Shown one piece after another: positions 1-64,000 of a stretch of 64,000 nt of DNA. Source of the stretch: Anaerovorax sp. IOR16 (GTDB lineage Bacteria > Bacillota > Clostridia > Peptostreptococcales > Anaerovoracaceae); assembly GCF_017168145.1 (NCBI RefSeq), contig NZ_JADQTL010000010.1, positions 620,001 to 684,000 on the forward strand, written 5' to 3'. How positions within the stretch are numbered: position 1 is the stretch's first letter; every line of letters begins with the position of its first letter. Position numbers and translations under genes: made by a program. The notes beneath the pieces are model-generated. The model was not told the DNA's origin, searched no databases, and saw only the letters and a list, made by a program, of their open reading frames with translations.

Positions 1-2
1 AG

Positions 3-1829
3 CAAAATCAGATTGAAGAAGAAGAGAAAATTGTATGGGAAATACCGAAGAAAGCTTCTGTGAAAGAAGAAATTATAGTATCTAGCTTTGAGGATTTACC
101 TGGCGCGACGTTCCATGGAGAAATTTCCACACAAGACAATACAACGATATCTGAGGACAAGATCCCAACTGGTGAAGTCAGTGATATGGACAAGTTTTTT
201 ACATTCAGTAAGAAAAATGAAGAATTCCAGCAATTGTTGGATCGTGAATATGAAAAAATACAAAAAAAGAATATAGAACGACCTTCCTTGAAAGAAAGTC
301 AGATTACAAATGTAATGAATGATTTAGAACCTGCAAAGCAAGAAGTTAAGCAATCTTTAAAGATTGAAAAAGAGGTCAAAAATGAGGAAGACACCAAGCC
401 GATTAATCTAGAAGACATAAAAAAAGCATGTAGCAACACTTTAATAAAGAATTCAGAGTTAGAGGAAAAGGAACCAGAAGAACTTCTTAATTCAGACATT
501 GAAGCGAAGCTAGCAGCTCATGCTAGTCATTTGGATGAGATGATGGCTGCACGTGCGAGTTTTTTTATTGAAGAGCCTGAAGATATTGATACAAAAGAAA
601 CAGAAGAAAAGAAATTGATTTCAAATCCAACCCTAAACCCAAATCCAAACTCAAATGAAACGGTAGTAGGTCCGAATACGGAAGTATTAGTAACGGTTGA
701 GGTTAAGGCAAATGGAAAATCAGAAACGGTTACAAGGCAAACCATTTCGATGGATCCTGCATCCGTCTCAAAAGCAGTTGAAGAGAAAGTTGAAGAGAAA
801 GTTGAAGAGAAAAATGAAGCACTTACTTCTGCTTTAAATAAGGAAGATATTATTCAAGAAAATAGCGCAAAGGAAGAAATCATTCAAGAAAATAGCGCAG
901 AAGATATGTTAGAAAAAGAGGATGAAGCTAAAAAGGAAAATACTTCTGATTTAAATAATACATTGTCCCAAGATGATTTAACAGAATTTTGGCAGAAAAA
1001 TGCCTTTGGTATGGAAGAAGAAAAGAAAGTCAACGGGCCTAAGGTTGCTTTAGGTATCATTGCAGCTGTTTTAATGATTGAAATTATAGCACTAGGCATA
1101 CAGTTCTTTTTTCCGCAAACTGCAGCAGCAGAGGCAATTTATAATGTACAATCAAAAATTGTAAAAGTATTTGATGGTGCAGCTGAAGGAATAGGAGGAA
1201 TTTTCAAAGCAGAGAAAAACCCAACCGATAATAAAGAAACTGAAAATGGTGATTCTACAGTGAACCAAGAAAAGGATTCATTAGAAGAAGAACCGGAAGC
1301 GCCAAATCCTGTGCCAATGAGCGATAAGACGGCGTTGATAGAAAGTCAAACCGGCCAGAATAAAAACATTCAGATTATCAGTAAAGCAGATGCTTTGGTA
1401 TTTGATGCATCTCATAATTATGGAATTGATGATTTAAATAAATCTACGTTAATTGACAATAATATTTGGTATACAGATGAAAATGGTAAGACTGTTTATT
1501 ACGATCAAGCTGTTGTCGGTACATTAATTGCATTTAATTCTCAGTGGATTGATTACGTTAATAAGGAAGACAAAGCGATTCTTGATTTATTAAAACCCAA
1601 CAGTAAAGCTTATAAGAAGGTAAGCACTTTTTCAAAGGTTGGTAAGATTTCTGAGACTTTTGAAAGTTTCTCCATTGGAGAAATTCGAAAAGGATCCGTT
1701 GGTTTTTATGTTTTTACAGAGGAAAAAATAATCAAGAAAGAAAACGGAATTGAAAGCATTATTTCAAATGACTGGATTTATTATTTAGAACCAGTTGATA
1801 AACAAATGAAGATCGTAAATTATCTGTAG
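3..1829 (+). CDS. Unknown acidic membrane-anchored protein (5' end outside window)
   Basis: The reading frame is open from the first complete codon at position 3, so the gene starts upstream of the window; a GTG at 60 is an internal codon with no ribosome binding site. About 608 residues are visible. The first ~340 are highly charged, Glu/Lys-rich and low in complexity, with short repeats (VEEK three times, IIQENSA twice). One hydrophobic segment follows (around VALGIIAAVLMIEIIALGIQ), then an Asn/Glu-rich linker and a ~170-residue C-terminal globular part that ends in YYLEPVDKQMKIVNYL. This suggests a single-pass protein with a cytoplasmic acidic tail and an extracytoplasmic C-terminal domain. 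I do not recognise the family and infer no function. It ends 53 bp before pckA on the same strand. Confidence 0.75.
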   Translation, partial: QNQIEEEEKIVWEIPKKASVKEEIIVSSFEDLPGATFHGEISTQDNTTISEDKIPTGEVSDMDKFFTFSKKNEEFQQLLDREYEKIQKKNIERPSLKESQITNVMNDLEPAKQEVKQSLKIEKEVKNEEDTKPINLEDIKKACSNTLIKNSELEEKEPEELLNSDIEAKLAAHASHLDEMMAARASFFIEEPEDIDTKETEEKKLISNPTLNPNPNSNETVVGPNTEVLVTVEVKANGKSETVTRQTISMDPASVSKAVEEKVEEKVEEKNEALTSALNKEDIIQENSAKEEIIQENSAEDMLEKEDEAKKENTSDLNNTLSQDDLTEFWQKNAFGMEEEKKVNGPKVALGIIAAVLMIEIIALGIQFFFPQTAAAEAIYNVQSKIVKVFDGAAEGIGGIFKAEKNPTDNKETENGDSTVNQEKDSLEEEPEAPNPVPMSDKTALIESQTGQNKNIQIISKADALVFDASHNYGIDDLNKSTLIDNNIWYTDENGKTVYYDQAVVGTLIAFNSQWIDYVNKEDKAILDLLKPNSKAYKKVSTFSKVGKISETFESFSIGEIRKGSVGFYVFTEEKIIKKENGIESIISNDWIYYLEPVDKQMKIVNYL

Positions 1830-1882
1830 TTGGATACATTATATTATAAGTACTATGAAAAGGAGCTAAATTAAAAAACAAA

Positions 1883-3532
1883 ATGGCAACTAACTCAAAC
1901 TTTAAACGTGAGAAAATCGGCACAGGTAATGTGGCTTTTTCTCAATCAAGAACCACGATTGAAACCGCTTTTTATGGAAACAATGTAAAACGTATTTTAG
2001 ATTTAAAAGAAGCTTACCAATTAGCTAAGGAAGCACCCGGGACAATTGTCACGGACATGCCTGTATATGAACCGGAAAAATTAGGGTTACCGGAAAATGC
2101 AAAGATATTGTTATTCAATGACGGGGAAACGGTAGGCAGATTCGCAGGAGCTCGAGTCATACTAGGTGAAAAAGGTATTTTGGAAGCAGATATTGCAGCT
2201 GTTTTAAGGGAAGCCGTATATAAAACCAGATATAAGACCATGCTTCATTCAAAAGCTTATATTGGATTGAACGAAGATTTTATGGTAAAAGCGAATCTAT
2301 TGGTACCACAAACTTATGAAAATACTTTATATAACTGGTTATTAAATTTTCAGTATATGAATTCTTTTTACAATCAAATGTATAAGGATTCTAAAGTAAT
2401 CGGCAATGAACCGGATATTTTTATATTATCCGATCCAGATTGGCAAGATGAACGTTTTCCAAATGGACTTGCTTACTTTGATCCTGAACACAATTGTGCG
2501 GCAATTTTAGGGCTTCGTTATTTTGGAGAACATAAAAAAGGAACTTTGACTTTAGCTTGGGGGATTGCAAACCGAAATGGCTATGCTGCTTGTCATGGGG
2601 GATTAAAGCGAATGATTCTTCCAGATGGCAAAACTCATGTAATGGGAGTATTCGGACTTTCGGGTTCGGGAAAATCAACATTGACCCATGCAAAGCACAA
2701 AGGAAAATATGAGGTAACCGTGTTACATGACGATGCTTATATTATATCTACAGAAAATGGATCTACTGTAGCCTTAGAACCTTCTTATTTTGATAAAACA
2801 CAGGATTACCCGTTGACTTCAAAGGACAATCAATTTTTAATTACCGTTCAGAACTGCGGTGCAACGATTGATGCAGAGGATAAATTAGTCCTTGTAACAG
2901 AAGACATTCGAAATGGTAATGGCCGAGCTATTAAATCAAAACTCTGGGCATCGAATCGGGTGGATAAATTAGAGGAACCGATCAATACAATTATATGGCT
3001 GATGAAAGATAATTCGTTACCGCCGGTTCTTAAACTGGAAGATCCAACTTTGGCATCGGTAATGGGAGCTTGCTTAGCAACGAAGCGAAGTACGGCAGAA
3101 AAAGTATTGCGTGGTGTGGATCGAAATAAATTGGTATTTGAACCATACGCAAATCCTTTCCGAACTTATGCATTAAAAGAGGACTATTATAAATTTAAGG
3201 CGCTCTTTGAAAATAGAGGGGTAGAATGCTATATCCTAAACACAGGCTATTTCTTGGACAAAAAGATTCCGAAAGAGGTAACCATTAGTATTATTGAAAA
3301 AATTGTAGACCAAAACGCAGAAATGAAGCCATTTGGAAGATTTGAAGGAATGAGTACCATGGAGGTGGAAGGGTTTGAATTGAACTTTTCCAGCAGAGCC
3401 TATAAGGAGTTGCTGAGAGGCAGCATTGAAAATCGTATTAAGTATCTGGATTCGTTAAATGATTTGAAAGGAGGAAGAGATGCGCTTCCGGAGGAAGCAG
3501 TTGATTCTTTGCAGAAGCTATTATCGATGTAA
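1883..3532 (+). CDS. pckA: Phosphoenolpyruvate carboxykinase (ATP)
   Basis: The 549-residue product matches ATP-dependent PEP carboxykinase, which interconverts oxaloacetate plus ATP with PEP, CO2 and ADP at the gluconeogenesis/anaplerosis branch point in the cytosol. Visible support is the kinase-type P-loop GLSGSGKST at residues 258-266, the following HDDAYII segment, and a length typical of the family. The ATG at 1883 is chosen because the protein aligns from there; the nearest Shine-Dalgarno (aaggag, 1860-1865) is unusually far (about 17 nt), which may mean weak initiation. Fermentative Clostridia often use this enzyme in the PEP-forming or the oxaloacetate-forming direction; the sequence does not say which. 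Confidence 0.88.
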   Translation: MATNSNFKREKIGTGNVAFSQSRTTIETAFYGNNVKRILDLKEAYQLAKEAPGTIVTDMPVYEPEKLGLPENAKILLFNDGETVGRFAGARVILGEKGILEADIAAVLREAVYKTRYKTMLHSKAYIGLNEDFMVKANLLVPQTYENTLYNWLLNFQYMNSFYNQMYKDSKVIGNEPDIFILSDPDWQDERFPNGLAYFDPEHNCAAILGLRYFGEHKKGTLTLAWGIANRNGYAACHGGLKRMILPDGKTHVMGVFGLSGSGKSTLTHAKHKGKYEVTVLHDDAYIISTENGSTVALEPSYFDKTQDYPLTSKDNQFLITVQNCGATIDAEDKLVLVTEDIRNGNGRAIKSKLWASNRVDKLEEPINTIIWLMKDNSLPPVLKLEDPTLASVMGACLATKRSTAEKVLRGVDRNKLVFEPYANPFRTYALKEDYYKFKALFENRGVECYILNTGYFLDKKIPKEVTISIIEKIVDQNAEMKPFGRFEGMSTMEVEGFELNFSSRAYKELLRGSIENRIKYLDSLNDLKGGRDALPEEAVDSLQKLLSM

Positions 3533-3554
3533 TAGAAAAGAATGAGGTGATTAC

Positions 3555-6464
3555 TTGAAGAAAAACAGAATGGGAGTTGGAATCGTTGTCATCATTTTGA
3601 TGGCTTTGATTGCTGGATTTGGAACATTAATCCGGTTTGCAATTGATTATTTATGGTTTAAAGAAATGGGATATACTAGTGTATTCTTTACGGAATTATT
3701 TACACAGTTAAAAATAGGTATTCCTACGTTTGTTATTTTAACAATTTTAACGTTTTTATATCTCAAATCTCTGAAAAAGGCATATTACAAGAAAGTAAAG
3801 ATTGAAGGTTATTCGGCAGTTGAAGAAAAGGCCCTTAACCGTATTGTTTTGGGACTTAGTGCTTTGTTTGGTTTGTTGGTTACTTTATCCACGGTTACAA
3901 AGCTATGGTTTCAGATATTGCAGTATCAAAATAGCACTTCATTTGGTTTAGCCGATCCGATTTTTAATCGGGATATTTCCTTTTATGTATTTAAAATGGA
4001 GTTTCTTGCGCAGTTGAATCAAATTGCTTTAGGGTTAGTTGTTGCATTTTTTGTTGTTACACTGTTGTTCTACTTTATTCTGTTAGGAATGCGTAAGCCA
4101 ACGATGTTTGAAGAGGAAGAGCCACAGCCTTTTACACAAGAGGATGATGGTACAAGAAGATTTACCGGAAACTTTGATAATTTTGGACCATTTGGAGACA
4201 TGTTTGGTCAAGTAATAAACGGTAAATTTGGAAATAGAAAACCAAAAAAAGAATTTGATAAAAATAATTTTAATCAGCTATTATCCATTGCTTCGAAGCA
4301 AATTTCCATAATGGGTGTTGTCTTCTTTTTAATGGTAGGAACGAATTTATTTATCAAACAATTTAATTTATTGTATTCACAAACCGGATTGCTTTATGGT
4401 GCCGGATTCACGGATATTAATGTTACATTGCTGGTTTATCGTTTGCTAATGGGGTTATCAGTATTGGCGGCAATTTTCTTTGTCATAGGTTTAAAAAATC
4501 GAAATTACAAAAAGATGCTCATGATACCCGCACTTATGATTGTTATTTCCATTGGAGGTACGGCTGTGGCTGGACTGGTACAATATGCGATTGTATCTCC
4601 GGATGAAATCAGTAAGGAAAGTAAATATTTAGAAAATAATATTGCTTTTACTCAAAAGGCATATGATTTACAAGATATTGTCATAAAAGATTTCCCAGCT
4701 ACAAATACCTTGACAAAGGATGATATTTTAAACAATATGGGAACAATTTCCAACATTCGTATTAATGATTTTAAGCCAGTTGAACAGTTCTATAATCAAA
4801 CACAGAGCATTCGTTCTTATTATACATTTAACAATGTGGATGTAGATCGATATACGGTTAATGGAGAATATACACAAACCTTCCTATCGGCTCGTGAAAT
4901 TGATGAATCTAAGATTAAAGAACAGTGGTTAACGAAACACATTAAGTATACGCATGGTTATGGTATTACGTTGTCTCGTGTTGATAAAGTAACAGCCAGC
5001 GGTCAGCCTGATATGCTAATTGACAGCATCCCACCGGTATCAGATGTGAGCGAAATCCAGATTGCGAGACCGGAAATTTATTTTGGTGAAAAGACCAACA
5101 ATTATATCATTACTAATACAACGGAGGAAGAATTTGACTATCCATCCGGTAGCAGCAATAAGTATACAACTTACGAAGGAAATGCCGGAATTAAGTTAAA
5201 TCTACTTAATCGTATTCTGTTTACCATTCGTGAGCAAAATCTAAAGATTTTAGTTTCCGGTAATATAGATAGTAATTCTAAAATTATTATTCATCGAAAC
5301 ATTAAGGAAAGAGTTCAAAAAATTGCACCATTCCTTGCATATGATAAAGACCCTTATATTGTAACTGTGGATGGAAAACTTTATTGGATTCTGGATGCAT
5401 ATACAGCAAGTTCTTATTATCCATATTCTGAACCGTTTTCTGATGAATCCAGAGCAAATTACATTCGAAACTCCGTTAAGGTTGTAATCGATGCATACAA
5501 TGGAGATGCGAATTTCTACTTGGTGGATGATGAAGATCCGATTGCAGATACTTTGGCTAAAATCTATCCAAAACTGTTTAAGAGTTTCGATCAAATGCCG
5601 GAGGCCTTACAGTCACACATTCGTTACCCAAATTTCTTATTTAATATTCAAGCGAATGTTTATAAGAAGTATCATATGAGTGATGTAAAAGTATTCTATC
5701 AAAGTGAAGACTTATGGGCGATTGCAAATGAAGTATTTGGTACTGAAGAAACACAAATGGAACCGACTTATTATGTTATGAAGATTCCGGGTGAGGATAA
5801 GGTGGAATTTATTAATTCCATTCCTTACACACCAAACGGAAAACAAAATATGACCGGACTACTCATGGCAAGAAATGACGGGGAAAATTATGGTGATTTA
5901 ATCTTATATCAATTACCAAAAGATCGCGTTATTTATGGTCCACGGCAGATTGAAGCACAAATTGACCAGGATACTACAATTTCAAAAGAATTTTCATTAT
6001 GGAGTACAGCAGGTTCTACGTATAGTCGTGGAAATATGTTTGTCATTCCAATTGAAAACTCAATTATGTATGTAGAACCGGTTTATTTGGAAGCTTCCAA
6101 TAATAGTTTGCCGGAAGTAAAACGTGTTATCGTATATTATGGTGACCGGATTGCTTACGAGCCAACATTGGCACAGGCTTTGAATAACATGTTTGGGGAA
6201 GGCGCTGGTGCACCTTTGGGTTCCAATACACCAAGTACAGATGGTGAGGAAATTGGAAGTGATGTTAATACCAATGAACTGTCTAACTCTGATATCGCAA
6301 TTTATGCGAATGATGCATTTAATAAAGCACTTAATGCACAGAAAAATGGGGATTGGGCTGCATATGGAGAATATATAAAGGAATTGGAGAAATATTTAAC
6401 TTTACTCAATCCAACCGGAGCAACAGCACAGAAGCCGGAGCAGAACGCTTCTACTGTTGATTAA
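3555..6464 (+). CDS. UPF0182 family large membrane protein
   Basis: A 969-residue protein of the UPF0182 family (function unknown in general). The N-terminal ~340 residues hold about seven hydrophobic helices (for example IVVIILMALIAGFGTLI and FVILTILTFLYLKSL) with a charged loop around residues 180-240. The remainder is a large, mostly hydrophilic, probably extracytoplasmic domain with many Tyr, Asn and Thr residues, ending in an acidic low-complexity tail. The start is a TTG at 3555 preceded by gaggtga (3544-3550); no upstream in-frame ATG fits better. It follows pckA by 22 bp, so the two may be co-transcribed, although no functional link is known. A strong terminator follows at 6503. Confidence 0.8.
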   Translation: MKKNRMGVGIVVIILMALIAGFGTLIRFAIDYLWFKEMGYTSVFFTELFTQLKIGIPTFVILTILTFLYLKSLKKAYYKKVKIEGYSAVEEKALNRIVLGLSALFGLLVTLSTVTKLWFQILQYQNSTSFGLADPIFNRDISFYVFKMEFLAQLNQIALGLVVAFFVVTLLFYFILLGMRKPTMFEEEEPQPFTQEDDGTRRFTGNFDNFGPFGDMFGQVINGKFGNRKPKKEFDKNNFNQLLSIASKQISIMGVVFFLMVGTNLFIKQFNLLYSQTGLLYGAGFTDINVTLLVYRLLMGLSVLAAIFFVIGLKNRNYKKMLMIPALMIVISIGGTAVAGLVQYAIVSPDEISKESKYLENNIAFTQKAYDLQDIVIKDFPATNTLTKDDILNNMGTISNIRINDFKPVEQFYNQTQSIRSYYTFNNVDVDRYTVNGEYTQTFLSAREIDESKIKEQWLTKHIKYTHGYGITLSRVDKVTASGQPDMLIDSIPPVSDVSEIQIARPEIYFGEKTNNYIITNTTEEEFDYPSGSSNKYTTYEGNAGIKLNLLNRILFTIREQNLKILVSGNIDSNSKIIIHRNIKERVQKIAPFLAYDKDPYIVTVDGKLYWILDAYTASSYYPYSEPFSDESRANYIRNSVKVVIDAYNGDANFYLVDDEDPIADTLAKIYPKLFKSFDQMPEALQSHIRYPNFLFNIQANVYKKYHMSDVKVFYQSEDLWAIANEVFGTEETQMEPTYYVMKIPGEDKVEFINSIPYTPNGKQNMTGLLMARNDGENYGDLILYQLPKDRVIYGPRQIEAQIDQDTTISKEFSLWSTAGSTYSRGNMFVIPIENSIMYVEPVYLEASNNSLPEVKRVIVYYGDRIAYEPTLAQALNNMFGEGAGAPLGSNTPSTDGEEIGSDVNTNELSNSDIAIYANDAFNKALNAQKNGDWAAYGEYIKELEKYLTLLNPTGATAQKPEQNASTVD

Positions 6465-6502
6465 TTCTAAGAGTATTATAAATCAGAAGAGAAATACACA
6501 AG

Positions 6503-6535
6503 AGCACTGATTATCAAGCAGTGCTTTTGTCTTTT
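6503..6535 (+). terminator. Intrinsic terminator after the UPF0182 gene
   Basis: Perfect 7-bp stem AGCACTG / CAGTGCT (6503-6509 with 6519-6525) followed by the T-rich tract tttgtctttt. Confidence 0.8.
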
Positions 6536-6580
6536 GTAAAGAAATGGGCGTTGCAATTAGTGAATTTTCATACAAAAAGC

Positions 6581-6610
6581 TTGGCAAAGGGTGTATTTTC
6601 AAGGTATAAT
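6581..6610 (+). promoter_or_regulatory. Sigma-A promoter of glnA
   Basis: -35 TTGGCA (6581-6586), 18-bp spacer, -10 TATAAT (6605-6610). It lies 65 bp upstream of the glutamine synthetase ATG and just after the preceding terminator. Confidence 0.6.
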
Positions 6611-6675
6611 AATATTTTAGAATCAAGGATTGAATAAAAGTATACAAAAAACCAATATAGGAGGGAGAGCGATTT

Positions 6676-8583
6676 ATGGAACTGGACAAGATGTTGTTTA
6701 ACATACCAGCTGCAAAGCATAGCGTGAAAGAGATTACAAATATATTAAAGGCACATCCGGAAGTACAATTTGTATCACTCGTTGGTCTGGATATCGGCGG
6801 ACACGATACGGATGAGAAAATTCCGGTAGATCTATTTATTGAAGATATGGAGAAGTTTTTGGCGCAGGGTGTGCAAACAGACGGTTCCAGTGTAGTTTTA
6901 CCGAAAATTGCTGCTTTGAATAATGCTAAGGTAGATATCATCCCCGATACAGAAGTCAATTGGTATGTAGATTATAACTTATATCATTTGGATAAAAAAA
7001 CAGGTTTACCGGTAGGCACATTGCGTGTTCCGTCTTTTCTGATACACAATGATACTGCGGAAGTAGGTTCACGTGTTATTTTAAGAGATGCTGTTAAAAC
7101 ATTTAAAAAAGAGATAATGGAAATGCTCAGACAAAATCCTTATGTTTTTGAGTATTTAGAAGCAGATAGCGTTGACGACATTGATGAAATACTGCTGACT
7201 GCAGCTACAGAATTAGAATTTTGGGTGAAAACACCGGATGATAAAGCGGATCGCGAACAGCTATCCACATCACAGGTTTTAAAAGAGCAATATTGGAAAC
7301 GAACCATTGGTCCGGTAAGAACGGCTTTGGAAAAATCCTTATTAATGTTGGACAAATATGGATTTGAAGTGGAAATGGGTCACAAAGAGGTTGGTGGTGT
7401 TAAAGCAAAACTCGGAAATTCTGGAGAGTTTGACCATGTTATGGAACAGCTTGAAATTGATTGGAAGTATAGCTCTGCTTTGCAGGCAGCCGATAATGAA
7501 AATCAAGTAAAATATATTGTAAAGGATGTTTTCCGTTTATATGGACTAGAGGTTACATTTATGGCAAAACCAATGGATGGTGTTGCAGGGAATGGAGAGC
7601 ATACTCATATGGGTGTTGCCGCTAGATTAAAAAATGGAAAAGTAATCAACTTATTTGCACCGCTTGATATGAATAAAGATTTTATGAGCCCGATCGGGTT
7701 TGGCGGTCTTATGGGTATTTTGAAAAATTATGAGATTATGAATCCGTTTGTTACTTCAACGAACGATGCATTAAATCGTCTAAAACCAGGATTTGAAGCA
7801 CCGGTTTGTATTGTAACTTCTCTTGGTCACTCTGCAAAAAATCCATCCAGAAATCGAACGGTTTTGGTTGGACTCGTTCGAGATGCAAATAATCCGCTTT
7901 CCACTCGTTTTGAGCTTCGAGCACCAAATCCTAAGAGCAATACCTATTTGGTACTGGCATCCGGATTTATGGCAATGCTTGATGGAATTAAAGAAGTTCT
8001 TTTGGCGGGGAAAACTCCGAAGGAGTTGGAAGAAACAATTTCAAAGGAACATGATGAAGAAGCATTTTATTTAGAAAAAGAGAGAGTTTATCGTAGCGAA
8101 AAAGATGTATTTGAGGACTATACAGAAGTAGAAAGAAACAAATATTTTGGAAAAGCACCAGCAACCGTTTGGGAAAATATTTGTGCTTTTGACCGTTATC
8201 CGGAAAAGTTAAAGGTTTTAATGCGAAATGGAGTTATGGAACCGCTAAGCTTAGAATCTTATAAGGAGGCTACGATTGCACAGTGGGCAACAGAACTTCA
8301 CAATCGTATTATTCCAAATACTATGGATTTTGTTCGTGAATGTAAAAAATGCCATACACCGGAGGATTCCACTGATTTAGATGATAAAAACTGGCAGGAA
8401 ATTCAGCTGATGCGTATTTATTTAGCAAAAGACAGCATTCGAGAAAAATCCTTGCTTACCCGTATTAAGAATGCCTTGGATGAGGGCGATTATCAGTTAG
8501 CTTCAGACTTGCAATTAGAAATGCAGGAAAAAGAAAAAGCGTTAATTGATGCTTATGTTGCTTATAAAAAGAATTTGTTTTAA
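6676..8583 (+). CDS. glnA: Glutamine synthetase (long clostridial form)
   Basis: A 635-residue glutamine synthetase (glutamate + NH3 + ATP to glutamine). It is longer than the ~450-residue bacterial GlnA type I. The catalytic core shows the ATP/glutamate-binding segment GNGEHTHMG (residues 305-311 core), the NRLKPGFEAP and NPSRNRTVLVGLVRD segments, and the arginine-containing FELRAPNPKSNTYL region near residue 415. A ~170-residue C-terminal helical extension rich in Glu/Lys is typical of this longer clostridial group. ATG 6676 follows ggagggagagcgattt. It is monocistronic by context: own promoter upstream and a 64-bp gap before serS. No GlnR-type operator was recognised. Confidence 0.88.
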   Translation: MELDKMLFNIPAAKHSVKEITNILKAHPEVQFVSLVGLDIGGHDTDEKIPVDLFIEDMEKFLAQGVQTDGSSVVLPKIAALNNAKVDIIPDTEVNWYVDYNLYHLDKKTGLPVGTLRVPSFLIHNDTAEVGSRVILRDAVKTFKKEIMEMLRQNPYVFEYLEADSVDDIDEILLTAATELEFWVKTPDDKADREQLSTSQVLKEQYWKRTIGPVRTALEKSLLMLDKYGFEVEMGHKEVGGVKAKLGNSGEFDHVMEQLEIDWKYSSALQAADNENQVKYIVKDVFRLYGLEVTFMAKPMDGVAGNGEHTHMGVAARLKNGKVINLFAPLDMNKDFMSPIGFGGLMGILKNYEIMNPFVTSTNDALNRLKPGFEAPVCIVTSLGHSAKNPSRNRTVLVGLVRDANNPLSTRFELRAPNPKSNTYLVLASGFMAMLDGIKEVLLAGKTPKELEETISKEHDEEAFYLEKERVYRSEKDVFEDYTEVERNKYFGKAPATVWENICAFDRYPEKLKVLMRNGVMEPLSLESYKEATIAQWATELHNRIIPNTMDFVRECKKCHTPEDSTDLDDKNWQEIQLMRIYLAKDSIREKSLLTRIKNALDEGDYQLASDLQLEMQEKEKALIDAYVAYKKNLF

Positions 8584-8647
8584 TACGTCATGTAACGTGA
8601 TAATAATGAAAAAATAGGACAGATTTTGCCCTGAGAGGAGAACCAAA

Positions 8648-9925
8648 ATGTTAGATATTAAACGAATCAGAGAAGATTATGAAGCTGTAAAAAAAGCAGT
8701 GGAATCTAGAGGTCATGGAGATTTTGGCTTAAGCAAGGTACTTGAACTGGACGAGAAAAGAAGAAGTGTACTTGCTGAAGTAGAAGCGATGAAAAATAAA
8801 CAGAACCAGGATTCCAAACAAATTCCAAAGCTTAAAAAAGAAGGAAAAGATACTACGGAATTGATGGCAGAAATGAAAGTACTTTCCGACAATATTAAGA
8901 GTTTGGACACACAGGTGAGCGAAGTTGAAGCAGAACTGAGAAATACACTTTTAAACATTCCAAATACACCATGCGAACTTTGTCCAATCGGAGAAGATGA
9001 TTCTGCAAATCTTGAGATTAAAAAATGGGGCGAACCAAGAAACTTTGATTTCGAACAAAAAGCACACTGGGACGTTGGAAGTGACCTGGATATTTTAGAT
9101 TTTGAAAGAGCAGCAAAAATTTCTGGAACTCGTTTTACGGTATATAAGGGTTTGGGTGCACGTCTGGAACGTTCCGTCATTAACTTTATGTTGGATTTAC
9201 ACACAGGTGAACATGGCTTTACTGAAATTTTACCGCCTTTCATGGTAAATCGTGATGCAATGACGGGTACCGGACAGCTTCCAAAATTTGAAGAAGATAT
9301 GTTTCACGTTCCTGCAAAGGACTTTTTCTTAATTCCAACGGCAGAAGTTCCGGTTACAAATTTACGTGCTCAGGAAATAATAGATGCAGAAGAGCTTCCG
9401 GTTTATTATACAGCATACACACCTTGCTTCCGTAAAGAAGCAGGATCTGCTGGAAGAGATACGAGAGGTTTGATTCGTCAGCATCAGTTCAATAAGGTTG
9501 AGCTTGTAAAGTTCTGTAAACCGGAAGAGTCTTATAAAGAATTGGATTCTTTACTTGCAGCAGCAGAGACTGTTCTTCAAAAGCTGGAAATTCCTTATCG
9601 TGTTGTACGTTTAGCTACTGGTGATTTGGGCTTTTCTTCTGCAGAAACTTATGACATTGAGGTTTGGATGCCAAGCTACGGAAGATATGTAGAAATTTCT
9701 TCTTGCAGTAACTTTGAAAGTTTCCAGGCAAGAAGAGCAAACATTCGTTTCCGCAGAGGTCCAAAGGAAAAACCGGAATTTGTTCATACATTGAATGGAT
9801 CTGGTTTAGCTGTTGGCAGAACAGTAGCAGCAATTTTGGAAAACTACCAGCAGGCTGACGGTTCTGTCACGATTCCTGAGGCACTGCGTCACTATATGGG
9901 TATTGATAAGATTGAAAAGAAATAA
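8648..9925 (+). CDS. serS: Seryl-tRNA synthetase
   Basis: A 425-residue class II seryl-tRNA synthetase that charges tRNA-Ser and tRNA-Sec with serine. The N-terminal ~110 residues form the Lys/Glu-rich antiparallel coiled-coil arm that reads the long variable arm of tRNA-Ser. The catalytic domain shows class II motif 2 ([20 protein letters not shown]) and motif 3 ([20 protein letters not shown]). Length is standard. ATG 8648 is preceded by gagaggag at 8633-8640. No T-box leader was found in the short upstream gap, so it may be read through from glnA. Confidence 0.95.
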
Positions 9926-9957
9926 AGCGTTCGCTCGATTTATGGAGGTGGAAGACA

Positions 9958-10161
9958 ATGCCGCTAAAGATAAATGTGGGAGATCGGTTGGAGTTAAAAA
10001 AACCTCATCCTTGTGGTGGGAACACGTTTGAGGTGATGCGAGCAGGCATGGATTTTCGCTTGAAATGCCTGACTTGCCAAGCTCAAATTTGGTTGGATCG
10101 TTCTCATTTGGAAAAGAGGGTGAAAAAAATCAGTTCAGCGGCAGATCAAAGCCCTGAATAA
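9958..10161 (+). CDS. DUF951 family small protein
   Basis: A 67-residue protein matching the DUF951 family common in Firmicutes. It shows the family pattern of MPLKINVGDRLELKKPHPCG, a Trp-containing beta segment, and two cysteines in KCLTCQAQIWL that, with the earlier Cys, could bind a metal. It is small and soluble with an SH3-like appearance. The start ATG 9958 follows ggaggtggaagaca. It sits 32 bp after serS and 18 bp before the symporter gene, so co-transcription is likely. Its function is not known. Confidence 0.8.
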   Translation: MPLKINVGDRLELKKPHPCGGNTFEVMRAGMDFRLKCLTCQAQIWLDRSHLEKRVKKISSAADQSPE

Positions 10162-10179
10162 AAAAAAGGAGTGATTTTT

Positions 10180-11652
10180 TTGATAACCATAGCAGTTATC
10201 TTTGCCATTTACTTAATTAGTCAGGCACTCATTGGTGTCATTTTCTATAATAAAACAAAAAATATGTCCGATTATGCTTTGGGAGGAAGAAAGCTGAATA
10301 GTTGGGTAACCGCGATGTCGGCTCAGGCATCTGATATGAGCGGATGGCTATTAATCGGCCTGCCTGGTCTTGCGTATGTAGTTTACCAAGGAACATCGGA
10401 AGCTATTTGGACGGCAATTGGATTAGCGCTGGGTACTTATTTAAACTGGCTTTTTGTTGCGAAGAAGTTAAGAAAGTATACAGAGGTTTCGAACGATTCC
10501 ATTACTCTTCCTGATTTTTTTGAAAATCGTTTTCGAGATAAAAAACATATTTTACGAGCACTATCTGCTATTTTTACCGTTATATTTTTCTTAATTTATA
10601 CTGCAGCCCAATTTTCAGCAGGAGCAAAGTTATTTTCTACGGTATTCGGATTACCATATACCGTTGGATTAATTATCGGGGCACTGATTATTTTATCCTA
10701 CACGGCTTTTGGTGGATTTTCTGCGGTGTGTTGGGCAGATACCGTTCAAGGTACGATTATGTTTTTTGCTTTAATTATTGTACCGATTATAGCATGCTCG
10801 GATATGGGTGGGTTCTCACAGGTAATGGTTCGCCTTTCTGAGTTAACGACGGATTCATTGGGAATATTTCCGATGAACAATGGAAGCATTGATGCTTTGT
10901 TATTGGCCTCTGCGTTAGGTTGGGGTCTTGGTTATTTTGGACAGCCGCATATTCTTGTTCGTTTTATGGCAATTGAGTCTCCGGAACAAATAAAAAAATC
11001 CAGAGTGGTTGCAATGATATGGGTTATCATTACCTTAAGTGCAGCTGTATTTATTGGATTAATCGGAAAAGCATATATGCCAAATTTAGTGGATGGTGAA
11101 ACCATTTACATGGATATGATTAATTTTATGTTTAGTGATGTAATCTCAGGTCTTTTATTGATTGCGATTTTAGCAGCAATTATGAGTACTGCAAGCTCAC
11201 AGCTTTTGGTTACGGCATCTTCCGTGTCCTCAGACCTTTATAGTTTGATTTCCAAGAAGAAAATGGATGAAATGACGATGGTTTGGATGAGTCGATTCAC
11301 GGTAATTGTAGTAGCTGCCATTGCGATTTTATTAGCATTAAATCCGAATAGTTCGGTATTTGGATTGGTGTCTTGCGCTTGGGGCGGCTTTGGAGCTGCG
11401 TTTGGGCCATTAATTCTGTTTTCATTGTTTTGGAGGCGAATGACTGTGCAGGGTGCAATTGCTGGTATGATTGCAGGAGGTATCACTGATTTGCTATGGT
11501 ATTATTTAAAGAATATTGCTCAAATTGGTGGAATGTTTAACATCTACGAAATTATACCAGGATTTATCATTGCTTCTCTCTGTATCGTTGTGGTTAGCTT
11601 ATGTACAACACCTAATGAAGAAGTATTGGCTGAGTTTGATAGTGTAAAATAG
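10180..11652 (+). CDS. putP: Sodium/proline symporter (SSS family)
   Basis: A ~490-residue solute:sodium symporter with about 12-13 transmembrane helices, closest by eye to PutP proline transporters: N-terminal SDYALGGRKLNSWVTAMSAQ, then SDMSGWLLIGLPGLAY, the FGQPHILVRFMAIESP loop and AILAAIMSTASSQLLV, which carries the Na+-site serines/threonines of the family. I place the start at TTG 10180 because aggag (10167-10171) gives it an 8-nt spacing; the upstream in-frame GTG at 10171 overlaps that Shine-Dalgarno. Substrate assignment to proline is by family resemblance; other SSS substrates are possible. A long imperfect hairpin terminator follows. Confidence 0.82.
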   Translation: MITIAVIFAIYLISQALIGVIFYNKTKNMSDYALGGRKLNSWVTAMSAQASDMSGWLLIGLPGLAYVVYQGTSEAIWTAIGLALGTYLNWLFVAKKLRKYTEVSNDSITLPDFFENRFRDKKHILRALSAIFTVIFFLIYTAAQFSAGAKLFSTVFGLPYTVGLIIGALIILSYTAFGGFSAVCWADTVQGTIMFFALIIVPIIACSDMGGFSQVMVRLSELTTDSLGIFPMNNGSIDALLLASALGWGLGYFGQPHILVRFMAIESPEQIKKSRVVAMIWVIITLSAAVFIGLIGKAYMPNLVDGETIYMDMINFMFSDVISGLLLIAILAAIMSTASSQLLVTASSVSSDLYSLISKKKMDEMTMVWMSRFTVIVVAAIAILLALNPNSSVFGLVSCAWGGFGAAFGPLILFSLFWRRMTVQGAIAGMIAGGITDLLWYYLKNIAQIGGMFNIYEIIPGFIIASLCIVVVSLCTTPNEEVLAEFDSVK

Positions 11653-11665
11653 TTTATAGAGTAAT

Positions 11666-11720
11666 AAAAACCATCTTTTAAATGAACCTTTTAGGAAAAC
11701 ATTTTACAAGATGGTTTTTT
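11666..11720 (+). terminator. Intrinsic terminator after putP
   Basis: Outer stem AAAAACCATCTT / AAGATGGTTTTT with an inner CCTTTTAGG hairpin, ending in a T tract at 11714-11721. Confidence 0.7.
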
Positions 11721-11802
11721 TATATATTTTAATCTTTTCCTTAAAAGTATAAAAAAGCTTTGCTTGCAAATACATAAATACGTAACAGAAAGGAAATAAA
11801 AA

Positions 11803-12357
11803 ATGCTATTAGAAATATTTATGGTATTTTTCAAAATAGGGATGTTTACCATAGGCGGCGGATATGCGATGCTGCCAATTATACAAAAAGAAGTAGTAGA
11901 TACGAAAGGATGGATGACGGATCCTGAATTTTTAGATGCGATATCTTTAACAAACAGTTTACCAGGGCCTCTAGCTACAAATTCTGCAACCTTTGTCGGT
12001 TATAGTATAAAAAAGGTACCGGGGGCGATTGCTGCGGTATTGGGAGCCATAACACCATCGGTGCTTATTATTTTACTAATTGCTATGGTATTCAATAATA
12101 TTATGGACTACGCGGTTGTTCAATATATATTTGACGGAATTCGTCCTGCGGTAGTTGCATTAATTTTATATTCCGTCATTAAACTTGGAAAATCTGCAAA
12201 AGTTAAAGAAGATAGAAATTGGATTTTAGCAATAGCCTCATTCATTGCGGTGGCATTTTTAAAGATACATCCGATTATAGTGATCATATGCGCGGCAATG
12301 GTAGGTATTTTCTTTAAAAAGATAAAAACAGAAGAAGATAGAAAAGGGGGCGAATAA
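11803..12357 (+). CDS. Chromate transporter family protein, first half
   Basis: A 184-residue short-chain CHR family protein. It shows the family N-terminal signature GGGYAMLPIIQKEVVDTKGW and the LPGPLATNSATFVGY segment, then four or five hydrophobic helices with IRPAVVALI. Short CHR proteins work as pairs encoded side by side, and the partner follows 2 bp downstream. The presumed role is anion (chromate/sulfate-like) transport across the membrane; the physiological substrate in an anaerobe is uncertain. ATG 11803 follows aggaaataaaa. Confidence 0.82.
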   Translation: MLLEIFMVFFKIGMFTIGGGYAMLPIIQKEVVDTKGWMTDPEFLDAISLTNSLPGPLATNSATFVGYSIKKVPGAIAAVLGAITPSVLIILLIAMVFNNIMDYAVVQYIFDGIRPAVVALILYSVIKLGKSAKVKEDRNWILAIASFIAVAFLKIHPIIVIICAAMVGIFFKKIKTEEDRKGGE

Positions 12358-12359
12358 AA

Positions 12360-12911
12360 ATGGAACTTTGGCTAAAGGTATGTTTGGCATTTGTCAAAAT
12401 TGGTGCCTTTTCATTTGGTGGGGGATACGCGGTATTGTCTTTTATTCAACAGGAAGTTGTGGATGGAAACCAGTGGATTTTACCTGAGGATTTTGTAAAT
12501 ATCGTAGCAATTGCAGAGATGACGCCTGGACCGATTGCAGTAAATTCCTCTACCTTTGTAGGGTTTAATCTTTTTGGACCGATTGGTGGAGTTGTTTGTA
12601 CGCTTTGTGTAATTATAGTGCCATTTCTGTTGGCATTATTGGTATCGGTATACTTTACAAAGTTTAAAAATAATTTAACTGTGAAAAATGCATTAAATGG
12701 AATTCGTCCTGCAGTAATCGGCTTAATTGCAGCATCTTGCTTTAGCATTGGAAAAATTTCTTTTGTAAATGTGTACAGCCTAATTTTCTTTGTAGTTGCT
12801 TTTTTCTTGGTTTATAAAATAAAATTGAATCCGATCATTACGTTAATGGTTTGTGGAGGGTTAGGAATCGTATTGTATCAGATTGCGTTACCATTAATCG
12901 GAGTTGCCTAA
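12360..12911 (+). CDS. Chromate transporter family protein, second half
   Basis: A 183-residue short-chain CHR protein, paralogous to the preceding gene: FGGGYAVLSFIQQEVVDGNQ, MTPGPIAVNSSTFVGF and IRPAVIGLIAA occupy the same relative positions. The ATG at 12360 lies 2 bp after the stop of the first half with agggggcg as ribosome binding site, so the two are translationally linked and probably form a heterodimer equivalent to a long-chain ChrA. A terminator hairpin follows at 12991. Confidence 0.82.
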   Translation: MELWLKVCLAFVKIGAFSFGGGYAVLSFIQQEVVDGNQWILPEDFVNIVAIAEMTPGPIAVNSSTFVGFNLFGPIGGVVCTLCVIIVPFLLALLVSVYFTKFKNNLTVKNALNGIRPAVIGLIAASCFSIGKISFVNVYSLIFFVVAFFLVYKIKLNPIITLMVCGGLGIVLYQIALPLIGVA

Positions 12912-12990
12912 ATAATAAAGATGAAATAAATATTCTTTAGATTAAAAGTATCAAAGTTATAAAAAAATTATACTATATATAAAATGAAGG

Positions 12991-13041
12991 GCCTTTGATT
13001 AGAATCATTTAGACAAAATGCTTCATTATCAAAGGCTTTTT
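12991..13041 (+). terminator. Terminator after the chromate transporter pair
   Basis: 9-bp stem GCCTTTGAT / ATCAAAGGC (12991-12999 with 13028-13036) followed by tttttatt. It lies between convergent genes. Confidence 0.7.
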
Positions 13042-13068
13042 ATTAATCGTAAAAAATGTTTTCATTGT

Positions 13069-13725
13069 TTATTTAATTAAAGTATAGATTTCTTCTACGT
13101 CTTTTTTTCTTGGACTCTTTAAATTGTCTTCTGGAACACCTAACGCCATCATAGTTGTTAGATAATATCCTTCCTTTTCAAATCCGATTTCATTTTTGAT
13201 TACAGTTTCTATTTCGTCCGCAGCGTAGTTTTGACTTGTCAGCCAGCAGGTACCATAGCCCAATTCATTGGCGCGAAGCGTTAAATTTTCTAATGCCGCA
13301 CCGATGTTTTGCATTCCGGGATTTCTTTGAAAAAGCTTGTCAGACAGGTGTCTTGGAGCATCAATTAGATGATATTCATAAAACCCACTTGGGAAATAGT
13401 CTTTTGCATACGTCAAAATTAATACGGGCGCATTTAGATAAAATAGAGTAAAGTTCTTTGCAAATTTACGGAAACGTAACGCTTTTTCTTCATCTAGTTC
13501 GTCCATTTTCTTTGCAATCTGTTCATTCTTTTCTTTAATCACATTTGCAATTTTTTGCAGTAGCTCATGATTTTTGATTGCGACAAAATACCAGTTTTGA
13601 CTATTCTTACCGGAAGGCGCAAGCCCTGCCGCTTCAATCAGTTTTTTTATGTCACTGTCAGGTACATCTTGAGATTTAAATTTTCTTACACTCTGTCGAT
13701 TCTGTATCGCTTGTATTACTTCCAT
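13069..13725 (-). CDS. Nitroreductase family FMN-dependent oxidoreductase
   Basis: A 218-residue nitroreductase-family protein (NAD(P)H:FMN oxidoreductase fold). The N-terminal IQNRQSVRKFKSQDVP is the usual phosphate/FMN-binding start, followed by AAGLAPSGKNSQNWYFVAI, and near the C terminus GYGTCWLTSQN and MMALGVPEDN, all standard positions. The natural substrate is unknown; members reduce quinones, nitro compounds or flavins. The start ATG has aaaggagtaactaca upstream. It lies 68 bp downstream of the MocR-type regulator on the same strand, so read-through is possible. Confidence 0.85.
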   Translation of the reverse strand: MEVIQAIQNRQSVRKFKSQDVPDSDIKKLIEAAGLAPSGKNSQNWYFVAIKNHELLQKIANVIKEKNEQIAKKMDELDEEKALRFRKFAKNFTLFYLNAPVLILTYAKDYFPSGFYEYHLIDAPRHLSDKLFQRNPGMQNIGAALENLTLRANELGYGTCWLTSQNYAADEIETVIKNEIGFEKEGYYLTTMMALGVPEDNLKSPRKKDVEEIYTLIK

Positions 13726-13793
13726 TGTAGTTACTCCTTTAAAAAATTATTTATTTCTATATTAACAAAGATAATGGCTTTCGTCTTTATTTT

Positions 13794-15242
13794 TTAGTTT
13801 GTTGTTTCCGAACTTTGTTGTAAAATTTCTGAAAATGATTTAATGGCTGAGTCCAATTCTTCGAGTGGGACCCTAGTATAATAAAAAATAAGTAAGGCAT
13901 TTTCTTTTCTGTTTTGTTTTTCAATTTGGTTGGCCGAGACCGGGGTCATCGGAAGTCGTTTTTTTATTGCCTTTGCACAGAGCGTTTCTATGGTTTGATT
14001 TGATTTAAGCGGAACTTCCAAAAGCATGTGTAAGCCTGAGGTATTGCTGAGTACCTTAACTTGGTTTTTTAAATATTTTTTTAGGCTTTGTGTAGCAATT
14101 TGTATTTTTTGAGAATAAAGGTTTCTAAGTTTTTTAATGTTGGTTTGATATAACCCTTTTTCCATATAAAGTGCGAGTGTCATTTGCTCTGTTTTAGAAC
14201 AAGTTTGGTTATATCCTCCGAGAACTTCTTCAAAAAGTTTAAGCATAGGCTCCGGCAGAACCATATAACTAATCTTTATGGATGGAAATAGGGTAGAAGA
14301 AAAAGATCCTAGATAAATGACTCTTCCTTCTTCATCCAAACCTTGAAGAGAAGGAACGGCTTTTCCAAAATAGCGAAGCTCACTGTTATAATCGTCTTCA
14401 ATGATAATGCTATTGTTTTGCGATGCCCAATCTAAAAGTGCATAGCGGCGGCCGATGGGCATAATTGATCCGGTTGGAAACTGATTGGAAGGACTTACAT
14501 AAGCAACGGACTTTATATTTGCTGGTAATTTTTCGATTTGAATACCATCCTTTAAAACCGGCACCAGTGACATTTTAAAGCCACGGGTTTGAAAAATATC
14601 TTGAATTGGGACATAACCGGGCTCTTCAAAAGCCACGTATTCAATTCCTAAACGGTTTAAAATAATGCAAAGAAGACCGGTCAATTGTTGGGTTCCGGCA
14701 CCAATCACAATTTGCTCCGGTGTACAGCGCACACCCCTTGCTTGGTAAATATATTTTGAAATTTCATATCGCAAGGGAGCTTCTCCTCTCGGATCTCCTT
14801 CTAGTAAAAGAAAGTTTGAATAATCAGTGAGAATTTTATTAGTGCATTTCTTCCATTTTATAAAATCAAAAGTAGCAGAATCGTAATAAGTTCCTTCCAA
14901 TGCTGTATTATCTAAGTAGGAGAGACTGCCAAAGGCTGTTTCGCAATCTTTGGGAATCAGATGCTTTGTGTTTCTGTTTTTTCCTGGTTCTGACGGAATG
15001 CTGCAAACATAGTAACCAGACTGAGGTTTGCTGATAATATAACCTTCCGTCAGCAATTGATTATAAGCCAAATCAATGGTTGTAACGCTCACTCCAAGTT
15101 GTTTTGACATTGACCTCAAAGAGAGAAGTTTTTCACCTGGAAGAATACCACCGGTTAAAATAGCATTTCTAAGGTACAAGTATAGCTGCAAATATAATGG
15201 TGTTGTATCTTCATAGTCAAAATTGGGTGCAATCAATTGCAT
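13794..15242 (-). CDS. MocR-type (GntR/aminotransferase) transcriptional regulator lacking the PLP lysine
   Basis: A 482-residue fusion of an N-terminal GntR winged helix (residues ~10-80: PLYLQLYLYLRNAILTG, LLSLRSMSKQLGVSVTTIDL) and a fold-type I aminotransferase domain, the MocR/GabR/PdxR architecture. EDDYNSELRYFG and SPSNQFPTG are typical PLP-pocket segments. However, the segment that carries the Schiff-base lysine in this family (FSKT) reads FSST here, with Ser at residue 316 (codon 14295-14297). Start: ATG 15242 is preferred, because the upstream in-frame ATG (15249-15251) abuts the aaagga site. It is divergent from an ECF S-component gene, which it probably regulates. Vitamin B6 sensing (PdxR-like) is a plausible but unproved role. 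Confidence 0.85.
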   Translation of the reverse strand: MQLIAPNFDYEDTTPLYLQLYLYLRNAILTGGILPGEKLLSLRSMSKQLGVSVTTIDLAYNQLLTEGYIISKPQSGYYVCSIPSEPGKNRNTKHLIPKDCETAFGSLSYLDNTALEGTYYDSATFDFIKWKKCTNKILTDYSNFLLLEGDPRGEAPLRYEISKYIYQARGVRCTPEQIVIGAGTQQLTGLLCIILNRLGIEYVAFEEPGYVPIQDIFQTRGFKMSLVPVLKDGIQIEKLPANIKSVAYVSPSNQFPTGSIMPIGRRYALLDWASQNNSIIIEDDYNSELRYFGKAVPSLQGLDEEGRVIYLGSFSSTLFPSIKISYMVLPEPMLKLFEEVLGGYNQTCSKTEQMTLALYMEKGLYQTNIKKLRNLYSQKIQIATQSLKKYLKNQVKVLSNTSGLHMLLEVPLKSNQTIETLCAKAIKKRLPMTPVSANQIEKQNRKENALLIFYYTRVPLEELDSAIKSFSEILQQSSETTN

Positions 15243-15263
15243 AACAAACATTCCTTTCTAAAT

Positions 15264-15345
15264 AAAACTGTAGTTATTTTTATTGTTTTTTTATAATTTT
15301 TCTTAGTATAACACAAACTGTATATAAATAAATAGTTGAAACTGA
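15264..15345. promoter_or_regulatory. Candidate MocR operator repeats
   Basis: The divergent intergenic region contains AAACTGTA twice (15265-15272 and 15315-15322) and a third AAACTGAT (15339-15346), all in the same orientation. MocR proteins commonly bind direct repeats between the regulator and its divergent target. The match is short and AT-rich, so chance is not excluded. Confidence 0.3.
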
Positions 15346-15401
15346 TTATTTTCATGAATACAATGATTCGTTATGATAGAAAAAGAGCGAGGAGGTACGA
15401 C

Positions 15402-16190
15402 ATGACTGTAGATAATAAAGTAAATAAGATGATTTTAACGGGATTGATGATGGCGTTAGTTACGGTTGCAACAATGATTATTCAGGTGCCCATTCCGTTT
15501 ACCAATGGATACATTCATTTGGGAGATAGTATGATTTTTCTGTCCGTGTTGATCTTAGGATGGCGTTACGGTGCGATTGCCGCTGCTGTAGGTTCGGCGC
15601 TTGGTGATCTGATACCGGGTTATATTCATTGGGTACCATGGACCTTTTGTATCAAAGGATTAATGGCTGTTTTTATGGGAATTGCAATTGAAAAATGTAT
15701 GAGTAGTAAAAAAAATACTGGTATTCTAGCAATCATTACTGCTTTTGTATGGATGGGATTTCAGGCTATGGTTCAATTCGTATTAAATGGTGCAGCGACC
15801 AATAACCCTCAATCTCTTCTTGGAGAAGATGTTGAAACGTTGAGTGAACTGGGTACTTTTTTAACAGGTGTCCAGGGGAAGTTGATGCTTACAACGATTT
15901 TAATTCCGGTATTTTTAATTATCATAGCAATTTATGTACGTCAAAAAGAGCATTTAATTATTCCGGTTTATGAAATATTAGCTATGACGATAGCAGGTTT
16001 ATGGATGGTCATGGGTTATTATGTGGCAGCTGGTATCATGTATGGAAACTTTGCAGTTTCAGCTTTTAGTATTCCTTGGAATGTCGTGCAGTTTGCATTA
16101 GGCTTTTTCATTGCCATGGTGATTGCGGCGGCATTGCTGAAAACGTCGGCATCTAAGTATTTTACGTATGGAATTATAAGAAAAAAATAA
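15402..16190 (+). CDS. ECF transporter S component (substrate-binding membrane subunit)
   Basis: A 262-residue hydrophobic protein with 6-7 transmembrane helices. The start MTVDNKVNKMILTGLMMALV and the IQVPIPFTNGYIHLGDSMIF, GSALGDLIPGYIHWVPWTF pattern are characteristic of ECF-transporter S components, which bind a vitamin or metal and work with a shared EcfAAT module encoded elsewhere. ATG 15402 is chosen over the upstream TTG/ATG because gaggaggtacgac precedes it directly. The divergent MocR regulator suggests a pyridoxine-type substrate; queuosine or riboflavin precursors cannot be excluded from sequence alone. There is an unusual loop of ~50 residues in the middle (NGAATNNPQSLLGEDVETLS). 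Confidence 0.78.
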   Translation: MTVDNKVNKMILTGLMMALVTVATMIIQVPIPFTNGYIHLGDSMIFLSVLILGWRYGAIAAAVGSALGDLIPGYIHWVPWTFCIKGLMAVFMGIAIEKCMSSKKNTGILAIITAFVWMGFQAMVQFVLNGAATNNPQSLLGEDVETLSELGTFLTGVQGKLMLTTILIPVFLIIIAIYVRQKEHLIIPVYEILAMTIAGLWMVMGYYVAAGIMYGNFAVSAFSIPWNVVQFALGFFIAMVIAAALLKTSASKYFTYGIIRKK

Positions 16191-16220
16191 AATCGAACAG
16201 AATTGATTTTAAGAAAAAAA

Positions 16221-16270
16221 GATGGTATCGTATACATGGGTATGAGTTGATGTAAACGGTACCATTTTAT
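16221..16270 (+). terminator. Possible weak terminator after the S component
   Basis: ATGGTA (near 16222) can pair with TACCAT (16258-16263), followed by tttatt. The stem is short and the loop long. Confidence 0.35.
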
Positions 16271-16346
16271 TATGCAAAAATATACAATAAATAAAAAGGG
16301 AAAAAGTCATAGTGATTATGATTTTTGTGAAAAGAGGGAAAAGAGC

Positions 16347-17477
16347 ATGAAAGCATTAATATTGAGCATTTCCACCGGGCAAGGGCATCATGCAACGGGG
16401 CAAGCGATTGAAGAACAGTTTGAGAGCATGGGGGTGGAGTGTCGTACTTTAGATGCTTATGAATACATAGAACCTTTACTGAAAAGCTTTATTTCAAAAG
16501 GTTATTTGATTTCTACAACTTACATGCCAAAGATTGCATCAAAGTTTTACGAAATTGCAGTGAAAAAAACGAAACCGGCACCTGAATTTTCTATGACAAA
16601 GCTAACAAATACATTTATGGCAACAGAGCTTCGAACTTACTTGGACGAATACCAACCGGATATTATCGTATGTACTCATGTATTGTCGTCGGCGATGATC
16701 AGCATATTAAAAGAACGAAGAGAATGTAACAGCGTTACTGTTGGAGTGGTAACGGACTTTACGGTTCATCCCCTTTGGGAAGAAACACGTTGTTTAGACT
16801 ATTACGTAACGCCAAGTGAATTATTGGAATACCAAATGGCACACAAAGGGTTGGATGTAAAGAAAATACTTCCTTTTGGGATTCCAATTAAACCGGAGTT
16901 TTCGAAAAGCATAAAACAAGAGAAAGCCAGAGAACAATTGGGTCTGGATTTATACAAACCGACTATGCTTTTGATGAGCGGTAGCATGGGCTACGGAAAA
17001 ATTGATGTATCACTCAAAAAGATAGATGATTTGTATTTTGATTTTCAAATTGTTGTTGTATGTGGCAATAACAAAAGGATGTATAAAAAAATATGTAAAA
17101 TGCAATCACAATTAAAAAAGAAAATTCAAGTATATGGTTATGTGGATAATGTTTATTTGATGATGGATGCGGCTGATTGTATTATTACAAAACCGGGCGG
17201 GATTACTTCATCGGAAGCTTTGGCAAAAGGTTTGCCTATGATAATGGTAAATCCGATTCCCGGTCATGAACAGCGGAATGCTGAGTTTATGCTGAATAAT
17301 GGATTGGCTTTATATGCTACAAAGTCTTTCCCAATTGATGAGGCACTTTTTTCTTTATTTAAGCATCCGGAAAGAGTACAGGATTTACGGCATACAATAA
17401 GTTTGTATGGAAAAAGACATGCGGCACAAAGATTGTGTGAGTTTTTACTGGAAGAAGTAGGAAGAGATGCATCCTGA
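16347..17477 (+). CDS. MGDG-synthase/UgtP-like glycosyltransferase
   Basis: A 376-residue GT28-family glycosyltransferase resembling processive diacylglycerol glucosyltransferase UgtP and plant MGDG synthases. N-terminal domain: MKALILSISTGQGHHATGQA (acceptor-side glycine/histidine motif). C-terminal UDP-sugar domain: ADCIITKPGGITSSEALAKG and NPIPGHEQRNAEFM, the expected nucleotide-sugar signature. The likely role is adding sugar to diacylglycerol at the inner membrane face (glycolipid or lipoteichoic anchor). The ATG at 16347 is preferred to the upstream ATG at 16272 because gaggg lies just before it and the family starts there. The gene ends 42 bp before cbiG. Confidence 0.8.
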   Translation: MKALILSISTGQGHHATGQAIEEQFESMGVECRTLDAYEYIEPLLKSFISKGYLISTTYMPKIASKFYEIAVKKTKPAPEFSMTKLTNTFMATELRTYLDEYQPDIIVCTHVLSSAMISILKERRECNSVTVGVVTDFTVHPLWEETRCLDYYVTPSELLEYQMAHKGLDVKKILPFGIPIKPEFSKSIKQEKAREQLGLDLYKPTMLLMSGSMGYGKIDVSLKKIDDLYFDFQIVVVCGNNKRMYKKICKMQSQLKKKIQVYGYVDNVYLMMDAADCIITKPGGITSSEALAKGLPMIMVNPIPGHEQRNAEFMLNNGLALYATKSFPIDEALFSLFKHPERVQDLRHTISLYGKRHAAQRLCEFLLEEVGRDAS

Positions 17478-17500
17478 TCCATTGGTCTGGGATGCATTTT
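17467..17500 (+). terminator. Hairpin at the end of the glycosyltransferase gene
   Basis: ATGCATCC / GGATGCAT (17467-17474 with 17490-17497) followed by ttttcg. The 5' arm overlaps the last codons. It is a plausible but weak terminator separating this gene from the cobalamin cluster. Confidence 0.5.
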
Positions 17501-17519
17501 CGTTATAGAAAGGAACGCT

Positions 17520-18563
17520 ATGGGAGAAGAAAAACAGATTGCAGTAATATCTTTTACAAAAAATGGTGCTTTAACTGCTAGAAAGATTGTAGAATCTTTA
17601 AAAAAAGGCGGCTATGATTCGATTGTTTATGGAAAGAAAAACTTTTCTGACGAAATGGGGCTCCTATGTTTAGAACAGAGCTTGAGTGAATGGACGAAAG
17701 AGCATTTTTCAAAGGAAGCATTAATTTTTGTTGGAGCAACCGGAATTGCAGTACGAGCCATTGCCCCGTATATAAAAGGGAAGACGGTCGACCCTGCAGT
17801 CATTGTTGTCGATGAAAAAGGAACGTACGTCATATCTTTGCTATCCGGCCATATCGGAGGTGCCAATCGCCTTTCCGAACAAATTGCTTTAGAGCTTGGA
17901 GCAATACCGGTGATTACAACGGCAACGGATATCAATGGAAAATTTGCAGTCGACCAGTGGGCAAAAGAACAAAACCTTTTTATAAGCAGTATGAAATTGG
18001 CAAAAAAGATTGCAGCAGCGTTATTGGAAGAAAAAGAGGTTGGATTTTTTAGTGAGTTTCCAATAATAGGAGAGGTACCTCCAGAGTTGGCACAAGGGAA
18101 ACGGAGTGATCTTGGCATCGTTGTTACAGGCAAAGAAAAAATAGATATTTATGATGAAACCTTATATTTAGTACCTCGATGTTATGTTTTGGGAATTGGA
18201 TGCCGCAAGGATACCCCTTATGAAAAACTAGAGGAATTCACCAATGAAATATTAAAAAGAGAAAATATTCGCTGGTCTGCCATTGACAGAGTTGCTACGA
18301 TTGATATAAAACAAGAAGAGAAGGGATTAATTACCCTATGTGAAAGGCATGCCCTTCCGTTTGAGGTGTATAGTGCGGAAACTCTATCTTCACTAAAAGG
18401 TGACTTTACTCCGTCTAAATTTGTAAGTTCCATTACCGGAGTGGATAATGTTTGTGAACGTGCGGCGGTAAAGGCTAGCGGAGGAAAAATAATTCTAAAA
18501 AAAGAAGCAAAAGATGGGATGACCATTGCAATTGCAAGCAAAGAGATTTCTGTACAAATCTAA
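17520..18563 (+). CDS. cbiG: Cobalt-precorrin-5A hydrolase CbiG
   Basis: A 347-residue CbiG. In the anaerobic pathway it opens the delta-lactone of cobalt-precorrin-5A and releases acetaldehyde during ring contraction. The N-terminal/central part shows the conserved FVGATGIAVRAIAPYIKGKT, VIVVDEKGTYVISLLSGH and GGANRLSEQIA blocks. The C-terminal domain begins at YVLGIGCRKDTPYEKLEEF and ends with VCERAAVKASGG, as in full-length CbiG. ATG 17520 follows gaaaggaacgct. It is the first gene of the corrin-ring run and is followed by hemB after 72 bp. No riboswitch precedes it. Confidence 0.93.
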   Translation: MGEEKQIAVISFTKNGALTARKIVESLKKGGYDSIVYGKKNFSDEMGLLCLEQSLSEWTKEHFSKEALIFVGATGIAVRAIAPYIKGKTVDPAVIVVDEKGTYVISLLSGHIGGANRLSEQIALELGAIPVITTATDINGKFAVDQWAKEQNLFISSMKLAKKIAAALLEEKEVGFFSEFPIIGEVPPELAQGKRSDLGIVVTGKEKIDIYDETLYLVPRCYVLGIGCRKDTPYEKLEEFTNEILKRENIRWSAIDRVATIDIKQEEKGLITLCERHALPFEVYSAETLSSLKGDFTPSKFVSSITGVDNVCERAAVKASGGKIILKKEAKDGMTIAIASKEISVQI

Positions 18564-18635
18564 ATTTATAACAAGGTCTTGATCGTATTCGTTATTATAT
18601 AAATACTGATGGCATTAGAAAGAAAGGAACAAAAC

Positions 18636-19619
18636 ATGGATATGTTGAAAAGAGCAAGAAGATTGCGTATGGATGGCAGAGTCAGAACAATGGTACGTGA
18701 AACGAGAATGAGTAAATCCGGATTGATTTATCCGATTTTCGTAGAGGAAGGAAAGGGCATTATTAAAGAGATTACAGCTATGCCGGGACAAAACCGTTAT
18801 AGCTTGGATACCTTGCCGCGTGTATTGGAAGAAGTTGCAGAGGCTGGTGTAGAGAGTGTCATGTTCTTCGGTATCCCTGAGCATAAGGATGAATGTGGAA
18901 GTCAGGCCTATGCAGAACACGGTATTGTACAGGAAGCATTTCGTGTTGCAAAAAAAGAAGTACCAGAACTTTATTATGTCGGTGATGTGTGTATGTGTGA
19001 GTATACATCCCATGGGCATTGCGGTATCATAAAAGGTGACTCCGTAGATAATGATAACACTTTGCCGTTGCTTGCCAAAACAGCGGTTTCACAGGTCGAA
19101 GCCGGAGCGGATATGGTAGCACCATCAGATATGATGGATGGCAGAGTCCGTGCCATTCGAGATGCTTTGGATGAAGCCGGATATATGGATACGCCGATTA
19201 TGTCGTATGCTGCAAAATATGCTTCTGCTTTTTACGGCCCATTTCGTGAAGCGGCCGGTTCGGGTAATTTTAAAGGGAACCGAAAAACATATCAAATGGA
19301 TTATCACAATCGAAGAGAAGCACTGAAGGAAGTATATACTGACTTAGAAGAAGGTGCTGACATCATTATGGTGAAGCCAGCTTTATCATATCTTGATATC
19401 ATTCGAGAGATTCGGGATCGGGTTGATGTTCCAGTAGCTGCTTACAGTGTTAGTGGAGAGTATGCAATGATGAAAGCCGCTGGACAAGCTGGTATGGTAG
19501 ATGAAATGGCAATTGTAGCAGAGAGCACAACAAGTATTTTCCGTGCCGGTGCAGACATTCTAATTACCTATTATGCAAAAGAAATCGCAGCGATGATAAA
19601 AGAAGGGAGAATCGGTTAA
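18636..19619 (+). CDS. hemB: Porphobilinogen synthase (delta-aminolevulinate dehydratase)
   Basis: A 327-residue HemB, which condenses two 5-aminolevulinate molecules to porphobilinogen. The catalytic lysines are visible as K194 (MSYAAKYASAFYGPF) and K247 (IIMVKPALSYLDI). The Cys-rich segment DVCMCEYTSHGHCG marks a zinc-dependent enzyme. The start ATG 18636 has aaagga at 18623-18628; the ORF could extend to 18609 but without a ribosome binding site. It overlaps hemL by one base (TAATG), so the pair is translationally coupled. Within this cluster its product goes to cobalamin, since no uroporphyrinogen decarboxylase is nearby. Confidence 0.96.
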   Translation: MDMLKRARRLRMDGRVRTMVRETRMSKSGLIYPIFVEEGKGIIKEITAMPGQNRYSLDTLPRVLEEVAEAGVESVMFFGIPEHKDECGSQAYAEHGIVQEAFRVAKKEVPELYYVGDVCMCEYTSHGHCGIIKGDSVDNDNTLPLLAKTAVSQVEAGADMVAPSDMMDGRVRAIRDALDEAGYMDTPIMSYAAKYASAFYGPFREAAGSGNFKGNRKTYQMDYHNRREALKEVYTDLEEGADIIMVKPALSYLDIIREIRDRVDVPVAAYSVSGEYAMMKAAGQAGMVDEMAIVAESTTSIFRAGADILITYYAKEIAAMIKEGRIG

Positions 19620-20917
19620 TGAGTATGAATAAGACAGAACGTTCCGCAGTATTTTTTGAAGAAGCAAAAAAATACATTCCTGGTGGAGTTAATAGTCCTT
19701 GCCGTGCATTTCTTGCGGTTAAGGATACACCTCGCTTTATTGAAAAAGCAAATGGATCGTATATTTACGATGTAGATGGAAATAAGTATATTGATTATAT
19801 TGGTTCTTGGGGGCCGATGATTTTAGGAAATAATAACCCTGTTGTACTGGATGCAGTAAAAGAAGTGATTGAGAATGGTTTGAGCTTTGGAGCTGCGACA
19901 GAAAAAGAAATTACTATGGCAAAACTGGTTTGTGAGCTGGTACCATCGATGGAGATGGTTCGTATGGTAAACTCAGGTACCGAAGCAACCATGAGTGCAT
20001 TGCGTACGGCAAGAGGTTATACCGGAAGAAATAAATTTATTAAGTTTGAAGGTTGTTATCACGGTCACAGTGACTCCCTATTGGTAAAAGCCGGATCCGG
20101 TTTGATAGCAAATGGTGGGGCGCCAGATAGTGCAGGTGTAACCGAAGGCTGTGCAAAGGATACTTTGACGGCAATTTATAATGATTTTGACAGTGTACAG
20201 AAGTTATTTGAAGAAAATAAGGACGAGATTGCTGCAATTATAATAGAGCCGATTGCTGCTAATATGGGTGTAGTGCCTCCTAATCCAAATTTCTTAAAAC
20301 AATTAAGAGAAATATGTGATGTAAACAAAACAGTATTGATTTTTGATGAAGTAATTACAGGGTTCCGTATTGCTTTAGGGGGTGCACAAGAATTCTATGG
20401 TGTACAGCCTGACATGACGACGTTTGGAAAGATTATCGGCGGCGGTATGCCGGTAGGTGCGTATGGCGGAAAACGAGAGATTATGGAAATGGTTGCACCT
20501 TGTGGATCGGTGTATCAGGCAGGAACCTTAAGCGGAAATCCGGTGGCAATGGCAGCTGGTATTACACAATTGACTTACTTAAAAGAGCATCCTGAAGTTT
20601 ATACGCATATAAACAAACTTGGAACTATTTTATACGAAGGTCTCGCTGAGCTTGCAACGGATGCAAAAGTATCATGCAGAGTAAATCATATAGGTTCTAT
20701 TGGTTCTTTATTCTTTACAGGAAAAGAAGTAACCGATTATACATCAGCAAAAACTGCAGACATTGCTACTTATGGAACTTATTTCCGTGAAATGCTTCTA
20801 AAGGGAATCTATTTTGCTCCAGCTCAGTTTGAAGCAATGTTTATCTCATACGCTCATACGGAAGAGCAAATCAAAGAAACCCTGAAAGCAGCCGAAGTGT
20901 GTTTGGCAAACCTGTAA
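19619..20917 (+). CDS. hemL: Glutamate-1-semialdehyde 2,1-aminomutase
   Basis: A 432-residue class III PLP aminotransferase. It converts glutamate-1-semialdehyde (product of HemA, encoded 10 kb downstream) into 5-aminolevulinate. The PLP lysine is K271 in TFGKIIGGGMPVGAYGG, and IFDEVITGFR supplies the pyridine-binding Asp. The N-terminal FFEEAKKYIPGGVNSPCRAF is characteristic of HemL rather than of other aminotransferases. The ATG overlaps the hemB stop. The gene is followed by a 45-bp gap with ggagg before cbiET. Confidence 0.96.
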   Translation: MSMNKTERSAVFFEEAKKYIPGGVNSPCRAFLAVKDTPRFIEKANGSYIYDVDGNKYIDYIGSWGPMILGNNNPVVLDAVKEVIENGLSFGAATEKEITMAKLVCELVPSMEMVRMVNSGTEATMSALRTARGYTGRNKFIKFEGCYHGHSDSLLVKAGSGLIANGGAPDSAGVTEGCAKDTLTAIYNDFDSVQKLFEENKDEIAAIIIEPIAANMGVVPPNPNFLKQLREICDVNKTVLIFDEVITGFRIALGGAQEFYGVQPDMTTFGKIIGGGMPVGAYGGKREIMEMVAPCGSVYQAGTLSGNPVAMAAGITQLTYLKEHPEVYTHINKLGTILYEGLAELATDAKVSCRVNHIGSIGSLFFTGKEVTDYTSAKTADIATYGTYFREMLLKGIYFAPAQFEAMFISYAHTEEQIKETLKAAEVCLANL

Positions 20918-20962
20918 TTATGTAAGAAAATAAATGACGGTAAGTCAAAGGATGGAGGCCAT

Positions 20963-22210
20963 ATGAAGCAAATATATATAGTTGGAATCGGAATGGGTAA
21001 TCCGGAAACCTTAACGGTTGGCGGGAAAGCATGCATAGAAAAAAGTCAGGCATTAATTGGCGCAAAACGGATGGTGGATAGTTTTTCGGTAGAAAATGTA
21101 AAGAAACATTATGCGATCGCACCCGCTGAGATTGTTGAATGGATTTGTAAACAAACGGATGTTGAAACGGTATCGGTTCTCATGTCCGGGGATGTAGGAT
21201 TTTTTAGCGGCACAAAAAAATTATGCGCTCTTTTAGAAGAAAAAAATGCAGAGAAAAGGGCAGCTTCAGAACCTCCTTTTTGCAACGTAGAATGCATTGC
21301 AGGTATTAGTTCTCTTCAATATTTTTGTTCCAAGTTGAAAACCTCATGGGAAGATGCAAGGATAGTCAGCCTTCATGGACGAGAAGCCAATGTGGTTGGT
21401 ACGGTACAAACAAATGAAAAAACATTTTTTTTAACTGGGAGCGATCATCCTGCGCAGGAAATTTGTAAACGGCTTACAGAGACAGGCTTGGGTCACGTTG
21501 AAGTAGCTGTTGGGGAAAGGCTTTCTTATGCAGAGGAAAGCATTTTGGTTGGAAGTGCAGAAGAATTAGCAAAACAAAATTTTGATTCACTCAGTGTTGT
21601 TTTAGTAAAGAATTATAAAATACAAAAACGCCAGCAACAGTCGTATGGTTTTTCTGATGATTTCTTTTTACGAGGCAATGTACCGATGACAAAAGAAGAA
21701 GTCCGCAGCGTCAGCTTATCTAAATTGCACATTTCTAAGAGTGATGTAATTTATGATGTAGGTGCCGGTACGGGTTCCATATCAATTGAGATGGCGCTTA
21801 TGGCAGAAGAAGGACAAGTTTATGCAGTGGAAACCAATCCGGAAGCAGTGGAACTTATTCATTCTAACCGAGAAAAATTTGGTGCTTGGAATTTACATGT
21901 TCATTCAGGAAAGGCGCCGGAAGCATTGCATGATTTGCCAAAGCCAGATAAAGCCTTTCTTGGAGGGACGAAAGGAAACATGGAGGAAATCATAGCTTTA
22001 CTTGTGAAAAAAAATCCTCAAATACGTATCGTGATCAATGCAATTGCCCTCGAATCGATGTGGGAATCATTACAAGTACTTAAAAAATATGAATTCAAAC
22101 AAGTGGAAATTGTACAGCTATCCTTAGCAAAAGCAAAAGAGGTAGCAAACCTCCATATGATGACAGGGCAAAACCCGATTTTTATAATCAGTGCACAGAA
22201 AGGACGGTAA
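20963..22210 (+). CDS. cbiET: CbiE-CbiT fusion: cobalt-precorrin-7 methyltransferase / precorrin-6B decarboxylating methyltransferase
   Basis: A 415-residue two-domain enzyme. Residues 1-~210 are a tetrapyrrole methylase (CbiE: YIVGIGMGNPETLTVGG, VLMSGDVGFFSG, ECIAGISSLQYF), which methylates C5. Residues ~225-415 are a Rossmann SAM-methyltransferase (CbiT: FFLRGNVPMTKEEVRS, DVGAGTGSISIEMALM), which methylates C15 and decarboxylates the C12 acetate. The same fusion order is found in aerobic CobL. The start ATG follows ggaggccat. The stop at 22208-22210 is directly before cbiA, whose ATG is 1 bp away. Confidence 0.94.
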   Translation: MKQIYIVGIGMGNPETLTVGGKACIEKSQALIGAKRMVDSFSVENVKKHYAIAPAEIVEWICKQTDVETVSVLMSGDVGFFSGTKKLCALLEEKNAEKRAASEPPFCNVECIAGISSLQYFCSKLKTSWEDARIVSLHGREANVVGTVQTNEKTFFLTGSDHPAQEICKRLTETGLGHVEVAVGERLSYAEESILVGSAEELAKQNFDSLSVVLVKNYKIQKRQQQSYGFSDDFFLRGNVPMTKEEVRSVSLSKLHISKSDVIYDVGAGTGSISIEMALMAEEGQVYAVETNPEAVELIHSNREKFGAWNLHVHSGKAPEALHDLPKPDKAFLGGTKGNMEEIIALLVKKNPQIRIVINAIALESMWESLQVLKKYEFKQVEIVQLSLAKAKEVANLHMMTGQNPIFIISAQKGR

Positions 22211-22211
22211 A

Positions 22212-23630
22212 ATGCAACGTAGTATTCCGAGACTGATGATTGCAGCTCCATCAAGCGGAGGCGGAAAAACGACAGTTACCTGTGGTTTGTTACAGGCTTT
22301 TATAAACCGTGGTATAGAAACAATTTCGTTTAAATGTGGTCCCGATTATATTGACCCTATGTTTCATACCGAAGTACTTGGTCTGAAATCCAGAAACTTA
22401 GATTTGTTTTTTACGGATATGCAAACGACAAACAATTTGATTTGCAAGAATGCAAAAGGATTTGATTTGGCTGTAATTGAAGGCGTTATGGGCTATTATG
22501 ATGGACTTGCCGGAATATCGACTGATGCTAGTTCGTATGATTTAGCCAAAAAAACGAAAACTCCAGTGGTTTTGCTTATTGATTGCAAGGGAAAATCTGT
22601 CTCTGTTTTGGCCGAGATTAAAGGGTTTTTAGAATTACGACCAGACAGTAATATTAAGGGTGTATTATTAAATCGTCTAAATGCGATGTTTTATCCAGAC
22701 TTAAAAAAACTAATTGAGATGGAACTGGGAATCGAAGTTTTTGGTTATGTACCACAAAGACAGGACGTATCTTTGGAAAGCAGACATTTAGGGTTGGTTA
22801 CTGCGAAAGAAATCGGCAATTTGAGAAATATACTGAACTGTTTGGCGGAACAAATGGAAGAATCAGTGGATTTAGATGGGCTTCTCAAACTTGCTAATTC
22901 AGCGAAGTCAATTGTGTGTGAAGTAAAGGAATGCATACCAGGAAATTGGAGAATTGATGAACTAACTCATATACAAGAGGATAAGGTTCGCATCGGAGTT
23001 GCGATGGATCAAGCATTTTGTTTTTATTATCAAGATAATCTGGATTTGTTTACTGAACTTGGTGCGGAAATCGTTCCATTTAGTCCGTTAGAAGATAAAA
23101 CACTTCCTTCAAATTTACACGGACTTCTTTTTGGAGGAGGTTATCCGGAGCTGTATCTGGAAAAACTATCTTCCAACAAAAGCTTATTAAAAGAAATTAA
23201 ACAAGCCATTTCTAACGGAATTCCGTGTCTTGCTGAATGTGGCGGCTTTATGTATTTGCATGAGTGGATACAGGACAGAGATGGCAAACAAGCTTCGATG
23301 GTCGGAAGTATAAAGGGAGTCAGCTATCCAACAGATAAATTAGGTCGATTCGGATATATTACATTAACGGCAAATAGAGACAATCTTTTCTGTAAGAAAG
23401 GTAAAATCATACGAGGACATGAATTTCACTACTGGGACAGTACTAATACCGGCGATTGCTTTCATGCACAAAAGCCGCTTCGCAAACGTCAATGGGATTG
23501 TATGATTGCAGAGGGAAATCTTGTTGCCGGCTATCCGCATTTGCATTATTATTCGAATCCTTACTTTGCTCATAATTACATAAAAGCATGTATTAAGTAC
23601 AAAAAAGAAGGTGAGTACATTGCAAAATGA
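22212..23630 (+). CDS. cbiA: Cobyrinate a,c-diamide synthase
   Basis: A 472-residue glutamine amidotransferase that amidates the a and c acetate side chains of cobyrinate using ATP and glutamine. The N-terminal dethiobiotin-synthetase-like ATPase domain has APSSGGGKTTVTCGLL. The C-terminal class I amidotransferase domain has the nucleophile C343 in LAECGGFMYLHE, with a HEFHYWD segment further on. ATG 22212 follows aaaggacggtaa; the upstream GTG at 22191 lies inside cbiET and is disfavoured. It is the last gene before the riboswitch region. Confidence 0.94.
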   Translation: MQRSIPRLMIAAPSSGGGKTTVTCGLLQAFINRGIETISFKCGPDYIDPMFHTEVLGLKSRNLDLFFTDMQTTNNLICKNAKGFDLAVIEGVMGYYDGLAGISTDASSYDLAKKTKTPVVLLIDCKGKSVSVLAEIKGFLELRPDSNIKGVLLNRLNAMFYPDLKKLIEMELGIEVFGYVPQRQDVSLESRHLGLVTAKEIGNLRNILNCLAEQMEESVDLDGLLKLANSAKSIVCEVKECIPGNWRIDELTHIQEDKVRIGVAMDQAFCFYYQDNLDLFTELGAEIVPFSPLEDKTLPSNLHGLLFGGGYPELYLEKLSSNKSLLKEIKQAISNGIPCLAECGGFMYLHEWIQDRDGKQASMVGSIKGVSYPTDKLGRFGYITLTANRDNLFCKKGKIIRGHEFHYWDSTNTGDCFHAQKPLRKRQWDCMIAEGNLVAGYPHLHYYSNPYFAHNYIKACIKYKKEGEYIAK

Positions 23631-23722
23631 AGAAAAAGTGGCAGTTGGAAAAACCGGATATGCATCATAGACACATACATGAATGTTAATTAAAATAAAA
23701 ATAAAAATAAAGGGACAATTCC

Positions 23723-23751
23723 TTGAAAATAAAAAAATCTCGTGATATAAT
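23723..23751 (+). promoter_or_regulatory. Sigma-A promoter driving the riboswitch/cbiM operon
   Basis: -35 TTGAAA (23723-23728), 17-bp spacer, -10 TATAAT (23746-23751). Transcription would start near 23758, 9 nt before aptamer helix P1. Confidence 0.75.
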
Positions 23752-23766
23752 AAACTGACAATTGAG

Positions 23767-23936
23767 ATATTATTGGGTGTTCGGTATTTTCCTGCCGAAA
23801 GAATAGGGAAGATGGGTGAAAGTCCCACGCGGTCACGCCGCTGTAAAGGTTGAGTTGCATACAACAGCATCACTGTGGAAATGGGAAGATGGTATGTAAT
23901 GATGACACCTGAGCCAGAAGACCTGCCTGATGATAT
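23767..23936 (+). ncRNA. Cobalamin (AdoCbl) riboswitch aptamer
   Basis: The region contains the conserved landmarks of cobalamin riboswitches in order: AGGGAAGATGGGTGAAAGTC, CACGCCGCTGTAA, CATCACTGTGGAAATGGGAA and the B12 box GAGCCAGAAGACCTGCC (23911-23927). Closing helix P1 can be drawn as ATATTATTGG (23767-23776) with CTGATGATAT (23927-23936), fully paired if G-U is allowed. Its location directly in front of the cobalt transporter and corrin genes fits feedback repression by adenosylcobalamin. Confidence 0.93.
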
Positions 23937-23940
23937 GATT

Positions 23941-24038
23941 CTGGTTTTCAACAAGAAAATCAGTAATTACATTTTCTTACGGACGATAGGAAGGTGTAAT
24001 CCAGGGGAACATGTAACATAAATGTTTCCTAGTATTAC
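23941..24038 (+). promoter_or_regulatory. Riboswitch expression platform with alternative helices
   Basis: Hairpin CTGGTTTTC / GAAAATCAG (23941-23963) is followed by helix A, 23966-23978 with 23988-24000 (13 pairs with G-U), and helix B, 23996-24012 with 24022-24038 (15 of 17 positions pair). A and B share bases 23996-24000 and cannot both form; B ends on the first base of the terminator stem. Which state ligand favours is inference. Confidence 0.6.
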
Positions 24039-24075
24039 GCTATTCTGATTAGATTCGGAGTGGCGATTTTTTTTT
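24038..24075 (+). terminator. Riboswitch-controlled intrinsic terminator
   Basis: 10-bp stem CGCTATTCTG / CGGAGTGGCG (24038-24047 with 24056-24065, three G-U pairs), an 8-nt loop, then nine T residues (24067-24075). The cbiM Shine-Dalgarno ggagggg follows the T tract immediately. Confidence 0.85.
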
Positions 24076-24088
24076 GGAGGGGAAATAA

Positions 24089-24838
24089 ATGACAAGAACA
24101 AAAACAGAAAGACGTATTTTTACATTAGGTGTAATCCTTTCCTTTGTGTTTGGAACCGCAACGATTTCGAATGCGATGCACATTATGGAAGGATATTTGC
24201 CATTAAACTATTGTATTATTTGGGGGGCTATCTGTATCCCATTTTTAGTGGCTGGTTTCTTTTCAATTAAAAAGACCATTTCAAAACATCGAAAAACTTT
24301 ATTGATTCTAGTAATGGTAGGTGCATATGCGTTTGTATTATCCGCACTGAAAATTCCGTCTGTAACCGGAAGTAGCTCTCATCCAACCGGAACCGGTTTA
24401 GGGGCTATTTTATTTGGACCTTCTGCTATGGCAATTATTGGAATTATTGTTTTGCTATTTCAAGCAATCTTGCTTGCGCATGGTGGTTTAACAACCTTAG
24501 GTGCAAACACATTTTCTATGGCAATTGCAGGTCCATTCGTTTCTTATGCGGTATATAAAATATGCAGAAAAATGAATGTATCAAAGTCAGTCGGCGTATT
24601 CTTTGCAGCTTGCTTGGGTGATTTATTTACATATTGTGTTACTGCTGTTCAGCTCGCGATGGCTCATCCTTCCGAAGTGGGAGGCTTTACCGCTTCTTTG
24701 ATTGAGTTCTTAGGGATTTTTGCAATTACTCAGATACCACTTGCTATTATTGAAGGTTTAGTTGCGGTTGTAGTAATGCTAGGCTTGGAAAGTTATGCAA
24801 AACCGGAGCTTACTGAGCTTGGATACATGGGGGTGTAA
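24089..24838 (+). CDS. cbiM: Cobalt ECF transporter substrate-specific subunit CbiM
   Basis: A 249-residue membrane protein, the cobalt-capturing S subunit of the CbiMNQO transporter. A signal-like N terminus (VILSFVFGTATISNA) precedes MHIMEGYLPLNYCIIWGAIC, the CbiM signature in which the exposed Met-His binds Co(II). HPTGTGLGAILFGP and AHGGLTTLGANTFSMAIAGP are conserved core motifs. ATG 24089 follows ggaggggaaataa. It is the first gene after the cobalamin riboswitch and terminator, and cbiN starts 2 bp after its stop. Confidence 0.96.
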   Translation: MTRTKTERRIFTLGVILSFVFGTATISNAMHIMEGYLPLNYCIIWGAICIPFLVAGFFSIKKTISKHRKTLLILVMVGAYAFVLSALKIPSVTGSSSHPTGTGLGAILFGPSAMAIIGIIVLLFQAILLAHGGLTTLGANTFSMAIAGPFVSYAVYKICRKMNVSKSVGVFFAACLGDLFTYCVTAVQLAMAHPSEVGGFTASLIEFLGIFAITQIPLAIIEGLVAVVVMLGLESYAKPELTELGYMGV

Positions 24839-24840
24839 AT

Positions 24841-25140
24841 ATGACAAAGAATGCAAAAATAGTGATTGCACTGTTATTTTTAGTAGTGGTTATTGCGGTA
24901 ACACCGCTTTTGTTGATTCATGATTCCGAATTTGGTGGTGCAGATGGTGCGGCTGAAGAGATCATTACGGCAATTAATCCGAATTATGTTGCCTGGGCGG
25001 ATCCAATTTTAGAACCACCAGGTGGTGAAACAGAATCACTGTTATTCTGCTTACAAGCAGGATTGGGTGCAAGTGTATTTGGTTTTGGCTTTGGTTATTT
25101 GGTAGCCAGAAAAAAATATAAAAAAAAGGATGACAATTAA
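24841..25140 (+). CDS. cbiN: Cobalt transport accessory protein CbiN
   Basis: A 99-residue protein with two transmembrane helices (IVIALLFLVVVIAVTPLLL near the N terminus and LLFCLQAGLGASVFGFGFGY near the C terminus) separated by an extracytoplasmic loop rich in Gly/Asp/Glu (EFGGADGAAEEIITAINPNY). It is required with CbiM for cobalt loading. ATG 24841 follows tgggggtgtaaat, whose G-rich stretch is the end of cbiM, so translation is coupled. Confidence 0.95.
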   Translation: MTKNAKIVIALLFLVVVIAVTPLLLIHDSEFGGADGAAEEIITAINPNYVAWADPILEPPGGETESLLFCLQAGLGASVFGFGFGYLVARKKYKKKDDN

Positions 25141-25173
25141 ATTTAGGTATAATGAACTGGAGAATAAAAGACA

Positions 25174-25956
25174 ATGATGATCATCGACAAACTAGCATAT
25201 TCGTCCCAACTACGATACAAAAGTCCATTTTTAAAATCTGCCTTCGCGGTCGGAACACTTTTAATATGCGTGGCTGCACGCTCATTTGTCGTATCAGGTA
25301 TTGTATTAATTTTAATGGGATGTTTGACTGTGTTTTACAGTCGGACATCTCTTTCCCATTATATTAAACTTATGACAGCACCTTTTGCTTTTCTGGCATT
25401 GGGTACAATCGCCATTGCCGTAAATTATACAAGCGCTCCCATGGACCTGATTTCTATACCCGTAGGATCGCATTATTTGGCAGTGAGCGTTACATCTCTT
25501 ACTTATGCCATTCGATTGATTGTTGTTTCCATAGCTTCCATTTCCTGTTTATATTTTCTTACACTTACAACTCCGCTATTGGATTTGCTGGCTGTTTTAC
25601 GACGGATGCATTGCCCGTGGATCATCATAGAATTAATGATGTTGATTTATCGATATATTTTCGTACTTCTTGATATGGCACTTGCTATAACAACTGCACA
25701 AAATTGTCGTCTGGGAAACCGCGATGCCAAGACAGCCATTCAAGCAATGGGATTGATGTTATCCGTTCTTTTAGTACGCGCACTGAATAAATCCTCTTTA
25801 CTCTTTGATGCGATGGAATCTCGCTGTTATGATGGGGAGATACGTGTATTAAATGAAAGCAATCCTTCTAGCATAAAAGAAAAGACAGGAGTTATTCTAT
25901 TTTTAGTCGCATTATTGGTGGTCTCAGTAGTCTGTAAATCGAATGGAGGCATTTGA
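25174..25956 (+). CDS. cbiQ: Cobalt ECF transporter transmembrane subunit CbiQ
   Basis: A 260-residue EcfT-type coupling protein. About five to six hydrophobic helices are visible (LLICVAARSFVVSGIVLILM, LIVVSIASISCLYFLTL). The cytoplasmic coupling region carries two Ala-Arg-Gly-like short motifs in degenerate form (MESRCYDGEIR near the C terminus), through which EcfT subunits contact the ATPase. It lies between cbiN (33 bp upstream) and cbiO, whose ATG overlaps the cbiQ stop by one base. Two adjacent ATG codons at 25174 and 25177 are both possible starts. Confidence 0.92.
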   Translation: MMIIDKLAYSSQLRYKSPFLKSAFAVGTLLICVAARSFVVSGIVLILMGCLTVFYSRTSLSHYIKLMTAPFAFLALGTIAIAVNYTSAPMDLISIPVGSHYLAVSVTSLTYAIRLIVVSIASISCLYFLTLTTPLLDLLAVLRRMHCPWIIIELMMLIYRYIFVLLDMALAITTAQNCRLGNRDAKTAIQAMGLMLSVLLVRALNKSSLLFDAMESRCYDGEIRVLNESNPSSIKEKTGVILFLVALLVVSVVCKSNGGI

Positions 25957-26795
25957 TGAAAAAAACGGTCGTGAAAGCAGAAAAGGTATGCTATACCTAT
26001 GATGATGGAACGCAAGCCCTAAAAGGGATTGATTTAGAAATAAAACAAGGTGAAAAAATAGCAATTATGGGAGCCAATGGCTCTGGAAAGTCTACATTTT
26101 TTCTTCACTTAAACGGAGTAATGAAACCAAAATCAGGAGTTATTTACATTGATGAAAATCCAATTGATTATTCAAGAAAAGGTCTTTTGGAAGTAAGAAA
26201 AAAAGTAGGAATTGTATTTCAAGATCCGGATAATCAATTGTTTTCTGCAAATGTAACACAGGAAATATCCTTTGGCGTTTTGAATTTGGGATTTACGGAA
26301 GAAGAAGCAAAAGCAAAAGTTGAGCAGGTTATTGAAGAATTAAACATTACGGAATTTAAAGATAAGCCTACACACTTCTTAAGCGGAGGACAAAAAAAAC
26401 GAGTTGCAATTGCAGATATTTTAGTGATGAATCCAGAAGTAATCATATTGGATGAACCGGCATCTGCACTGGACCCGAAGCACGCACGTATGATTGATGG
26501 AATTGTGGATCAATTAAGTGAAAAAGGTATTACAGTGATCCTCTCCACACATGATGTAGAGCGTGCACTCATTTGGGCAGACAGAGTCATTTTATTTCAT
26601 GACGGGTGTGTCGTCGGTCAGGGAAGCCCGGATGAAGTATTTTCAAATGAAGAGCTTTTAGCGAGAACGAATCTTGAGAAACCGACTGTTCTTCGTATTT
26701 TTGATCGTCTTTGCGAAGTCGGTATTTTAAATAGAGAGTTACCAATTCCTCATAAGGCAGAAGAATTGGAACAATATATTATACAAAGCAGATAA
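25956..26795 (+). CDS. cbiO: Cobalt ECF transporter ATPase CbiO
   Basis: A 279-residue ABC ATPase energising CbiMNQO. Walker A GANGSGKST lies at residues ~39-47, the Q-loop at VGIVFQDPDNQLFS, the ABC signature is LSGGQKKRVAIADIL, and Walker B is EVIILDEPASALDPKH, followed by the switch His in STHDVERAL. ATG 25956 overlaps the cbiQ stop (TGATG) and has ggagg six bases upstream, so it is preferred to the TTG at 25953. The C-terminal ~60 residues after the ATPase core are usual for CbiO. Confidence 0.96.
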   Translation: MKKTVVKAEKVCYTYDDGTQALKGIDLEIKQGEKIAIMGANGSGKSTFFLHLNGVMKPKSGVIYIDENPIDYSRKGLLEVRKKVGIVFQDPDNQLFSANVTQEISFGVLNLGFTEEEAKAKVEQVIEELNITEFKDKPTHFLSGGQKKRVAIADILVMNPEVIILDEPASALDPKHARMIDGIVDQLSEKGITVILSTHDVERALIWADRVILFHDGCVVGQGSPDEVFSNEELLARTNLEKPTVLRIFDRLCEVGILNRELPIPHKAEELEQYIIQSR

Positions 26796-26809
26796 TTGGA
26801 GGATTTTTC

Positions 26810-27598
26810 ATGAACCAAAAAAAAGCAATGCTTGTAGTTAGCTTTGGAACCAGCTACGAAGAAACAAGGAATAAAACAATTGGTGCAATCGAAAAAGAGA
26901 TTGCCGAAGTTTACCCTGACTGGGAAATTCGCCGAGCCTTTACCAGTGGTATGATATTAAGAGTATTAAAAAAACGCGATGGCTTACATATCGATAATGT
27001 AACCGAGGCAATGGAACGATTGGTCAAGGATGGCTATGATACTGTGTTAATACAGCCAACTCACATCATTAATGGTGATGAATACGATAAGATGGTAGCA
27101 GAAATACAACCTTATAAAGAGCAATTTGAGAAGATTAAAATTGGTGCTCCTTTATTAACTTCATCACAGGATTACGAAGAAGTGATTGAAGGAGTTATGG
27201 CACAGTTCCCGCATCTTCAATCGGATGAGGCCTTAGTACTTATGGGACATGGAACCACACATCATACGGATGCCGTTTATGCTGCATTGGATTATCGTTT
27301 TAAAGCGATGGGATACACTAATGTTTTTGTAGGAACGGTGGAAGGATATCCGGATTTTGAACAGGTAAGCAATATGGTAGATGTATACCATCCGAAAAAA
27401 GTAATTTTGATGCCATTCATGGTTGTGGCTGGAGATCATGCGCAAAATGATATGGCAGGTGAAGAAGAAGATTCTTGGAAAACTCTATTCGAACAAAAAG
27501 GCTATAAAGTGGAATGTATTTTAAAAGGACTTGGAGAATTCCAACAGATCCGTGAACAATATCGTAAACATGTTGCAGATATGCTTACAGAAGAATAA
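26810..27598 (+). CDS. cbiK: Sirohydrochlorin cobaltochelatase CbiK
   Basis: A 262-residue class II chelatase. It inserts Co(II) into sirohydrochlorin, which commits the cluster to the early-cobalt, oxygen-independent route. The start MLVVSFGTSYEETRNKTIGA and the metal/catalytic histidines in VLMGHGTTHHTDAVYAALDY are typical for CbiK; a second His region is MPFMVVAGDHAQNDMAGEEE. No export signal is present, so it is a cytoplasmic form (periplasmic haem-binding CbiK versions have one). It follows cbiO by 14 bp with ggagg. Confidence 0.94.
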   Translation: MNQKKAMLVVSFGTSYEETRNKTIGAIEKEIAEVYPDWEIRRAFTSGMILRVLKKRDGLHIDNVTEAMERLVKDGYDTVLIQPTHIINGDEYDKMVAEIQPYKEQFEKIKIGAPLLTSSQDYEEVIEGVMAQFPHLQSDEALVLMGHGTTHHTDAVYAALDYRFKAMGYTNVFVGTVEGYPDFEQVSNMVDVYHPKKVILMPFMVVAGDHAQNDMAGEEEDSWKTLFEQKGYKVECILKGLGEFQQIREQYRKHVADMLTEE

Positions 27599-27629
27599 AA
27601 GGGAACAACCCATCTTCAGGAAAGTGAGA

Positions 27630-28787
27630 ATGCCAATGGATACTCAGAAAAAACACGTTGGACAAAAAAATAAGAAATTGAGACAAGGCTATACGACGGG
27701 AACCTGTGCTGCTGCTGCTGCACAGGGCGCCGTCGTTTTTGCTTTTTCCGGAAATATACCGAAAACGGCACACATTCACACGCCTAAGGGAACCGATTTA
27801 GAGCTTACACTTTTGGAAGCGGAAAGAGGTTATACGAAGGAAGGACAGGTTTATGCGACCTGCGCTGTTAAAAAAGACAGCGGTGACGATCCTGATGTGA
27901 CAAATGGTGTTTTAGTATACGCTAAGGTTGTTTTGGAACCGGAAAAAGAAGAGGATGTTTGTCTTATAGGAGGACTGGGTGTAGGAACCGTAACAAAGCC
28001 TGGACTGGCTTGCGCTGTCGGACAACCTGCAATTAATCCAACCCCAAGACATATGATTGAACAACAGATGCGTCAGGCTATAGAAGAGTTTGATTATCAT
28101 GGCCGTGTTACTGTGGAAATTTCTATTCCGGAAGGAATAGAAATTGCAAAACGTACTTATAATCCTAGATTGGGAATTGTAGGAGGTATTTCTGTTCTCG
28201 GTACAAGCGGGATTGTGGAGCCAATGAGTGAACAGGCATTGATTGATACCATTAAGGTAGAAATGAATATGCAAAAAGCGGCCGGCGCAGAGTATCTGCT
28301 TATTACACCGGGTAATTATGGGGAAACCTTTTTAAAGAATACAATGAAGCTGGAGAAGCTTTATACGGTAAAATGCAGTAATTTTCTAGGAGAAGCTTTG
28401 GATTATGCAGAAGAATGTGGCTTTAAAGGAATCCTTCTTGTCGGGCATATAGGAAAATTAGTAAAGGTTGCCGGAGGAATTTTTAATACGCATTCCAAAT
28501 ATGGTGATGCTCGCTTGGAGATTATGTCAGCACATGCAGCTCTGCAGGGGGCACAACAAAAAACCATTGAGGCATTAATGAAATGTCTTACAACGGACGA
28601 TGCCATTTCGGCATTGGATCAAGTACAATTAAGAGAAAAAACGATTAAATCCATTTTGGAAAAGCTAGATTATCATATTAAAGAACGCACTCATAAATCC
28701 ATGGAGATTGGTGCCGTCACCTTTTCTAACCAATATGGATATTTGGGTCAAACAAAAGATGCAGCAAAGCTCATAGAGAGGCTTTAG
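27630..28787 (+). CDS. cbiD: Cobalt-precorrin-5B C1-methyltransferase CbiD
   Basis: A 385-residue CbiD, which methylates C1 of the corrin ring after CbiG has opened the lactone. The N-terminal signature LRQGYTTGTCAAAAAQGAV, then DDPDVTNGVLVYA, NPTPRHMIEQQM and GGISVLGTSGIVEPMSEQA, run along the family in the usual order. The start is taken as ATG 27630 (next ATG 27636 equally possible) behind aggaaagtgag; the longer open frame from 27531 overlaps cbiK and is disfavoured. It is followed by cbiL after 16 bp. Confidence 0.94.
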   Translation: MPMDTQKKHVGQKNKKLRQGYTTGTCAAAAAQGAVVFAFSGNIPKTAHIHTPKGTDLELTLLEAERGYTKEGQVYATCAVKKDSGDDPDVTNGVLVYAKVVLEPEKEEDVCLIGGLGVGTVTKPGLACAVGQPAINPTPRHMIEQQMRQAIEEFDYHGRVTVEISIPEGIEIAKRTYNPRLGIVGGISVLGTSGIVEPMSEQALIDTIKVEMNMQKAAGAEYLLITPGNYGETFLKNTMKLEKLYTVKCSNFLGEALDYAEECGFKGILLVGHIGKLVKVAGGIFNTHSKYGDARLEIMSAHAALQGAQQKTIEALMKCLTTDDAISALDQVQLREKTIKSILEKLDYHIKERTHKSMEIGAVTFSNQYGYLGQTKDAAKLIERL

Positions 28788-28803
28788 AAATGGAGGTCAG
28801 AAT

Positions 28804-29496
28804 ATGGCAAAGTTATATGGTCTTGGGGTAGGACCGGGGGATTCGGAATTAATGACATTAAAGGCAGTTCGACTGATACGTGAGTGTGACATTATTGTTC
28901 TTCCAAAATCAGGTCAGGAAATCAATGCGGCATACACCATCGCAAAGGGAAGCGTACCGGAAATTGATGAAAAAGAATTGATGGAAGTTTCCATGCCAAT
29001 GACTCGAGATAAGGAAAAGCTGATGCAGAGTCATGATTTAGCTGCTGATCAAATTATTGAAAAATTAAAGGAAGGTAAAAATGTTGCATTTTTAACTTTA
29101 GGGGATCCTTCGATTTATTCTACATATATTTATGTCCATGAACGTGTATTGGACAAAGGTCACGAAGCAGAAATCGTACCTGGTATTACTTCCTTCTGTG
29201 CGGTCGCTGCAAGGCTGAATGAAGGCTTAACGGAAGCAGGACAGCCGCTTCATGTGATACCGGCATCCTATGAAGGTAGTGAAGAAGCATTGCAGTTAAC
29301 TGGGACAAAGGTGTTGATGAAAAGTGGAAAATCCATCGGAAGAATAAAAGATCAATTATTAAAGATGGAGCCTTCTCCAAACGTTAAAATGGTAGAACGT
29401 TGTGGAATGGAGGGTGAAAGGGTCTTTCACAATACTGATGAAATCGACGAGAATGCAAGTTATTTTTCCATATTAGTCGTAAAAGACAAGAAGTAA
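28804..29496 (+). CDS. cbiL: Cobalt-precorrin-2 C20-methyltransferase CbiL
   Basis: A 230-residue tetrapyrrole methylase using SAM to methylate C20 of cobalt-factor II/precorrin-2. The first motif KLYGLGVGPGDSELMTLKAV is specific to the CbiL/CobI branch, the central SAM loop is LTLGDPSIYSTY, and the EIVPGITSFCAVAARL motif follows. Length is standard. ATG 28804 follows ggaggtcagaat. It lies between cbiD and cbiF in the riboswitch-controlled run. Confidence 0.94.
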   Translation: MAKLYGLGVGPGDSELMTLKAVRLIRECDIIVLPKSGQEINAAYTIAKGSVPEIDEKELMEVSMPMTRDKEKLMQSHDLAADQIIEKLKEGKNVAFLTLGDPSIYSTYIYVHERVLDKGHEAEIVPGITSFCAVAARLNEGLTEAGQPLHVIPASYEGSEEALQLTGTKVLMKSGKSIGRIKDQLLKMEPSPNVKMVERCGMEGERVFHNTDEIDENASYFSILVVKDKK

Positions 29497-29528
29497 AAGA
29501 GAAGAAATAGAAAAGAGAGGTTTTCATT

Positions 29529-30284
29529 ATGGTACATTTTGTTGGAGCGGGTCCGGGAGCAGCAGATTTAATTACAGTAAGAGGACAGCGTCTTTTGCAA
29601 GAAGCAGACGTAATCATATATGCTGGTTCATTGGTAAACCCAGAACATTTAAAGCTAGCAAAAGAAGGTTGTAAGATTTATGACAGCGCTTCTATGACTT
29701 TAGAGGAAGTAATCACTGTAATGCAAGAAGCAGAAGCGGAAGGAAAGACAACCGTTCGTCTTCACACAGGAGATCCGAGTATTTATGGTGCAATCCGTGA
29801 GCAAATGGATCTATTAGAACCAAAAAAAATTGATTTTGATGTAACACCTGGTGTTAGTTCATTCTTTGGAGCAGCAGCTGCATTGAAAGCAGAATACACC
29901 TTGCCAAATGTTTCGCAGACCGTAATCATTACACGTATGGCCGGAAGAACACCGGTTCCGGAAAAAGAAGAAATTTCTAAGCTGGCATCACACAATGCTA
30001 CAATGGCAATTTTCTTAAGTACAGGGCTTTTAGAACCATTAAGAGAACGTTTGCTTGTTGGCGGATACCGTAAAGATACCCCTGCAGCTATTGTATATAA
30101 GGCAACGTGGCCAGAAGAAAAGGTCTTCTATGGAACAGTAGAAACACTGCCTCAAATAGCGAAAGAAAATAACATAACCAAAACAGCTTTAATTTTGGTA
30201 GGTGAATTTTTGGGTGATACTTATGAACGATCTAAGTTATACGATCCTACCTTTACTCACGAATTTAGAGAGGCGACTAAATAA
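29529..30284 (+). CDS. cbiF: Cobalt-precorrin-4 C11-methyltransferase CbiF
   Basis: A 251-residue tetrapyrrole methylase. It starts VHFVGAGPGAADLITVRG, has the CbiF-type YAGSLVNPEHL segment, the SAM loop LHTGDPSIYGAIREQ and the VTPGVSSFFGAAAAL motif. It methylates C11 of cobalt-precorrin-4. The stop is followed immediately by the hemA ATG with no spacer, so re-initiation is likely there. Confidence 0.95.
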   Translation: MVHFVGAGPGAADLITVRGQRLLQEADVIIYAGSLVNPEHLKLAKEGCKIYDSASMTLEEVITVMQEAEAEGKTTVRLHTGDPSIYGAIREQMDLLEPKKIDFDVTPGVSSFFGAAAALKAEYTLPNVSQTVIITRMAGRTPVPEKEEISKLASHNATMAIFLSTGLLEPLRERLLVGGYRKDTPAAIVYKATWPEEKVFYGTVETLPQIAKENNITKTALILVGEFLGDTYERSKLYDPTFTHEFREATK

Positions 30285-31580
30285 ATGCAAATTACCATGA
30301 TAGGAATTGATCACAGCAAAGCAAGCATTGCTTATCGCGAGCTCTTTTCCTTTACCAAAACCGGAGCAATGGATGCGATGAAACGCATCAAGAAAGAGTT
30401 TGAACTTTCAGGTTGTGTGTTGCTATCTACATGCAATCGTACAGAGCTTTGGGTTAGTAGCGGGAAAAAATCTCATATATCGCCCTATGATATGCTGTGT
30501 GAAGTCAAGGAAATTGATCGAACTCAATATGGAGAGTTCTTTGTTGAGAGAAAGGGCGAAGCAGCCGTTGATCACTTATTAAAATTAGCCTGTGGCTTAA
30601 ATTCCAAAATATTTGGAGAGGATCAGATTATTTCTCAGGTAAGAGAAGCATTGGCACTATCCAGAAAATGTGGCTGTGAGGATATGGTTTTAGAAAAGGT
30701 ATTTCAAACAGCCATTGCAGCTGCGAAGAAAGTTAAATCGACAGTAAAGTTAACTGTAGTTGACCAGTCTACTGCATACAAAGGTGTACAGCTTTTAAAA
30801 GAGCAACTGGGAAGTTTAAAGGATATTCGTTGTTTGATTATTGGAAATGGTCAAATGGGGAAATTGGTTGCCAATACTTTAACTTCACAAGGGGCAGACG
30901 TAACGATGACTTTGCGTAAGCGAATTCATGGTCAGGAAGAGCATGGTTCCATTATACCGGAACATTGTAAGATGTTACCGTACGAAGAACGATATTCTGC
31001 ATTGGAACAATCACAGGTAGTAATTAGTGCAACATTAAGCCCTCACTTTACTTTGAAACGGGATGAAGTGGAAGGCCTCCTTTTCGAAGAAAAGAAACGT
31101 ATTTGGCTGGATTTAGCAGTACCGAGAGATATCGATCCTTGTATCAATGGATTATGCGGAGTTTCCATTTACGACATTGATACGATGGGTCAAACGGATT
31201 GTAACAGTGCGAATGATTTGCAGGTAAAAAAAGCGGTAGATATTTTAGAAGAATATGCCCAAGGCATTGCCAGATGGTTTGCTTTTCGTAAACAAGTGCC
31301 ACAGATTAAACACATAACAGAACTTGCAGCTGAGGATACAAGGTGCCGATTAGGAGATCCGATCGAATCGCTTGTACTCGATCAAAAAGAAGAGCAATCA
31401 CTTACGAAAGCAATCGAAGCGGCAACAGAACGATCAGTAGGTAAGTTGTTATATGGACTTCGAGACACTTTATCTCCGGATTTATGGCAGATTTGTATGA
31501 ATGCATTGGAAGAAGCTGCAGAAAAGGATACATTAAAAACAGGATCGAAAAAAGATCGATATGAAGGGAAACGAAAATGA
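30285..31580 (+). CDS. hemA: Glutamyl-tRNA reductase
   Basis: A 431-residue HemA, which reduces glutamyl-tRNA(Glu) to glutamate-1-semialdehyde with NADPH, the first committed step of tetrapyrrole synthesis. The N-terminal ITMIGIDHSKASIAYRE and catalytic C50 in LLSTCNRTELW are clear. The NADPH domain contains LIIGNGQMGKLVANTL, in place of the more usual GAGEM form. Unlike some clostridial HemA proteins it carries no C-terminal precorrin-2 dehydrogenase domain; here that domain is fused to CbiJ two genes downstream. It overlaps cbiH by four bases (ATGA). Confidence 0.94.
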   Translation: MQITMIGIDHSKASIAYRELFSFTKTGAMDAMKRIKKEFELSGCVLLSTCNRTELWVSSGKKSHISPYDMLCEVKEIDRTQYGEFFVERKGEAAVDHLLKLACGLNSKIFGEDQIISQVREALALSRKCGCEDMVLEKVFQTAIAAAKKVKSTVKLTVVDQSTAYKGVQLLKEQLGSLKDIRCLIIGNGQMGKLVANTLTSQGADVTMTLRKRIHGQEEHGSIIPEHCKMLPYEERYSALEQSQVVISATLSPHFTLKRDEVEGLLFEEKKRIWLDLAVPRDIDPCINGLCGVSIYDIDTMGQTDCNSANDLQVKKAVDILEEYAQGIARWFAFRKQVPQIKHITELAAEDTRCRLGDPIESLVLDQKEEQSLTKAIEAATERSVGKLLYGLRDTLSPDLWQICMNALEEAAEKDTLKTGSKKDRYEGKRK

Positions 31581-32302
31581 AAGTATATGTAGTAGGATTA
31601 GGTCCGGGTGGATTTGAGCAAATGACACAAAAAGCAGTAGCCGTACTTGAAGAGAGTCAAGTGATTGCAGGTTACGATGTATACATTGATTTAATTAGAG
31701 AAAAATTTAGTCATAAAACATTATTATCTACCCCTATGAAAAAAGAAGTAGATCGTTGTCATCTTGCCATTCAAGAAGCATTAAAGGGACAGGTTGTTTC
31801 CATGGTTTGCAGTGGAGATGCTGGAGTTTATGGCATGGCAGGATTGATGTATGAGGTAGCACAGGAATATGAACCTGTGGAAATTGAAGTGGTTTCCGGA
31901 ATCACAGCTGCTTGCAGCGGTGCTGCCGTTTTAGGAGCGCCATTGATTCATGACTTTGCAGTTATTAGCTTGAGCGATCTTCTTACACCATGGGAATTAA
32001 TTGAAAAACGTCTGGATTGTGCGGGAGCAGCGGATTTTGTTCTATGTCTGTACAACCCATCCAGTAAGAAAAGACACGATTATTTGCAAAAGGCTTGCGA
32101 TATTATATTACGTCACAGAGATCCAAATACGGTCGCTGGATTTGTGCAGAACATTGGAAGAGACGGCGAAAAAGGAACCATCGTTAGCTTACAGGAGTTA
32201 CGTGACACGCAGGTAGACATGTTTACTACTGTGTATATTGGAAATTCGATGACAAAAGAGATTGCAGGGAAAATGGTAACACCAAGAGGTTATCGTCTTT
32301 AA
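31577..32302 (+). CDS. cbiH: Cobalt-precorrin-3 C17-methyltransferase CbiH
   Basis: A 241-residue tetrapyrrole methylase that methylates C17 and contracts the ring to give cobalt-precorrin-4. The first motif is VVGLGPGGFEQMTQKAV, the SAM loop is VCSGDAGVYGMAGLMYE and the next motif is VVSGITAACSGAAVLGAPL, followed by HDFAVISLSDLLTPWE, which is typical for CbiH/CobJ. ATG 31577 overlaps the hemA stop. No extra C-terminal domain is present. Confidence 0.95.
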   Translation: MKVYVVGLGPGGFEQMTQKAVAVLEESQVIAGYDVYIDLIREKFSHKTLLSTPMKKEVDRCHLAIQEALKGQVVSMVCSGDAGVYGMAGLMYEVAQEYEPVEIEVVSGITAACSGAAVLGAPLIHDFAVISLSDLLTPWELIEKRLDCAGAADFVLCLYNPSSKKRHDYLQKACDIILRHRDPNTVAGFVQNIGRDGEKGTIVSLQELRDTQVDMFTTVYIGNSMTKEIAGKMVTPRGYRL

Positions 32303-32323
32303 AAAATGAGATTGGAGGATGCT

Positions 32324-33721
32324 ATGCCGAAATTATTAATATTTGCAGGAACAACCGAAGGACGGCATTTGGTAGAAATTCTTTCTAAAAATAAGGAGCT
32401 TCAAGTTTTTGCTTCAGTCGCTACGGAATATGGAAAGGCATTGCTACCGGATGGCATTCCCAATGTCACAATAAAATCAGGGCGTATGCTACCAGAAGAA
32501 ATGGAAGGCTTTCTAAAAAAAGAGTGTTTTGATTTGGTGATTGATACAACCCATCCTTATGCGGTTATCGTGACCAAAAATATTAAAGAAGCCTGTGAAA
32601 AAACAAATACAACGTATGTAAGATTATTGCGTGAATCAACGAATCTTATAAAAGAAAACAGTAATCAAATCGAAAACAGTGAGAGTCAATTAAAGGACCA
32701 GACAAAATTAATCTATGTAGAAAATACAATAAAAGCAGCAGAGTATCTGGATAAAACAGAAGGATCCGTTCTGCTAACGACGGGAAGTAAGGAGTTAGAA
32801 GCGTTTACAAAAATTAAGGATTACAAAGAAAGATTGTATCCTAGAGTACTTCCTACTCCGGAAGTTTTACAAAAATGTTTTGATTTGGGTTATGAAGGAA
32901 AGCGTTTGATTTGTATGCAGGGTCCGTTTTCTTATGAGATGAATTGCGCTTTGCTTAAAAAAACAAAAGCATCTTATATGGTTACAAAGGACTCAGGAAA
33001 AGTCGGAGGCTTTGATGAAAAGTACCAAGCAGCTATGGACATGGGAGTTCCCATTATTTTAATAGGAAGAAAAATAGAAGAGCAGGGACTTTCACTTCAA
33101 GAAGTTTTAATGCTTATAAAGAGAACTTTTAATTTAGAGTTTGAAATAGAAATTCCTGTAGTAAAGATTTCAGAAAAAGAGGTTCCGAAAAAGGTAACAT
33201 TGGAAAAAGAGAAAATGAATGGATGGTTTCCTTTGTTTATGAACCTAGCAGGGAAAACCGTCACGGTAATCGGAGGAGGAGCCATAGCAAAGAGGCGTGT
33301 TAAAACGTTAGCTGCTTTTTCCTGTAATATAACTGTCATTGCAAAAGAAGCTGACTCATTTTTTCTCGAAATGCAAAAAGAGAACCGGCTGAATTTGATA
33401 ATGAAAGAATTTGAGCCGGAAGATATAAAAGATGCAATGTTGGTGATTGCAGCGACAAATGATCGATCTACTAATCATAACATTGCAGAAATTTGCAAAC
33501 AAAGGCATATACTTATAAATGTAGTTGATTGCAAAGAAGAATGTGATTTTTATTTTCCTGGTATCGTTCAAAAAGGAGATTTAACGATAGGCATCACTGC
33601 AGGAGGAAAAGATCATGGATTGGCTAAGTCGGCAACGGCAGCATTAAAAATGTATCTGGAGAATTGGGACCGTTCGTCGGCCAAACTGGAGGAAAACGAA
33701 AATGGAACGAAGAAAAATTAG
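32324..33721 (+). CDS. cbiJ-sirC: Fusion of cobalt-precorrin-6A reductase (CbiJ) and precorrin-2 dehydrogenase (SirC)
   Basis: A 465-residue bifunctional protein. Residues 1-~255 are CbiJ (LLIFAGTTEGRHLVEILSKN, DLVIDTTHPYAVIVTKNI, GFDEKYQAAMDMGVPIILI), which reduces cobalt-precorrin-6A. Residues ~300-465 are a CysG/Met8-N-like NAD-dependent dehydrogenase (VTVIGGGAIAKRRVKTLAAF, LVIAATNDRSTNHNIAEICK, VDCKEECDFYFPGI), which oxidises precorrin-2 to sirohydrochlorin for CbiK. The ~45-residue linker is Lys/Glu-rich. ATG 32324 has ttggagga just upstream; ATG 32306 is disfavoured. It overlaps hemC by 20 bp. Confidence 0.9.
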   Translation: MPKLLIFAGTTEGRHLVEILSKNKELQVFASVATEYGKALLPDGIPNVTIKSGRMLPEEMEGFLKKECFDLVIDTTHPYAVIVTKNIKEACEKTNTTYVRLLRESTNLIKENSNQIENSESQLKDQTKLIYVENTIKAAEYLDKTEGSVLLTTGSKELEAFTKIKDYKERLYPRVLPTPEVLQKCFDLGYEGKRLICMQGPFSYEMNCALLKKTKASYMVTKDSGKVGGFDEKYQAAMDMGVPIILIGRKIEEQGLSLQEVLMLIKRTFNLEFEIEIPVVKISEKEVPKKVTLEKEKMNGWFPLFMNLAGKTVTVIGGGAIAKRRVKTLAAFSCNITVIAKEADSFFLEMQKENRLNLIMKEFEPEDIKDAMLVIAATNDRSTNHNIAEICKQRHILINVVDCKEECDFYFPGIVQKGDLTIGITAGGKDHGLAKSATAALKMYLENWDRSSAKLEENENGTKKN

Positions 33722-34604
33722 AATCGGCAGCAGAGAAAGCAAGCTGGCGGTCATACAATCTCAAATGGTTATGGATTTGATTCATCAGCATCATCCAGAA
33801 ATTGAACTGGAATTGGTGACGATGAAGACCACCGGAGACATTATATTAGATAAAACTCTGGATAAAATCGGAGGCAAAGGTCTTTTTGTGAAAGAATTGG
33901 ATAAAGCTCTTTTAGAAGGAAAGATTGATTTATCCGTACATAGCTTAAAAGATATGCCTATGGAAGTTCCTGAAACGATACCACTGGTCGGTTTTTCGAA
34001 AAGAGAGAATCCTGTAGATGCATTGGTGCTTCCCAAAGGTGTAACGGAAGTAAATCCGTCAAAGCCGATTGGAAGTTCAAGCCGTAGAAGAAATTTGCAG
34101 CTTGCGGAGCTATATCCGGAACATGAAACAAAAAGTGTACGTGGAAATGTCATTACAAGGCTATCAAAATTAGACAATGGCGAATTCGGTGCATTGATTT
34201 TAGCGTATGCCGGCTTAGAGAGACTTGGACTTTCTGACCGAGTAAGTCGAGCGTTTTCCCCTGAAGAAATGATTCCGGCTGCAGGACAGGGTATTTTAGC
34301 GATTCAAGGAAGAGCGGGAGAAAACTATGATTTTTTGGATTGTGTTCGGGATGAAAATGCAGAATTTGAGGCATTAGCAGAAAGAGCTTTTGTTCGTTAT
34401 TTGGATGGCGGATGCAGTTCCCCGATTGGTGCATTTGCACACGTCATAGATTCTGAAATTAAAATACGAGGTCTTTATTATAATGAAGAAAGTGGGCAGT
34501 ACCGAATCGGTGAAACCGCCGGAGTGAAGGAAGACGGTGAAAAGCTAGCAGTGGCACTTGCCAAACGTTTGAAAGAAGAGGAGTCAACATGGACAAGAAA
34601 ATAA
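33702..34604 (+). CDS. hemC: Porphobilinogen deaminase (hydroxymethylbilane synthase)
   Basis: A 300-residue HemC that assembles four porphobilinogens into hydroxymethylbilane. The start RKIRIGSRESKLAVIQSQMV is standard. C238 in YLDGGCSSPIGAFA is the dipyrromethane cofactor attachment site. The basic substrate-binding segment GSSSRRRNLQLAELYP is intact. ATG 33702 lies inside the end of cbiJ-sirC, with actggagg upstream. The 3' end overlaps cobA-hemD by 16 bp, so this block is tightly coupled. Confidence 0.95.
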   Translation: MERRKIRIGSRESKLAVIQSQMVMDLIHQHHPEIELELVTMKTTGDIILDKTLDKIGGKGLFVKELDKALLEGKIDLSVHSLKDMPMEVPETIPLVGFSKRENPVDALVLPKGVTEVNPSKPIGSSSRRRNLQLAELYPEHETKSVRGNVITRLSKLDNGEFGALILAYAGLERLGLSDRVSRAFSPEEMIPAAGQGILAIQGRAGENYDFLDCVRDENAEFEALAERAFVRYLDGGCSSPIGAFAHVIDSEIKIRGLYYNEESGQYRIGETAGVKEDGEKLAVALAKRLKEEESTWTRK

Positions 34605-36151
34605 ATAGGCAAAATGCAATGGATAATGAAAGGATTGCTGGCGGAAAAGTCTGGCTAGTAGGTGCTGGTCCGTCCGATGCAGGTTTGTTTACTTTACGTG
34701 GGAAGGCTGTTTTGGAGCAAGCGGATGTTGTTGTGTATGATAAGCTTGTTGGGCAAGGTGTATTAGGATTGATTCCTTCCGGTGTGGAACTTATCCCGGT
34801 TGGAAAGGTTTCTGGATATCATCCCACTCCACAGTATCGAATCAACGAGATACTTTTGGAAGAAGCATTAAAAGGGAAAAAAGTAGTTCGTTTAAAGGGC
34901 GGAGACCCGTTTGTATTTGGACGCGGCGGTGAAGAGCTTGAACTATTGTGTGAGCATGACATTCCATTTGAAATTGTACCTGGAATCACATCGGCAATTT
35001 CAGTCCCTGCTTACAATGGTATCCCTGTAACGCATCGAGATTTTTGTTCCTCATTGCATATCATAACAGGGCATACGAAAAAATTGGAAGAAGCGGAAGT
35101 GGATTATGAAGCATTGGTGAAAGTAGGGGGAACGATGATTTTCCTTATGGGTGTCAGTGCTATGCCGAAAATATGCAAAGGCCTTTTAGATGCAGGAATG
35201 CGGAAGAATATGCCGGCAGCCATTTTAGAGAGAGGGACTACAGCTCATCAGAGACGTGTTGTATCTGATTTAACCAACTTACCGAAAGATGCGGAAAAAG
35301 CAGGAATCCAAACACCTGCAATCATTGTTGTTGGTGAAGTTTGCAGTTTGGCAGATCAATTTCATTGGGCAGAGGATCGTCCATTGGGAGGCTTGAAGAT
35401 TGCTGTCACAAGGCCAAAGGATCGCAATTCCACTTTGGCATCCATGCTGTCCAACTTAGGGGCGGAGGTTGTACTTTTACCAACCATTGAAACGGAAGCA
35501 ATATTAGAAAATACAGCTCTAAGAGAAAACTTAGAAAAAATACATCAATACAAATGGGTCGCTTTTACAAGTCCTGCCGGAGTTAAAGTGTTTTATGATG
35601 AAATGCGAAAAATGCACATGGACATTCGTAGCTTAAGCGGTTTAAAATTTGCAGTAATTGGTGCAGGAACCAGAAAAGCTGTTGAGGAAAAAGGTATCAT
35701 TGTAGATTTAATGCCTGATGTATACAGTGGTGAAGCATTGGGACAAGCTTTAGCAATACAATTAAAAAAAGAAGAAAAAGAAGGTAAAAAACCATCCTTA
35801 TTATTGCCAAGAGCGAGAATTGGTACAGAGGAAGTAACGCGTCCTATGGATGAGGCAGGTATTTCTTATACAGACCTTCCGATTTATGAAACCATAGACA
35901 TGGAATCAAATGGTATGGTTACTTATGACGATTCCGTAGATTATGTGGCATTTACCAGTGCTTCAACTGTACGTGGCTTTGTAAAAATGCATCCTGATAT
36001 TGATTATACTAAGGTGGAGGCTGTTTGCATCGGTGAACAGACTGCAGCTCAGGCAGAATCATTTAATATGAAAATAACAATAGCCGAAAAAGCAACAATG
36101 GAAAGCATGGTTGAATGCTTCTTACGCAGAAAGGAAGGAATGAAATCATGA
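34589..36151 (+). CDS. cobA-hemD: Fusion of uroporphyrinogen-III C-methyltransferase (CobA) and uroporphyrinogen-III synthase (HemD)
   Basis: A 520-residue bifunctional protein. Residues ~10-255 are the SAM uroporphyrinogen-III methyltransferase (KVWLVGAGPSDAGLFTLRGK, VVRLKGGDPFVFGRGGEELE, VPGITSAISVPAYNGIPVTH), making precorrin-2. Residues ~265-520 are HemD (GLKIAVTRPKDRNSTLASML, KWVAFTSPAGVKVFYDEM, VDYVAFTSASTVRGFV), which closes and inverts ring D. The fusion is frequent in Clostridia and channels substrate to corrinoids or siroheme. Its stop overlaps the cbiB start (ATGA). Confidence 0.95.
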   Translation: MDKKINRQNAMDNERIAGGKVWLVGAGPSDAGLFTLRGKAVLEQADVVVYDKLVGQGVLGLIPSGVELIPVGKVSGYHPTPQYRINEILLEEALKGKKVVRLKGGDPFVFGRGGEELELLCEHDIPFEIVPGITSAISVPAYNGIPVTHRDFCSSLHIITGHTKKLEEAEVDYEALVKVGGTMIFLMGVSAMPKICKGLLDAGMRKNMPAAILERGTTAHQRRVVSDLTNLPKDAEKAGIQTPAIIVVGEVCSLADQFHWAEDRPLGGLKIAVTRPKDRNSTLASMLSNLGAEVVLLPTIETEAILENTALRENLEKIHQYKWVAFTSPAGVKVFYDEMRKMHMDIRSLSGLKFAVIGAGTRKAVEEKGIIVDLMPDVYSGEALGQALAIQLKKEEKEGKKPSLLLPRARIGTEEVTRPMDEAGISYTDLPIYETIDMESNGMVTYDDSVDYVAFTSASTVRGFVKMHPDIDYTKVEAVCIGEQTAAQAESFNMKITIAEKATMESMVECFLRRKEGMKS

Positions 36152-37128
36152 TTCCCTTTCTCACACAATCTATGATTGCCTTGGGTGTGGGATTCTTGTT
36201 GGATTTAGTCTTTGGTGACCCGTATTTTATGCCTCATCCGATTCGGTTGATTGGAAAAGCCATTGAGGTTGGAGAAAAAATAACGCGTAGTTGTTTTAAT
36301 GAAACGCCGCAAGGACAAATGGCGGCAGGTACGGTGCTTGCACTTTGCATGATGATCCTTTCATTTGGAATTCCTTTTGGGATTCTATGGATTTGTACAC
36401 AAGTTAACGCTTTGCTTTCTCTTGCTGTTCAAAGCTTTATGTGTTATCAAATACTGGCAATTAAGTCTTTAAAAACAGAGAGTACAAAGGTATATGCAAA
36501 ATTAGCGGACAACGATTTAAAGGGGGCAAGGTATCAGGTTTCGATGATTGTCGGAAGAGATACCGAAAATTTAAGTATGCAGCAGGTGGCGAAAGCTACG
36601 GTAGAAACCATTGCGGAAAATACCTCAGACGGAACCGTTGCACCTTTGATATTCTTAGCAGTCGGAGGTGCGCCACTTGGCTTTTTATATAAATCCATTA
36701 ATACTATGGATTCGATGATTGGTTATAAAAACGATCGGTATTTATACTTTGGGCGTTTTGCCGCAAAACTGGATGATGTGGCAAATTATATACCGGCAAG
36801 AGTTTCCGCCCTTATAATGATTTTGGCATCACTCGTTTTAGGAATGGATTATAAAAATGCATTTCATATTTTTTTAAGAGATCGTTATAACCATGCCAGC
36901 CCGAATAGTGCACAGACAGAAGCTGTATGCGCAGGCGCATTGCAAATACAGTTGGCAGGAGATGCTTATTATTTTGGAAAGCTTTATAAAAAGAAGAGCA
37001 TTGGCGATGCGATTCGTCCCATTGAATATGAGGACATTGCCAGAGCCAACCGCCTTTTGTATGGTACGGCATGGATCAGTACAGTGCTATGTTTATTAGG
37101 AATGGGAGTAATACAATGGCTGATTTAA
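36148..37128 (+). CDS. cbiB: Adenosylcobinamide-phosphate synthase CbiB
   Basis: A 326-residue polytopic membrane protein that joins the aminopropanol phosphate linker (from CobD) to adenosylcobyric acid. Conserved segments are DLVFGDPYFMPHPIRLIGKA near the N terminus, VETIAENTSDGTVAPLIF, NTMDSMIGYKNDRYLYFGRF and RDRYNHASPNSAQTEAVCAG. ATG 36148 overlaps the preceding stop and has aaggaagg upstream; the ATG-less extension to 36115 is disfavoured. It overlaps cobD by 13 bp. Confidence 0.95.
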   Translation: MIPFLTQSMIALGVGFLLDLVFGDPYFMPHPIRLIGKAIEVGEKITRSCFNETPQGQMAAGTVLALCMMILSFGIPFGILWICTQVNALLSLAVQSFMCYQILAIKSLKTESTKVYAKLADNDLKGARYQVSMIVGRDTENLSMQQVAKATVETIAENTSDGTVAPLIFLAVGGAPLGFLYKSINTMDSMIGYKNDRYLYFGRFAAKLDDVANYIPARVSALIMILASLVLGMDYKNAFHIFLRDRYNHASPNSAQTEAVCAGALQIQLAGDAYYFGKLYKKKSIGDAIRPIEYEDIARANRLLYGTAWISTVLCLLGMGVIQWLI

Positions 37129-38219
37129 TTCACGGTGGTGATATATATTCCGTAAAGGAAAAGGGAAATGGCGGTGCTCTTTTAGACTTTTCCGCCAATA
37201 TTAATCCGCTTGGCTTACCGCCTGCGGTAAAAAATGCGGTTGCTTTGGGTTTGGAAAACTGCGTTCATTATCCAGATCCTCTTTGTAGAGAATTGATTCG
37301 AGATTTAGCTCGTTATGAGAACGTAAAGGAAGAGAACATTATCTGTGGAAACGGTGCAGCTGATTTAATTTTTCGTTTAGTTGTTGCAAAGATGCCATAT
37401 AAGGCTATGGTACTTGCACCTACCTTTGCAGAATATGAAAAATCGTTAGAATCGGTTGGATGCATTGTAAAGCATCACTATTTAAAGGAAGAAGACCATT
37501 TCCGTTTAAGAGAAGATATATTGTTTGCATTAAATGAATCCATCGAGATGTTGTTTTTATGCAATCCGAATAACCCAACCGGACAACTTATGGATCCTTC
37601 ATTGCTTCGTCAGATATTAGTAAGATGTAAGGAAAATAATATCTTCTTAGTGCTGGATGAATGCTTCGTTGATTTCTTAGAGGAACCGGGAAAAAATACA
37701 TTAAAAGATTTTATTGAGGACTATAATAATTTATTTATATTAAAAGCATTCACGAAAAATTTTGCAATGCCTGGATTACGTCTTGGGTATGGAATGTGCA
37801 GCAATCGAGAACTATTGGATACTCTTTTTGAAACGGGACAACCTTGGTCTGTTTCACTTCCGGCGCAGTTAGCCGGAGTACAGGCATTAAAGGAAAATGC
37901 GTATTTAGAGGAAGCCAGAGCACTAATTTTTAAAGAGAAAGTATATTTGCAAAAAGAATTGGAACGACTTGGATTTACGGCCTTTCCAGCTGCTGCAAAT
38001 TATATCTTTTTCCGACTTCCAAAAACAAAGGATGTATATGATAGCCAAGATTTTAAAACATTGCTCCAAGAGAAAAATATTATGGTGCGAAGCTGTGGAA
38101 ATTATAAGGGATTGACGCAAGACTATTTTCGAATTGCAGTCAAGCTTCATGAAGAAAATAAACAATTGATTACTGCCCTGGAAGAGATAAGAAAGGGTAC
38201 TTCAAACGAAGCGGAATAG
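37116..38219 (+). CDS. cobD: L-threonine-O-3-phosphate decarboxylase CobD
   Basis: A 367-residue fold-type I PLP enzyme making (R)-1-amino-2-propanol phosphate for the nucleotide loop. It starts HGGDIYSVKEKGNGGALLDF, then SANINPLGLPPAV, the CobD hallmark. The PLP lysine is K214 in AFTKNFAMPGLRLGYG, and CNPNNPTGQ is the canonical substrate-side motif. Histidinol-phosphate aminotransferase is the closest alternative, but the N terminus and the position after cbiB favour CobD. No zinc-finger C-terminal extension is present. ATG 37116 follows gggag. Confidence 0.92.
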   Translation: MADLIHGGDIYSVKEKGNGGALLDFSANINPLGLPPAVKNAVALGLENCVHYPDPLCRELIRDLARYENVKEENIICGNGAADLIFRLVVAKMPYKAMVLAPTFAEYEKSLESVGCIVKHHYLKEEDHFRLREDILFALNESIEMLFLCNPNNPTGQLMDPSLLRQILVRCKENNIFLVLDECFVDFLEEPGKNTLKDFIEDYNNLFILKAFTKNFAMPGLRLGYGMCSNRELLDTLFETGQPWSVSLPAQLAGVQALKENAYLEEARALIFKEKVYLQKELERLGFTAFPAAANYIFFRLPKTKDVYDSQDFKTLLQEKNIMVRSCGNYKGLTQDYFRIAVKLHEENKQLITALEEIRKGTSNEAE

Positions 38220-38231
38220 GAGGAAATCAGG

Positions 38232-39764
38232 ATGGCAAAGGCAATCATGGTACAGGGCACAATGTCCAATGCAGGCAAAAGCTTGTTGGTAGCTGGATTA
38301 TGTCGTATTTTTAAGCAGGATGGCTATAAAGTAGCACCTTTTAAGTCGCAAAATATGGCTTTGAATTCTTTTATTACAAAAGAAGGACTTGAGATGGGAA
38401 GAGCGCAGGTTGTACAAGCAGAAGCAGCCGGTATTGAACCTTCGGTACTAATGAATCCAATTTTGCTGAAGCCGACTAATGATACAAGCTCACAAGTCAT
38501 TATTAATGGTGAAGTTTCCAGCAATATGAGCGCAACAGAATACTATAAACGTAAGAGAGAGATTGTACCTGAAATTGAAAAGGCATATGAAACATTGGCG
38601 AATGAATATGATATCATAGTGATTGAAGGAGCAGGTAGTCCTGCAGAAATCAATTTGCAGGAAAATGATATTGTAAATATGTTCATGGCAAAATTGGCAA
38701 AGGCTCCTGTACTTTTGGCAGGCGATATTGACCGTGGCGGTGTTTTTGCATCGATTGTAGGAACGATGATGCTCTTTTCGGAAGAAGATCGTGCGAGAGT
38801 AAAAGGTACGATTATTAATAAATTTAGAGGGGATCGTAAAATTCTACAGCCGGGGCTTGATATGCTAGAGGAAAAAGTAAATGTACCTACGGTAGGAGTG
38901 GTTCCTTATTTAGATGTCGATATTGACGATGAAGATAGCTTAACAGAGCGTTTTGATCGTAAAGAGAGTGTTGGTTTGATTGATATTGCAGTTATCCGTG
39001 TTCCACGCATTTCAAATTTCACGGATTTTAATGTTTTAGAGTATGCTCCTGGTGTGACTCTCCGTTATGTTGGCAGTGTCGGAGAGATTGGAAATCCAGA
39101 TATGATTATTTTACCGGGAACGAAAAATACAATGGAAGATTTGCTTTGGATGCGGCAGTGTGGATTAGAAGCAGCGGTACTGAAGCATGCTGCAGCAGGA
39201 AAAGCAATTTTCGGCATTTGCGGAGGTTTCCAAATGATGGGAGAAATATTATCCGATCCATATGGTGTAGAAGCTGGTGGTACTATTTCAGGTATGGGTT
39301 TGCTTCCGTCAGAAACGATATTCGAAAAGGAAAAAACAAGAACGCAGGCAAAAGGAAGTTTTACCGATCAGGTAAAAGGTATTTTTTCTGATTTGTGTGG
39401 TGTTGAACTGGAAGGTTATGAAATTCATATGGGCCAGACTGAATTACGAAAGGAAGCTTCGAATGCAGAATCTGTAGGACTTCTCACCCATATTACGGAG
39501 CTTTCCGGAAAACCTTGTGATAAAATCGTAGGTATGTGCAAAGGAAATGTTTATGGATCCTATATACATGGCATTTTTGATAAAGAGGGTGTAACAAAAA
39601 CAATCATTTCCGCTTTGTATCGAAGTAAGGGTCTTGATGAAAGTGCAGTATCAAGTTTAAATGTTGCAGAATATAAAGAGATGCAATATGACAAACTTGC
39701 AGAACAGATGAGAGCAAATATGGATATGGATTCCATTTATCGTATATTGGAAGAAGGTATTTGA
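38232..39764 (+). CDS. cbiP: Cobyric acid synthase (CbiP/CobQ)
   Basis: A 510-residue amidotransferase that amidates side chains b, d, e and g. The N-terminal ATPase domain shows [20 protein letters not shown] and [14 protein letters not shown]. The C-terminal class I glutaminase has nucleophile C330 in [12 protein letters not shown], and its His lies in GSYIHGIFD. Length and order are standard. ATG 38232 follows taggaggaaatcagg. It sits between cobD and cbiC without its own promoter. Confidence 0.95.
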
Positions 39765-39779
39765 TTATAAGGAGGGAAC

Positions 39780-40439
39780 ATGAAGGTAAAATTACAAAAT
39801 GTATTACCGACTGAGATTGAAAAGCGCAGCTTTGAGATGATTACAGAAGAACTTGGTGATCGAAAAATAGATCCAATCAATGAACCGGTTGTAAAGCGTG
39901 TCATTCATACCTCAGCGGATTTTGACTACTATGAGAATTTAAAATTTTCAACAGATGCAGTGAAAAAAGGAATTGAAGCTATAAAGAAGGGTGCTTGTAT
40001 CGTAACGGACACAAAGATGGCTTACTCCGGTGTTAATAAATCAGTTCTGGAATCTTTTGGAGGAGAAGCATTTTGCTTTATGTCTGATGAGGACGTTGCT
40101 AAAATTGCAAAACAAAATGGATCAACAAGAGCAACTGCAAGTATGGATAAGGCAGCGGATCTTGCGGCAAATGGAAAACCAATAATTTTTGCAATCGGAA
40201 ATGCACCGACGGCTTTGGTACGTTTATATGAATTAATTGAAGAGGGTAAGCTTTCACCGGAATTAATTATTGGTGTTCCGGTAGGGTTTGTGAATGTAGT
40301 GGAATCTAAGGAATTGATTATGGAAACGGACGTTCCTTATATTGTTGCAAAAGGAAGAAAAGGCGGCAGCAATGTAGCGGCTGCAATTTGTAATGCAATG
40401 CTTTACATGGCAAGAGATCAACGGGATCAATCTAAGTAA
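39780..40439 (+). CDS. cbiC: Cobalt-precorrin-8 methylmutase CbiC
   Basis: A 219-residue CbiC/CobH enzyme that moves the methyl group from C11 to C12 to give cobyrinate. The key catalytic His lies in VKRVIHTSADFDYYENLKF, and CIVTDTKMAYSGVN and IFAIGNAPTALVRLYEL are conserved. The C-terminal VPYIVAKGRKGGSNVAAAIC is also typical. ATG 39780 follows aaggagggaac. It is displaced from the other ring-building genes and placed between cbiP and cobT. Confidence 0.95.
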   Translation: MKVKLQNVLPTEIEKRSFEMITEELGDRKIDPINEPVVKRVIHTSADFDYYENLKFSTDAVKKGIEAIKKGACIVTDTKMAYSGVNKSVLESFGGEAFCFMSDEDVAKIAKQNGSTRATASMDKAADLAANGKPIIFAIGNAPTALVRLYELIEEGKLSPELIIGVPVGFVNVVESKELIMETDVPYIVAKGRKGGSNVAAAICNAMLYMARDQRDQSK

Positions 40440-40479
40440 GGCAAAGCTAGTAAGTTCGAACAAGAAAAGAGGCGTAAGC

Positions 40480-41559
40480 ATGAAGAGCTATTTGGAAGTA
40501 ATCAAAGGAATCAAACCAGCTGACGAAAAAGCCATTCAAGAGGCGAAGGCACATAATGACTGTCTGATCAAACCGCTTGGAAGTCTAGGAAAGTTAGAAA
40601 CCATTGCCATTAAGATGGCAGGGATTACAGGAAAGATGAAAAACAATCCGGCAAAGCGTTGCAGTATTGTTATGGTAGCAGATAATGGCATTTGTGAAGA
40701 AGGAGTTGCTGGAACGCCACAAGACATTACCTTGATACAGGGTATGAATATGACCAAAGGGATTTGCGGAATGGGCGTGTTGTCTGGTTATGCCGGTGCG
40801 GATATTAAGGTTGTCGACGTTGGTATTATGTCGGATTACAACAACGATAAGGTATATAACCGTAAAATAAAATACGGTACCGATAACTTTGCAAAAGGGC
40901 CTGCAATGAGCAGAGAAGAAGCTATTCGCGGGATTGAGACTGGTATTGATATGGTTCGTATTGCGGTAGAAGAAGGTTATGAAATTTTAGGAATCGGCGA
41001 AATGGGTATTGGAAATACAAGCAGCACAAGTGCGGTATTAATGGCATTCACACGAGTATCCGCAGAAATTGCAGTCGGAAAGGGCGGCGGTTTGACTGAT
41101 GAGGCTTTACTACATAAAAAAGGAGTCATTACAAAAGCCTTAGAGCTAAATAAACCAAACGCGGAAGATCCGATTGATGTCATTTCCAAAGTTGGAGGTC
41201 TTGATATTGCCGGTATGGCAGGATGCTTCTTAGGTGCGGCATATTACCGAGTACCGATTGTCATTGATGGAGTCATTTCTGCTTTGTCTGCTTTAGCAGC
41301 TTACAAGCTAAATCCAAATGTTAAGGATTTTATATTTACCTCTCATCGTTCGAAGGAACCGGCTTATGATATTATTTCCAAAGAGCTTGGTATGGAGGCT
41401 ATGCTCGATATGGATATGAGACTGGGAGAAGGGACAGGCTGTACTTTAGCATTTCCGATTATAGGTGCGGCTTGTGCGATGCTTAGCAATATGGCTACTT
41501 TTGAAGACATTGCTTACGATCATTCCTATCGCATTGACATACGTGAAGAAGAGAAGTAG
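40480..41559 (+). CDS. cobT: Nicotinate-nucleotide:5,6-dimethylbenzimidazole phosphoribosyltransferase CobT
   Basis: A 359-residue CobT that activates the lower-ligand base to its alpha-ribotide. The catalytic glutamate E317 is in MRLGEGTGCTLAFPI, with MVADNGICEEGVAGTPQDIT and EMGIGNTSSTSAVLMAF as conserved blocks. The start is ATG 40480, behind agaggcgtaag; the open frame extends upstream into cbiC but without support. The base used in vivo is unknown; no bluB or bza genes are in the window. Confidence 0.95.
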   Translation: MKSYLEVIKGIKPADEKAIQEAKAHNDCLIKPLGSLGKLETIAIKMAGITGKMKNNPAKRCSIVMVADNGICEEGVAGTPQDITLIQGMNMTKGICGMGVLSGYAGADIKVVDVGIMSDYNNDKVYNRKIKYGTDNFAKGPAMSREEAIRGIETGIDMVRIAVEEGYEILGIGEMGIGNTSSTSAVLMAFTRVSAEIAVGKGGGLTDEALLHKKGVITKALELNKPNAEDPIDVISKVGGLDIAGMAGCFLGAAYYRVPIVIDGVISALSALAAYKLNPNVKDFIFTSHRSKEPAYDIISKELGMEAMLDMDMRLGEGTGCTLAFPIIGAACAMLSNMATFEDIAYDHSYRIDIREEEK

Positions 41560-41574
41560 GCGGAGGAAGTAGAA

Positions 41575-42144
41575 ATGGCAGAAGTTATTTTAATGACCGG
41601 AGGTGCAAGAAGCGGAAAAAGCTTATATGGGGAACGCTTTGCAAAGGAGCTAGGTAAGGATAAGGTTCTTTACATTGCAACGGCCTCTGTCTGTGATGAA
41701 GAAATGCAAGAACGAGTAAAAAAACATCGTGCCCAGCGTCCGTCTGAATGGGTAACGCTGGAACAGTTCTGGAGATTTGATAAATTAGCTGAGAATCAAG
41801 ATTTTTTAGATGCAGACGCAGTATTAATTGATTGCTTAGGCTTTATGTTGAACAATATCATGTACTATTGTGATATTGATTGGGATCGTTGTCCTCCGGA
41901 AGATATGGAACGTGTTGAAGAACGAATGCTTTCTGAGGTAAGAAGTTTAATTGCAGTTTGTCGGGAGCATGGTAAAAGTTTAATTGGTGTTACGAATGAA
42001 GTGGGGATGGGTCTGGTACCGGCCGAGCGTTCAAGCCGTTATTATCGAGATATTTTGGGGAGAGCCAACCGTTGCTTTGCTGAACTGGCGGATAAGGTCA
42101 TCTTTATGGTTTCCGGCATTCCAATGCAGGTGAAGCCATATTAA
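41575..42144 (+). CDS. cobU: Adenosylcobinamide kinase / adenosylcobinamide-phosphate guanylyltransferase CobU
   Basis: A 189-residue RecA-like enzyme that phosphorylates adenosylcobinamide and transfers GMP to it. The P-loop LMTGGARSGKSLYGERFA is at the N terminus, and the guanylyl-acceptor His region KKHRAQRPSEWVTLE is intact, so both activities are expected. The C terminus has VTNEVGMGLVPAERSSRYYR. ATG 41575 follows ggaggaagtagaa. A structured gap separates it from cobS. Confidence 0.94.
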   Translation: MAEVILMTGGARSGKSLYGERFAKELGKDKVLYIATASVCDEEMQERVKKHRAQRPSEWVTLEQFWRFDKLAENQDFLDADAVLIDCLGFMLNNIMYYCDIDWDRCPPEDMERVEERMLSEVRSLIAVCREHGKSLIGVTNEVGMGLVPAERSSRYYRDILGRANRCFAELADKVIFMVSGIPMQVKPY

Positions 42145-42157
42145 TAAAATAAACATT

Positions 42158-42266
42158 GGAAAACAAATCCGTTTGAAGAAGCGACTTCGAAGTCTATGAA
42201 TGTACCTTATTTAAAATCAGTATATTTACGGACGGAGCAGAGTCGACGAAAACTGATTTGTTTTCC
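42158..42266 (+). promoter_or_regulatory. Structured element between cobU and cobS
   Basis: GGAAAACAAATC (42158-42169) is perfectly complementary to GATTTGTTTTCC (42255-42266), enclosing 85 nt. The 3' arm can alternatively pair with AAATCAGT (42214-42221 with 42252-42259). The interior holds the 12-bp palindrome GACTTCGAAGTC. There is no B12 box. It could be a cis-regulatory RNA or a small inverted-repeat element; no target duplication was seen. Confidence 0.5.
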
Positions 42267-42293
42267 TTTCTAATAAAAGAAACGAGGCTTATT

Positions 42294-43019
42294 ATGAAAA
42301 CAATTTGGTTAATGATGGCATTCTTTACGAGACTTCCGGTTCCTTATGTTGAATATACCGAAGAAAGATATTTAAAAGGTTTAGAACTGATTCCATTGCT
42401 TGGAATTTTAATGGGCGGTATTTTATATGGCTTGTCCTTTTTTCATCTAATCTTTGATCCGCAAGTCGTATCTATGATTTTATTGGGTGGATACATTGTT
42501 CTTACTGGAGGTCTTCATTTGGATGGACTGGCAGATACTTGTGATGGAATTTTCAGTGGAAGAGAGCGAGATCGTATGCTTGAAATCATGAAAGACAGTC
42601 ATGTAGGATCTTTTGGGGTACTTTCTATGATATTCTTTGTAGCCTTTTATATGGTAATGTACGGTCGAATTCCTTATGAATCCTTGCTGGTTTTGCCGGT
42701 TGTAGGAAAAAGTGCGCCGTTAATCTCTGCCTCTTTTGCTGAGTATGTACGACCTTCGGGAATGGGGAAATTACTTGTAGATAATTGTGGGAAAGTAGAA
42801 TTATTTATGGCTATTTTTGTACCAACAGTGGTAGCAGCTTTGTTGAATCCTTGGTATTTAATTGCTGTAGGCGTTGCAATTGTTTCTGTAATACTCTCTA
42901 CAAATCATTTAAAAAAGGTCTTAGGGGGTATAACCGGAGATACAATGGGAATGGTATGCGAACTTTCACAAATGGTTTTTGTATTTGTCATTTATGCAAC
43001 ACAGAGTTTCCTCTCTTAA
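42294..43019 (+). CDS. cobS: Adenosylcobinamide-GDP ribazoletransferase CobS
   Basis: A 241-residue polytopic membrane enzyme that joins adenosylcobinamide-GDP with alpha-ribazole (phosphate) in the last assembly step. Conserved: [20 protein letters not shown] at the start, [20 protein letters not shown] with the metal-binding aspartates, [19 protein letters not shown], and the C-terminal [20 protein letters not shown] 42294 is chosen behind gagg; the ORF start at 42258 lies inside the inverted repeat. Its stop overlaps the convergent dapH stop by four bases. Confidence 0.95.
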
Positions 43020-43720
43020 AGATCCAGATCCCTAAGTCCATCAATTAATTGAGTAGATTGTATTGACTTTTGATCTTTTTCTTTTACAATACGTGCCGGA
43101 ACTCCGGCAACTACCATATTTGGTGGAACATCTTTTATAACCACTGAGCCGGCAGCGACGATTGCACCTTTGCCGACTCGTACTCCTTCGATTACAACGG
43201 CATTAGCACCGATTAAGACATCATCCTCTATAATGACGGGTGAAGTGCTTGGAGGTTCTATAACTCCGGCTAGAACGGCACCTGCACCAATATGGCAGTG
43301 CTTTCCGACAATCACACGGCCACCGATTATGGTTCCCATATCAACCATGGTTCCTTCTCCGATCTCTGCTCCAATATTGATAATAGCCCCCATCATAATA
43401 ATAGCATGATCACCTATTGTTACTTGTTCACGGATGATTGCTCCAGGCTCAATACGAGCGTGGAGATTTTTTTTGTCCATAAGGGGCACTGCACTATTGC
43501 GTGCGTCATTTTCAATAATTATGTCAATAATTTTACTTTTGTTAGCCATTAAAATAGGACTAATTTGCTTCCAATCACCAAATATAATTTTGGTATCGCT
43601 GCCGGTAGGAAAGATTTGTGCATCGGGAAAATCAATAGTAGAGGCAGCACGCAAATATACCTTTACGGGTGTTTTTTTCTCAGATTTACGAATGTATTCA
43701 ATGATTTCATATGCGTTCAT
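43016..43720 (-). CDS. dapH: Tetrahydrodipicolinate N-acetyltransferase
   Basis: A 234-residue acyltransferase of the acetylated branch of lysine/diaminopimelate synthesis. The N-terminal helical part ([20 protein letters not shown]) is the DapD_N domain. The C-terminal part is a left-handed beta helix of hexapeptide repeats ([38 protein letters not shown]), with [20 protein letters not shown] typical of DapH. The start ATG at 43720 has aaggaga six bases upstream and is preferred to the ATG at 43738. It lies 31 bp downstream of dapB. Confidence 0.92.
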
Positions 43721-43769
43721 ATTGATTCTCCTTATCATAACTTTTCCTTGAATAGAATTCTTTTCATGA

Positions 43770-44492
43770 TTATTTTGTATCAGTAAATAAAATTTGATCT
43801 AATCTATAAAATCCTTTGCTTTTTTGGACTAAAGCAGTTGCTGCTTTTAATGCTCCTTTTGCAAAGATTTGTCGGCTTGTAGCAGAGTGGGTGATGGATA
43901 AAACTTCATCTTCCCCAAAATAATAAACCGTATGCTCTCCGGCTACCGTGCCTCCACGAAGTGCGAAGACCCCGATTTCCTGTTTTCGACGTTCTCCACA
44001 TTCTCCATTTCTTCCATTGATTATTGTGCTTTGATGATCTGGGTCAATAGCATCTAATAGTAATTTTGCAGTTCCGCTTGGCGCATCGACTTTTTTATTA
44101 TGATGTGTTTCTACAATTTCAATATCAAAATCCTCTTTTAAAATAGGGGAAATTTGCTGTAGTATTTGATGAAATACTGCAATGCCAAGACTGTAGTTAG
44201 CACTGTAAAGTACAGGTGCATAGTCTCCTAGTGACTTTAGTGTGTCTTTATCTTCAGATTGAAATCCTGTGGTACCACAGCAAAGTGCTGTGCCAGTACG
44301 ATGTACATATTCTGTTAAGTGTGGCAGCATGGCGGGATGAGAAAAATCAATGACAACATCAGCTTTTGGCATTTGTGATAGAATATGAGGGTTGGTAATG
44401 TCAGCATAACCCATGACTTCATGCCCTGCCTTCATTGCAAGTTCTTCAATGCGTGCTCCCATTCGTCCGTGACCGGAAAGTAAAACCTTCAT
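43770..44492 (-). CDS. dapB: 4-hydroxy-tetrahydrodipicolinate reductase
   Basis: A 240-residue DapB, supplying tetrahydrodipicolinate to DapH. The dinucleotide motif is [15 protein letters not shown] (short form lacking the usual GAxG spacing, as in other clostridial DapB). The catalytic segment is [20 protein letters not shown], with the His-Lys pair. The C-terminal [19 protein letters not shown] is conserved. It starts behind gaaggaaggattgct. dapB-dapH form a two-gene operon here; no lysine riboswitch was found in the 214-bp upstream gap, which also contains the terminator of the neighbouring operon. Confidence 0.93.
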
Positions 44493-44661
44493 AGCAATCC
44501 TTCCTTCTATGTAATATTTAAAAAACGAGTTCTTTTCTATGATATGATTGAATATGTAGGTAAATTCAAAATTAATGAGAAAACAAGAAAAAGCGTTGTG
44601 AAATGACTATATCTTTGATCTTTTAGATAAGAGAAACTATAGTTGAAATAAGAAGAATTAC

Positions 44662-44699
44662 AAAAAAAAATCTCTTCAGATTTCTGAAGGGATTTTTTT
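44662..44699 (-). terminator. Bidirectional terminator after cfa
   Basis: Stem AATCTCTTCAG / CTGAAGGGATT around 44669-44694, flanked by an A run on one side and a T run on the other, so it works on the minus strand after cfa and potentially on the plus strand. Confidence 0.8.
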
Positions 44700-44706
44700 G
44701 AAAATA

Positions 44707-45891
44707 TCATGATTGATATAAATAATTTCTTGTCATAGGTAAGCTATTATTAACGCCTTTCGTAAAAACAAGTTGATGTATATCTACTACACCATTGTTA
44801 AATCCGGCTGCACAGCCACAAAGGTATAACTGCCACATTCTAATAAAGGAATCGCTGAATTTTCCTTTTAGTTTATCCTTATTTTTCTGAAAGTTTTCAT
44901 TCCAACATAAAAGAGTTTTATTATAATGGCGACGAAGACTTTCAATATCTACAGTATAATAGTTAAAATCACTGCAAATGCTTATAATTTCTCTTAAACT
45001 TGGAATAACACCACCCGGGAAAATATATTTTTTAATCCAAGGATCTCCGTCATTTTCGATTCTTCCGCTGATATAATGGAGAAGAAATATTCCACTTGGA
45101 TTTAAAACGGAATTCACATTTTTAATAAAAAGATTATAATTTTTACGACCAACGTGCTCTAGCATTCCTATGCTGACAATTCGATCGAATTTTACGTCTA
45201 ATTTATGTAACTCTCGATAATCCATTAGTTTAACTTCAAGATAGTTTTCAAGATTTTCTTCTTTTATACGTTCTTCAAATTTTTTTGCTTGTTCTTGGCT
45301 TAATGTAATACCAACACCATGAATTTTATATTTTTTTGCAGCTTCGATTAGTAGAAATCCCCATCCGCACCCGATATCGAGCAGAGTCATATTTTCTTGT
45401 AGATTTAATTTAGAAAGAGTCAGGTGCACTTTATTAAGCTGAGCCTGATACAGAGAATCATTTTCTGTCTTAAAGTAACCGCAGGAATAACTCATTGTAT
45501 CATCAAGCCAAAGGCTATAAAAATCATTCCCAATATCATAATGATACTGTACTTCTTTTTTTTGTTCTCTTGCAGAAGTAGGAGGATGAATCAGATTCTT
45601 TAGAATCTTATTGTCTACATAAAATTGAGTCATTTGTCCTAAGAAGTAATTCAGAGTCTTGTAGAGATCACCCTTTATCTCTAAATCTCCACGCATATAT
45701 GCTTCCCCTAAAGCAAGAGAAGTACTGGCTAAAAGATCACATTTGGGGATGGGATTGTTCAGTAGAATTTCGAATTTTGGCTCTCCATCTCCGATAACAA
45801 AGCTCTCGTCATCTTTAAAATTCACCAAGAAAGGATTTTGGTCGAATTTACTAAGATATTTTTTTAAAAAATCAAGTTCTATATTCTTCAA
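44707..45891 (-). CDS. cfa: Cyclopropane-fatty-acyl-phospholipid synthase
   Basis: A 394-residue SAM-dependent enzyme that adds a methylene bridge to unsaturated acyl chains of membrane phospholipids. The SAM motif is MTLLDIGCGWGFLLIEAAKK, preceded by VQYHYDIGNDFYSLWLDDTM, which is characteristic of Cfa, and followed by SIGMLEHVGRKNY and FLLHYISG. The start is TTG at 45891, behind ggaggcg. It is the second gene after a TetR regulator on the same strand (64-bp gap) and is followed by a strong hairpin terminator, giving a two-gene regulated operon. Confidence 0.9.
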   Translation of the reverse strand: MKNIELDFLKKYLSKFDQNPFLVNFKDDESFVIGDGEPKFEILLNNPIPKCDLLASTSLALGEAYMRGDLEIKGDLYKTLNYFLGQMTQFYVDNKILKNLIHPPTSAREQKKEVQYHYDIGNDFYSLWLDDTMSYSCGYFKTENDSLYQAQLNKVHLTLSKLNLQENMTLLDIGCGWGFLLIEAAKKYKIHGVGITLSQEQAKKFEERIKEENLENYLEVKLMDYRELHKLDVKFDRIVSIGMLEHVGRKNYNLFIKNVNSVLNPSGIFLLHYISGRIENDGDPWIKKYIFPGGVIPSLREIISICSDFNYYTVDIESLRRHYNKTLLCWNENFQKNKDKLKGKFSDSFIRMWQLYLCGCAAGFNNGVVDIHQLVFTKGVNNSLPMTRNYLYQS

Positions 45892-45955
45892 AATATCGCC
45901 TCCATATAATTTTTACCTAAAATATAAGTTAAATTATAATTGTCATCATTTGAAG

Positions 45956-46552
45956 TTAGGCAAAATCATTTTTGCAAGATTCGTCTGATGACAAAAAAAG
46001 ATCCTGCTTTATGTTTTCGATAGTATCCGGTTGTTTTTCAATGATTGAGGAATAGCACATCGCACCTACAAGCTCGATGATCATAAACATAATGTGGTAA
46101 GACTGGGATGGTGAATAGGAGCTCATATGAGGATGATTGATCCATCTATCAGTTAGTATCTGTAAACGCGAATTTTCTTCCTGTTCGATCTTCTCACGAA
46201 AAATACTCCATGAGAGCTTTTTTTCAACAATAGTTAACATTTCTGTATTTTGTTTGAAAAATTCTATAATATAATCGGTAATCAATATTATTTCATTAAT
46301 AAAATCATCGGTATTTTGTTTGTGTGCATATTCAATCGATTGCTCAAGAAGAGTAACCGTGCGTTTTATTACGATACAACTGAGTAAATCATTTTTATCT
46401 TTGAAATATAGATAGAAAGTTCCTTTTGCGATATCTGCTAATTTAACAATCTCATCAACAGTTGTATTAGATACACCTTTTTCCATAAATAATTTACAAC
46501 CCGCATCTTCAATCCGAATTCTTTTTGCTAGTTTTTTATTGTTTTTTTCCAT
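45956..46552 (-). CDS. TetR/AcrR family regulator of the cfa operon
   Basis: A 198-residue TetR-type repressor. The N-terminal helix-turn-helix reads RIEDAGCKLFMEKGVSNTTV, DEIVKLADIAKGTFYLYFKD, the standard family signature. The C-terminal ligand-binding part is divergent. The start ATG has ggagg five bases upstream. A perfect inverted repeat (46587-46601) lies over the predicted start-site region, so autorepression and control of the downstream cfa gene are expected. The ligand, perhaps a fatty acid or membrane-active compound, cannot be read from sequence. Confidence 0.88.
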   Translation of the reverse strand: MEKNNKKLAKRIRIEDAGCKLFMEKGVSNTTVDEIVKLADIAKGTFYLYFKDKNDLLSCIVIKRTVTLLEQSIEYAHKQNTDDFINEIILITDYIIEFFKQNTEMLTIVEKKLSWSIFREKIEQEENSRLQILTDRWINHPHMSSYSPSQSYHIMFMIIELVGAMCYSSIIEKQPDTIENIKQDLFLSSDESCKNDFA

Positions 46553-46586
46553 TCAATCCTCCAGATTGCTTATGATTGTAAATTAT

Positions 46587-46601
46587 GACTGACGGTCAGT
46601 C
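46587..46601. promoter_or_regulatory. TetR operator
   Basis: Perfect inverted repeat GACTGAC-G-GTCAGTC, 9 bp downstream of the predicted minus-strand -10 and 35 bp upstream of the regulator's ATG. Confidence 0.75.
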
Positions 46602-46610
46602 TTTATTATT

Positions 46611-46640
46611 ACTATAGCATACATATTAATTAAAAATCAA
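46611..46640 (-). promoter_or_regulatory. Promoter of the TetR-cfa operon
   Basis: Read on the minus strand: -35 TTGATT (46640-46635), 18-bp spacer, -10 TATAGT (46616-46611). The operator lies directly downstream. Confidence 0.55.
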
Positions 46641-46757
46641 ATAATTATTGGAAAAGATATGAAATAATAATTTTTTAACTTTTTATCCGTCTGTTATTGT
46701 AGTAGTAAGAAAAGAATAGTAATATTATCTTGGAAAAAAATTAAGGATGGATTTATA

Positions 46758-47354
46758 GTGTTAAAAAAATCTTTGTTTAAATTAGCTTTCGTAATCATTA
46801 TTATTTTTGTTGTTTTTATTGGATATTCCGCGTATAGTATATGGTCTTTTAGCAGTGAAGATCAGTTGGTAAAAACAGATGTAGCGGTGGTATTGGGGGC
46901 TGCTGTTTGGGAGGATGAACCTTCCCCTGTTTTCCGAGAACGAATCAATCATGCGATTTGGTTGTATGAGAATGATTATGTAGATAAAATTATATTTACA
47001 GGTGGGAAGGGAAAGGGGACTCAATTTGCAGAATCTGAAGTGGGTAGAAATTATGCGATAGAAAATAACGTTAATATAGAAGATATTTTCATTGAAACAA
47101 AATCAAAAATTACTGAGGAAAATATCCGATATGCATATGAAATTATACAAGATCAGAACTTTAGAACATGTACGATTGTCAGTGATCCCTTGCATATGAA
47201 ACGAGCTATGCTAATGGCAGAAAATACAGGAATAGACGCGTATTCATCACCAACGCGCAGTTCAGCATATAAAACATTAACAAGTCAAATTCCGTTTTTT
47301 TTCAGAGAGTTGTTTTATTATACGGGTTATATTATTAGTTTACCATTTCGGTAA
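46758..47354 (+). CDS. YdcF/SanA-like DUF218 protein
   Basis: A 198-residue protein with one N-terminal membrane helix (LAFVIIIIFVVFIGYSAYSI) and a DUF218 domain. Conserved: DVAVVLGAAVWEDEPSPVF, RINHAIWLYENDYVDKIIFT, GGKGKGTQFAESEVGRNYAI, and a C-terminal region with VSDPLHMKRAMLMAE. Members include SanA, linked to vancomycin exclusion, and YdcF; biochemical function is unsettled, and an envelope role is likely. The start is GTG 46758, behind aaggatgg. A hairpin that serves as an IS target follows. Confidence 0.8.
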   Translation: MLKKSLFKLAFVIIIIFVVFIGYSAYSIWSFSSEDQLVKTDVAVVLGAAVWEDEPSPVFRERINHAIWLYENDYVDKIIFTGGKGKGTQFAESEVGRNYAIENNVNIEDIFIETKSKITEENIRYAYEIIQDQNFRTCTIVSDPLHMKRAMLMAENTGIDAYSSPTRSSAYKTLTSQIPFFFRELFYYTGYIISLPFR

Positions 47355-47373
47355 TGATTGAATGATGAATCAA

Positions 47374-47402
47374 AAATAACGGGTAAATATTACCCGTTAT
47401 TT
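47374..47402. terminator. Terminator hairpin flanking IS copy 1 (left)
   Basis: Perfect 13-bp stem (arms AAATAACGGGTAA and TTACCCGTTATTT) with a 3-nt loop. The IS begins at the next base, replacing any + strand T tract. On the minus strand the stem runs into TTTTTG and could still terminate transcripts leaving the IS. Confidence 0.7.
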
Positions 47403-47511
47403 CAGACTGTAGACAAAATACCTTGCTAAATTTATATTCTTATAATTTCTGCAAGGTATTTTCTATTTTTTCTATAAAGCTTTTAAAAAAAGAAAAAATA
47501 AAAGGATATCT

Positions 47512-48294
47512 CTATGCCATTTGATTCCTTCTTTCAGATTTATGAATCCATGTTGCTAGTTTTTTTAGATTCATGGACGCAAAAAGAAGATTCAGTTCCA
47601 TTTCTATCTTCTGAATCCCTCGATATTGTGTATAACGCATATTATGTTTTTCTTTTGCATCGGCAAAGACTCGCTCAATGGTTTGACTCCGTAGTTTGTA
47701 AAGATCTCGATACTTTGGAGTATGACGAATGTCCTCACATTGCTCTATGTAGTTTTCCCATATATGACGTGTGACTACTTTTACATGGTCTTTACTTGCT
47801 GTGCATTCTGATAAGGAAGGGCAACTCTTGCAAATTTCTCCTTTACTCTTATATTCCCGATACCCTTCTCTATTTGTTGTAGTATAGTTTAACACTTGGT
47901 TTTCTGGGCATACAAAGCAATCATAGTATTCATCATAAGCATATTCGTGTTTTTTAAAATAACCATTTTTTGTCATAGGTCGTTTGTATGGTAGGATAGG
48001 AATTCGTTTATCTTTGAGTATTTCTCTAGCAATTGCAGGTGTTTTATATCCGGAATCCATTACAATATTTTTTACACCTTTATATCTTTTTACTTTTTCA
48101 TAAATCTTTGGGAATGCAACTGAGTCATGTACATTTCCTGGATTTGTATGAAAAGCAAGTATGTAATTGTTTCGATCGCAAGCTACATTTGCAGCATAAG
48201 CAAATACTACCTTATGCTTTCCTTTATGAAATACACCGCAATCCGGATCTACGGTACTTTTCTTGATTACTTTTGTCTTTTCTTTGGCTTCCGT
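47512..48294 (-). CDS. Transposase of IS copy 1, second frame (C-terminal part)
   Basis: This frame continues the transposase after a run of nine A residues (48302-48294 on the minus strand). It contains the remaining catalytic region: TEAKEKTKVIKKSTVDPDCG, NIVMDSGYKTPAIAREILKD with the second Asp, and RSQTIERVFADAKEKHNMRY with the Glu. From its own first ATG (48060) it would be only 182 residues and would lack about 75 residues between the A run and that ATG, so production by frameshifting or slippage as a ~454-residue fusion is more likely. Confidence 0.7.
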   Translation of the reverse strand, partial: TEAKEKTKVIKKSTVDPDCGVFHKGKHKVVFAYAANVACDRNNYILAFHTNPGNVHDSVAFPKIYEKVKRYKGVKNIVMDSGYKTPAIAREILKDKRIPILPYKRPMTKNGYFKKHEYAYDEYYDCFVCPENQVLNYTTTNREGYREYKSKGEICKSCPSLSECTASKDHVKVVTRHIWENYIEQCEDIRHTPKYRDLYKLRSQTIERVFADAKEKHNMRYTQYRGIQKIEMELNLLFASMNLKKLATWIHKSERRNQMA

Positions 48295-48875
48295 TTTTTT
48301 TTACAAGCTTGTTTTCCTCGTTCAATGCGATCTTCGTTAATTTCTTTCATTAGTTCTTTTTCATAGTATTTAACGGATTCCAAAACGGTTTCTTTTTCAC
48401 TGTTATGGTTATTTGCACTTGCTTTAATATGTGTACCGTCAATGAAAATGCTTTCTGAATTAATGAATTCATATTCCATAATTTCAGCAATGACTCTTTG
48501 AAAGATTTGTTCGAATAAGTCAGTATTTTGAAACCGACGAGAGTAGTTTTTACCAAAGGTAGAAAAGTGAGGAATTTCTTCCTCTAAACTATAACCAAGA
48601 TACCATCGATAAGCTACATTCGTTTGAATTTCTTTAATGGTCTGCCTCATGGATCGAATACCAAAGGTATATTGAATGAGGGTAATTTTAATTAAGACGA
48701 CAGGGTCGATGCTTTCTTTTCCCACATCAGAATACAAATCTTTTACAAGGTCATAAATGAAAGAGAGATTAATCGCAGTATCTATCTTACGAATAATATG
48801 ATCTTGTGGAACAAGAGAATTCAAGGTTACCATTTGAAATTGATCACGACCTAATAAATCTTTCTTACCCATCAT
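48267..48875 (-). CDS. Transposase of IS copy 1, first frame (N-terminal part)
   Basis: A 202-residue product with the IS1182-type N terminus (DQFQMVTLNSLVPQDHIIRK, VVLIKITLIQYTFGIRSMRQ) and the first catalytic Asp in SIFIDGTHIKASANNHN. The frame ends shortly after a Lys-rich stretch coded by A9; re-reading one A (-1) joins it to the second frame. Start ATG 48875, or the adjacent ATG, has ggaggtattt upstream. Confidence 0.85.
   Translation of the reverse strand: MMGKKDLLGRDQFQMVTLNSLVPQDHIIRKIDTAINLSFIYDLVKDLYSDVGKESIDPVVLIKITLIQYTFGIRSMRQTIKEIQTNVAYRWYLGYSLEEEIPHFSTFGKNYSRRFQNTDLFEQIFQRVIAEIMEYEFINSESIFIDGTHIKASANNHNSEKETVLESVKYYEKELMKEINEDRIERGKQACKKKRKPKKRQK
48294..48302 (-). other. A9 slippery run in the transposase gene, copy 1
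   Basis: Nine consecutive A residues on the minus strand, in phase TGT AAA AAA AAA CGG. A -1 slip gives AAA AAA AAA ACG and keeps the DDE domain open. The same run is present at 57908-57916 in copy 2. Confidence 0.75.
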
Positions 48876-48933
48876 AAAGCAAATACCTCCATGTATTTAT
48901 ACATATATTTTACCATAAATACAATAAAATGTA

Positions 48934-49443
48934 TTACATTATGTAAAAAAAACTGTAGGCAAAGATAGAGATATCCTTGTCTACAGTCTGAAATAACGTA
49001 AGCAGCATTTTCTTTATTTCCATACCTCCACCGTAGCCGACTAAGTTTCCATTGCTTCCGATGACTCTATGGCAAGGGATAAGGATTGGTAGAGGGTTTT
49101 TGTTGTTTGCCATTCCAACAGCGCGGCAGGCTTTCGGTTTTCCGATTTGAACAGCAATTTGAAGATAGCTTCGTGTTTCTCCGTAGGGAATGTTTTTTAG
49201 GGCATCCCAAACAGAATGCTGAAAAGGTGTGCCTGTTGCATCATAAGGCAAATCAAACCATTTTCTTTTACCATCAAGATATTCGTTCAACTGTTTGGCT
49301 GCTTCTTTAAGCAAAGGTGTCTCTTTCTGCTCATAATTTTCTGTATGAAAGTCACTTCCAAAGATGACGTGTGTAATTGCTTTTCCGTTTTCAGCAAAAC
49401 CGACGGTACCTAATTTTGTTTCATAGAAAAATAAATGTTTCAT
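48934..49443 (-). CDS. ogt: Methylated-DNA--protein-cysteine S-methyltransferase, 3' end replaced by IS sequence
   Basis: A suicide DNA-repair protein that removes alkyl groups from O6-alkylguanine. The acceptor C124 is in LIPCHRVIGSNGNLVGYGGG, and the helix-turn-helix arginine region is KACRAVGMANNKNPL. The normal C terminus would end soon after GGGMEIKKMLL. Here the frame runs on through TLF into the IS end and adds 18 residues (QTVDKDISIF...). The essential active-site part is complete, so activity is likely retained. Start ATG 49443 follows aaagg. Confidence 0.9.
   Translation of the reverse strand: MKHLFFYETKLGTVGFAENGKAITHVIFGSDFHTENYEQKETPLLKEAAKQLNEYLDGKRKWFDLPYDATGTPFQHSVWDALKNIPYGETRSYLQIAVQIGKPKACRAVGMANNKNPLPILIPCHRVIGSNGNLVGYGGGMEIKKMLLTLFQTVDKDISIFAYSFFYIM
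48991..48998. repeat. Partial target repeat at the right of IS copy 1
   Basis: AAATAACG repeats the first 8 bases of the 29-bp hairpin on the left side (47374-47402). The remaining 21 bases of a full duplication are missing or were never copied. Confidence 0.6.
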
Positions 49444-49498
49444 TTTTTACCTTTCATCTCTCATAAATTCTATACTATCTTTTAGGATTAAACTTTTT

Positions 49499-49545
49499 AA
49501 AAAAATAAGAAACTGAATTTGTTATTTAAAAATCAGTTCCTTATT
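49499..49545 (-). terminator. Terminator after the GNAT gene
   Basis: On the minus strand, AATAAGGAACTGA pairs with TCAGTTTCTTATT (one mismatch), followed by seven T residues (A run 49499-49505 on plus). Confidence 0.75.
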
Positions 49546-49626
49546 CTTGTTTCAAGATTCTTTAATAGGACATATCGATTCCTATTTTATAAAAATAGAG
49601 TATATAAAAGTGGCTAAGTTACTTTT

Positions 49627-50091
49627 TTAATATTGTATGGATGTTAAAAGATCAATCAGATCATCCGATATCCATGACATCACATATTCTTCTTTTTCAG
49701 TATCTTTATTGATTTTTGTCTCATCAATGATAAAATCATTATTTTCATAAAATGCTACGGATTTTTTGTTTTCAGAATAAACATGGAGATTTAATTGATC
49801 ATAATTTTCCTTACAATAATTTAAAAGTGCTTTTCCAATGCCTTTTCCTTGTTTTTCTCCTGTTACAAAAAGTGCTCCTATATATTCACTTTCAAGTACA
49901 CTGATAAATCCTAGAATTTCGCCATTTTCTTCGTATACATATGTGGTGGACTGCGGCAAAACCTGTTTTTTTACCAAAAGAAAATTTCTTGCCCAATAAG
50001 AGGATGGGATAAACGGGTGTGCGGTTGTTGTTGTATCGAGCCATATGCTCATGACTGCATCGCAATCAGTTATCTTGTAATCTCTGATCAT
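49627..50091 (-). CDS. GNAT family N-acetyltransferase
   Basis: A 154-residue acetyltransferase. The start MIRDYKITDCDAVMSIWLDT and the acetyl-CoA-binding loop VTGEKQGKGIGKALLNYCKE (Q/RxxGxG/A) are typical of the GNAT fold. It resembles YjaB/YhfO-type enzymes that act on small molecules; the substrate is not predictable. The start ATG at 50091 lies behind gggaaaagct. It is 73 bp downstream of alr on the same strand and ends at a clear terminator. Confidence 0.8.
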   Translation of the reverse strand: MIRDYKITDCDAVMSIWLDTTTTAHPFIPSSYWARNFLLVKKQVLPQSTTYVYEENGEILGFISVLESEYIGALFVTGEKQGKGIGKALLNYCKENYDQLNLHVYSENKKSVAFYENNDFIIDETKINKDTEKEEYVMSWISDDLIDLLTSIQY

Positions 50092-50164
50092 AGCTTTTCC
50101 CTACACTTTTCCATTAATTATCATTTTTAAATGTGTATTTTGTATATCGTGGAAATTATTTAAT

Positions 50165-51298
50165 TTATTTGACATATACCTTTGGAAGTCTTTGTCCAAA
50201 TGCACAAGCGATTTCATAATTGATGGTTCCGGTTGCAGTGGCAATGTCATCCGCTAGAATGGTGTTAGTGCCATCTGTTCCCATAATAATACATTCGTCA
50301 CCTAATTTAACATTTGGAACGTCAGTCACATCAACCATGCACTGATCCATACAAATGTTTCCTGCAATTGGAGCAAATACACCGTTTACAATTACCTTTG
50401 CATCCTTGGAATATGGTCTTGGATAACCATCAGCATAACCCAATGCTAAAGTAGCAATAAGACTTTCGCGCGCAGATACAAAACGTCTACCATAGCCTAC
50501 AGAGAAATCAGTAGCAACTTTTTTCAAATGAATAATATTTGCTTTTACAGACATAACCGGCTTAATGGAAAGCTCGTTACGATCCACTTCATCTGAAGGG
50601 TATAATCCATATAAAATAATGCCGGGTCTTACGGCGTCATAATGAGCAGTCGGCACTTCCATGATAGCAGCGCTGTTTGCTAATGTGCGGAATGGAATAT
50701 TTACTCCGGCTTTTGTTAGTGCTTCATAAAAGTCTGCATACTTCTTTTCCTGTGATTTTGCATAGGTCTTGTCCAAAGCATCAGCAGTTGAAAAATGCGA
50801 AAAAATGCCTTTGATTTTAAAGTTGGATAGCTGATTGATTTTTACTACATCAGCAATGGCTTCTTCGTCATATGGTTGATAACCGATTCGCCCCATTCCG
50901 GTATCAACGGCAATTAACCCTTCGACTGTTTTCCCCTTAGCAGCTGCGGCATCTGAAATTGCCTTTGCATTTTCAAAAGAACAGGTTACTGGGGTAATGT
51001 CATACGCAATGATTGTATCGGCATACATATCCGGTGTCAAACCAAGCATGATAATTGCTTCTTTAAATCCTGCTTCACGTAAGGTGATGGCTTCTTGCAA
51101 GGTAGCAATGGCAAATGTACCTACTCCGTTGCTTTGAAGAACCTTTGCAACTTCTACGGAACCATGACCGTAAGCATCGGCTTTGATCACTCCGATGAGA
51201 TCTCGATTTCCTGCTTTTGCTTTGATTTGTTTGATATTATAATCCAAGTTACTTAAATTGATTTCTGCCCAAGCTGGTCTTAGAGCTTCCTTAAACAT
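50165..51298 (-). CDS. alr: Alanine racemase
   Basis: A 377-residue PLP enzyme making D-alanine for peptidoglycan. PLP lysine K39 is in LIGVIKADAYGHGSVEVAKV. The second catalytic residue, Tyr, lies in ATLALGYADGYPRPYS, and IAGNICMDQCMVDVTDV is conserved. The start is the ATG at 51298, behind aaagga; the open frame extends 73 codons further upstream but without a binding site or family similarity. It is divergent from an SDR gene across 242 bp. Confidence 0.95.
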   Translation of the reverse strand: MFKEALRPAWAEINLSNLDYNIKQIKAKAGNRDLIGVIKADAYGHGSVEVAKVLQSNGVGTFAIATLQEAITLREAGFKEAIIMLGLTPDMYADTIIAYDITPVTCSFENAKAISDAAAAKGKTVEGLIAVDTGMGRIGYQPYDEEAIADVVKINQLSNFKIKGIFSHFSTADALDKTYAKSQEKKYADFYEALTKAGVNIPFRTLANSAAIMEVPTAHYDAVRPGIILYGLYPSDEVDRNELSIKPVMSVKANIIHLKKVATDFSVGYGRRFVSARESLIATLALGYADGYPRPYSKDAKVIVNGVFAPIAGNICMDQCMVDVTDVPNVKLGDECIIMGTDGTNTILADDIATATGTINYEIACAFGQRLPKVYVK

Positions 51299-51540
51299 GA
51301 TACATACGTCCTTTCTTTTATAGAGCTTACACAATGACTCAATTATATACCTCTCATACTTGAAATTCAACCCTGCAAGTGCACTGCAAATGTGATATAC
51401 TAAAGCAGAAAATTCATGTGGAATGAAATCAAAAAAGTAGGGACAAATTATATAAAAAGTATATAAAAAAGTAAATAATTTGTTCATAGAAAAGAATTCA
51501 GATCTATGACGGAACAAAGCGGAAAGAAGAGGAATAATTC

Positions 51541-52284
51541 ATGTGCAATCTTAAAAAAACGGTATTAATTACAGGTGCAAGCCGTGGCATTGGAAAGGCT
51601 TGTGCGGAGATATTTGCAAAGAGAGGTTGGCAAGTTGTCCTTGGCTATAATAAAAGTGAATCCGAAGTAAAACAATTGGAAGTTTCTCTTTCTTTAAAAG
51701 GATTTTCCGTATTGGCATTGCAAGCTGATGTAACAAATCAAGAGCAGGTAAAGCAGATGTTTATTGAAGCAAGACGCGTATATGGGAGCATTGATGTGTT
51801 AGTAAACAATGCAGGGATTTCACAGTTTCGTCTTTTTACAGATATTACAGAGCAAGAGTGGGATTTGATGTTTGATACACATTGCAAGGCTGCCTTTTTT
51901 TGTACGCAATGTGCTTTGGAAGATATGATTTCAAACAAAAAAGGGAGTATTGTCAACGTTTCTTCGATGTGGGGACAGGTAGGTGCAAGCTGTGAAGTAC
52001 ATTATTCGGCAAGCAAAGCTGCAATCATCGGGCTGACGAAAGCATTAGCAAAAGAGCTTGGACCAAGTAATATTCGTGTTAACTGTGTGGCCCCTGGTGT
52101 AATTGAAACGGACATGATGAAAGCGGTTTCAGAAGAAATAAAGGATTCTCTTTGCGATGAAACACCATTAATGCGTTTGGGAAGTGCTGAAGAAATTGCA
52201 AAGGCTGTTTTCTTTTTAGCTTCGAATGAATCCTCTTTTATTACCGGTCAGATTTTGGGAGTAAATGGAGGATTTGTGATTTAA
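51541..52284 (+). CDS. Short-chain dehydrogenase/reductase, possibly EF-P 5-aminopentanone reductase
   Basis: A 247-residue SDR enzyme. The NADPH motif is VLITGASRGIGKACAEIFAK, then VLVNNAGISQF, the catalytic Ser in NVSSMWGQVGASCEVHYSAS with the YxxxK pair, and a C-terminal ITGQILGVNGGFVI. The SSMWG..GASCEV stretch resembles YmfI, which modifies elongation factor P, more than it resembles FabG. FabG-type 3-oxoacyl-ACP reductase remains the alternative. ATG 51541 follows agaggaataattc. A strong terminator follows. Confidence 0.78.
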   Translation: MCNLKKTVLITGASRGIGKACAEIFAKRGWQVVLGYNKSESEVKQLEVSLSLKGFSVLALQADVTNQEQVKQMFIEARRVYGSIDVLVNNAGISQFRLFTDITEQEWDLMFDTHCKAAFFCTQCALEDMISNKKGSIVNVSSMWGQVGASCEVHYSASKAAIIGLTKALAKELGPSNIRVNCVAPGVIETDMMKAVSEEIKDSLCDETPLMRLGSAEEIAKAVFFLASNESSFITGQILGVNGGFVI

Positions 52285-52351
52285 TAGATAATATGATAAG
52301 TAATATCTTTGATTTTGTTTAATACCACTTTTTTAATATTTTTCTACCACA

Positions 52352-52386
52352 AAAACCCTGCATTTTTTTTAGAGATGCAGGGTTTT
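52352..52386 (+). terminator. Terminator after the SDR gene
   Basis: Stem AAAACCCTGCAT / ATGCAGGGTTTT (52352-52363 with 52375-52386), then tctatt. Confidence 0.8.
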
Positions 52387-52454
52387 CTATTGCAAAAATA
52401 ACAAAGAATAAGATTAAAATCGAATTAAAATTTTTAATAAGGAGAGTGGATAAA

Positions 52455-52838
52455 ATGAAAAAACAAATGCAATATGGAATTTTATTTTTTATTGGAGCAA
52501 TTGGGTATAGTACTCTAGAAATTGCTTTTCGAGGCTATACGCATTGGACGATGGTTTTAACGGGAGGTCTTTGTTTTTGTTTTCTATATATGATTAATGA
52601 ACATTTCCAAAAAATTGCACTTTGGAAAAGATGCTTGTTAGGTGCAGCCGTAATAACAGGAGTTGAATTTATTGTAGGATGCATTGTTAATCTTTGGTTC
52701 CGTTGGAATGTTTGGGATTATTCTGCATTACCTTTGCATCTTTTTGGACAAATATGCATTTTGTTTTCTATATTATGGTTTTTTTTATGTATACCAATTT
52801 TCTTCATAACTCGAAAAATTAAAAACAATATACATTAA
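52455..52838 (+). CDS. Putative ABC-transporter type IV membrane protein (CmpB-like)
   Basis: A 127-residue protein with about four membrane helices. GYTHWTMVLTGGLCFCFLYM, then VEFIVGCIVNLWFRWNVWDY and LPLHLFGQICILFSILWFFL match the small membrane family annotated as putative ABC transporter type IV (function not established). Start ATG 52455 follows ggagagtggataaa; the GTG at 52446 is too close to the ggag. Its stop overlaps the convergent neighbour by four bases (TTAA). Confidence 0.72.
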   Translation: MKKQMQYGILFFIGAIGYSTLEIAFRGYTHWTMVLTGGLCFCFLYMINEHFQKIALWKRCLLGAAVITGVEFIVGCIVNLWFRWNVWDYSALPLHLFGQICILFSILWFFLCIPIFFITRKIKNNIH

Positions 52839-53488
52839 TTTTTGGTTGTAAAACAGAAATTAAAAGTCTCTGCTAAGTCTTCATGCTCAATTTGAGTTGT
52901 TTCAAAGGAGAATAGATGAAATACAATTTGGATGCATATTCCAACCCCGAAAGCCGTAACAATCGTACCTAAGCCTAATGGTCCACCTAAAAAATATCCA
53001 CCCATAGCTGCAGAAAATTCGAGAATGCCTCGGCTTACTCCAACCGGTAATCCTGTGTATCGTCGGATTGAAACCATGAGAGAATCTCGTGGACCAGCAC
53101 CAAATCCCGAGCCAATATAAAAATAGCTTCCAAAAGCGATTGTAAAAAGACCAGAAATTAATAAAACAATTTTCATAATAATAGTGGTCGCCAATGGAAT
53201 GAGACTAGAGAATAATATCCAATCCATAAAAAAACCAATCAGAAGCATATTTAATAAAGTTCCAATTCCAATTTTTTCTTTTAAAAAGAGATCGAGTAGT
53301 ACAATAATAATACTTACCAGAATTGTAGCTTGACCAATGGTAAGAGGAAGTACGTTTGTCAGCCCAGATTGGAATACTTCCCAAGGTCCATAACCTAAAT
53401 CAGCTTGCATAATAAGTACAGTACCAAGCGAAAATAAAAATAGACCGAAAATAAGTCTCAAAATTCTTTTTAATTTTAATTTATTCAT
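52835..53488 (-). CDS. YczE/YyaS/YitT family membrane protein
   Basis: A 217-residue membrane protein with 5-6 helices. LFLFSLGTVLIMQADLGYGP, WEVFQSGLTNVLPLTIGQAT and GSGFGAGPRDSLMVSIRRYT with GVSRGILEFSAAMGGYFLGG are hallmarks of the YczE/YitT family, whose function is unknown. The ATG at 53488 is behind agggga. It lies downstream of tRNA-Arg, from which it is separated by a strong terminator. Confidence 0.8.
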   Translation of the reverse strand: MNKLKLKRILRLIFGLFLFSLGTVLIMQADLGYGPWEVFQSGLTNVLPLTIGQATILVSIIIVLLDLFLKEKIGIGTLLNMLLIGFFMDWILFSSLIPLATTIIMKIVLLISGLFTIAFGSYFYIGSGFGAGPRDSLMVSIRRYTGLPVGVSRGILEFSAAMGGYFLGGPLGLGTIVTAFGVGICIQIVFHLFSFETTQIEHEDLAETFNFCFTTKN

Positions 53489-53533
53489 AATAATTGTCCC
53501 CTATATACTAGAAGTAATAAAAAAATAATCCTT

Positions 53534-53584
53534 AAAAAATAGAATCTCGGCAGAATGTAAACTTTATCATTCTGTAGAGATTCT
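53534..53584 (-). terminator. Terminator of tRNA-Arg
   Basis: On the minus strand AGAATCTC..CAGAATG pairs with CATTCTG..GAGATTCT (15 pairs with a 2x2 internal loop), followed by ATTTTTT. It begins 8 nt after the tRNA 3' end. Confidence 0.85.
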
Positions 53585-53591
53585 TTATTAT

Positions 53592-53666
53592 TGGTATCCC
53601 CGAGTGGAGTCGAACCACCGCACATGCTTTAGGAGAGCACTGCTCTATCCACTGAGCTACGGAGAC
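53592..53666 (-). tRNA. tRNA-Arg (anticodon CCU)
   Basis: A full cloverleaf can be drawn on the minus strand: acceptor GTCTCCG / CGGGGAT, D-stem GCTC/GAGC, anticodon stem GTGCT/AGCAT with loop CTCCTAA (anticodon CCU, reads AGG), a 4-nt variable loop, T-stem GGTGG with loop TTCGACT, and an encoded 3' CCA. It has its own promoter and terminator. Confidence 0.95.
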
Positions 53667-53667
53667 G

Positions 53668-53712
53668 CATTCGGACTTATTCTATTATAATCCGAATGAT
53701 GAATTAAGGCAA
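53668..53712 (-). promoter_or_regulatory. Promoter of tRNA-Arg with flanking inverted repeat
   Basis: Minus strand: -35 TTGCCT (53712-53707), 17-bp spacer, -10 TATAAT (53689-53684). The 8-bp inverted repeat CATTCGGA (53668-53675) / TCCGAATG (53691-53698) brackets the -10 and the start site. Confidence 0.7.
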
Positions 53713-53757
53713 CTATTTCACATAATTTCCTTTTGTTTTCGCTTCTATAATTACAAG

Positions 53758-54390
53758 TTATTGAAAGCGGTTTAGCATTAAAAACAGCGGATTACTATCA
53801 TATAATACTTTGGCAAAACGCGATTCGTTAAGCGTATCTTGCAAAAAATCACTTGAAGTAAGATTCATAATTGGAATGAGTAATGCTAAAAGGATTAAAA
53901 CAAGAACAAGGCCTTTCAGGCCACCGAAAGCGGCACCAAAAACACCATCAAAAAAGCCAGTCAGCCCATCGTTTGATCTCTTACTGAAAAGTGAAGTTAA
54001 AAATAAGAATATTATTTTTATTCCGATTGCAACTATAAGAAAACTAATAATACTGAACAATACATCAGCTAAGCCGTTTGCTAAGGATTCTGCAAGAGCG
54101 TTAGTCGCTGCAGTAACGGCTTCTTTTAACACTTCAGGGATTCCGCTTAAAATCTGGCTAGCAGTGTCAGAGCCTTCTGTTGCAACACGTTCTGTAAGCT
54201 TTGTCTGCATCATATCATAAAAACCTGTTTTTTCTTTTAAAAAGGCTGATACCTTTGGATACCATACAAAAGATAAGACTAGTGATAAAATCCAGCCTGC
54301 TGTATGAAGAAACGTATTCATGAAACCTCGGACATAACCTAGTATAAAAGAAATTAAAATAATTACTCCAATCGCAATATCCATCCACAT
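53758..54390 (-). CDS. CvpA family membrane protein
   Basis: A 210-residue protein with four membrane helices matching the CvpA/colicin V production family: DIAIGVIILISFILGYVRGF at the start, a Gly-rich GLTGFFDGVFGAAFGGLKGL motif and VLILLALLIPIMNL near the end. The long loop between helices 2 and 3 is Thr/Ala-rich. The role is unclear (envelope homeostasis in other bacteria). The ATG follows ggagggatagacc. It is divergent from the next gene. Confidence 0.82.
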   Translation of the reverse strand: MWMDIAIGVIILISFILGYVRGFMNTFLHTAGWILSLVLSFVWYPKVSAFLKEKTGFYDMMQTKLTERVATEGSDTASQILSGIPEVLKEAVTAATNALAESLANGLADVLFSIISFLIVAIGIKIIFLFLTSLFSKRSNDGLTGFFDGVFGAAFGGLKGLVLVLILLALLIPIMNLTSSDFLQDTLNESRFAKVLYDSNPLFLMLNRFQ

Positions 54391-54482
54391 GGTCTATCCC
54401 TCCTAATTTTTGCATATATCTTATATTACCAATTTGTACGAGTAAATACAAGAAACTCCGAAAGGAATGGGGGAGAGTTACT

Positions 54483-55544
54483 ATGAATTATATGAGATAT
54501 CACCGAGATGTGTTAATGCTGGAAGAACAAACCTCAGACTTCTGTGCAAAAGCGGGTGCTGTTCGTGGACATCTAAAAATAGAAACCGGAAGTAACAAAG
54601 GAGCTTTACGTTGCCAAGTACAAAATTTACGTTATTATCCTAGGGGCGATTACGTTTATAAATTAATCTTTTTTGGAAAAAAGAATGAGAGAACCATTCA
54701 TGCCATTATCGGGACGCTTATGATAAATAAAAATGGCACCGGTGAGACATATTTTCGTTTTCACCCAAGGGATGTTGACGGGAAGGGCAACGAATATGCA
54801 GATTTTTCGACTGCGATTGTAGCGGCTGTTTCTTCCTTTGATGAGAAAGAACCATTGCATCCGATATTAAAAGGGGAGACCGGGAATTTGCCCGCACCCA
54901 GTATTCAAAAGGAGGACTCGCTTGTAAGAGTAGCAAATACACAAATAGATGAAAAAGAATCCAGCAAAGCAGAAAACAAAATGGAAGGGAAAGAAAGGGT
55001 AAATACTGAAAAAAAGTCAGAAGAAAAATCTAAGGAAGTTAATGTAGAAAATAGTATAGAATTTGCAGAAAACCAGATTGCAGAGGGAACAAAGAAAGAA
55101 GAAACAGTACAAAAAGAAATAGCACCCCCTAATTTCAATCGATTCTACAATGAATACCTATTATATGCTTGCGGACATATGTGCAGAGTTTCAGAGTTTT
55201 ATGAGGAGGTAAATCCGTTTTCCGAAGATTTAACAGGTGCAAGATGGAAGAAGATAAAAAATGTAGGAAGCCTTCCTCTTGTTTCACCGGGTGCACAATA
55301 TTTTTCAACGCAATACCGACATTATCTGTTTGGTGCAAAAGGAAATTCGCAAGGATTTGCAGAGCGTTACTTCTTTGCTATTCCAGGTAGGTTTACTGAA
55401 GTGGAAAAACCGGATGGTGGAAAGTCGGGATTTACTTATTGGCAACCAATGTATGGTGCAAGTAGAGAAAAAAATGAATATGGATACTGGATTGTAGAAA
55501 TTAATGCAGAGAATGGAGATGTTTTAGAAATTAAAAATAAATAA
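54483..55544 (+). CDS. Conserved-looking two-domain protein of unknown function
   Basis: A 353-residue soluble protein; I do not recognise a named family. Residues ~1-130 are a beta-rich domain (GAVRGHLKIETGSNKGALRC, LRYYPRGDYVYKLIFFGKKN). Residues ~145-225 are a Glu/Lys-rich low-complexity linker with repeated EKSEEKSKE-like runs. Residues ~230-353 form a C-terminal domain with many aromatics (YRHYLFGAKGNSQGFAERYF, FAIPGRFTEVEKPDGGKSGF, YGYWIVEINAENGDVLEI). No signal peptide or membrane segment is visible. The start ATG 54483 follows gggggagag. It is followed by tadA. Confidence 0.75.
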   Translation: MNYMRYHRDVLMLEEQTSDFCAKAGAVRGHLKIETGSNKGALRCQVQNLRYYPRGDYVYKLIFFGKKNERTIHAIIGTLMINKNGTGETYFRFHPRDVDGKGNEYADFSTAIVAAVSSFDEKEPLHPILKGETGNLPAPSIQKEDSLVRVANTQIDEKESSKAENKMEGKERVNTEKKSEEKSKEVNVENSIEFAENQIAEGTKKEETVQKEIAPPNFNRFYNEYLLYACGHMCRVSEFYEEVNPFSEDLTGARWKKIKNVGSLPLVSPGAQYFSTQYRHYLFGAKGNSQGFAERYFFAIPGRFTEVEKPDGGKSGFTYWQPMYGASREKNEYGYWIVEINAENGDVLEIKNK

Positions 55545-55655
55545 GGTACGGAATAAAAAGAGTAATTTAGAAAGTGGAACCATTGATAAAATTTAAAAAG
55601 TATGGTATGCTTGTAAAGATAGTCTGATAAATAAAAAGGTAGGTTAGAGAACGCC

Positions 55656-56108
55656 GTGCAAGAGTTGGATTTTATGAAAGAGGCATTGGTCGAAGCGAAA
55701 AAAGCTTTTGCTTTGCAAGAGGTACCCATTGGTGCTATCATTGAAAAAGACGGGAAAATTGTAGGGCGTGGTCATAATTTGACGGAAACCATGAAAGACC
55801 CAACGGCGCATGCTGAAATATTGGCGATTCGTCAAGCAGCACAAACCCTGGGAGGATGGCGATTGTTGGATTGTAATATGTATGTAACAACAGAGCCTTG
55901 CTCAATGTGTGCAGGTGCAATCGTGCTTGCTCGAATAAAAAAGCTTTTTATTGGCACGCAGAACCCGAAAGCAGGAGCGTGTGGTTCGATATTTAATATC
56001 GTTCAAGAGAAGCGTTTAAACCATTTTGTAGAAATAGAAATTGGACTGTTACAAAAAGAATGCGAACAAATGATGAAATCATTTTTCAAAGTATTAAAGA
56101 CAAAATGA
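55656..56108 (+). CDS. tadA: tRNA-specific adenosine deaminase
   Basis: A 150-residue deaminase that converts A34 to inosine in tRNA-Arg(ACG). The zinc ligands are H52, C82 and C85, and the proton shuttle is E54, in TAHAEILAIRQA and TEPCSMCAGAIV. Length is typical. The start is GTG 55656, behind aggtaggttagag; no ATG fits. It lies 25 bp before the next gene on the same strand, so the two may be co-transcribed. Confidence 0.93.
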   Translation: MQELDFMKEALVEAKKAFALQEVPIGAIIEKDGKIVGRGHNLTETMKDPTAHAEILAIRQAAQTLGGWRLLDCNMYVTTEPCSMCAGAIVLARIKKLFIGTQNPKAGACGSIFNIVQEKRLNHFVEIEIGLLQKECEQMMKSFFKVLKTK

Positions 56109-56132
56109 TAATAACACGGAGGAAAAAGAAGT

Positions 56133-56975
56133 ATGAAAAGAATAGGTGCTATTTTAAGCTTAGCTGTATTATTAGTTATGCTTGCGTGTCCTTTTAGCTA
56201 TGCATCGGGATTGGAGCTTGTAAATATTTCACCAAAGGATGGTCAGACTGGATTACAGCCAATGGGTGTTGCAATTAAGATGACCTTTAACGAAAACATG
56301 ACGGAAAAAGTAACACAGGAAGCAAATAAGGACTGCTTTACCGTTACGGATACTTCTGGAAAGAACATAAAATTAATGCCAGTCTATGATGCGAAAAAAT
56401 ATCCAAATGATGTTTGGCTGATTTTAAAAGATGATTTAATTTCAAATAATGAATATAAACTTGTAATTTCCGAAGATTTAATTTCCTCCGAAGGAAATCG
56501 TCTTGGTGAAGATCTTGTAAGTGAATTTAAAATTAGAAATACAAGTACTGATACAACAGTAAATATGGTTATGATGGTAGGAATGATGGGAGGAATGGTA
56601 TTTTTCTCCTCAATGGATGCAAAGCGAAAGATGAAAAAGGAAGCGGAAGAGCATCTAGAAGAAGAACCATTAAATCCATATAAAATTGCAAAAGAAAAAG
56701 GTATTTCTGTTGAAGAAGCGGTAAAGCAGGTTGAAAAAGAAAAAGCGAAAGCAGCTAAGAAACGTGCTAAGCAGCAGGCAGAAGAGGCAAAACGTAATCA
56801 GATTCAAGACGATGTGAAATGTGTATCTCAAAGAAGACCAATTGCGGCTATAGGTGGGAAGACACCAGAATCTGTACTAAAACGCAATCAGCTCAAGAGA
56901 GAATTAGAAGAGAAGGCTAAGGCTGAGAGACTTGCAAAAGAATTGGCAAGACAAGAAAAAAATAAGAAAAAATAA
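56133..56975 (+). CDS. Secreted/membrane protein with an Ig-like (SbsA-type) domain
   Basis: A 280-residue protein. The signal peptide (IGAILSLAVLLVMLACPFSY) precedes an SbsA-like Ig domain (residues ~30-135: VNISPKDGQTGLQPMGVAIK, MTFNENMTEKV, DVWLILKDDLISNNEYKLVI, ending VSEFKIRNTS). A Met-rich hydrophobic helix (MVMMVGMMGGMVFF) follows, then a ~115-residue basic, Glu/Lys-rich, probably coiled-coil tail. This suggests an outside Ig domain anchored by a helix with an inside tail. The function is not known. The ATG follows ggaggaaaaagaagt. Its terminator is interrupted by IS copy 2. Confidence 0.75.
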   Translation: MKRIGAILSLAVLLVMLACPFSYASGLELVNISPKDGQTGLQPMGVAIKMTFNENMTEKVTQEANKDCFTVTDTSGKNIKLMPVYDAKKYPNDVWLILKDDLISNNEYKLVISEDLISSEGNRLGEDLVSEFKIRNTSTDTTVNMVMMVGMMGGMVFFSSMDAKRKMKKEAEEHLEEEPLNPYKIAKEKGISVEEAVKQVEKEKAKAAKKRAKQQAEEAKRNQIQDDVKCVSQRRPIAAIGGKTPESVLKRNQLKRELEEKAKAERLAKELARQEKNKKK

Positions 56976-56989
56976 AATTGAAATAAAAA

Positions 56990-57016
56990 AACAGCGTTTC
57001 TTAAGAAAACGCTGTT
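56990..57016. repeat. 27-bp target duplication (left), a whole terminator hairpin
   Basis: Stem arms AACAGCGTTT and AAACGCTGTT with a 7-nt loop. It is identical to 58605-58631. The A-rich tract (56982-56990) lies to its left, so it can terminate minus-strand transcripts, but the plus-strand T tract has been separated by the IS. Confidence 0.9.
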
Positions 57017-57125
57017 CAGACTGTAGACAAAATACCTTGCTAAATTTATATTCTTATAATTTCTGCAAGGTATTTTCTATTTTTTCTATAAAGCTTTTAA
57101 AAAAAGAAAAAATAAAAGGATATCT

Positions 57126-57908
57126 CTATGCCATTTGATTCCTTCTTTCAGATTTATGAATCCATGTTGCTAGTTTTTTTAGATTCATGGACGCAAAAAG
57201 AAGATTCAGTTCCATTTCTATCTTCTGAATCCCTCGATATTGTGTATAACGCATATTATGTTTTTCTTTTGCATCTGCAAAGACTCGCTCAATGGTTTGA
57301 CTCCGTAGTTTGTAAAGATCTCGATACTTTGGAGTATGACGAATGTCCTCACATTGCTCTATGTAGTTTTCCCATATATGACGTGTGACTACTTTTACAT
57401 GGTCCTTACTTGCTGTGCATTCTGATAAGGAAGGGCAACTCTTGCAAATTTCTCCTTTACTCTTATATTCCCGATACCCTTCTCTATTTGTTGTAGTATA
57501 GTTTAACACTTGGTTTTCTGGGCATACAAAGCAATCATAGTATTCATCATAAGCATATTCGTGTTTTTTAAAATAACCATTTTTTGTCATAGGTCGTTTG
57601 TATGGTAGGATAGGAATTCGTTTATCTTTGAGTATTTCTCTAGCAATTGCAGGTGTTTTATATCCGGAATCCATTACAATATTTTTTACACCTTTATATC
57701 TTTTTACTTTTTCATAAATCTTTGGGAATGCAACTGAGTCATGTACATTTCCTGGATTTGTATGAAAAGCAAGTATGTAATTGTTTCGATCGCAAGCTAC
57801 ATTTGCAGCATAAGCAAATACTACCTTATGCTTTCCTTTATGAAATACACCGCAATCCGGATCTACGGTACTTTTCTTGATTACTTTTGTCTTTTCTTTG
57901 GCTTCCGT
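57126..57908 (-). CDS. Transposase of IS copy 2, second frame (C-terminal part)
   Basis: Translation from the first ATG (57674) is identical to copy 1: DSGYKTPAIAREILKD and TIERVFADAKEK carry the later catalytic residues, and a four-cysteine-type region (CFVCPENQVL, CKSCPSLSEC) lies between. The frame is open from the A9 run, which supports expression as a fusion with the first frame. The two nucleotide differences from copy 1 are silent. Confidence 0.7.
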   Translation of the reverse strand, partial: TEAKEKTKVIKKSTVDPDCGVFHKGKHKVVFAYAANVACDRNNYILAFHTNPGNVHDSVAFPKIYEKVKRYKGVKNIVMDSGYKTPAIAREILKDKRIPILPYKRPMTKNGYFKKHEYAYDEYYDCFVCPENQVLNYTTTNREGYREYKSKGEICKSCPSLSECTASKDHVKVVTRHIWENYIEQCEDIRHTPKYRDLYKLRSQTIERVFADAKEKHNMRYTQYRGIQKIEMELNLLFASMNLKKLATWIHKSERRNQMA

Positions 57909-58489
57909 TTTTTTTTACAAGCTTGTTTTCCTCGTTCAATGCGATCTTCGTTAATTTCTTTCATTAGTTCTTTTTCATAGTATTTAACGGATTCCAAAAC
58001 GGTTTCTTTTTCACTGTTATGGTTATTTGCACTTGCTTTAATATGTGTACCGTCAATGAAAATGCTTTCTGAATTAATGAATTCATATTCCATAATTTCA
58101 GCAATGACTCTTTGAAAGATTTGTTCGAATAAGTCAGTATTTTGAAACCGACGAGAGTAGTTTTTACCAAAGGTAGAAAAGTGAGGAATTTCTTCCTCTA
58201 AACTATAACCAAGATACCATCGATAAGCTACATTCGTTTGAATTTCTTTAATGGTCTGCCTCATGGATCGAATACCAAAGGTATATTGAATGAGGGTAAT
58301 TTTAATTAAGACGACAGGGTCGATGCTTTCTTTTCCCACATCAGAATACAAATCTTTTACAAGGTCATAAATGAAAGAGAGATTAATCGCAGTATCTATC
58401 TTACGAATAATATGATCTTGTGGAACAAGAGAATTCAAGGTTACCATTTGAAATTGATCACGACCTAATAAATCTTTCTTACCCATCAT
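57881..58489 (-). CDS. Transposase of IS copy 2, first frame (N-terminal part)
   Basis: 202 residues, identical to copy 1. The N-terminal helical DNA-binding part and first catalytic Asp (IFIDGTHIKAS) are here; the frame ends in a Lys/Arg stretch after A9 (57916-57908). The start lies behind ggaggtattt. With the upstream lrp gene on the same strand and no T tract left between them, read-through into this gene is possible. Confidence 0.85.
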   Translation of the reverse strand: MMGKKDLLGRDQFQMVTLNSLVPQDHIIRKIDTAINLSFIYDLVKDLYSDVGKESIDPVVLIKITLIQYTFGIRSMRQTIKEIQTNVAYRWYLGYSLEEEIPHFSTFGKNYSRRFQNTDLFEQIFQRVIAEIMEYEFINSESIFIDGTHIKASANNHNSEKETVLESVKYYEKELMKEINEDRIERGKQACKKKRKPKKRQK

Positions 58490-58604
58490 AAAGCAAATAC
58501 CTCCATGTATTTATACATATATTTTACCATAAATACAATAAAATGTATTACATTATGTAAAAAAAACTGTAGGCAAAGATAGAGATATCCTTGTCTACAG
58601 TCTG

Positions 58605-58637
58605 AACAGCGTTTCTTAAGAAAACGCTGTTTTTTTT
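58605..58637 (+). terminator. 27-bp target duplication (right) with T tract
   Basis: Identical to the left copy and followed by eight T residues. It is a functional plus-strand terminator for transcripts leaving the IS. Confidence 0.85.
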
Positions 58638-58641
58638 AAAA

Positions 58642-59097
58642 TTATTTACCTGTACAAGGAGAAACGCTGTACATATGTTTTACACTTGATAAGATCACAT
58701 TAGTTTGTGTCCGTTTAATGCCTGAAATACCTTTGATTCGATTCATGATACTTTCTAATGTGACAGTGTTTCTAGTTGTAATTTTTAATACATAATCGTA
58801 TTCGCCAGTCACATAATGACATTCTAAAATTTCATCTTCTGCTCGTACAAAATCTAAGAAGTCACTTGTATGATGAGGATTCTCTAAACTAATGTTCATA
58901 ATTACCGATAATTCTTTATCTAAAGAATGAGAATTTAGAATTACCGTATATTTTTCAATAACATTTGAACTTTCTAGTTTTTTCAGTCTTTCACTCACTG
59001 CTGATAATGATAAATTTACTTTTTTACTTAATTCCGATATGGAAACTCTAGAGTTTCCTTGCAGGACTTCTAGAATTTTAACGTCAATAATATCCAT
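58642..59097 (-). CDS. Lrp/AsnC family transcriptional regulator
   Basis: A 151-residue feast/famine regulator. The N-terminal helix-turn-helix is MDIIDVKILEVLQGNSRVSI, SELSKKVNLSLSAVSERLKK. The C-terminal RAM domain has ECHYVTGEYDYVLKITTRNT, the ligand-binding Gly-rich turn. It probably responds to an amino acid. It is divergent from glnS with a 236-bp gap. Its original bidirectional terminator has been split by IS copy 2. Confidence 0.9.
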   Translation of the reverse strand: MDIIDVKILEVLQGNSRVSISELSKKVNLSLSAVSERLKKLESSNVIEKYTVILNSHSLDKELSVIMNISLENPHHTSDFLDFVRAEDEILECHYVTGEYDYVLKITTRNTVTLESIMNRIKGISGIKRTQTNVILSSVKHMYSVSPCTGK

Positions 59098-59244
59098 TCA
59101 TTCACCGCCTTATATTTTTTTGAGAAAATTCGTTGACTCGATAAGAATATAAACACTTATTGTAATAATACCAAAATAATTCGAATAAATCAATAGAATT
59201 CGTTAACAATATCAAAAAATATAAGATTTTTTTATGTGAAAGAT

Positions 59245-59273
59245 TTGCCTTAAAACATGGATAATGGTATACT
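59245..59273 (+). promoter_or_regulatory. Sigma-A promoter of glnS
   Basis: -35 TTGCCT (59245-59250), 17-bp spacer, -10 TATACT (59268-59273), 61 bp upstream of the GTG start. No T-box leader fits in this short distance. Confidence 0.65.
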
Positions 59274-59333
59274 ATTGCATGGAAAGCAATAAAATAAGAG
59301 ACACAAAATAGATAAAATAAGGAGGAAGAAAAA

Positions 59334-60977
59334 GTGGCGGAGCTAAATGAAAATGCATCCAACTTTATTCATAATATAATTGATAAGGATTTGGAAGATC
59401 AGGTTTATGGGACAAGGGTACATACTCGTTTTCCTCCAGAACCGAATGGTTATCTGCATATTGGACATGCAAAGTCTATTTGCCTGAATTTTTCTACCGC
59501 AAAAAAGTATAGCGGCAAGTGCAATTTGCGCTTTGACGATACAAACCCTGTAAAAGAGGATACAGAATATGTGGATTCCATACAAGCTGATGTAAAATGG
59601 CTTGGGTTTGAATGGGATCAATTATTATATGCTTCGGATTATTTTGATCGCATGTATGAATGTGCCATTGATCTAATTAAAAAGGGAAAGGCATATGTTT
59701 GCGATTTGAATGCAGAAGAAATGAAAGCGTACCGGGGAACATTAAAAGAACCTGGCAAGGAAAGCCCTTATAGAAGTCGCACAATTGAAGATAATTTACA
59801 GATATTTGAAGAGATGCGACAAGGTAAATATGGTGATGGTGAAAAAGTGTTACGTGCAAAAATTGACATGGCTTCACCGAATATTAATATGAGAGATCCT
59901 GTTATTTACCGAATTGCACATACGATACATCATAATACAGGAGACAAATGGTGCATTTATCCAATGTATGATTTTGCACATCCAATTGAGGATGCCATTG
60001 AAGGGATTACACATTCAATTTGTACTTTGGAATTTGAAGACCACCGTCCACTGTATGATTGGGTATTGCGTGAATTAGAATGGGTAAATCCGCCAAAACA
60101 AATTGAATTTGCTCGATTAAATTTAACAAATACTGTAATGAGCAAACGTTACTTAAAAGCTCTTGTAGATAATGGGGATGTAGAAGATTGGGATGATCCT
60201 CGTATGCCTACCATTGCAGGTTTACGTAGAAGAGGATTCACACCAGAGTCCATTCGAGATTTTTGTGAACGAATTGGTGTTGCGAAAGCAAATAGTACGG
60301 TTGAAATATCTTTGTTGGAGCATTGCATCCGAGAAGATTTAAAAACAAAAGTGGAAAGCCGAATGGTTGTTATGGATCCATTAAAGGTGGTAATCACAAA
60401 TTATCCGGAAGATTTAACTGAAGAAATGGTCATTGAAAATAGCAGAGAGGATGAGTCTAAAGGCGTACGCAAAGTTCCGTTTTCCAGAGAACTTTATGTA
60501 GAACGGGATGACTTTATGGAAGTTCCTGCTAAGAAGTACTTCCGGCTGTTTCCGGGAAATGAAGTTCGATTTAAAGGGGCTTACTTCTTAACTTGCAATG
60601 AGGTGATTAAAGATAATAACGGAAATGTCATTGAGCTTCGCTGCACGTATGATCCGGAAACAAAGAGTGGAAGCGGATTTGAGGGACGCAAGGTAAAGGG
60701 AACCATTCATTGGGTAGATGCTAAGACTGCTGAAAAAATTCAGGTACGTGTATACAGCTATCTAATGGTTGAAGATGAAAATGGCGAGAACGTCATGAAT
60801 CCTAATTCTTTAACCGTGAAAGAAGCCTATGCAGAACCTGCAATAAAGCAGACACAACCAGGAGAAAGATTCCAATTTTTCCGTCACGGCTATTATATTG
60901 CAGATGAAAAGTTAACAACAAACGATCAAAAAGTATTTAATCAAATTGTTGATTTAAAGAGTTCTTGGAAAAAATAA
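59334..60977 (+). CDS. glnS: Glutaminyl-tRNA synthetase
   Basis: A 547-residue class I enzyme. HIGH is at residues 42-45 ([20 protein letters not shown]), and the KMSKS equivalent is [10 protein letters not shown] (269-272). The bacterial GlnRS anticodon-binding beta-barrel C terminus ([20 protein letters not shown]) is complete, which distinguishes it from GluRS. Many Firmicutes make Gln-tRNA through GatCAB instead, so this gene marks a lineage that has, or additionally has, the direct route. The start is GTG 59334, behind taaggagg. A terminator follows. Confidence 0.93.
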
Positions 60978-60987
60978 GAAACATCGA

Positions 60988-61022
60988 AGACCTATTTTTA
61001 TAATAGGTTTTCTTTTTTTTTC
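60988..61022 (+). terminator. Terminator after glnS
   Basis: Stem GACCTATT / AATAGGTT with a 5-nt loop region, followed by a T-rich run to 61023. Confidence 0.75.
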
Positions 61023-61076
61023 TTGACTTTTATTGTTTACAGTTGTAAACTTAACTTAAGGTTTACAACTGTAAAC
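61023..61076 (+). promoter_or_regulatory. blaI promoter with two BlaI/MecI-type operators
   Basis: -35 TTGACT (61023-61028), 17-bp spacer, -10 TAAACT (61046-61051). Operator 1 GTTTACAGTTGTAAAC (61035-61050) covers the spacer and -10. Operator 2 GTTTACAACTGTAAAC (61061-61076) is its exact reverse complement. Each is a GTTTACA-N2-TGTAAAC dyad, matching the TACA/TGTA core of BlaI and MecI sites. Centres are 26 bp apart. Confidence 0.85.
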
Positions 61077-61102
61077 AATGTATTATAAAGGAGGTGTATT
61101 TA

Positions 61103-61495
61103 ATGGATTTGCCTAAAATTACAGATTCAGAGAGGGAGGTTATGAAGTTATTATGGGAAGAAAGTCCTCAGACTGCAAATGAAATTATTGCGGTACTTTC
61201 AGAAAAAATGCAATGGTCAGAGCAAACGATTAAGACTTTTTTGAATCGGCTGCATAATAAAAAAGCAATTCGATTTGAAAAAGATTCGAGGAGCTATCTT
61301 TATTACCCTTTAATAACAGAGGATAGTTATTATTGTGCTGAAAATAAGTCATTTTTAAATCGAGTATATGACGGAGCAATTGGTATGCTTTTTTCTCGCT
61401 TTCTAGAAGATGAAATGCTTACAGATGAAGAAATTGAAGATCTAAGAAAATTGCTTGAGAAGAAAAGAAAACAAACTTTAGAAAAGAAGGATTAA
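61103..61495 (+). CDS. BlaI/MecI/CopY family repressor
   Basis: A 130-residue winged-helix repressor. DLPKITDSEREVMKLLWEES, PQTANEIIAVLSEKMQWSEQ and TIKTFLNRLHNKKAIRFEKD match the penicillinase-repressor family. The C-terminal dimerisation helix region is Glu/Lys-rich. It should bind the two operators overlapping its promoter (autorepression) and be cleaved or released by the M56 protease encoded next. ATG 61103 follows aaggaggtgtattta; the GTG at 61094 overlaps the ribosome binding site. Confidence 0.92.
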   Translation: MDLPKITDSEREVMKLLWEESPQTANEIIAVLSEKMQWSEQTIKTFLNRLHNKKAIRFEKDSRSYLYYPLITEDSYYCAENKSFLNRVYDGAIGMLFSRFLEDEMLTDEEIEDLRKLLEKKRKQTLEKKD

Positions 61496-61528
61496 AGATT
61501 GATGCAATTTTATAGTAAAAAGAAAAAA

Positions 61529-61590
61529 GCTACTCTGAATCCTATAAAATAGGTTGTTTTGATAGAACAAACCTTAGGCTTCAGAATAGC
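61529..61590 (+). repeat. Nested inverted repeat between the repressor and protease genes
   Basis: Outer arms 61529-61544 and 61575-61590 pair at 14 of 16 positions (GCTACTCTGAATCCTA against TAGGCTTCAGAATAGC). Inner arms AGGTTGTT (61551-61558) and AACAAACCT (61566-61574) pair with one bulge. No T tract follows, so it is not a plain terminator; it may be an mRNA-stabilising or attenuating structure. Confidence 0.5.
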
Positions 61591-61700
61591 AGTTTAAAAA
61601 TGTTCATTATTATTGTATCAAAAGAATTTGAGTACATCAAGTGTACAAAGGTAGATCTATTCCAACTTACAATAATATTAGAAAGGAAAAGTGTTTACTG

Positions 61701-63962
61701 ATGATTTACGTCATATTTCACTCTTTTATAACTACTTCGTGGATTACATCAATCGTTATCATGTTCGTAATATTATTTCGTAAGGTATTTGGGACTTATA
61801 TGGGAACGAAATTACGTCAAATATTATGGGGGATAATATTGCTTCGTTTGCTATTTCCAGTATTGCCAGAAAGCTCGATGAGTTTGATGAATTGGATTCC
61901 AACACCACAACAAATCATTCAGAGCGTCGTAGAAGGAATTGCAGATAATTCTATAGGACAACCGAACCATAATGAGGAAACAGAGCAAATACAAAGTGAA
62001 GAAACTGAGTTTCAAATAGAACAAAATCAACCTGTATTTTTAATGAATCGTAGTTATAACGATAAGGATGTTGCAGGTGGGAAAGAAGCGATAAGCGGTT
62101 TTGTTTCTTTATCGCTAGAGGAGATGTTGTTTTTTATTTGGGCAACGGGAGTAGTATTATTTTTAGGAATAGGTATTACGTCTATAATGATTTTTCAACG
62201 AACAAATTACAAAACAGAGCAAGATGTGAGCCCACAGATTTTAGAGGAATTTTTAAACTGTAAACGGATATTAAAAATAAAAAAGAATATCTTACTGAGG
62301 CAGTTGCCAAAAATAAAGAGCCCTATTATAACAGGAGTCTTTAAGCCTAAAATCTATTTGCCACAAGAATTAATAGAACATATAGGTCCGGAGCAACGGA
62401 TATCTATCTTACTCCACGAGCTTTTACATTGGAAAAGAAAAGATACCATTTGGAATTTTGTATTATTTCTAGTAATCTCGCTGCACTGGTTTAATCCACT
62501 TGTATGGTTAGCATCACAGAAAATGAAAGAAGATTGGGAAATGAGCTGTGATGCAGCGGTACTTGAAGTGCTAGGAGAAGATGAAGTGATATCTTACGGT
62601 AATGCAATTCTTCAAGTGGCACAATTTCAAAATGGACGGTTGAAAGGATTCTTGTATCAAACCGCCTTTTACGGAAACAAAAAACAAATAAAAAGGAGAA
62701 TTTTGATGATTAATAAATTTCATATAGGAATGGCAAATAAAATTACAAGTATAGCATTGATTGCTTGTATCGGGTTAGGAATTGTTACTCTAACGGATTC
62801 AACTAGTTATGCAGATAGAGCAAAATTAAATGAGAATAATGTAAAGACAACAACCAACCATTTTGATCCATATGCAACTCCTTCAAAGTTTCAGTTGTAC
62901 AATCCTAGTTATCAATATTTCGATGAATTAGAACAATTCTGCCGTTATGCTGACTTTTCATTTCAGATTCCAAATGATTTGCCTAAAATTTTTGAAGTCA
63001 ATGATTATAGAATTCATCGTGATGAAAAAAATAAATCTGTGATTGAGGTAAATTATTGGTACAACACTATGAACGGGGCTATGGTGGAAGAAGCGGAAGA
63101 AGAACATTTTCAACTAAAAATATCTGAGAATAATTTGTTGCAGACGATGATTCCGAATTTAACGGAAGAAGAAAAGAAAGAAAGCCGCTTTACATATCAT
63201 CATGAAATCAAGCACAAAGTATTTGCAGGGATATCAGGAACCCAGCTAACCATTACGAGAAAAGATAAAGAAGGATATCCTTCTGGGGGAAACAATGAGT
63301 CCATAGAGGAGCAAACAGAGCATTTTATTTGGAAAAAAGACGGTGTTTGGTATGCAATGGAATATTTAACAGAGGTAAAATTAAAAGAGAAATCTTATTA
63401 CTCATTATATTTATCTGATAAAGAAGTTGAGAGTGTAATTGCTTCTTTTACGGACCCGAAAGAGATTACGCATCCAGGGTATAGTCCCCAAAAAGAAATG
63501 ACGTCTTTTGCTGTTTATGATGAGAATGATTTAAAAAGAGTTTCTAGGGATTGGGGTTTTTCACCGAAGTTACCTATGGAGCTGCCTGGTTTAAAAGCAA
63601 AATCAGCTAACATGAGTGATGTTCTTTTTAATGATGATGAGTATGGTATTTTTAGTGTACGCTATGTTTCTAGCAAGAATCCTTCATCGAAGTACATTGC
63701 AGAATATGAACAGGCGACCTTACCAGCTGAATATAAGAGCCTGGAAAAACTCTATCAGGAACAGCAGAAAAGAGAGCTTAAATCTGCTGAAACTGCATGC
63801 ATATTACAGATAATCAAAGGAGAAAAGGTATATGCCTTAGAAGAGAAAAATAAAACGACTCAGAGAATGCATTATTATTGGAAGAACGGATCTTTAAGCA
63901 TTGATGGTCAATTAGGAGACCATATAGAAGTATTAAAAATTTTAATTCTTAATACGAAGTAA
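61701..63962 (+). CDS. BlaR1/MecR1-like M56 zinc metalloprotease sensor
   Basis: A ~753-residue membrane protein. The N-terminal helices (ITSIVIMFVILFRKVFGTYM, LWGIILLRLLFPVLP) flank an M56 peptidase domain with HELLH at residues 239-243 (ILLHELLHWKRKDTIWN). After a further helix (near SIALIACIGLGIVTLTDST) comes a ~380-residue extracytoplasmic region with two similar halves (FQIPNDLPKIFEVNDYRI and a later LPMELPGLKAKSAN). I see no penicillin-binding SxxK/KTG pattern in it, so it probably senses something other than a beta-lactam. Start ATG 61701 follows gaaaggaaaag; the frame opens upstream without support. Confidence 0.85.
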   Translation: MIYVIFHSFITTSWITSIVIMFVILFRKVFGTYMGTKLRQILWGIILLRLLFPVLPESSMSLMNWIPTPQQIIQSVVEGIADNSIGQPNHNEETEQIQSEETEFQIEQNQPVFLMNRSYNDKDVAGGKEAISGFVSLSLEEMLFFIWATGVVLFLGIGITSIMIFQRTNYKTEQDVSPQILEEFLNCKRILKIKKNILLRQLPKIKSPIITGVFKPKIYLPQELIEHIGPEQRISILLHELLHWKRKDTIWNFVLFLVISLHWFNPLVWLASQKMKEDWEMSCDAAVLEVLGEDEVISYGNAILQVAQFQNGRLKGFLYQTAFYGNKKQIKRRILMINKFHIGMANKITSIALIACIGLGIVTLTDSTSYADRAKLNENNVKTTTNHFDPYATPSKFQLYNPSYQYFDELEQFCRYADFSFQIPNDLPKIFEVNDYRIHRDEKNKSVIEVNYWYNTMNGAMVEEAEEEHFQLKISENNLLQTMIPNLTEEEKKESRFTYHHEIKHKVFAGISGTQLTITRKDKEGYPSGGNNESIEEQTEHFIWKKDGVWYAMEYLTEVKLKEKSYYSLYLSDKEVESVIASFTDPKEITHPGYSPQKEMTSFAVYDENDLKRVSRDWGFSPKLPMELPGLKAKSANMSDVLFNDDEYGIFSVRYVSSKNPSSKYIAEYEQATLPAEYKSLEKLYQEQQKRELKSAETACILQIIKGEKVYALEEKNKTTQRMHYYWKNGSLSIDGQLGDHIEVLKILILNTK

Positions 63963-63974
63963 AATTAAAAAAAG

Positions 63975-63998
63975 CTGTCTCATGATTTAGAGACAGTT
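63975..63998 (+). terminator. Terminator after the M56 protease gene (at window end)
   Basis: CTGTCTC (63975-63981) pairs with GAGACAG (63990-63996), followed by tt at the window edge; the T tract may continue outside. Confidence 0.55.
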
Positions 63999-64000
63999 CA

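Follow-up and report, generated by a model that had tools for sequence, protein, structure and literature searches.

A lysine-less clade of MocR regulators related to PdxR and its predicted link to vitamin B6 uptake

The regulator studied here is encoded on the minus strand of an Anaerovorax sp. IOR16 contig, at positions 13794 to 15242 of the window, a term that we use for the whole 64,000-nucleotide stretch analyzed. It belongs to a group of MocR proteins that lack the lysine through which these regulators bind PLP, and sequence comparisons place the group as one clade that is sister to the vitamin B6 regulator PdxR. We consider it probable, with moderate confidence, that this clade controls the uptake and salvage of vitamin B6, presumably in the form of pyridoxamine, and that it senses a B6 vitamer non-covalently. 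MocR regulators are described as PLP dependent by virtue of one lysine, and a natural clade without this residue separates vitamer recognition from aldimine chemistry. Lys312 is reported to be conserved across all MocR/GabR clusters (PMC6677901). No lysine-less MocR regulator was recognized in the literature searched, which mostly excluded subscription papers, so that an earlier mention is possible.

The regulator and its lysine site

Counted from the first ATG, the regulator ORF comprises 485 amino acids (positions 13794 to 15251, minus strand), and a second in-frame ATG gives the form spanning 13794 to 15242. By eye, a ribosome-binding-like AGAAAGGA abuts the first ATG directly and lies 9 bases ahead of the second one. 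Because of this spacing, the start at 15242 was accepted, with 15251 as the alternative. Pfam assigns a GntR-type winged helix-turn-helix (wHTH) domain (15006 to 15197, minus strand; residues 19 to 82 counted from the first ATG) and an Aminotran_1_2 domain, which together make up the MocR/GabR architecture, and the top NCBIfam model is PdxR (NF052282), with a score of 449 bits and a curated cutoff of 320. An AlphaFold (AF2) model, based on a 27-row alignment and with a mean pLDDT of 85.2, matched GabR best (Z 40.9, 2.3 Å, 349 residues) and also matched PdxR from Bacillus clausii (7pq9; Z 40.0, 34% identity over 355 residues). As predicted by this model, the wHTH and the fold-type-I aminotransferase-like fold are retained despite the lost lysine.

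The motif at the lysine site reads GSFSSTLFPSIKISY, and in a phmmer alignment the window serine is found opposite the lysine of GabR and of B. clausii PdxR, with GSFSS aligned to GTFSK and GAFSK, respectively. The first-pass annotation of this DNA, which had proposed that a serine at residue 316 replaces the PLP lysine within an FSST motif, is thereby borne out; the residue is number 316 from the second ATG and 319 from the first, and its codon is TCT (14295 to 14297, minus strand). The segments EDDYNSEL and SPSNQFPTG, described there as kept, are both present in the window protein.

Relatives were collected in a scan of species genomes, and the best 80 of 85, together with the window protein, form our first sample; all counts out of 46 below refer to the lysine-less proteins of this set, including the window protein. 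The 45 closest of the best 80 of 85 relatives all lack the lysine and the remaining 35 all have it, which answers the annotation's suggestion that close homologues be aligned. The residue at this site is Ser in 42, Pro in 3, and Thr in 1 of the 46 proteins and Lys in none, so that the feature on which covalent PLP binding by MocR/GabR proteins depends is missing from the window protein and from its clade; identity to the window protein ranges from 40 to 64%. Going from AAA or AAG to TCT takes three base changes, and since the 45 closest relatives (best 80 of 85) share the loss, a read error is excluded. With an intact ORF and a clade-wide loss, the suspicion of a sequencing error or a pseudogene was rejected with near certainty. 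The annotation had further noted that a downstream LR becomes IK; this holds for the window protein but is not a trait of the clade, in which the basic residue 7 positions after the lysine site is Arg in 26 and Lys in 20 of the 46 proteins (best 80 of 85).

A maximum-likelihood tree built from 83 rows placed the lysine-less proteins on one side of a branch (support 100/98), with one change of state. The 37 Lys-bearing rows include two paralogues from the window's own genome, L082 and L083; three others, L084 to L086, were excluded from both the Lys-bearing and the lysine-less pocket counts. A second sample covered 118 genomes of the same order and gave 31 matches at an E value of ≤1e-90; it overlaps the first sample, so that the counts are not additive. 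Among the 29 non-window loci read, the site was Ser in 20, Thr in 3, Ala in 1, and Lys in 5, and within the window's own family a lysine-less copy was found in 18/18 other sampled genomes (17 Ser, 1 Ala). In a second tree, which included second-sample loci and omitted 15 Mogibacterium-type rows, the lysine-less proteins (55 of 97 rows) again formed one side of a branch, with an SH-aLRT value of 99. The window's own genome also encodes two more MocR-type proteins, with Leu at the lysine site, reading SYTLIFP (L105:4138-5643, minus strand; G000 C8) and SFALTFA (L106:4184-5704, plus strand; G000 C3). By eye, the latter gene is located upstream of apparent ornithine carbamoyltransferase, arginine deiminase, and carbamate kinase genes.

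The remainder of the pocket is strongly conserved. The GabR numbering of D279, Y281, F250, Y205, R207, H400, and K312 was taken from PMC6677901, and other positions were counted along the alignment. All 46 proteins (best 80 of 85) have the equivalents of D279, the Asp that contacts the pyridine nitrogen, and of Y281, together with the Ala, Gly, and Gln of the phosphate loop; the residues invariant among them include A185, G186, Q188, E285, D286, D287, Y288, and F317. The F250 equivalent is Phe in 44 and Tyr in 2, and the Y205 equivalent is Tyr in 45 and Phe in 1 of these proteins (best 80 of 85). Among the ring and phosphate contacts examined, the lysine is the sole residue lost throughout the clade. 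The position of GabR R207, which contacts the GABA carboxylate, is Pro in 44/46 proteins, and an aligned position that we take to be that of the second GABA-carboxylate Arg holds Arg in 14/46 and Gln in 29/46 (best 80 of 85 in both cases).

In 23 lysine-less loci, all Mogibacterium type (L019 to L035 and L039 to L044), the protein is lengthened to 563 to 790 amino acids by a C-terminal class IV aminotransferase domain, with the L039 and L044 proteins being partial at contig ends. PF01063 was detected in both fusion proteins scanned, and a shared EGSRSN motif is present in 22/23. The expected motif with what is presumably the catalytic Lys of the class IV domain was seen in 19/23; L020, L023, L027, and L035 were not resolved by the patterns used. 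Three of the proteins, L041 to L043, have lost the wHTH and have Pro at the lysine site. In the genomes G040 and G042, which carry wHTH-less copies, an FSST regulator that does have a wHTH is encoded as well; it adjoins an ECF S component gene, after which come two ABC ATPase genes.

Predicted operator and adjoining transporter genes

Between the regulator gene and a divergent gene for an ECF transporter S component, we predict an operator (15312 to 15371, minus strand) with three boxes at fixed spacing, TGTA N14 CAGTT N19 CAGTT. Its layout of two direct boxes and one inverted box matches the commonest layout of MocR operators, which consists of two direct boxes and one inverted box with TGT (PMC5320631). 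Each upstream region was scored with a 60-base matrix made from the sites of the other regions. The window site reached 29.6 bits in this leave-one-out procedure, and 36/39 upstream regions of lysine-less loci exceeded 20 bits, the best of 780 mononucleotide shuffles being 6.3; the scores are raised by the many closely related rows. The 39 regions leave out 7 of the 46 lysine-less loci, for which no start was found. For two of these seven, L019 and L015, scanning the whole locus without leave-one-out scoring gave 36.1 and 29.6 bits. A strict regular expression matched 21/39 regions, and the position matrix was used instead. A promoter scan of 15200 to 15420 gave two sites, about the number found in shuffles, and the short box ACAGTTT by itself was not enriched in the window.

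The divergent S component gene (PF07155) is located at 15402 to 16190 (plus strand), with ATG 15402 being the likely start and TTG 15336 the start in the ORF list. Such a gene adjoins the regulator gene in 38/46 lysine-less loci (best 80 of 85). As for the other eight, L039 and L044 start inside the regulator gene, L041 to L043 are the wHTH-less paralogues, and L016, L018, and L037 have other neighbors, these last three having neither an adjacent S component gene nor an operator of their own in the first sample. In the second sample, with a flank of about 1.5 kb, an S component gene was found in 15/24 and an operator above 8 bits in 18/24 lysine-less loci.

Part of this arrangement is shared with relatives that have kept the lysine. 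Of the Lys-bearing loci in the first sample (35; best 80 of 85), a divergent S component gene occurs together with an operator (20 to 36 bits, from a matrix that excluded these loci) in 10, and both are missing from the other 25, one of which, L050, has just 165 bases upstream. In the second sample, all five Lys-bearing loci (L175 to L179) have an S component gene in the flank and no operator above 8 bits. Since some Lys-bearing relatives have the same operator and S component, the circuit is probably older than the loss of the lysine; most simply, the pairing of regulator and transporter, and partly its DNA code, predate that loss. For the same reason, the circuit alone fails to explain why the lysine was lost. 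A weaker operator-like site (14.4 bits) was also noted at L104:5134-5193 (minus strand), near L082, where an ABC ATPase gene ends; downstream of this site, beyond a 144-amino-acid ORF, is another PdxR-type gene, the second one with the lysine.

The only solved relative found for the window S component is HmpT (chain 4hzu_S; E value of 3.4e-6), which is reported to have copurified with pyridoxamine identified by mass spectrometry (PMC4860826). When the HmpT pocket residues were mapped by hand onto an alignment of 36 S components, W76, Y120, N140, and Q143 were found to be retained in 34, 36, 35, and 36 of them, respectively. The other three positions are altered, with E41 being Asp in 35, H84 being Lys in 35, and Q87 being Met in all 36. 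Given these replacements, the transported vitamer may differ from that of HmpT.

Several further neighbors were noted. Directly downstream of the regulator gene is a nitroreductase family gene (13069 to 13725, minus strand), and the same protein cluster occurs next to the lysine-less regulator in L004, L007, L009, and L018. Two adjacent half-size genes at 11803 to 12911 belong to the chromate transporter family. In L148 and L150, two ATPase genes, resembling an ECF module, follow the operator-bearing S component gene.

Allowing at most 2 mismatches, a genome-wide search for the operator pattern found 13 hits, compared with 11 for a reversed-pattern control, and the sole perfect match is the window site. 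Ten of the 13 hits were scored with the full matrix, and only the window site (37.5 bits) and C9:104102-104148 in the same genome (29.2 bits) were above 20. The latter precedes genes for a second S component of 178 amino acids (ECF-S 2) and a class V aminotransferase of 378 amino acids. HmpT is likewise the only solved relative found for ECF-S 2 (E value of 1.5e-14), which departs from it at E41 (Asn); the H84 site is Lys or Val across the S components. The top NCBIfam match of the aminotransferase is pyridoxamine–pyruvate transaminase (NF046070), with 249 bits, under the cutoff of 600. Its best PDB match is 2z9u, an entry listed as an aspartate aminotransferase, which we take to be the pyridoxamine–pyruvate transaminase of M. 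loti. The enzyme is present at 50 to 100% identity in 5/45 carrier genomes, and an operator is nearby in all five (29.2, 27.8, 24.9, 20.4, and 16.1 bits). At the nine loci whose class V enzymes are more distantly related, no score exceeded 8 bits. In G016 and G018, in which the regulator has neither an adjacent transporter gene nor an operator of its own, the site precedes the transaminase-like operon, and its position there suggests control in trans. Going by sequence matches, both an HmpT-related S component gene and a pyridoxamine transaminase-like gene are thus preceded by the predicted operator.

Vitamin B6 context and possible ligands

The window's own genome also carries pdxS, from which the gene of a Lys-bearing PdxR (L083) diverges, separate from the lysine-less regulator; on this basis, the genome probably makes B6 and keeps both types of sensor. 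Matches to the pyridoxal kinase model TIGR00687 in this genome were two, both weak and under the cutoff. PdxH was not found over the cutoff in any of the 22 carriers searched (of 45 carrier genomes), one weak match lying below it. PdxH requires oxygen, and for this reason pyridoxamine would need a transamination route. PdxS was over the cutoff in just 3/45 carrier genomes of the first sample, and an argument for auxotrophy was considered on this ground. It was dropped because PdxS absence is common across the order, with no enrichment in carriers: PdxS was present in 5/25 carriers versus 28/93 other genomes of the order (Fisher P = 0.45), with G160, one of the 31 order matches, having had no locus and being counted with the other genomes.

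In the mechanism that we favor, the regulator would bind the three-box operator, a conserved sequence, between its own gene and the S component gene and may also act at the second site, which is present before ECF-S 2 and the transaminase-like gene. By analogy with PdxR, a shortage of B6 would lead the regulator to repress itself and to activate vitamer uptake and salvage, and binding of a B6 vitamer would shut this activation off. PdxR itself is described as activating its target when B6 is low and repressing its own gene, with PLP as an anti-activator (PMC11619246). The vitamer would have to be held non-covalently, because the aldimine lysine is gone and the ring and phosphate contacts stay. 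PMP or pyridoxamine is a plausible best single candidate for the ligand, with weakly and non-covalently bound PLP coming next and being nearly as likely. The amine form is favored because aldimine formation with Lys is in any case not open to PMP or pyridoxamine and because this form fits the target genes, and the content of the regulon tilts the reading toward amine vitamers. This is broadly what the first-pass annotation had left open: its options of non-covalent PLP or another vitamer are favored by the kept pocket and the B6-type circuit, and both weigh against its third option, an unrelated ligand. A fuller version of the proposal, which we put forward tentatively, is that the clade has abandoned Schiff base chemistry and senses PMP or pyridoxamine directly. 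In bacteria that lack PdxH, it would control the uptake of pyridoxamine and the oxygen-free transamination of this vitamer, and the class IV aminotransferase fused to the sensor in one branch could make or consume the signal.

A different possibility, which is credible but which we rather doubt, is that the regulator is still a PLP sensor, with PLP held by ring stacking, by the contact of Asp with N1, and by the phosphate loop, and thus bound more weakly and released faster. The non-lysine PLP contacts examined are retained, and as the same operator and partner gene are found with some Lys-bearing relatives, the ligand need not have changed. However, EnuR carrying the Lys302His replacement is reported to have lost its PLP and to be a locked repressor (PMC8739950), and Lys-bearing proteins should outcompete a regulator without the covalent bond for free PLP. 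A further possibility is a ligand-blind regulator, in which loss of the lysine in a PdxR background would lock the protein on and make transporter expression constitutive. In its favor are the locked EnuR mutant and the modeling of PdxR as an activator when PLP is absent (PMC11619246). We nevertheless regard such a blind relic as unlikely, since the other pocket contacts (D286, Y288, Q188, and the phosphate loop) are near-invariant in 46 proteins with 40 to 64% identity to the window protein (best 80 of 85).

It is also conceivable, but quite unlikely, that the pocket takes a preformed PLP-amino acid (external) aldimine or another amine-containing ligand, as GabR does. The titles of structure entries indicate that GabR responds via an external aldimine, and the putative second carboxylate position is Arg in 14/46 and Gln in 29/46 proteins (best 80 of 85). 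Against this, that site is mostly Gln, R207 is replaced by Pro in 44/46 (best 80 of 85), and no obvious gene for amino acid transport or catabolism was seen in the two operator-linked operons of the window's own genome. Finally, another lysine might form the aldimine, for which there are two candidates: K326, 7 residues past the lost lysine in the window protein, and K132, which is near-invariant in the lysine-less clade and not in Lys-bearing relatives. The K326 position is Arg in 26/46 lysine-less proteins (best 80 of 85), however, and K132 is located at the start of the aminotransferase-like domain, so that we consider this reading very improbable. Non-covalent sensing of a B6 vitamer, most plausibly an amine, is the interpretation that we prefer. 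The clade permits a direct test of the ability of a PdxR-type sensor to recognize PMP or pyridoxamine and offers a testable function for uncharacterized ECF S components (TIGR04002-like) and for the pyridoxamine transaminase-like operon.

Comparison with known systems

The window regulator resembles B. clausii PdxR (7pq9) in architecture, in fold, in its NCBIfam score over the cutoff, in having a divergent transporter gene as its predicted target, and in its multi-box operator, and differs from it in lacking the Schiff base lysine. While PdxR targets pdxST or pdxK, the predicted target of the window clade is an S component gene and, in some genomes, the pyridoxamine transaminase-like operon. 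With GabR of Bacillus subtilis, the clade shares the wHTH and fold-type-I domains as well as the D279 and Y281 equivalents (46/46) and that of F250 (44/46; best 80 of 85); in contrast to GabR, the equivalents of Lys312 and Arg207 are lost, and GABA genes were not recognized among the neighbors. The partner S components are similar to HmpT/PdxU2 (4hzu), a pyridoxamine carrier, in that four pocket residues are kept, but H84 and Q87 are changed, E41 is replaced by Asp, and the overall similarity is moderate (E value of 3.4e-6 for the window protein).
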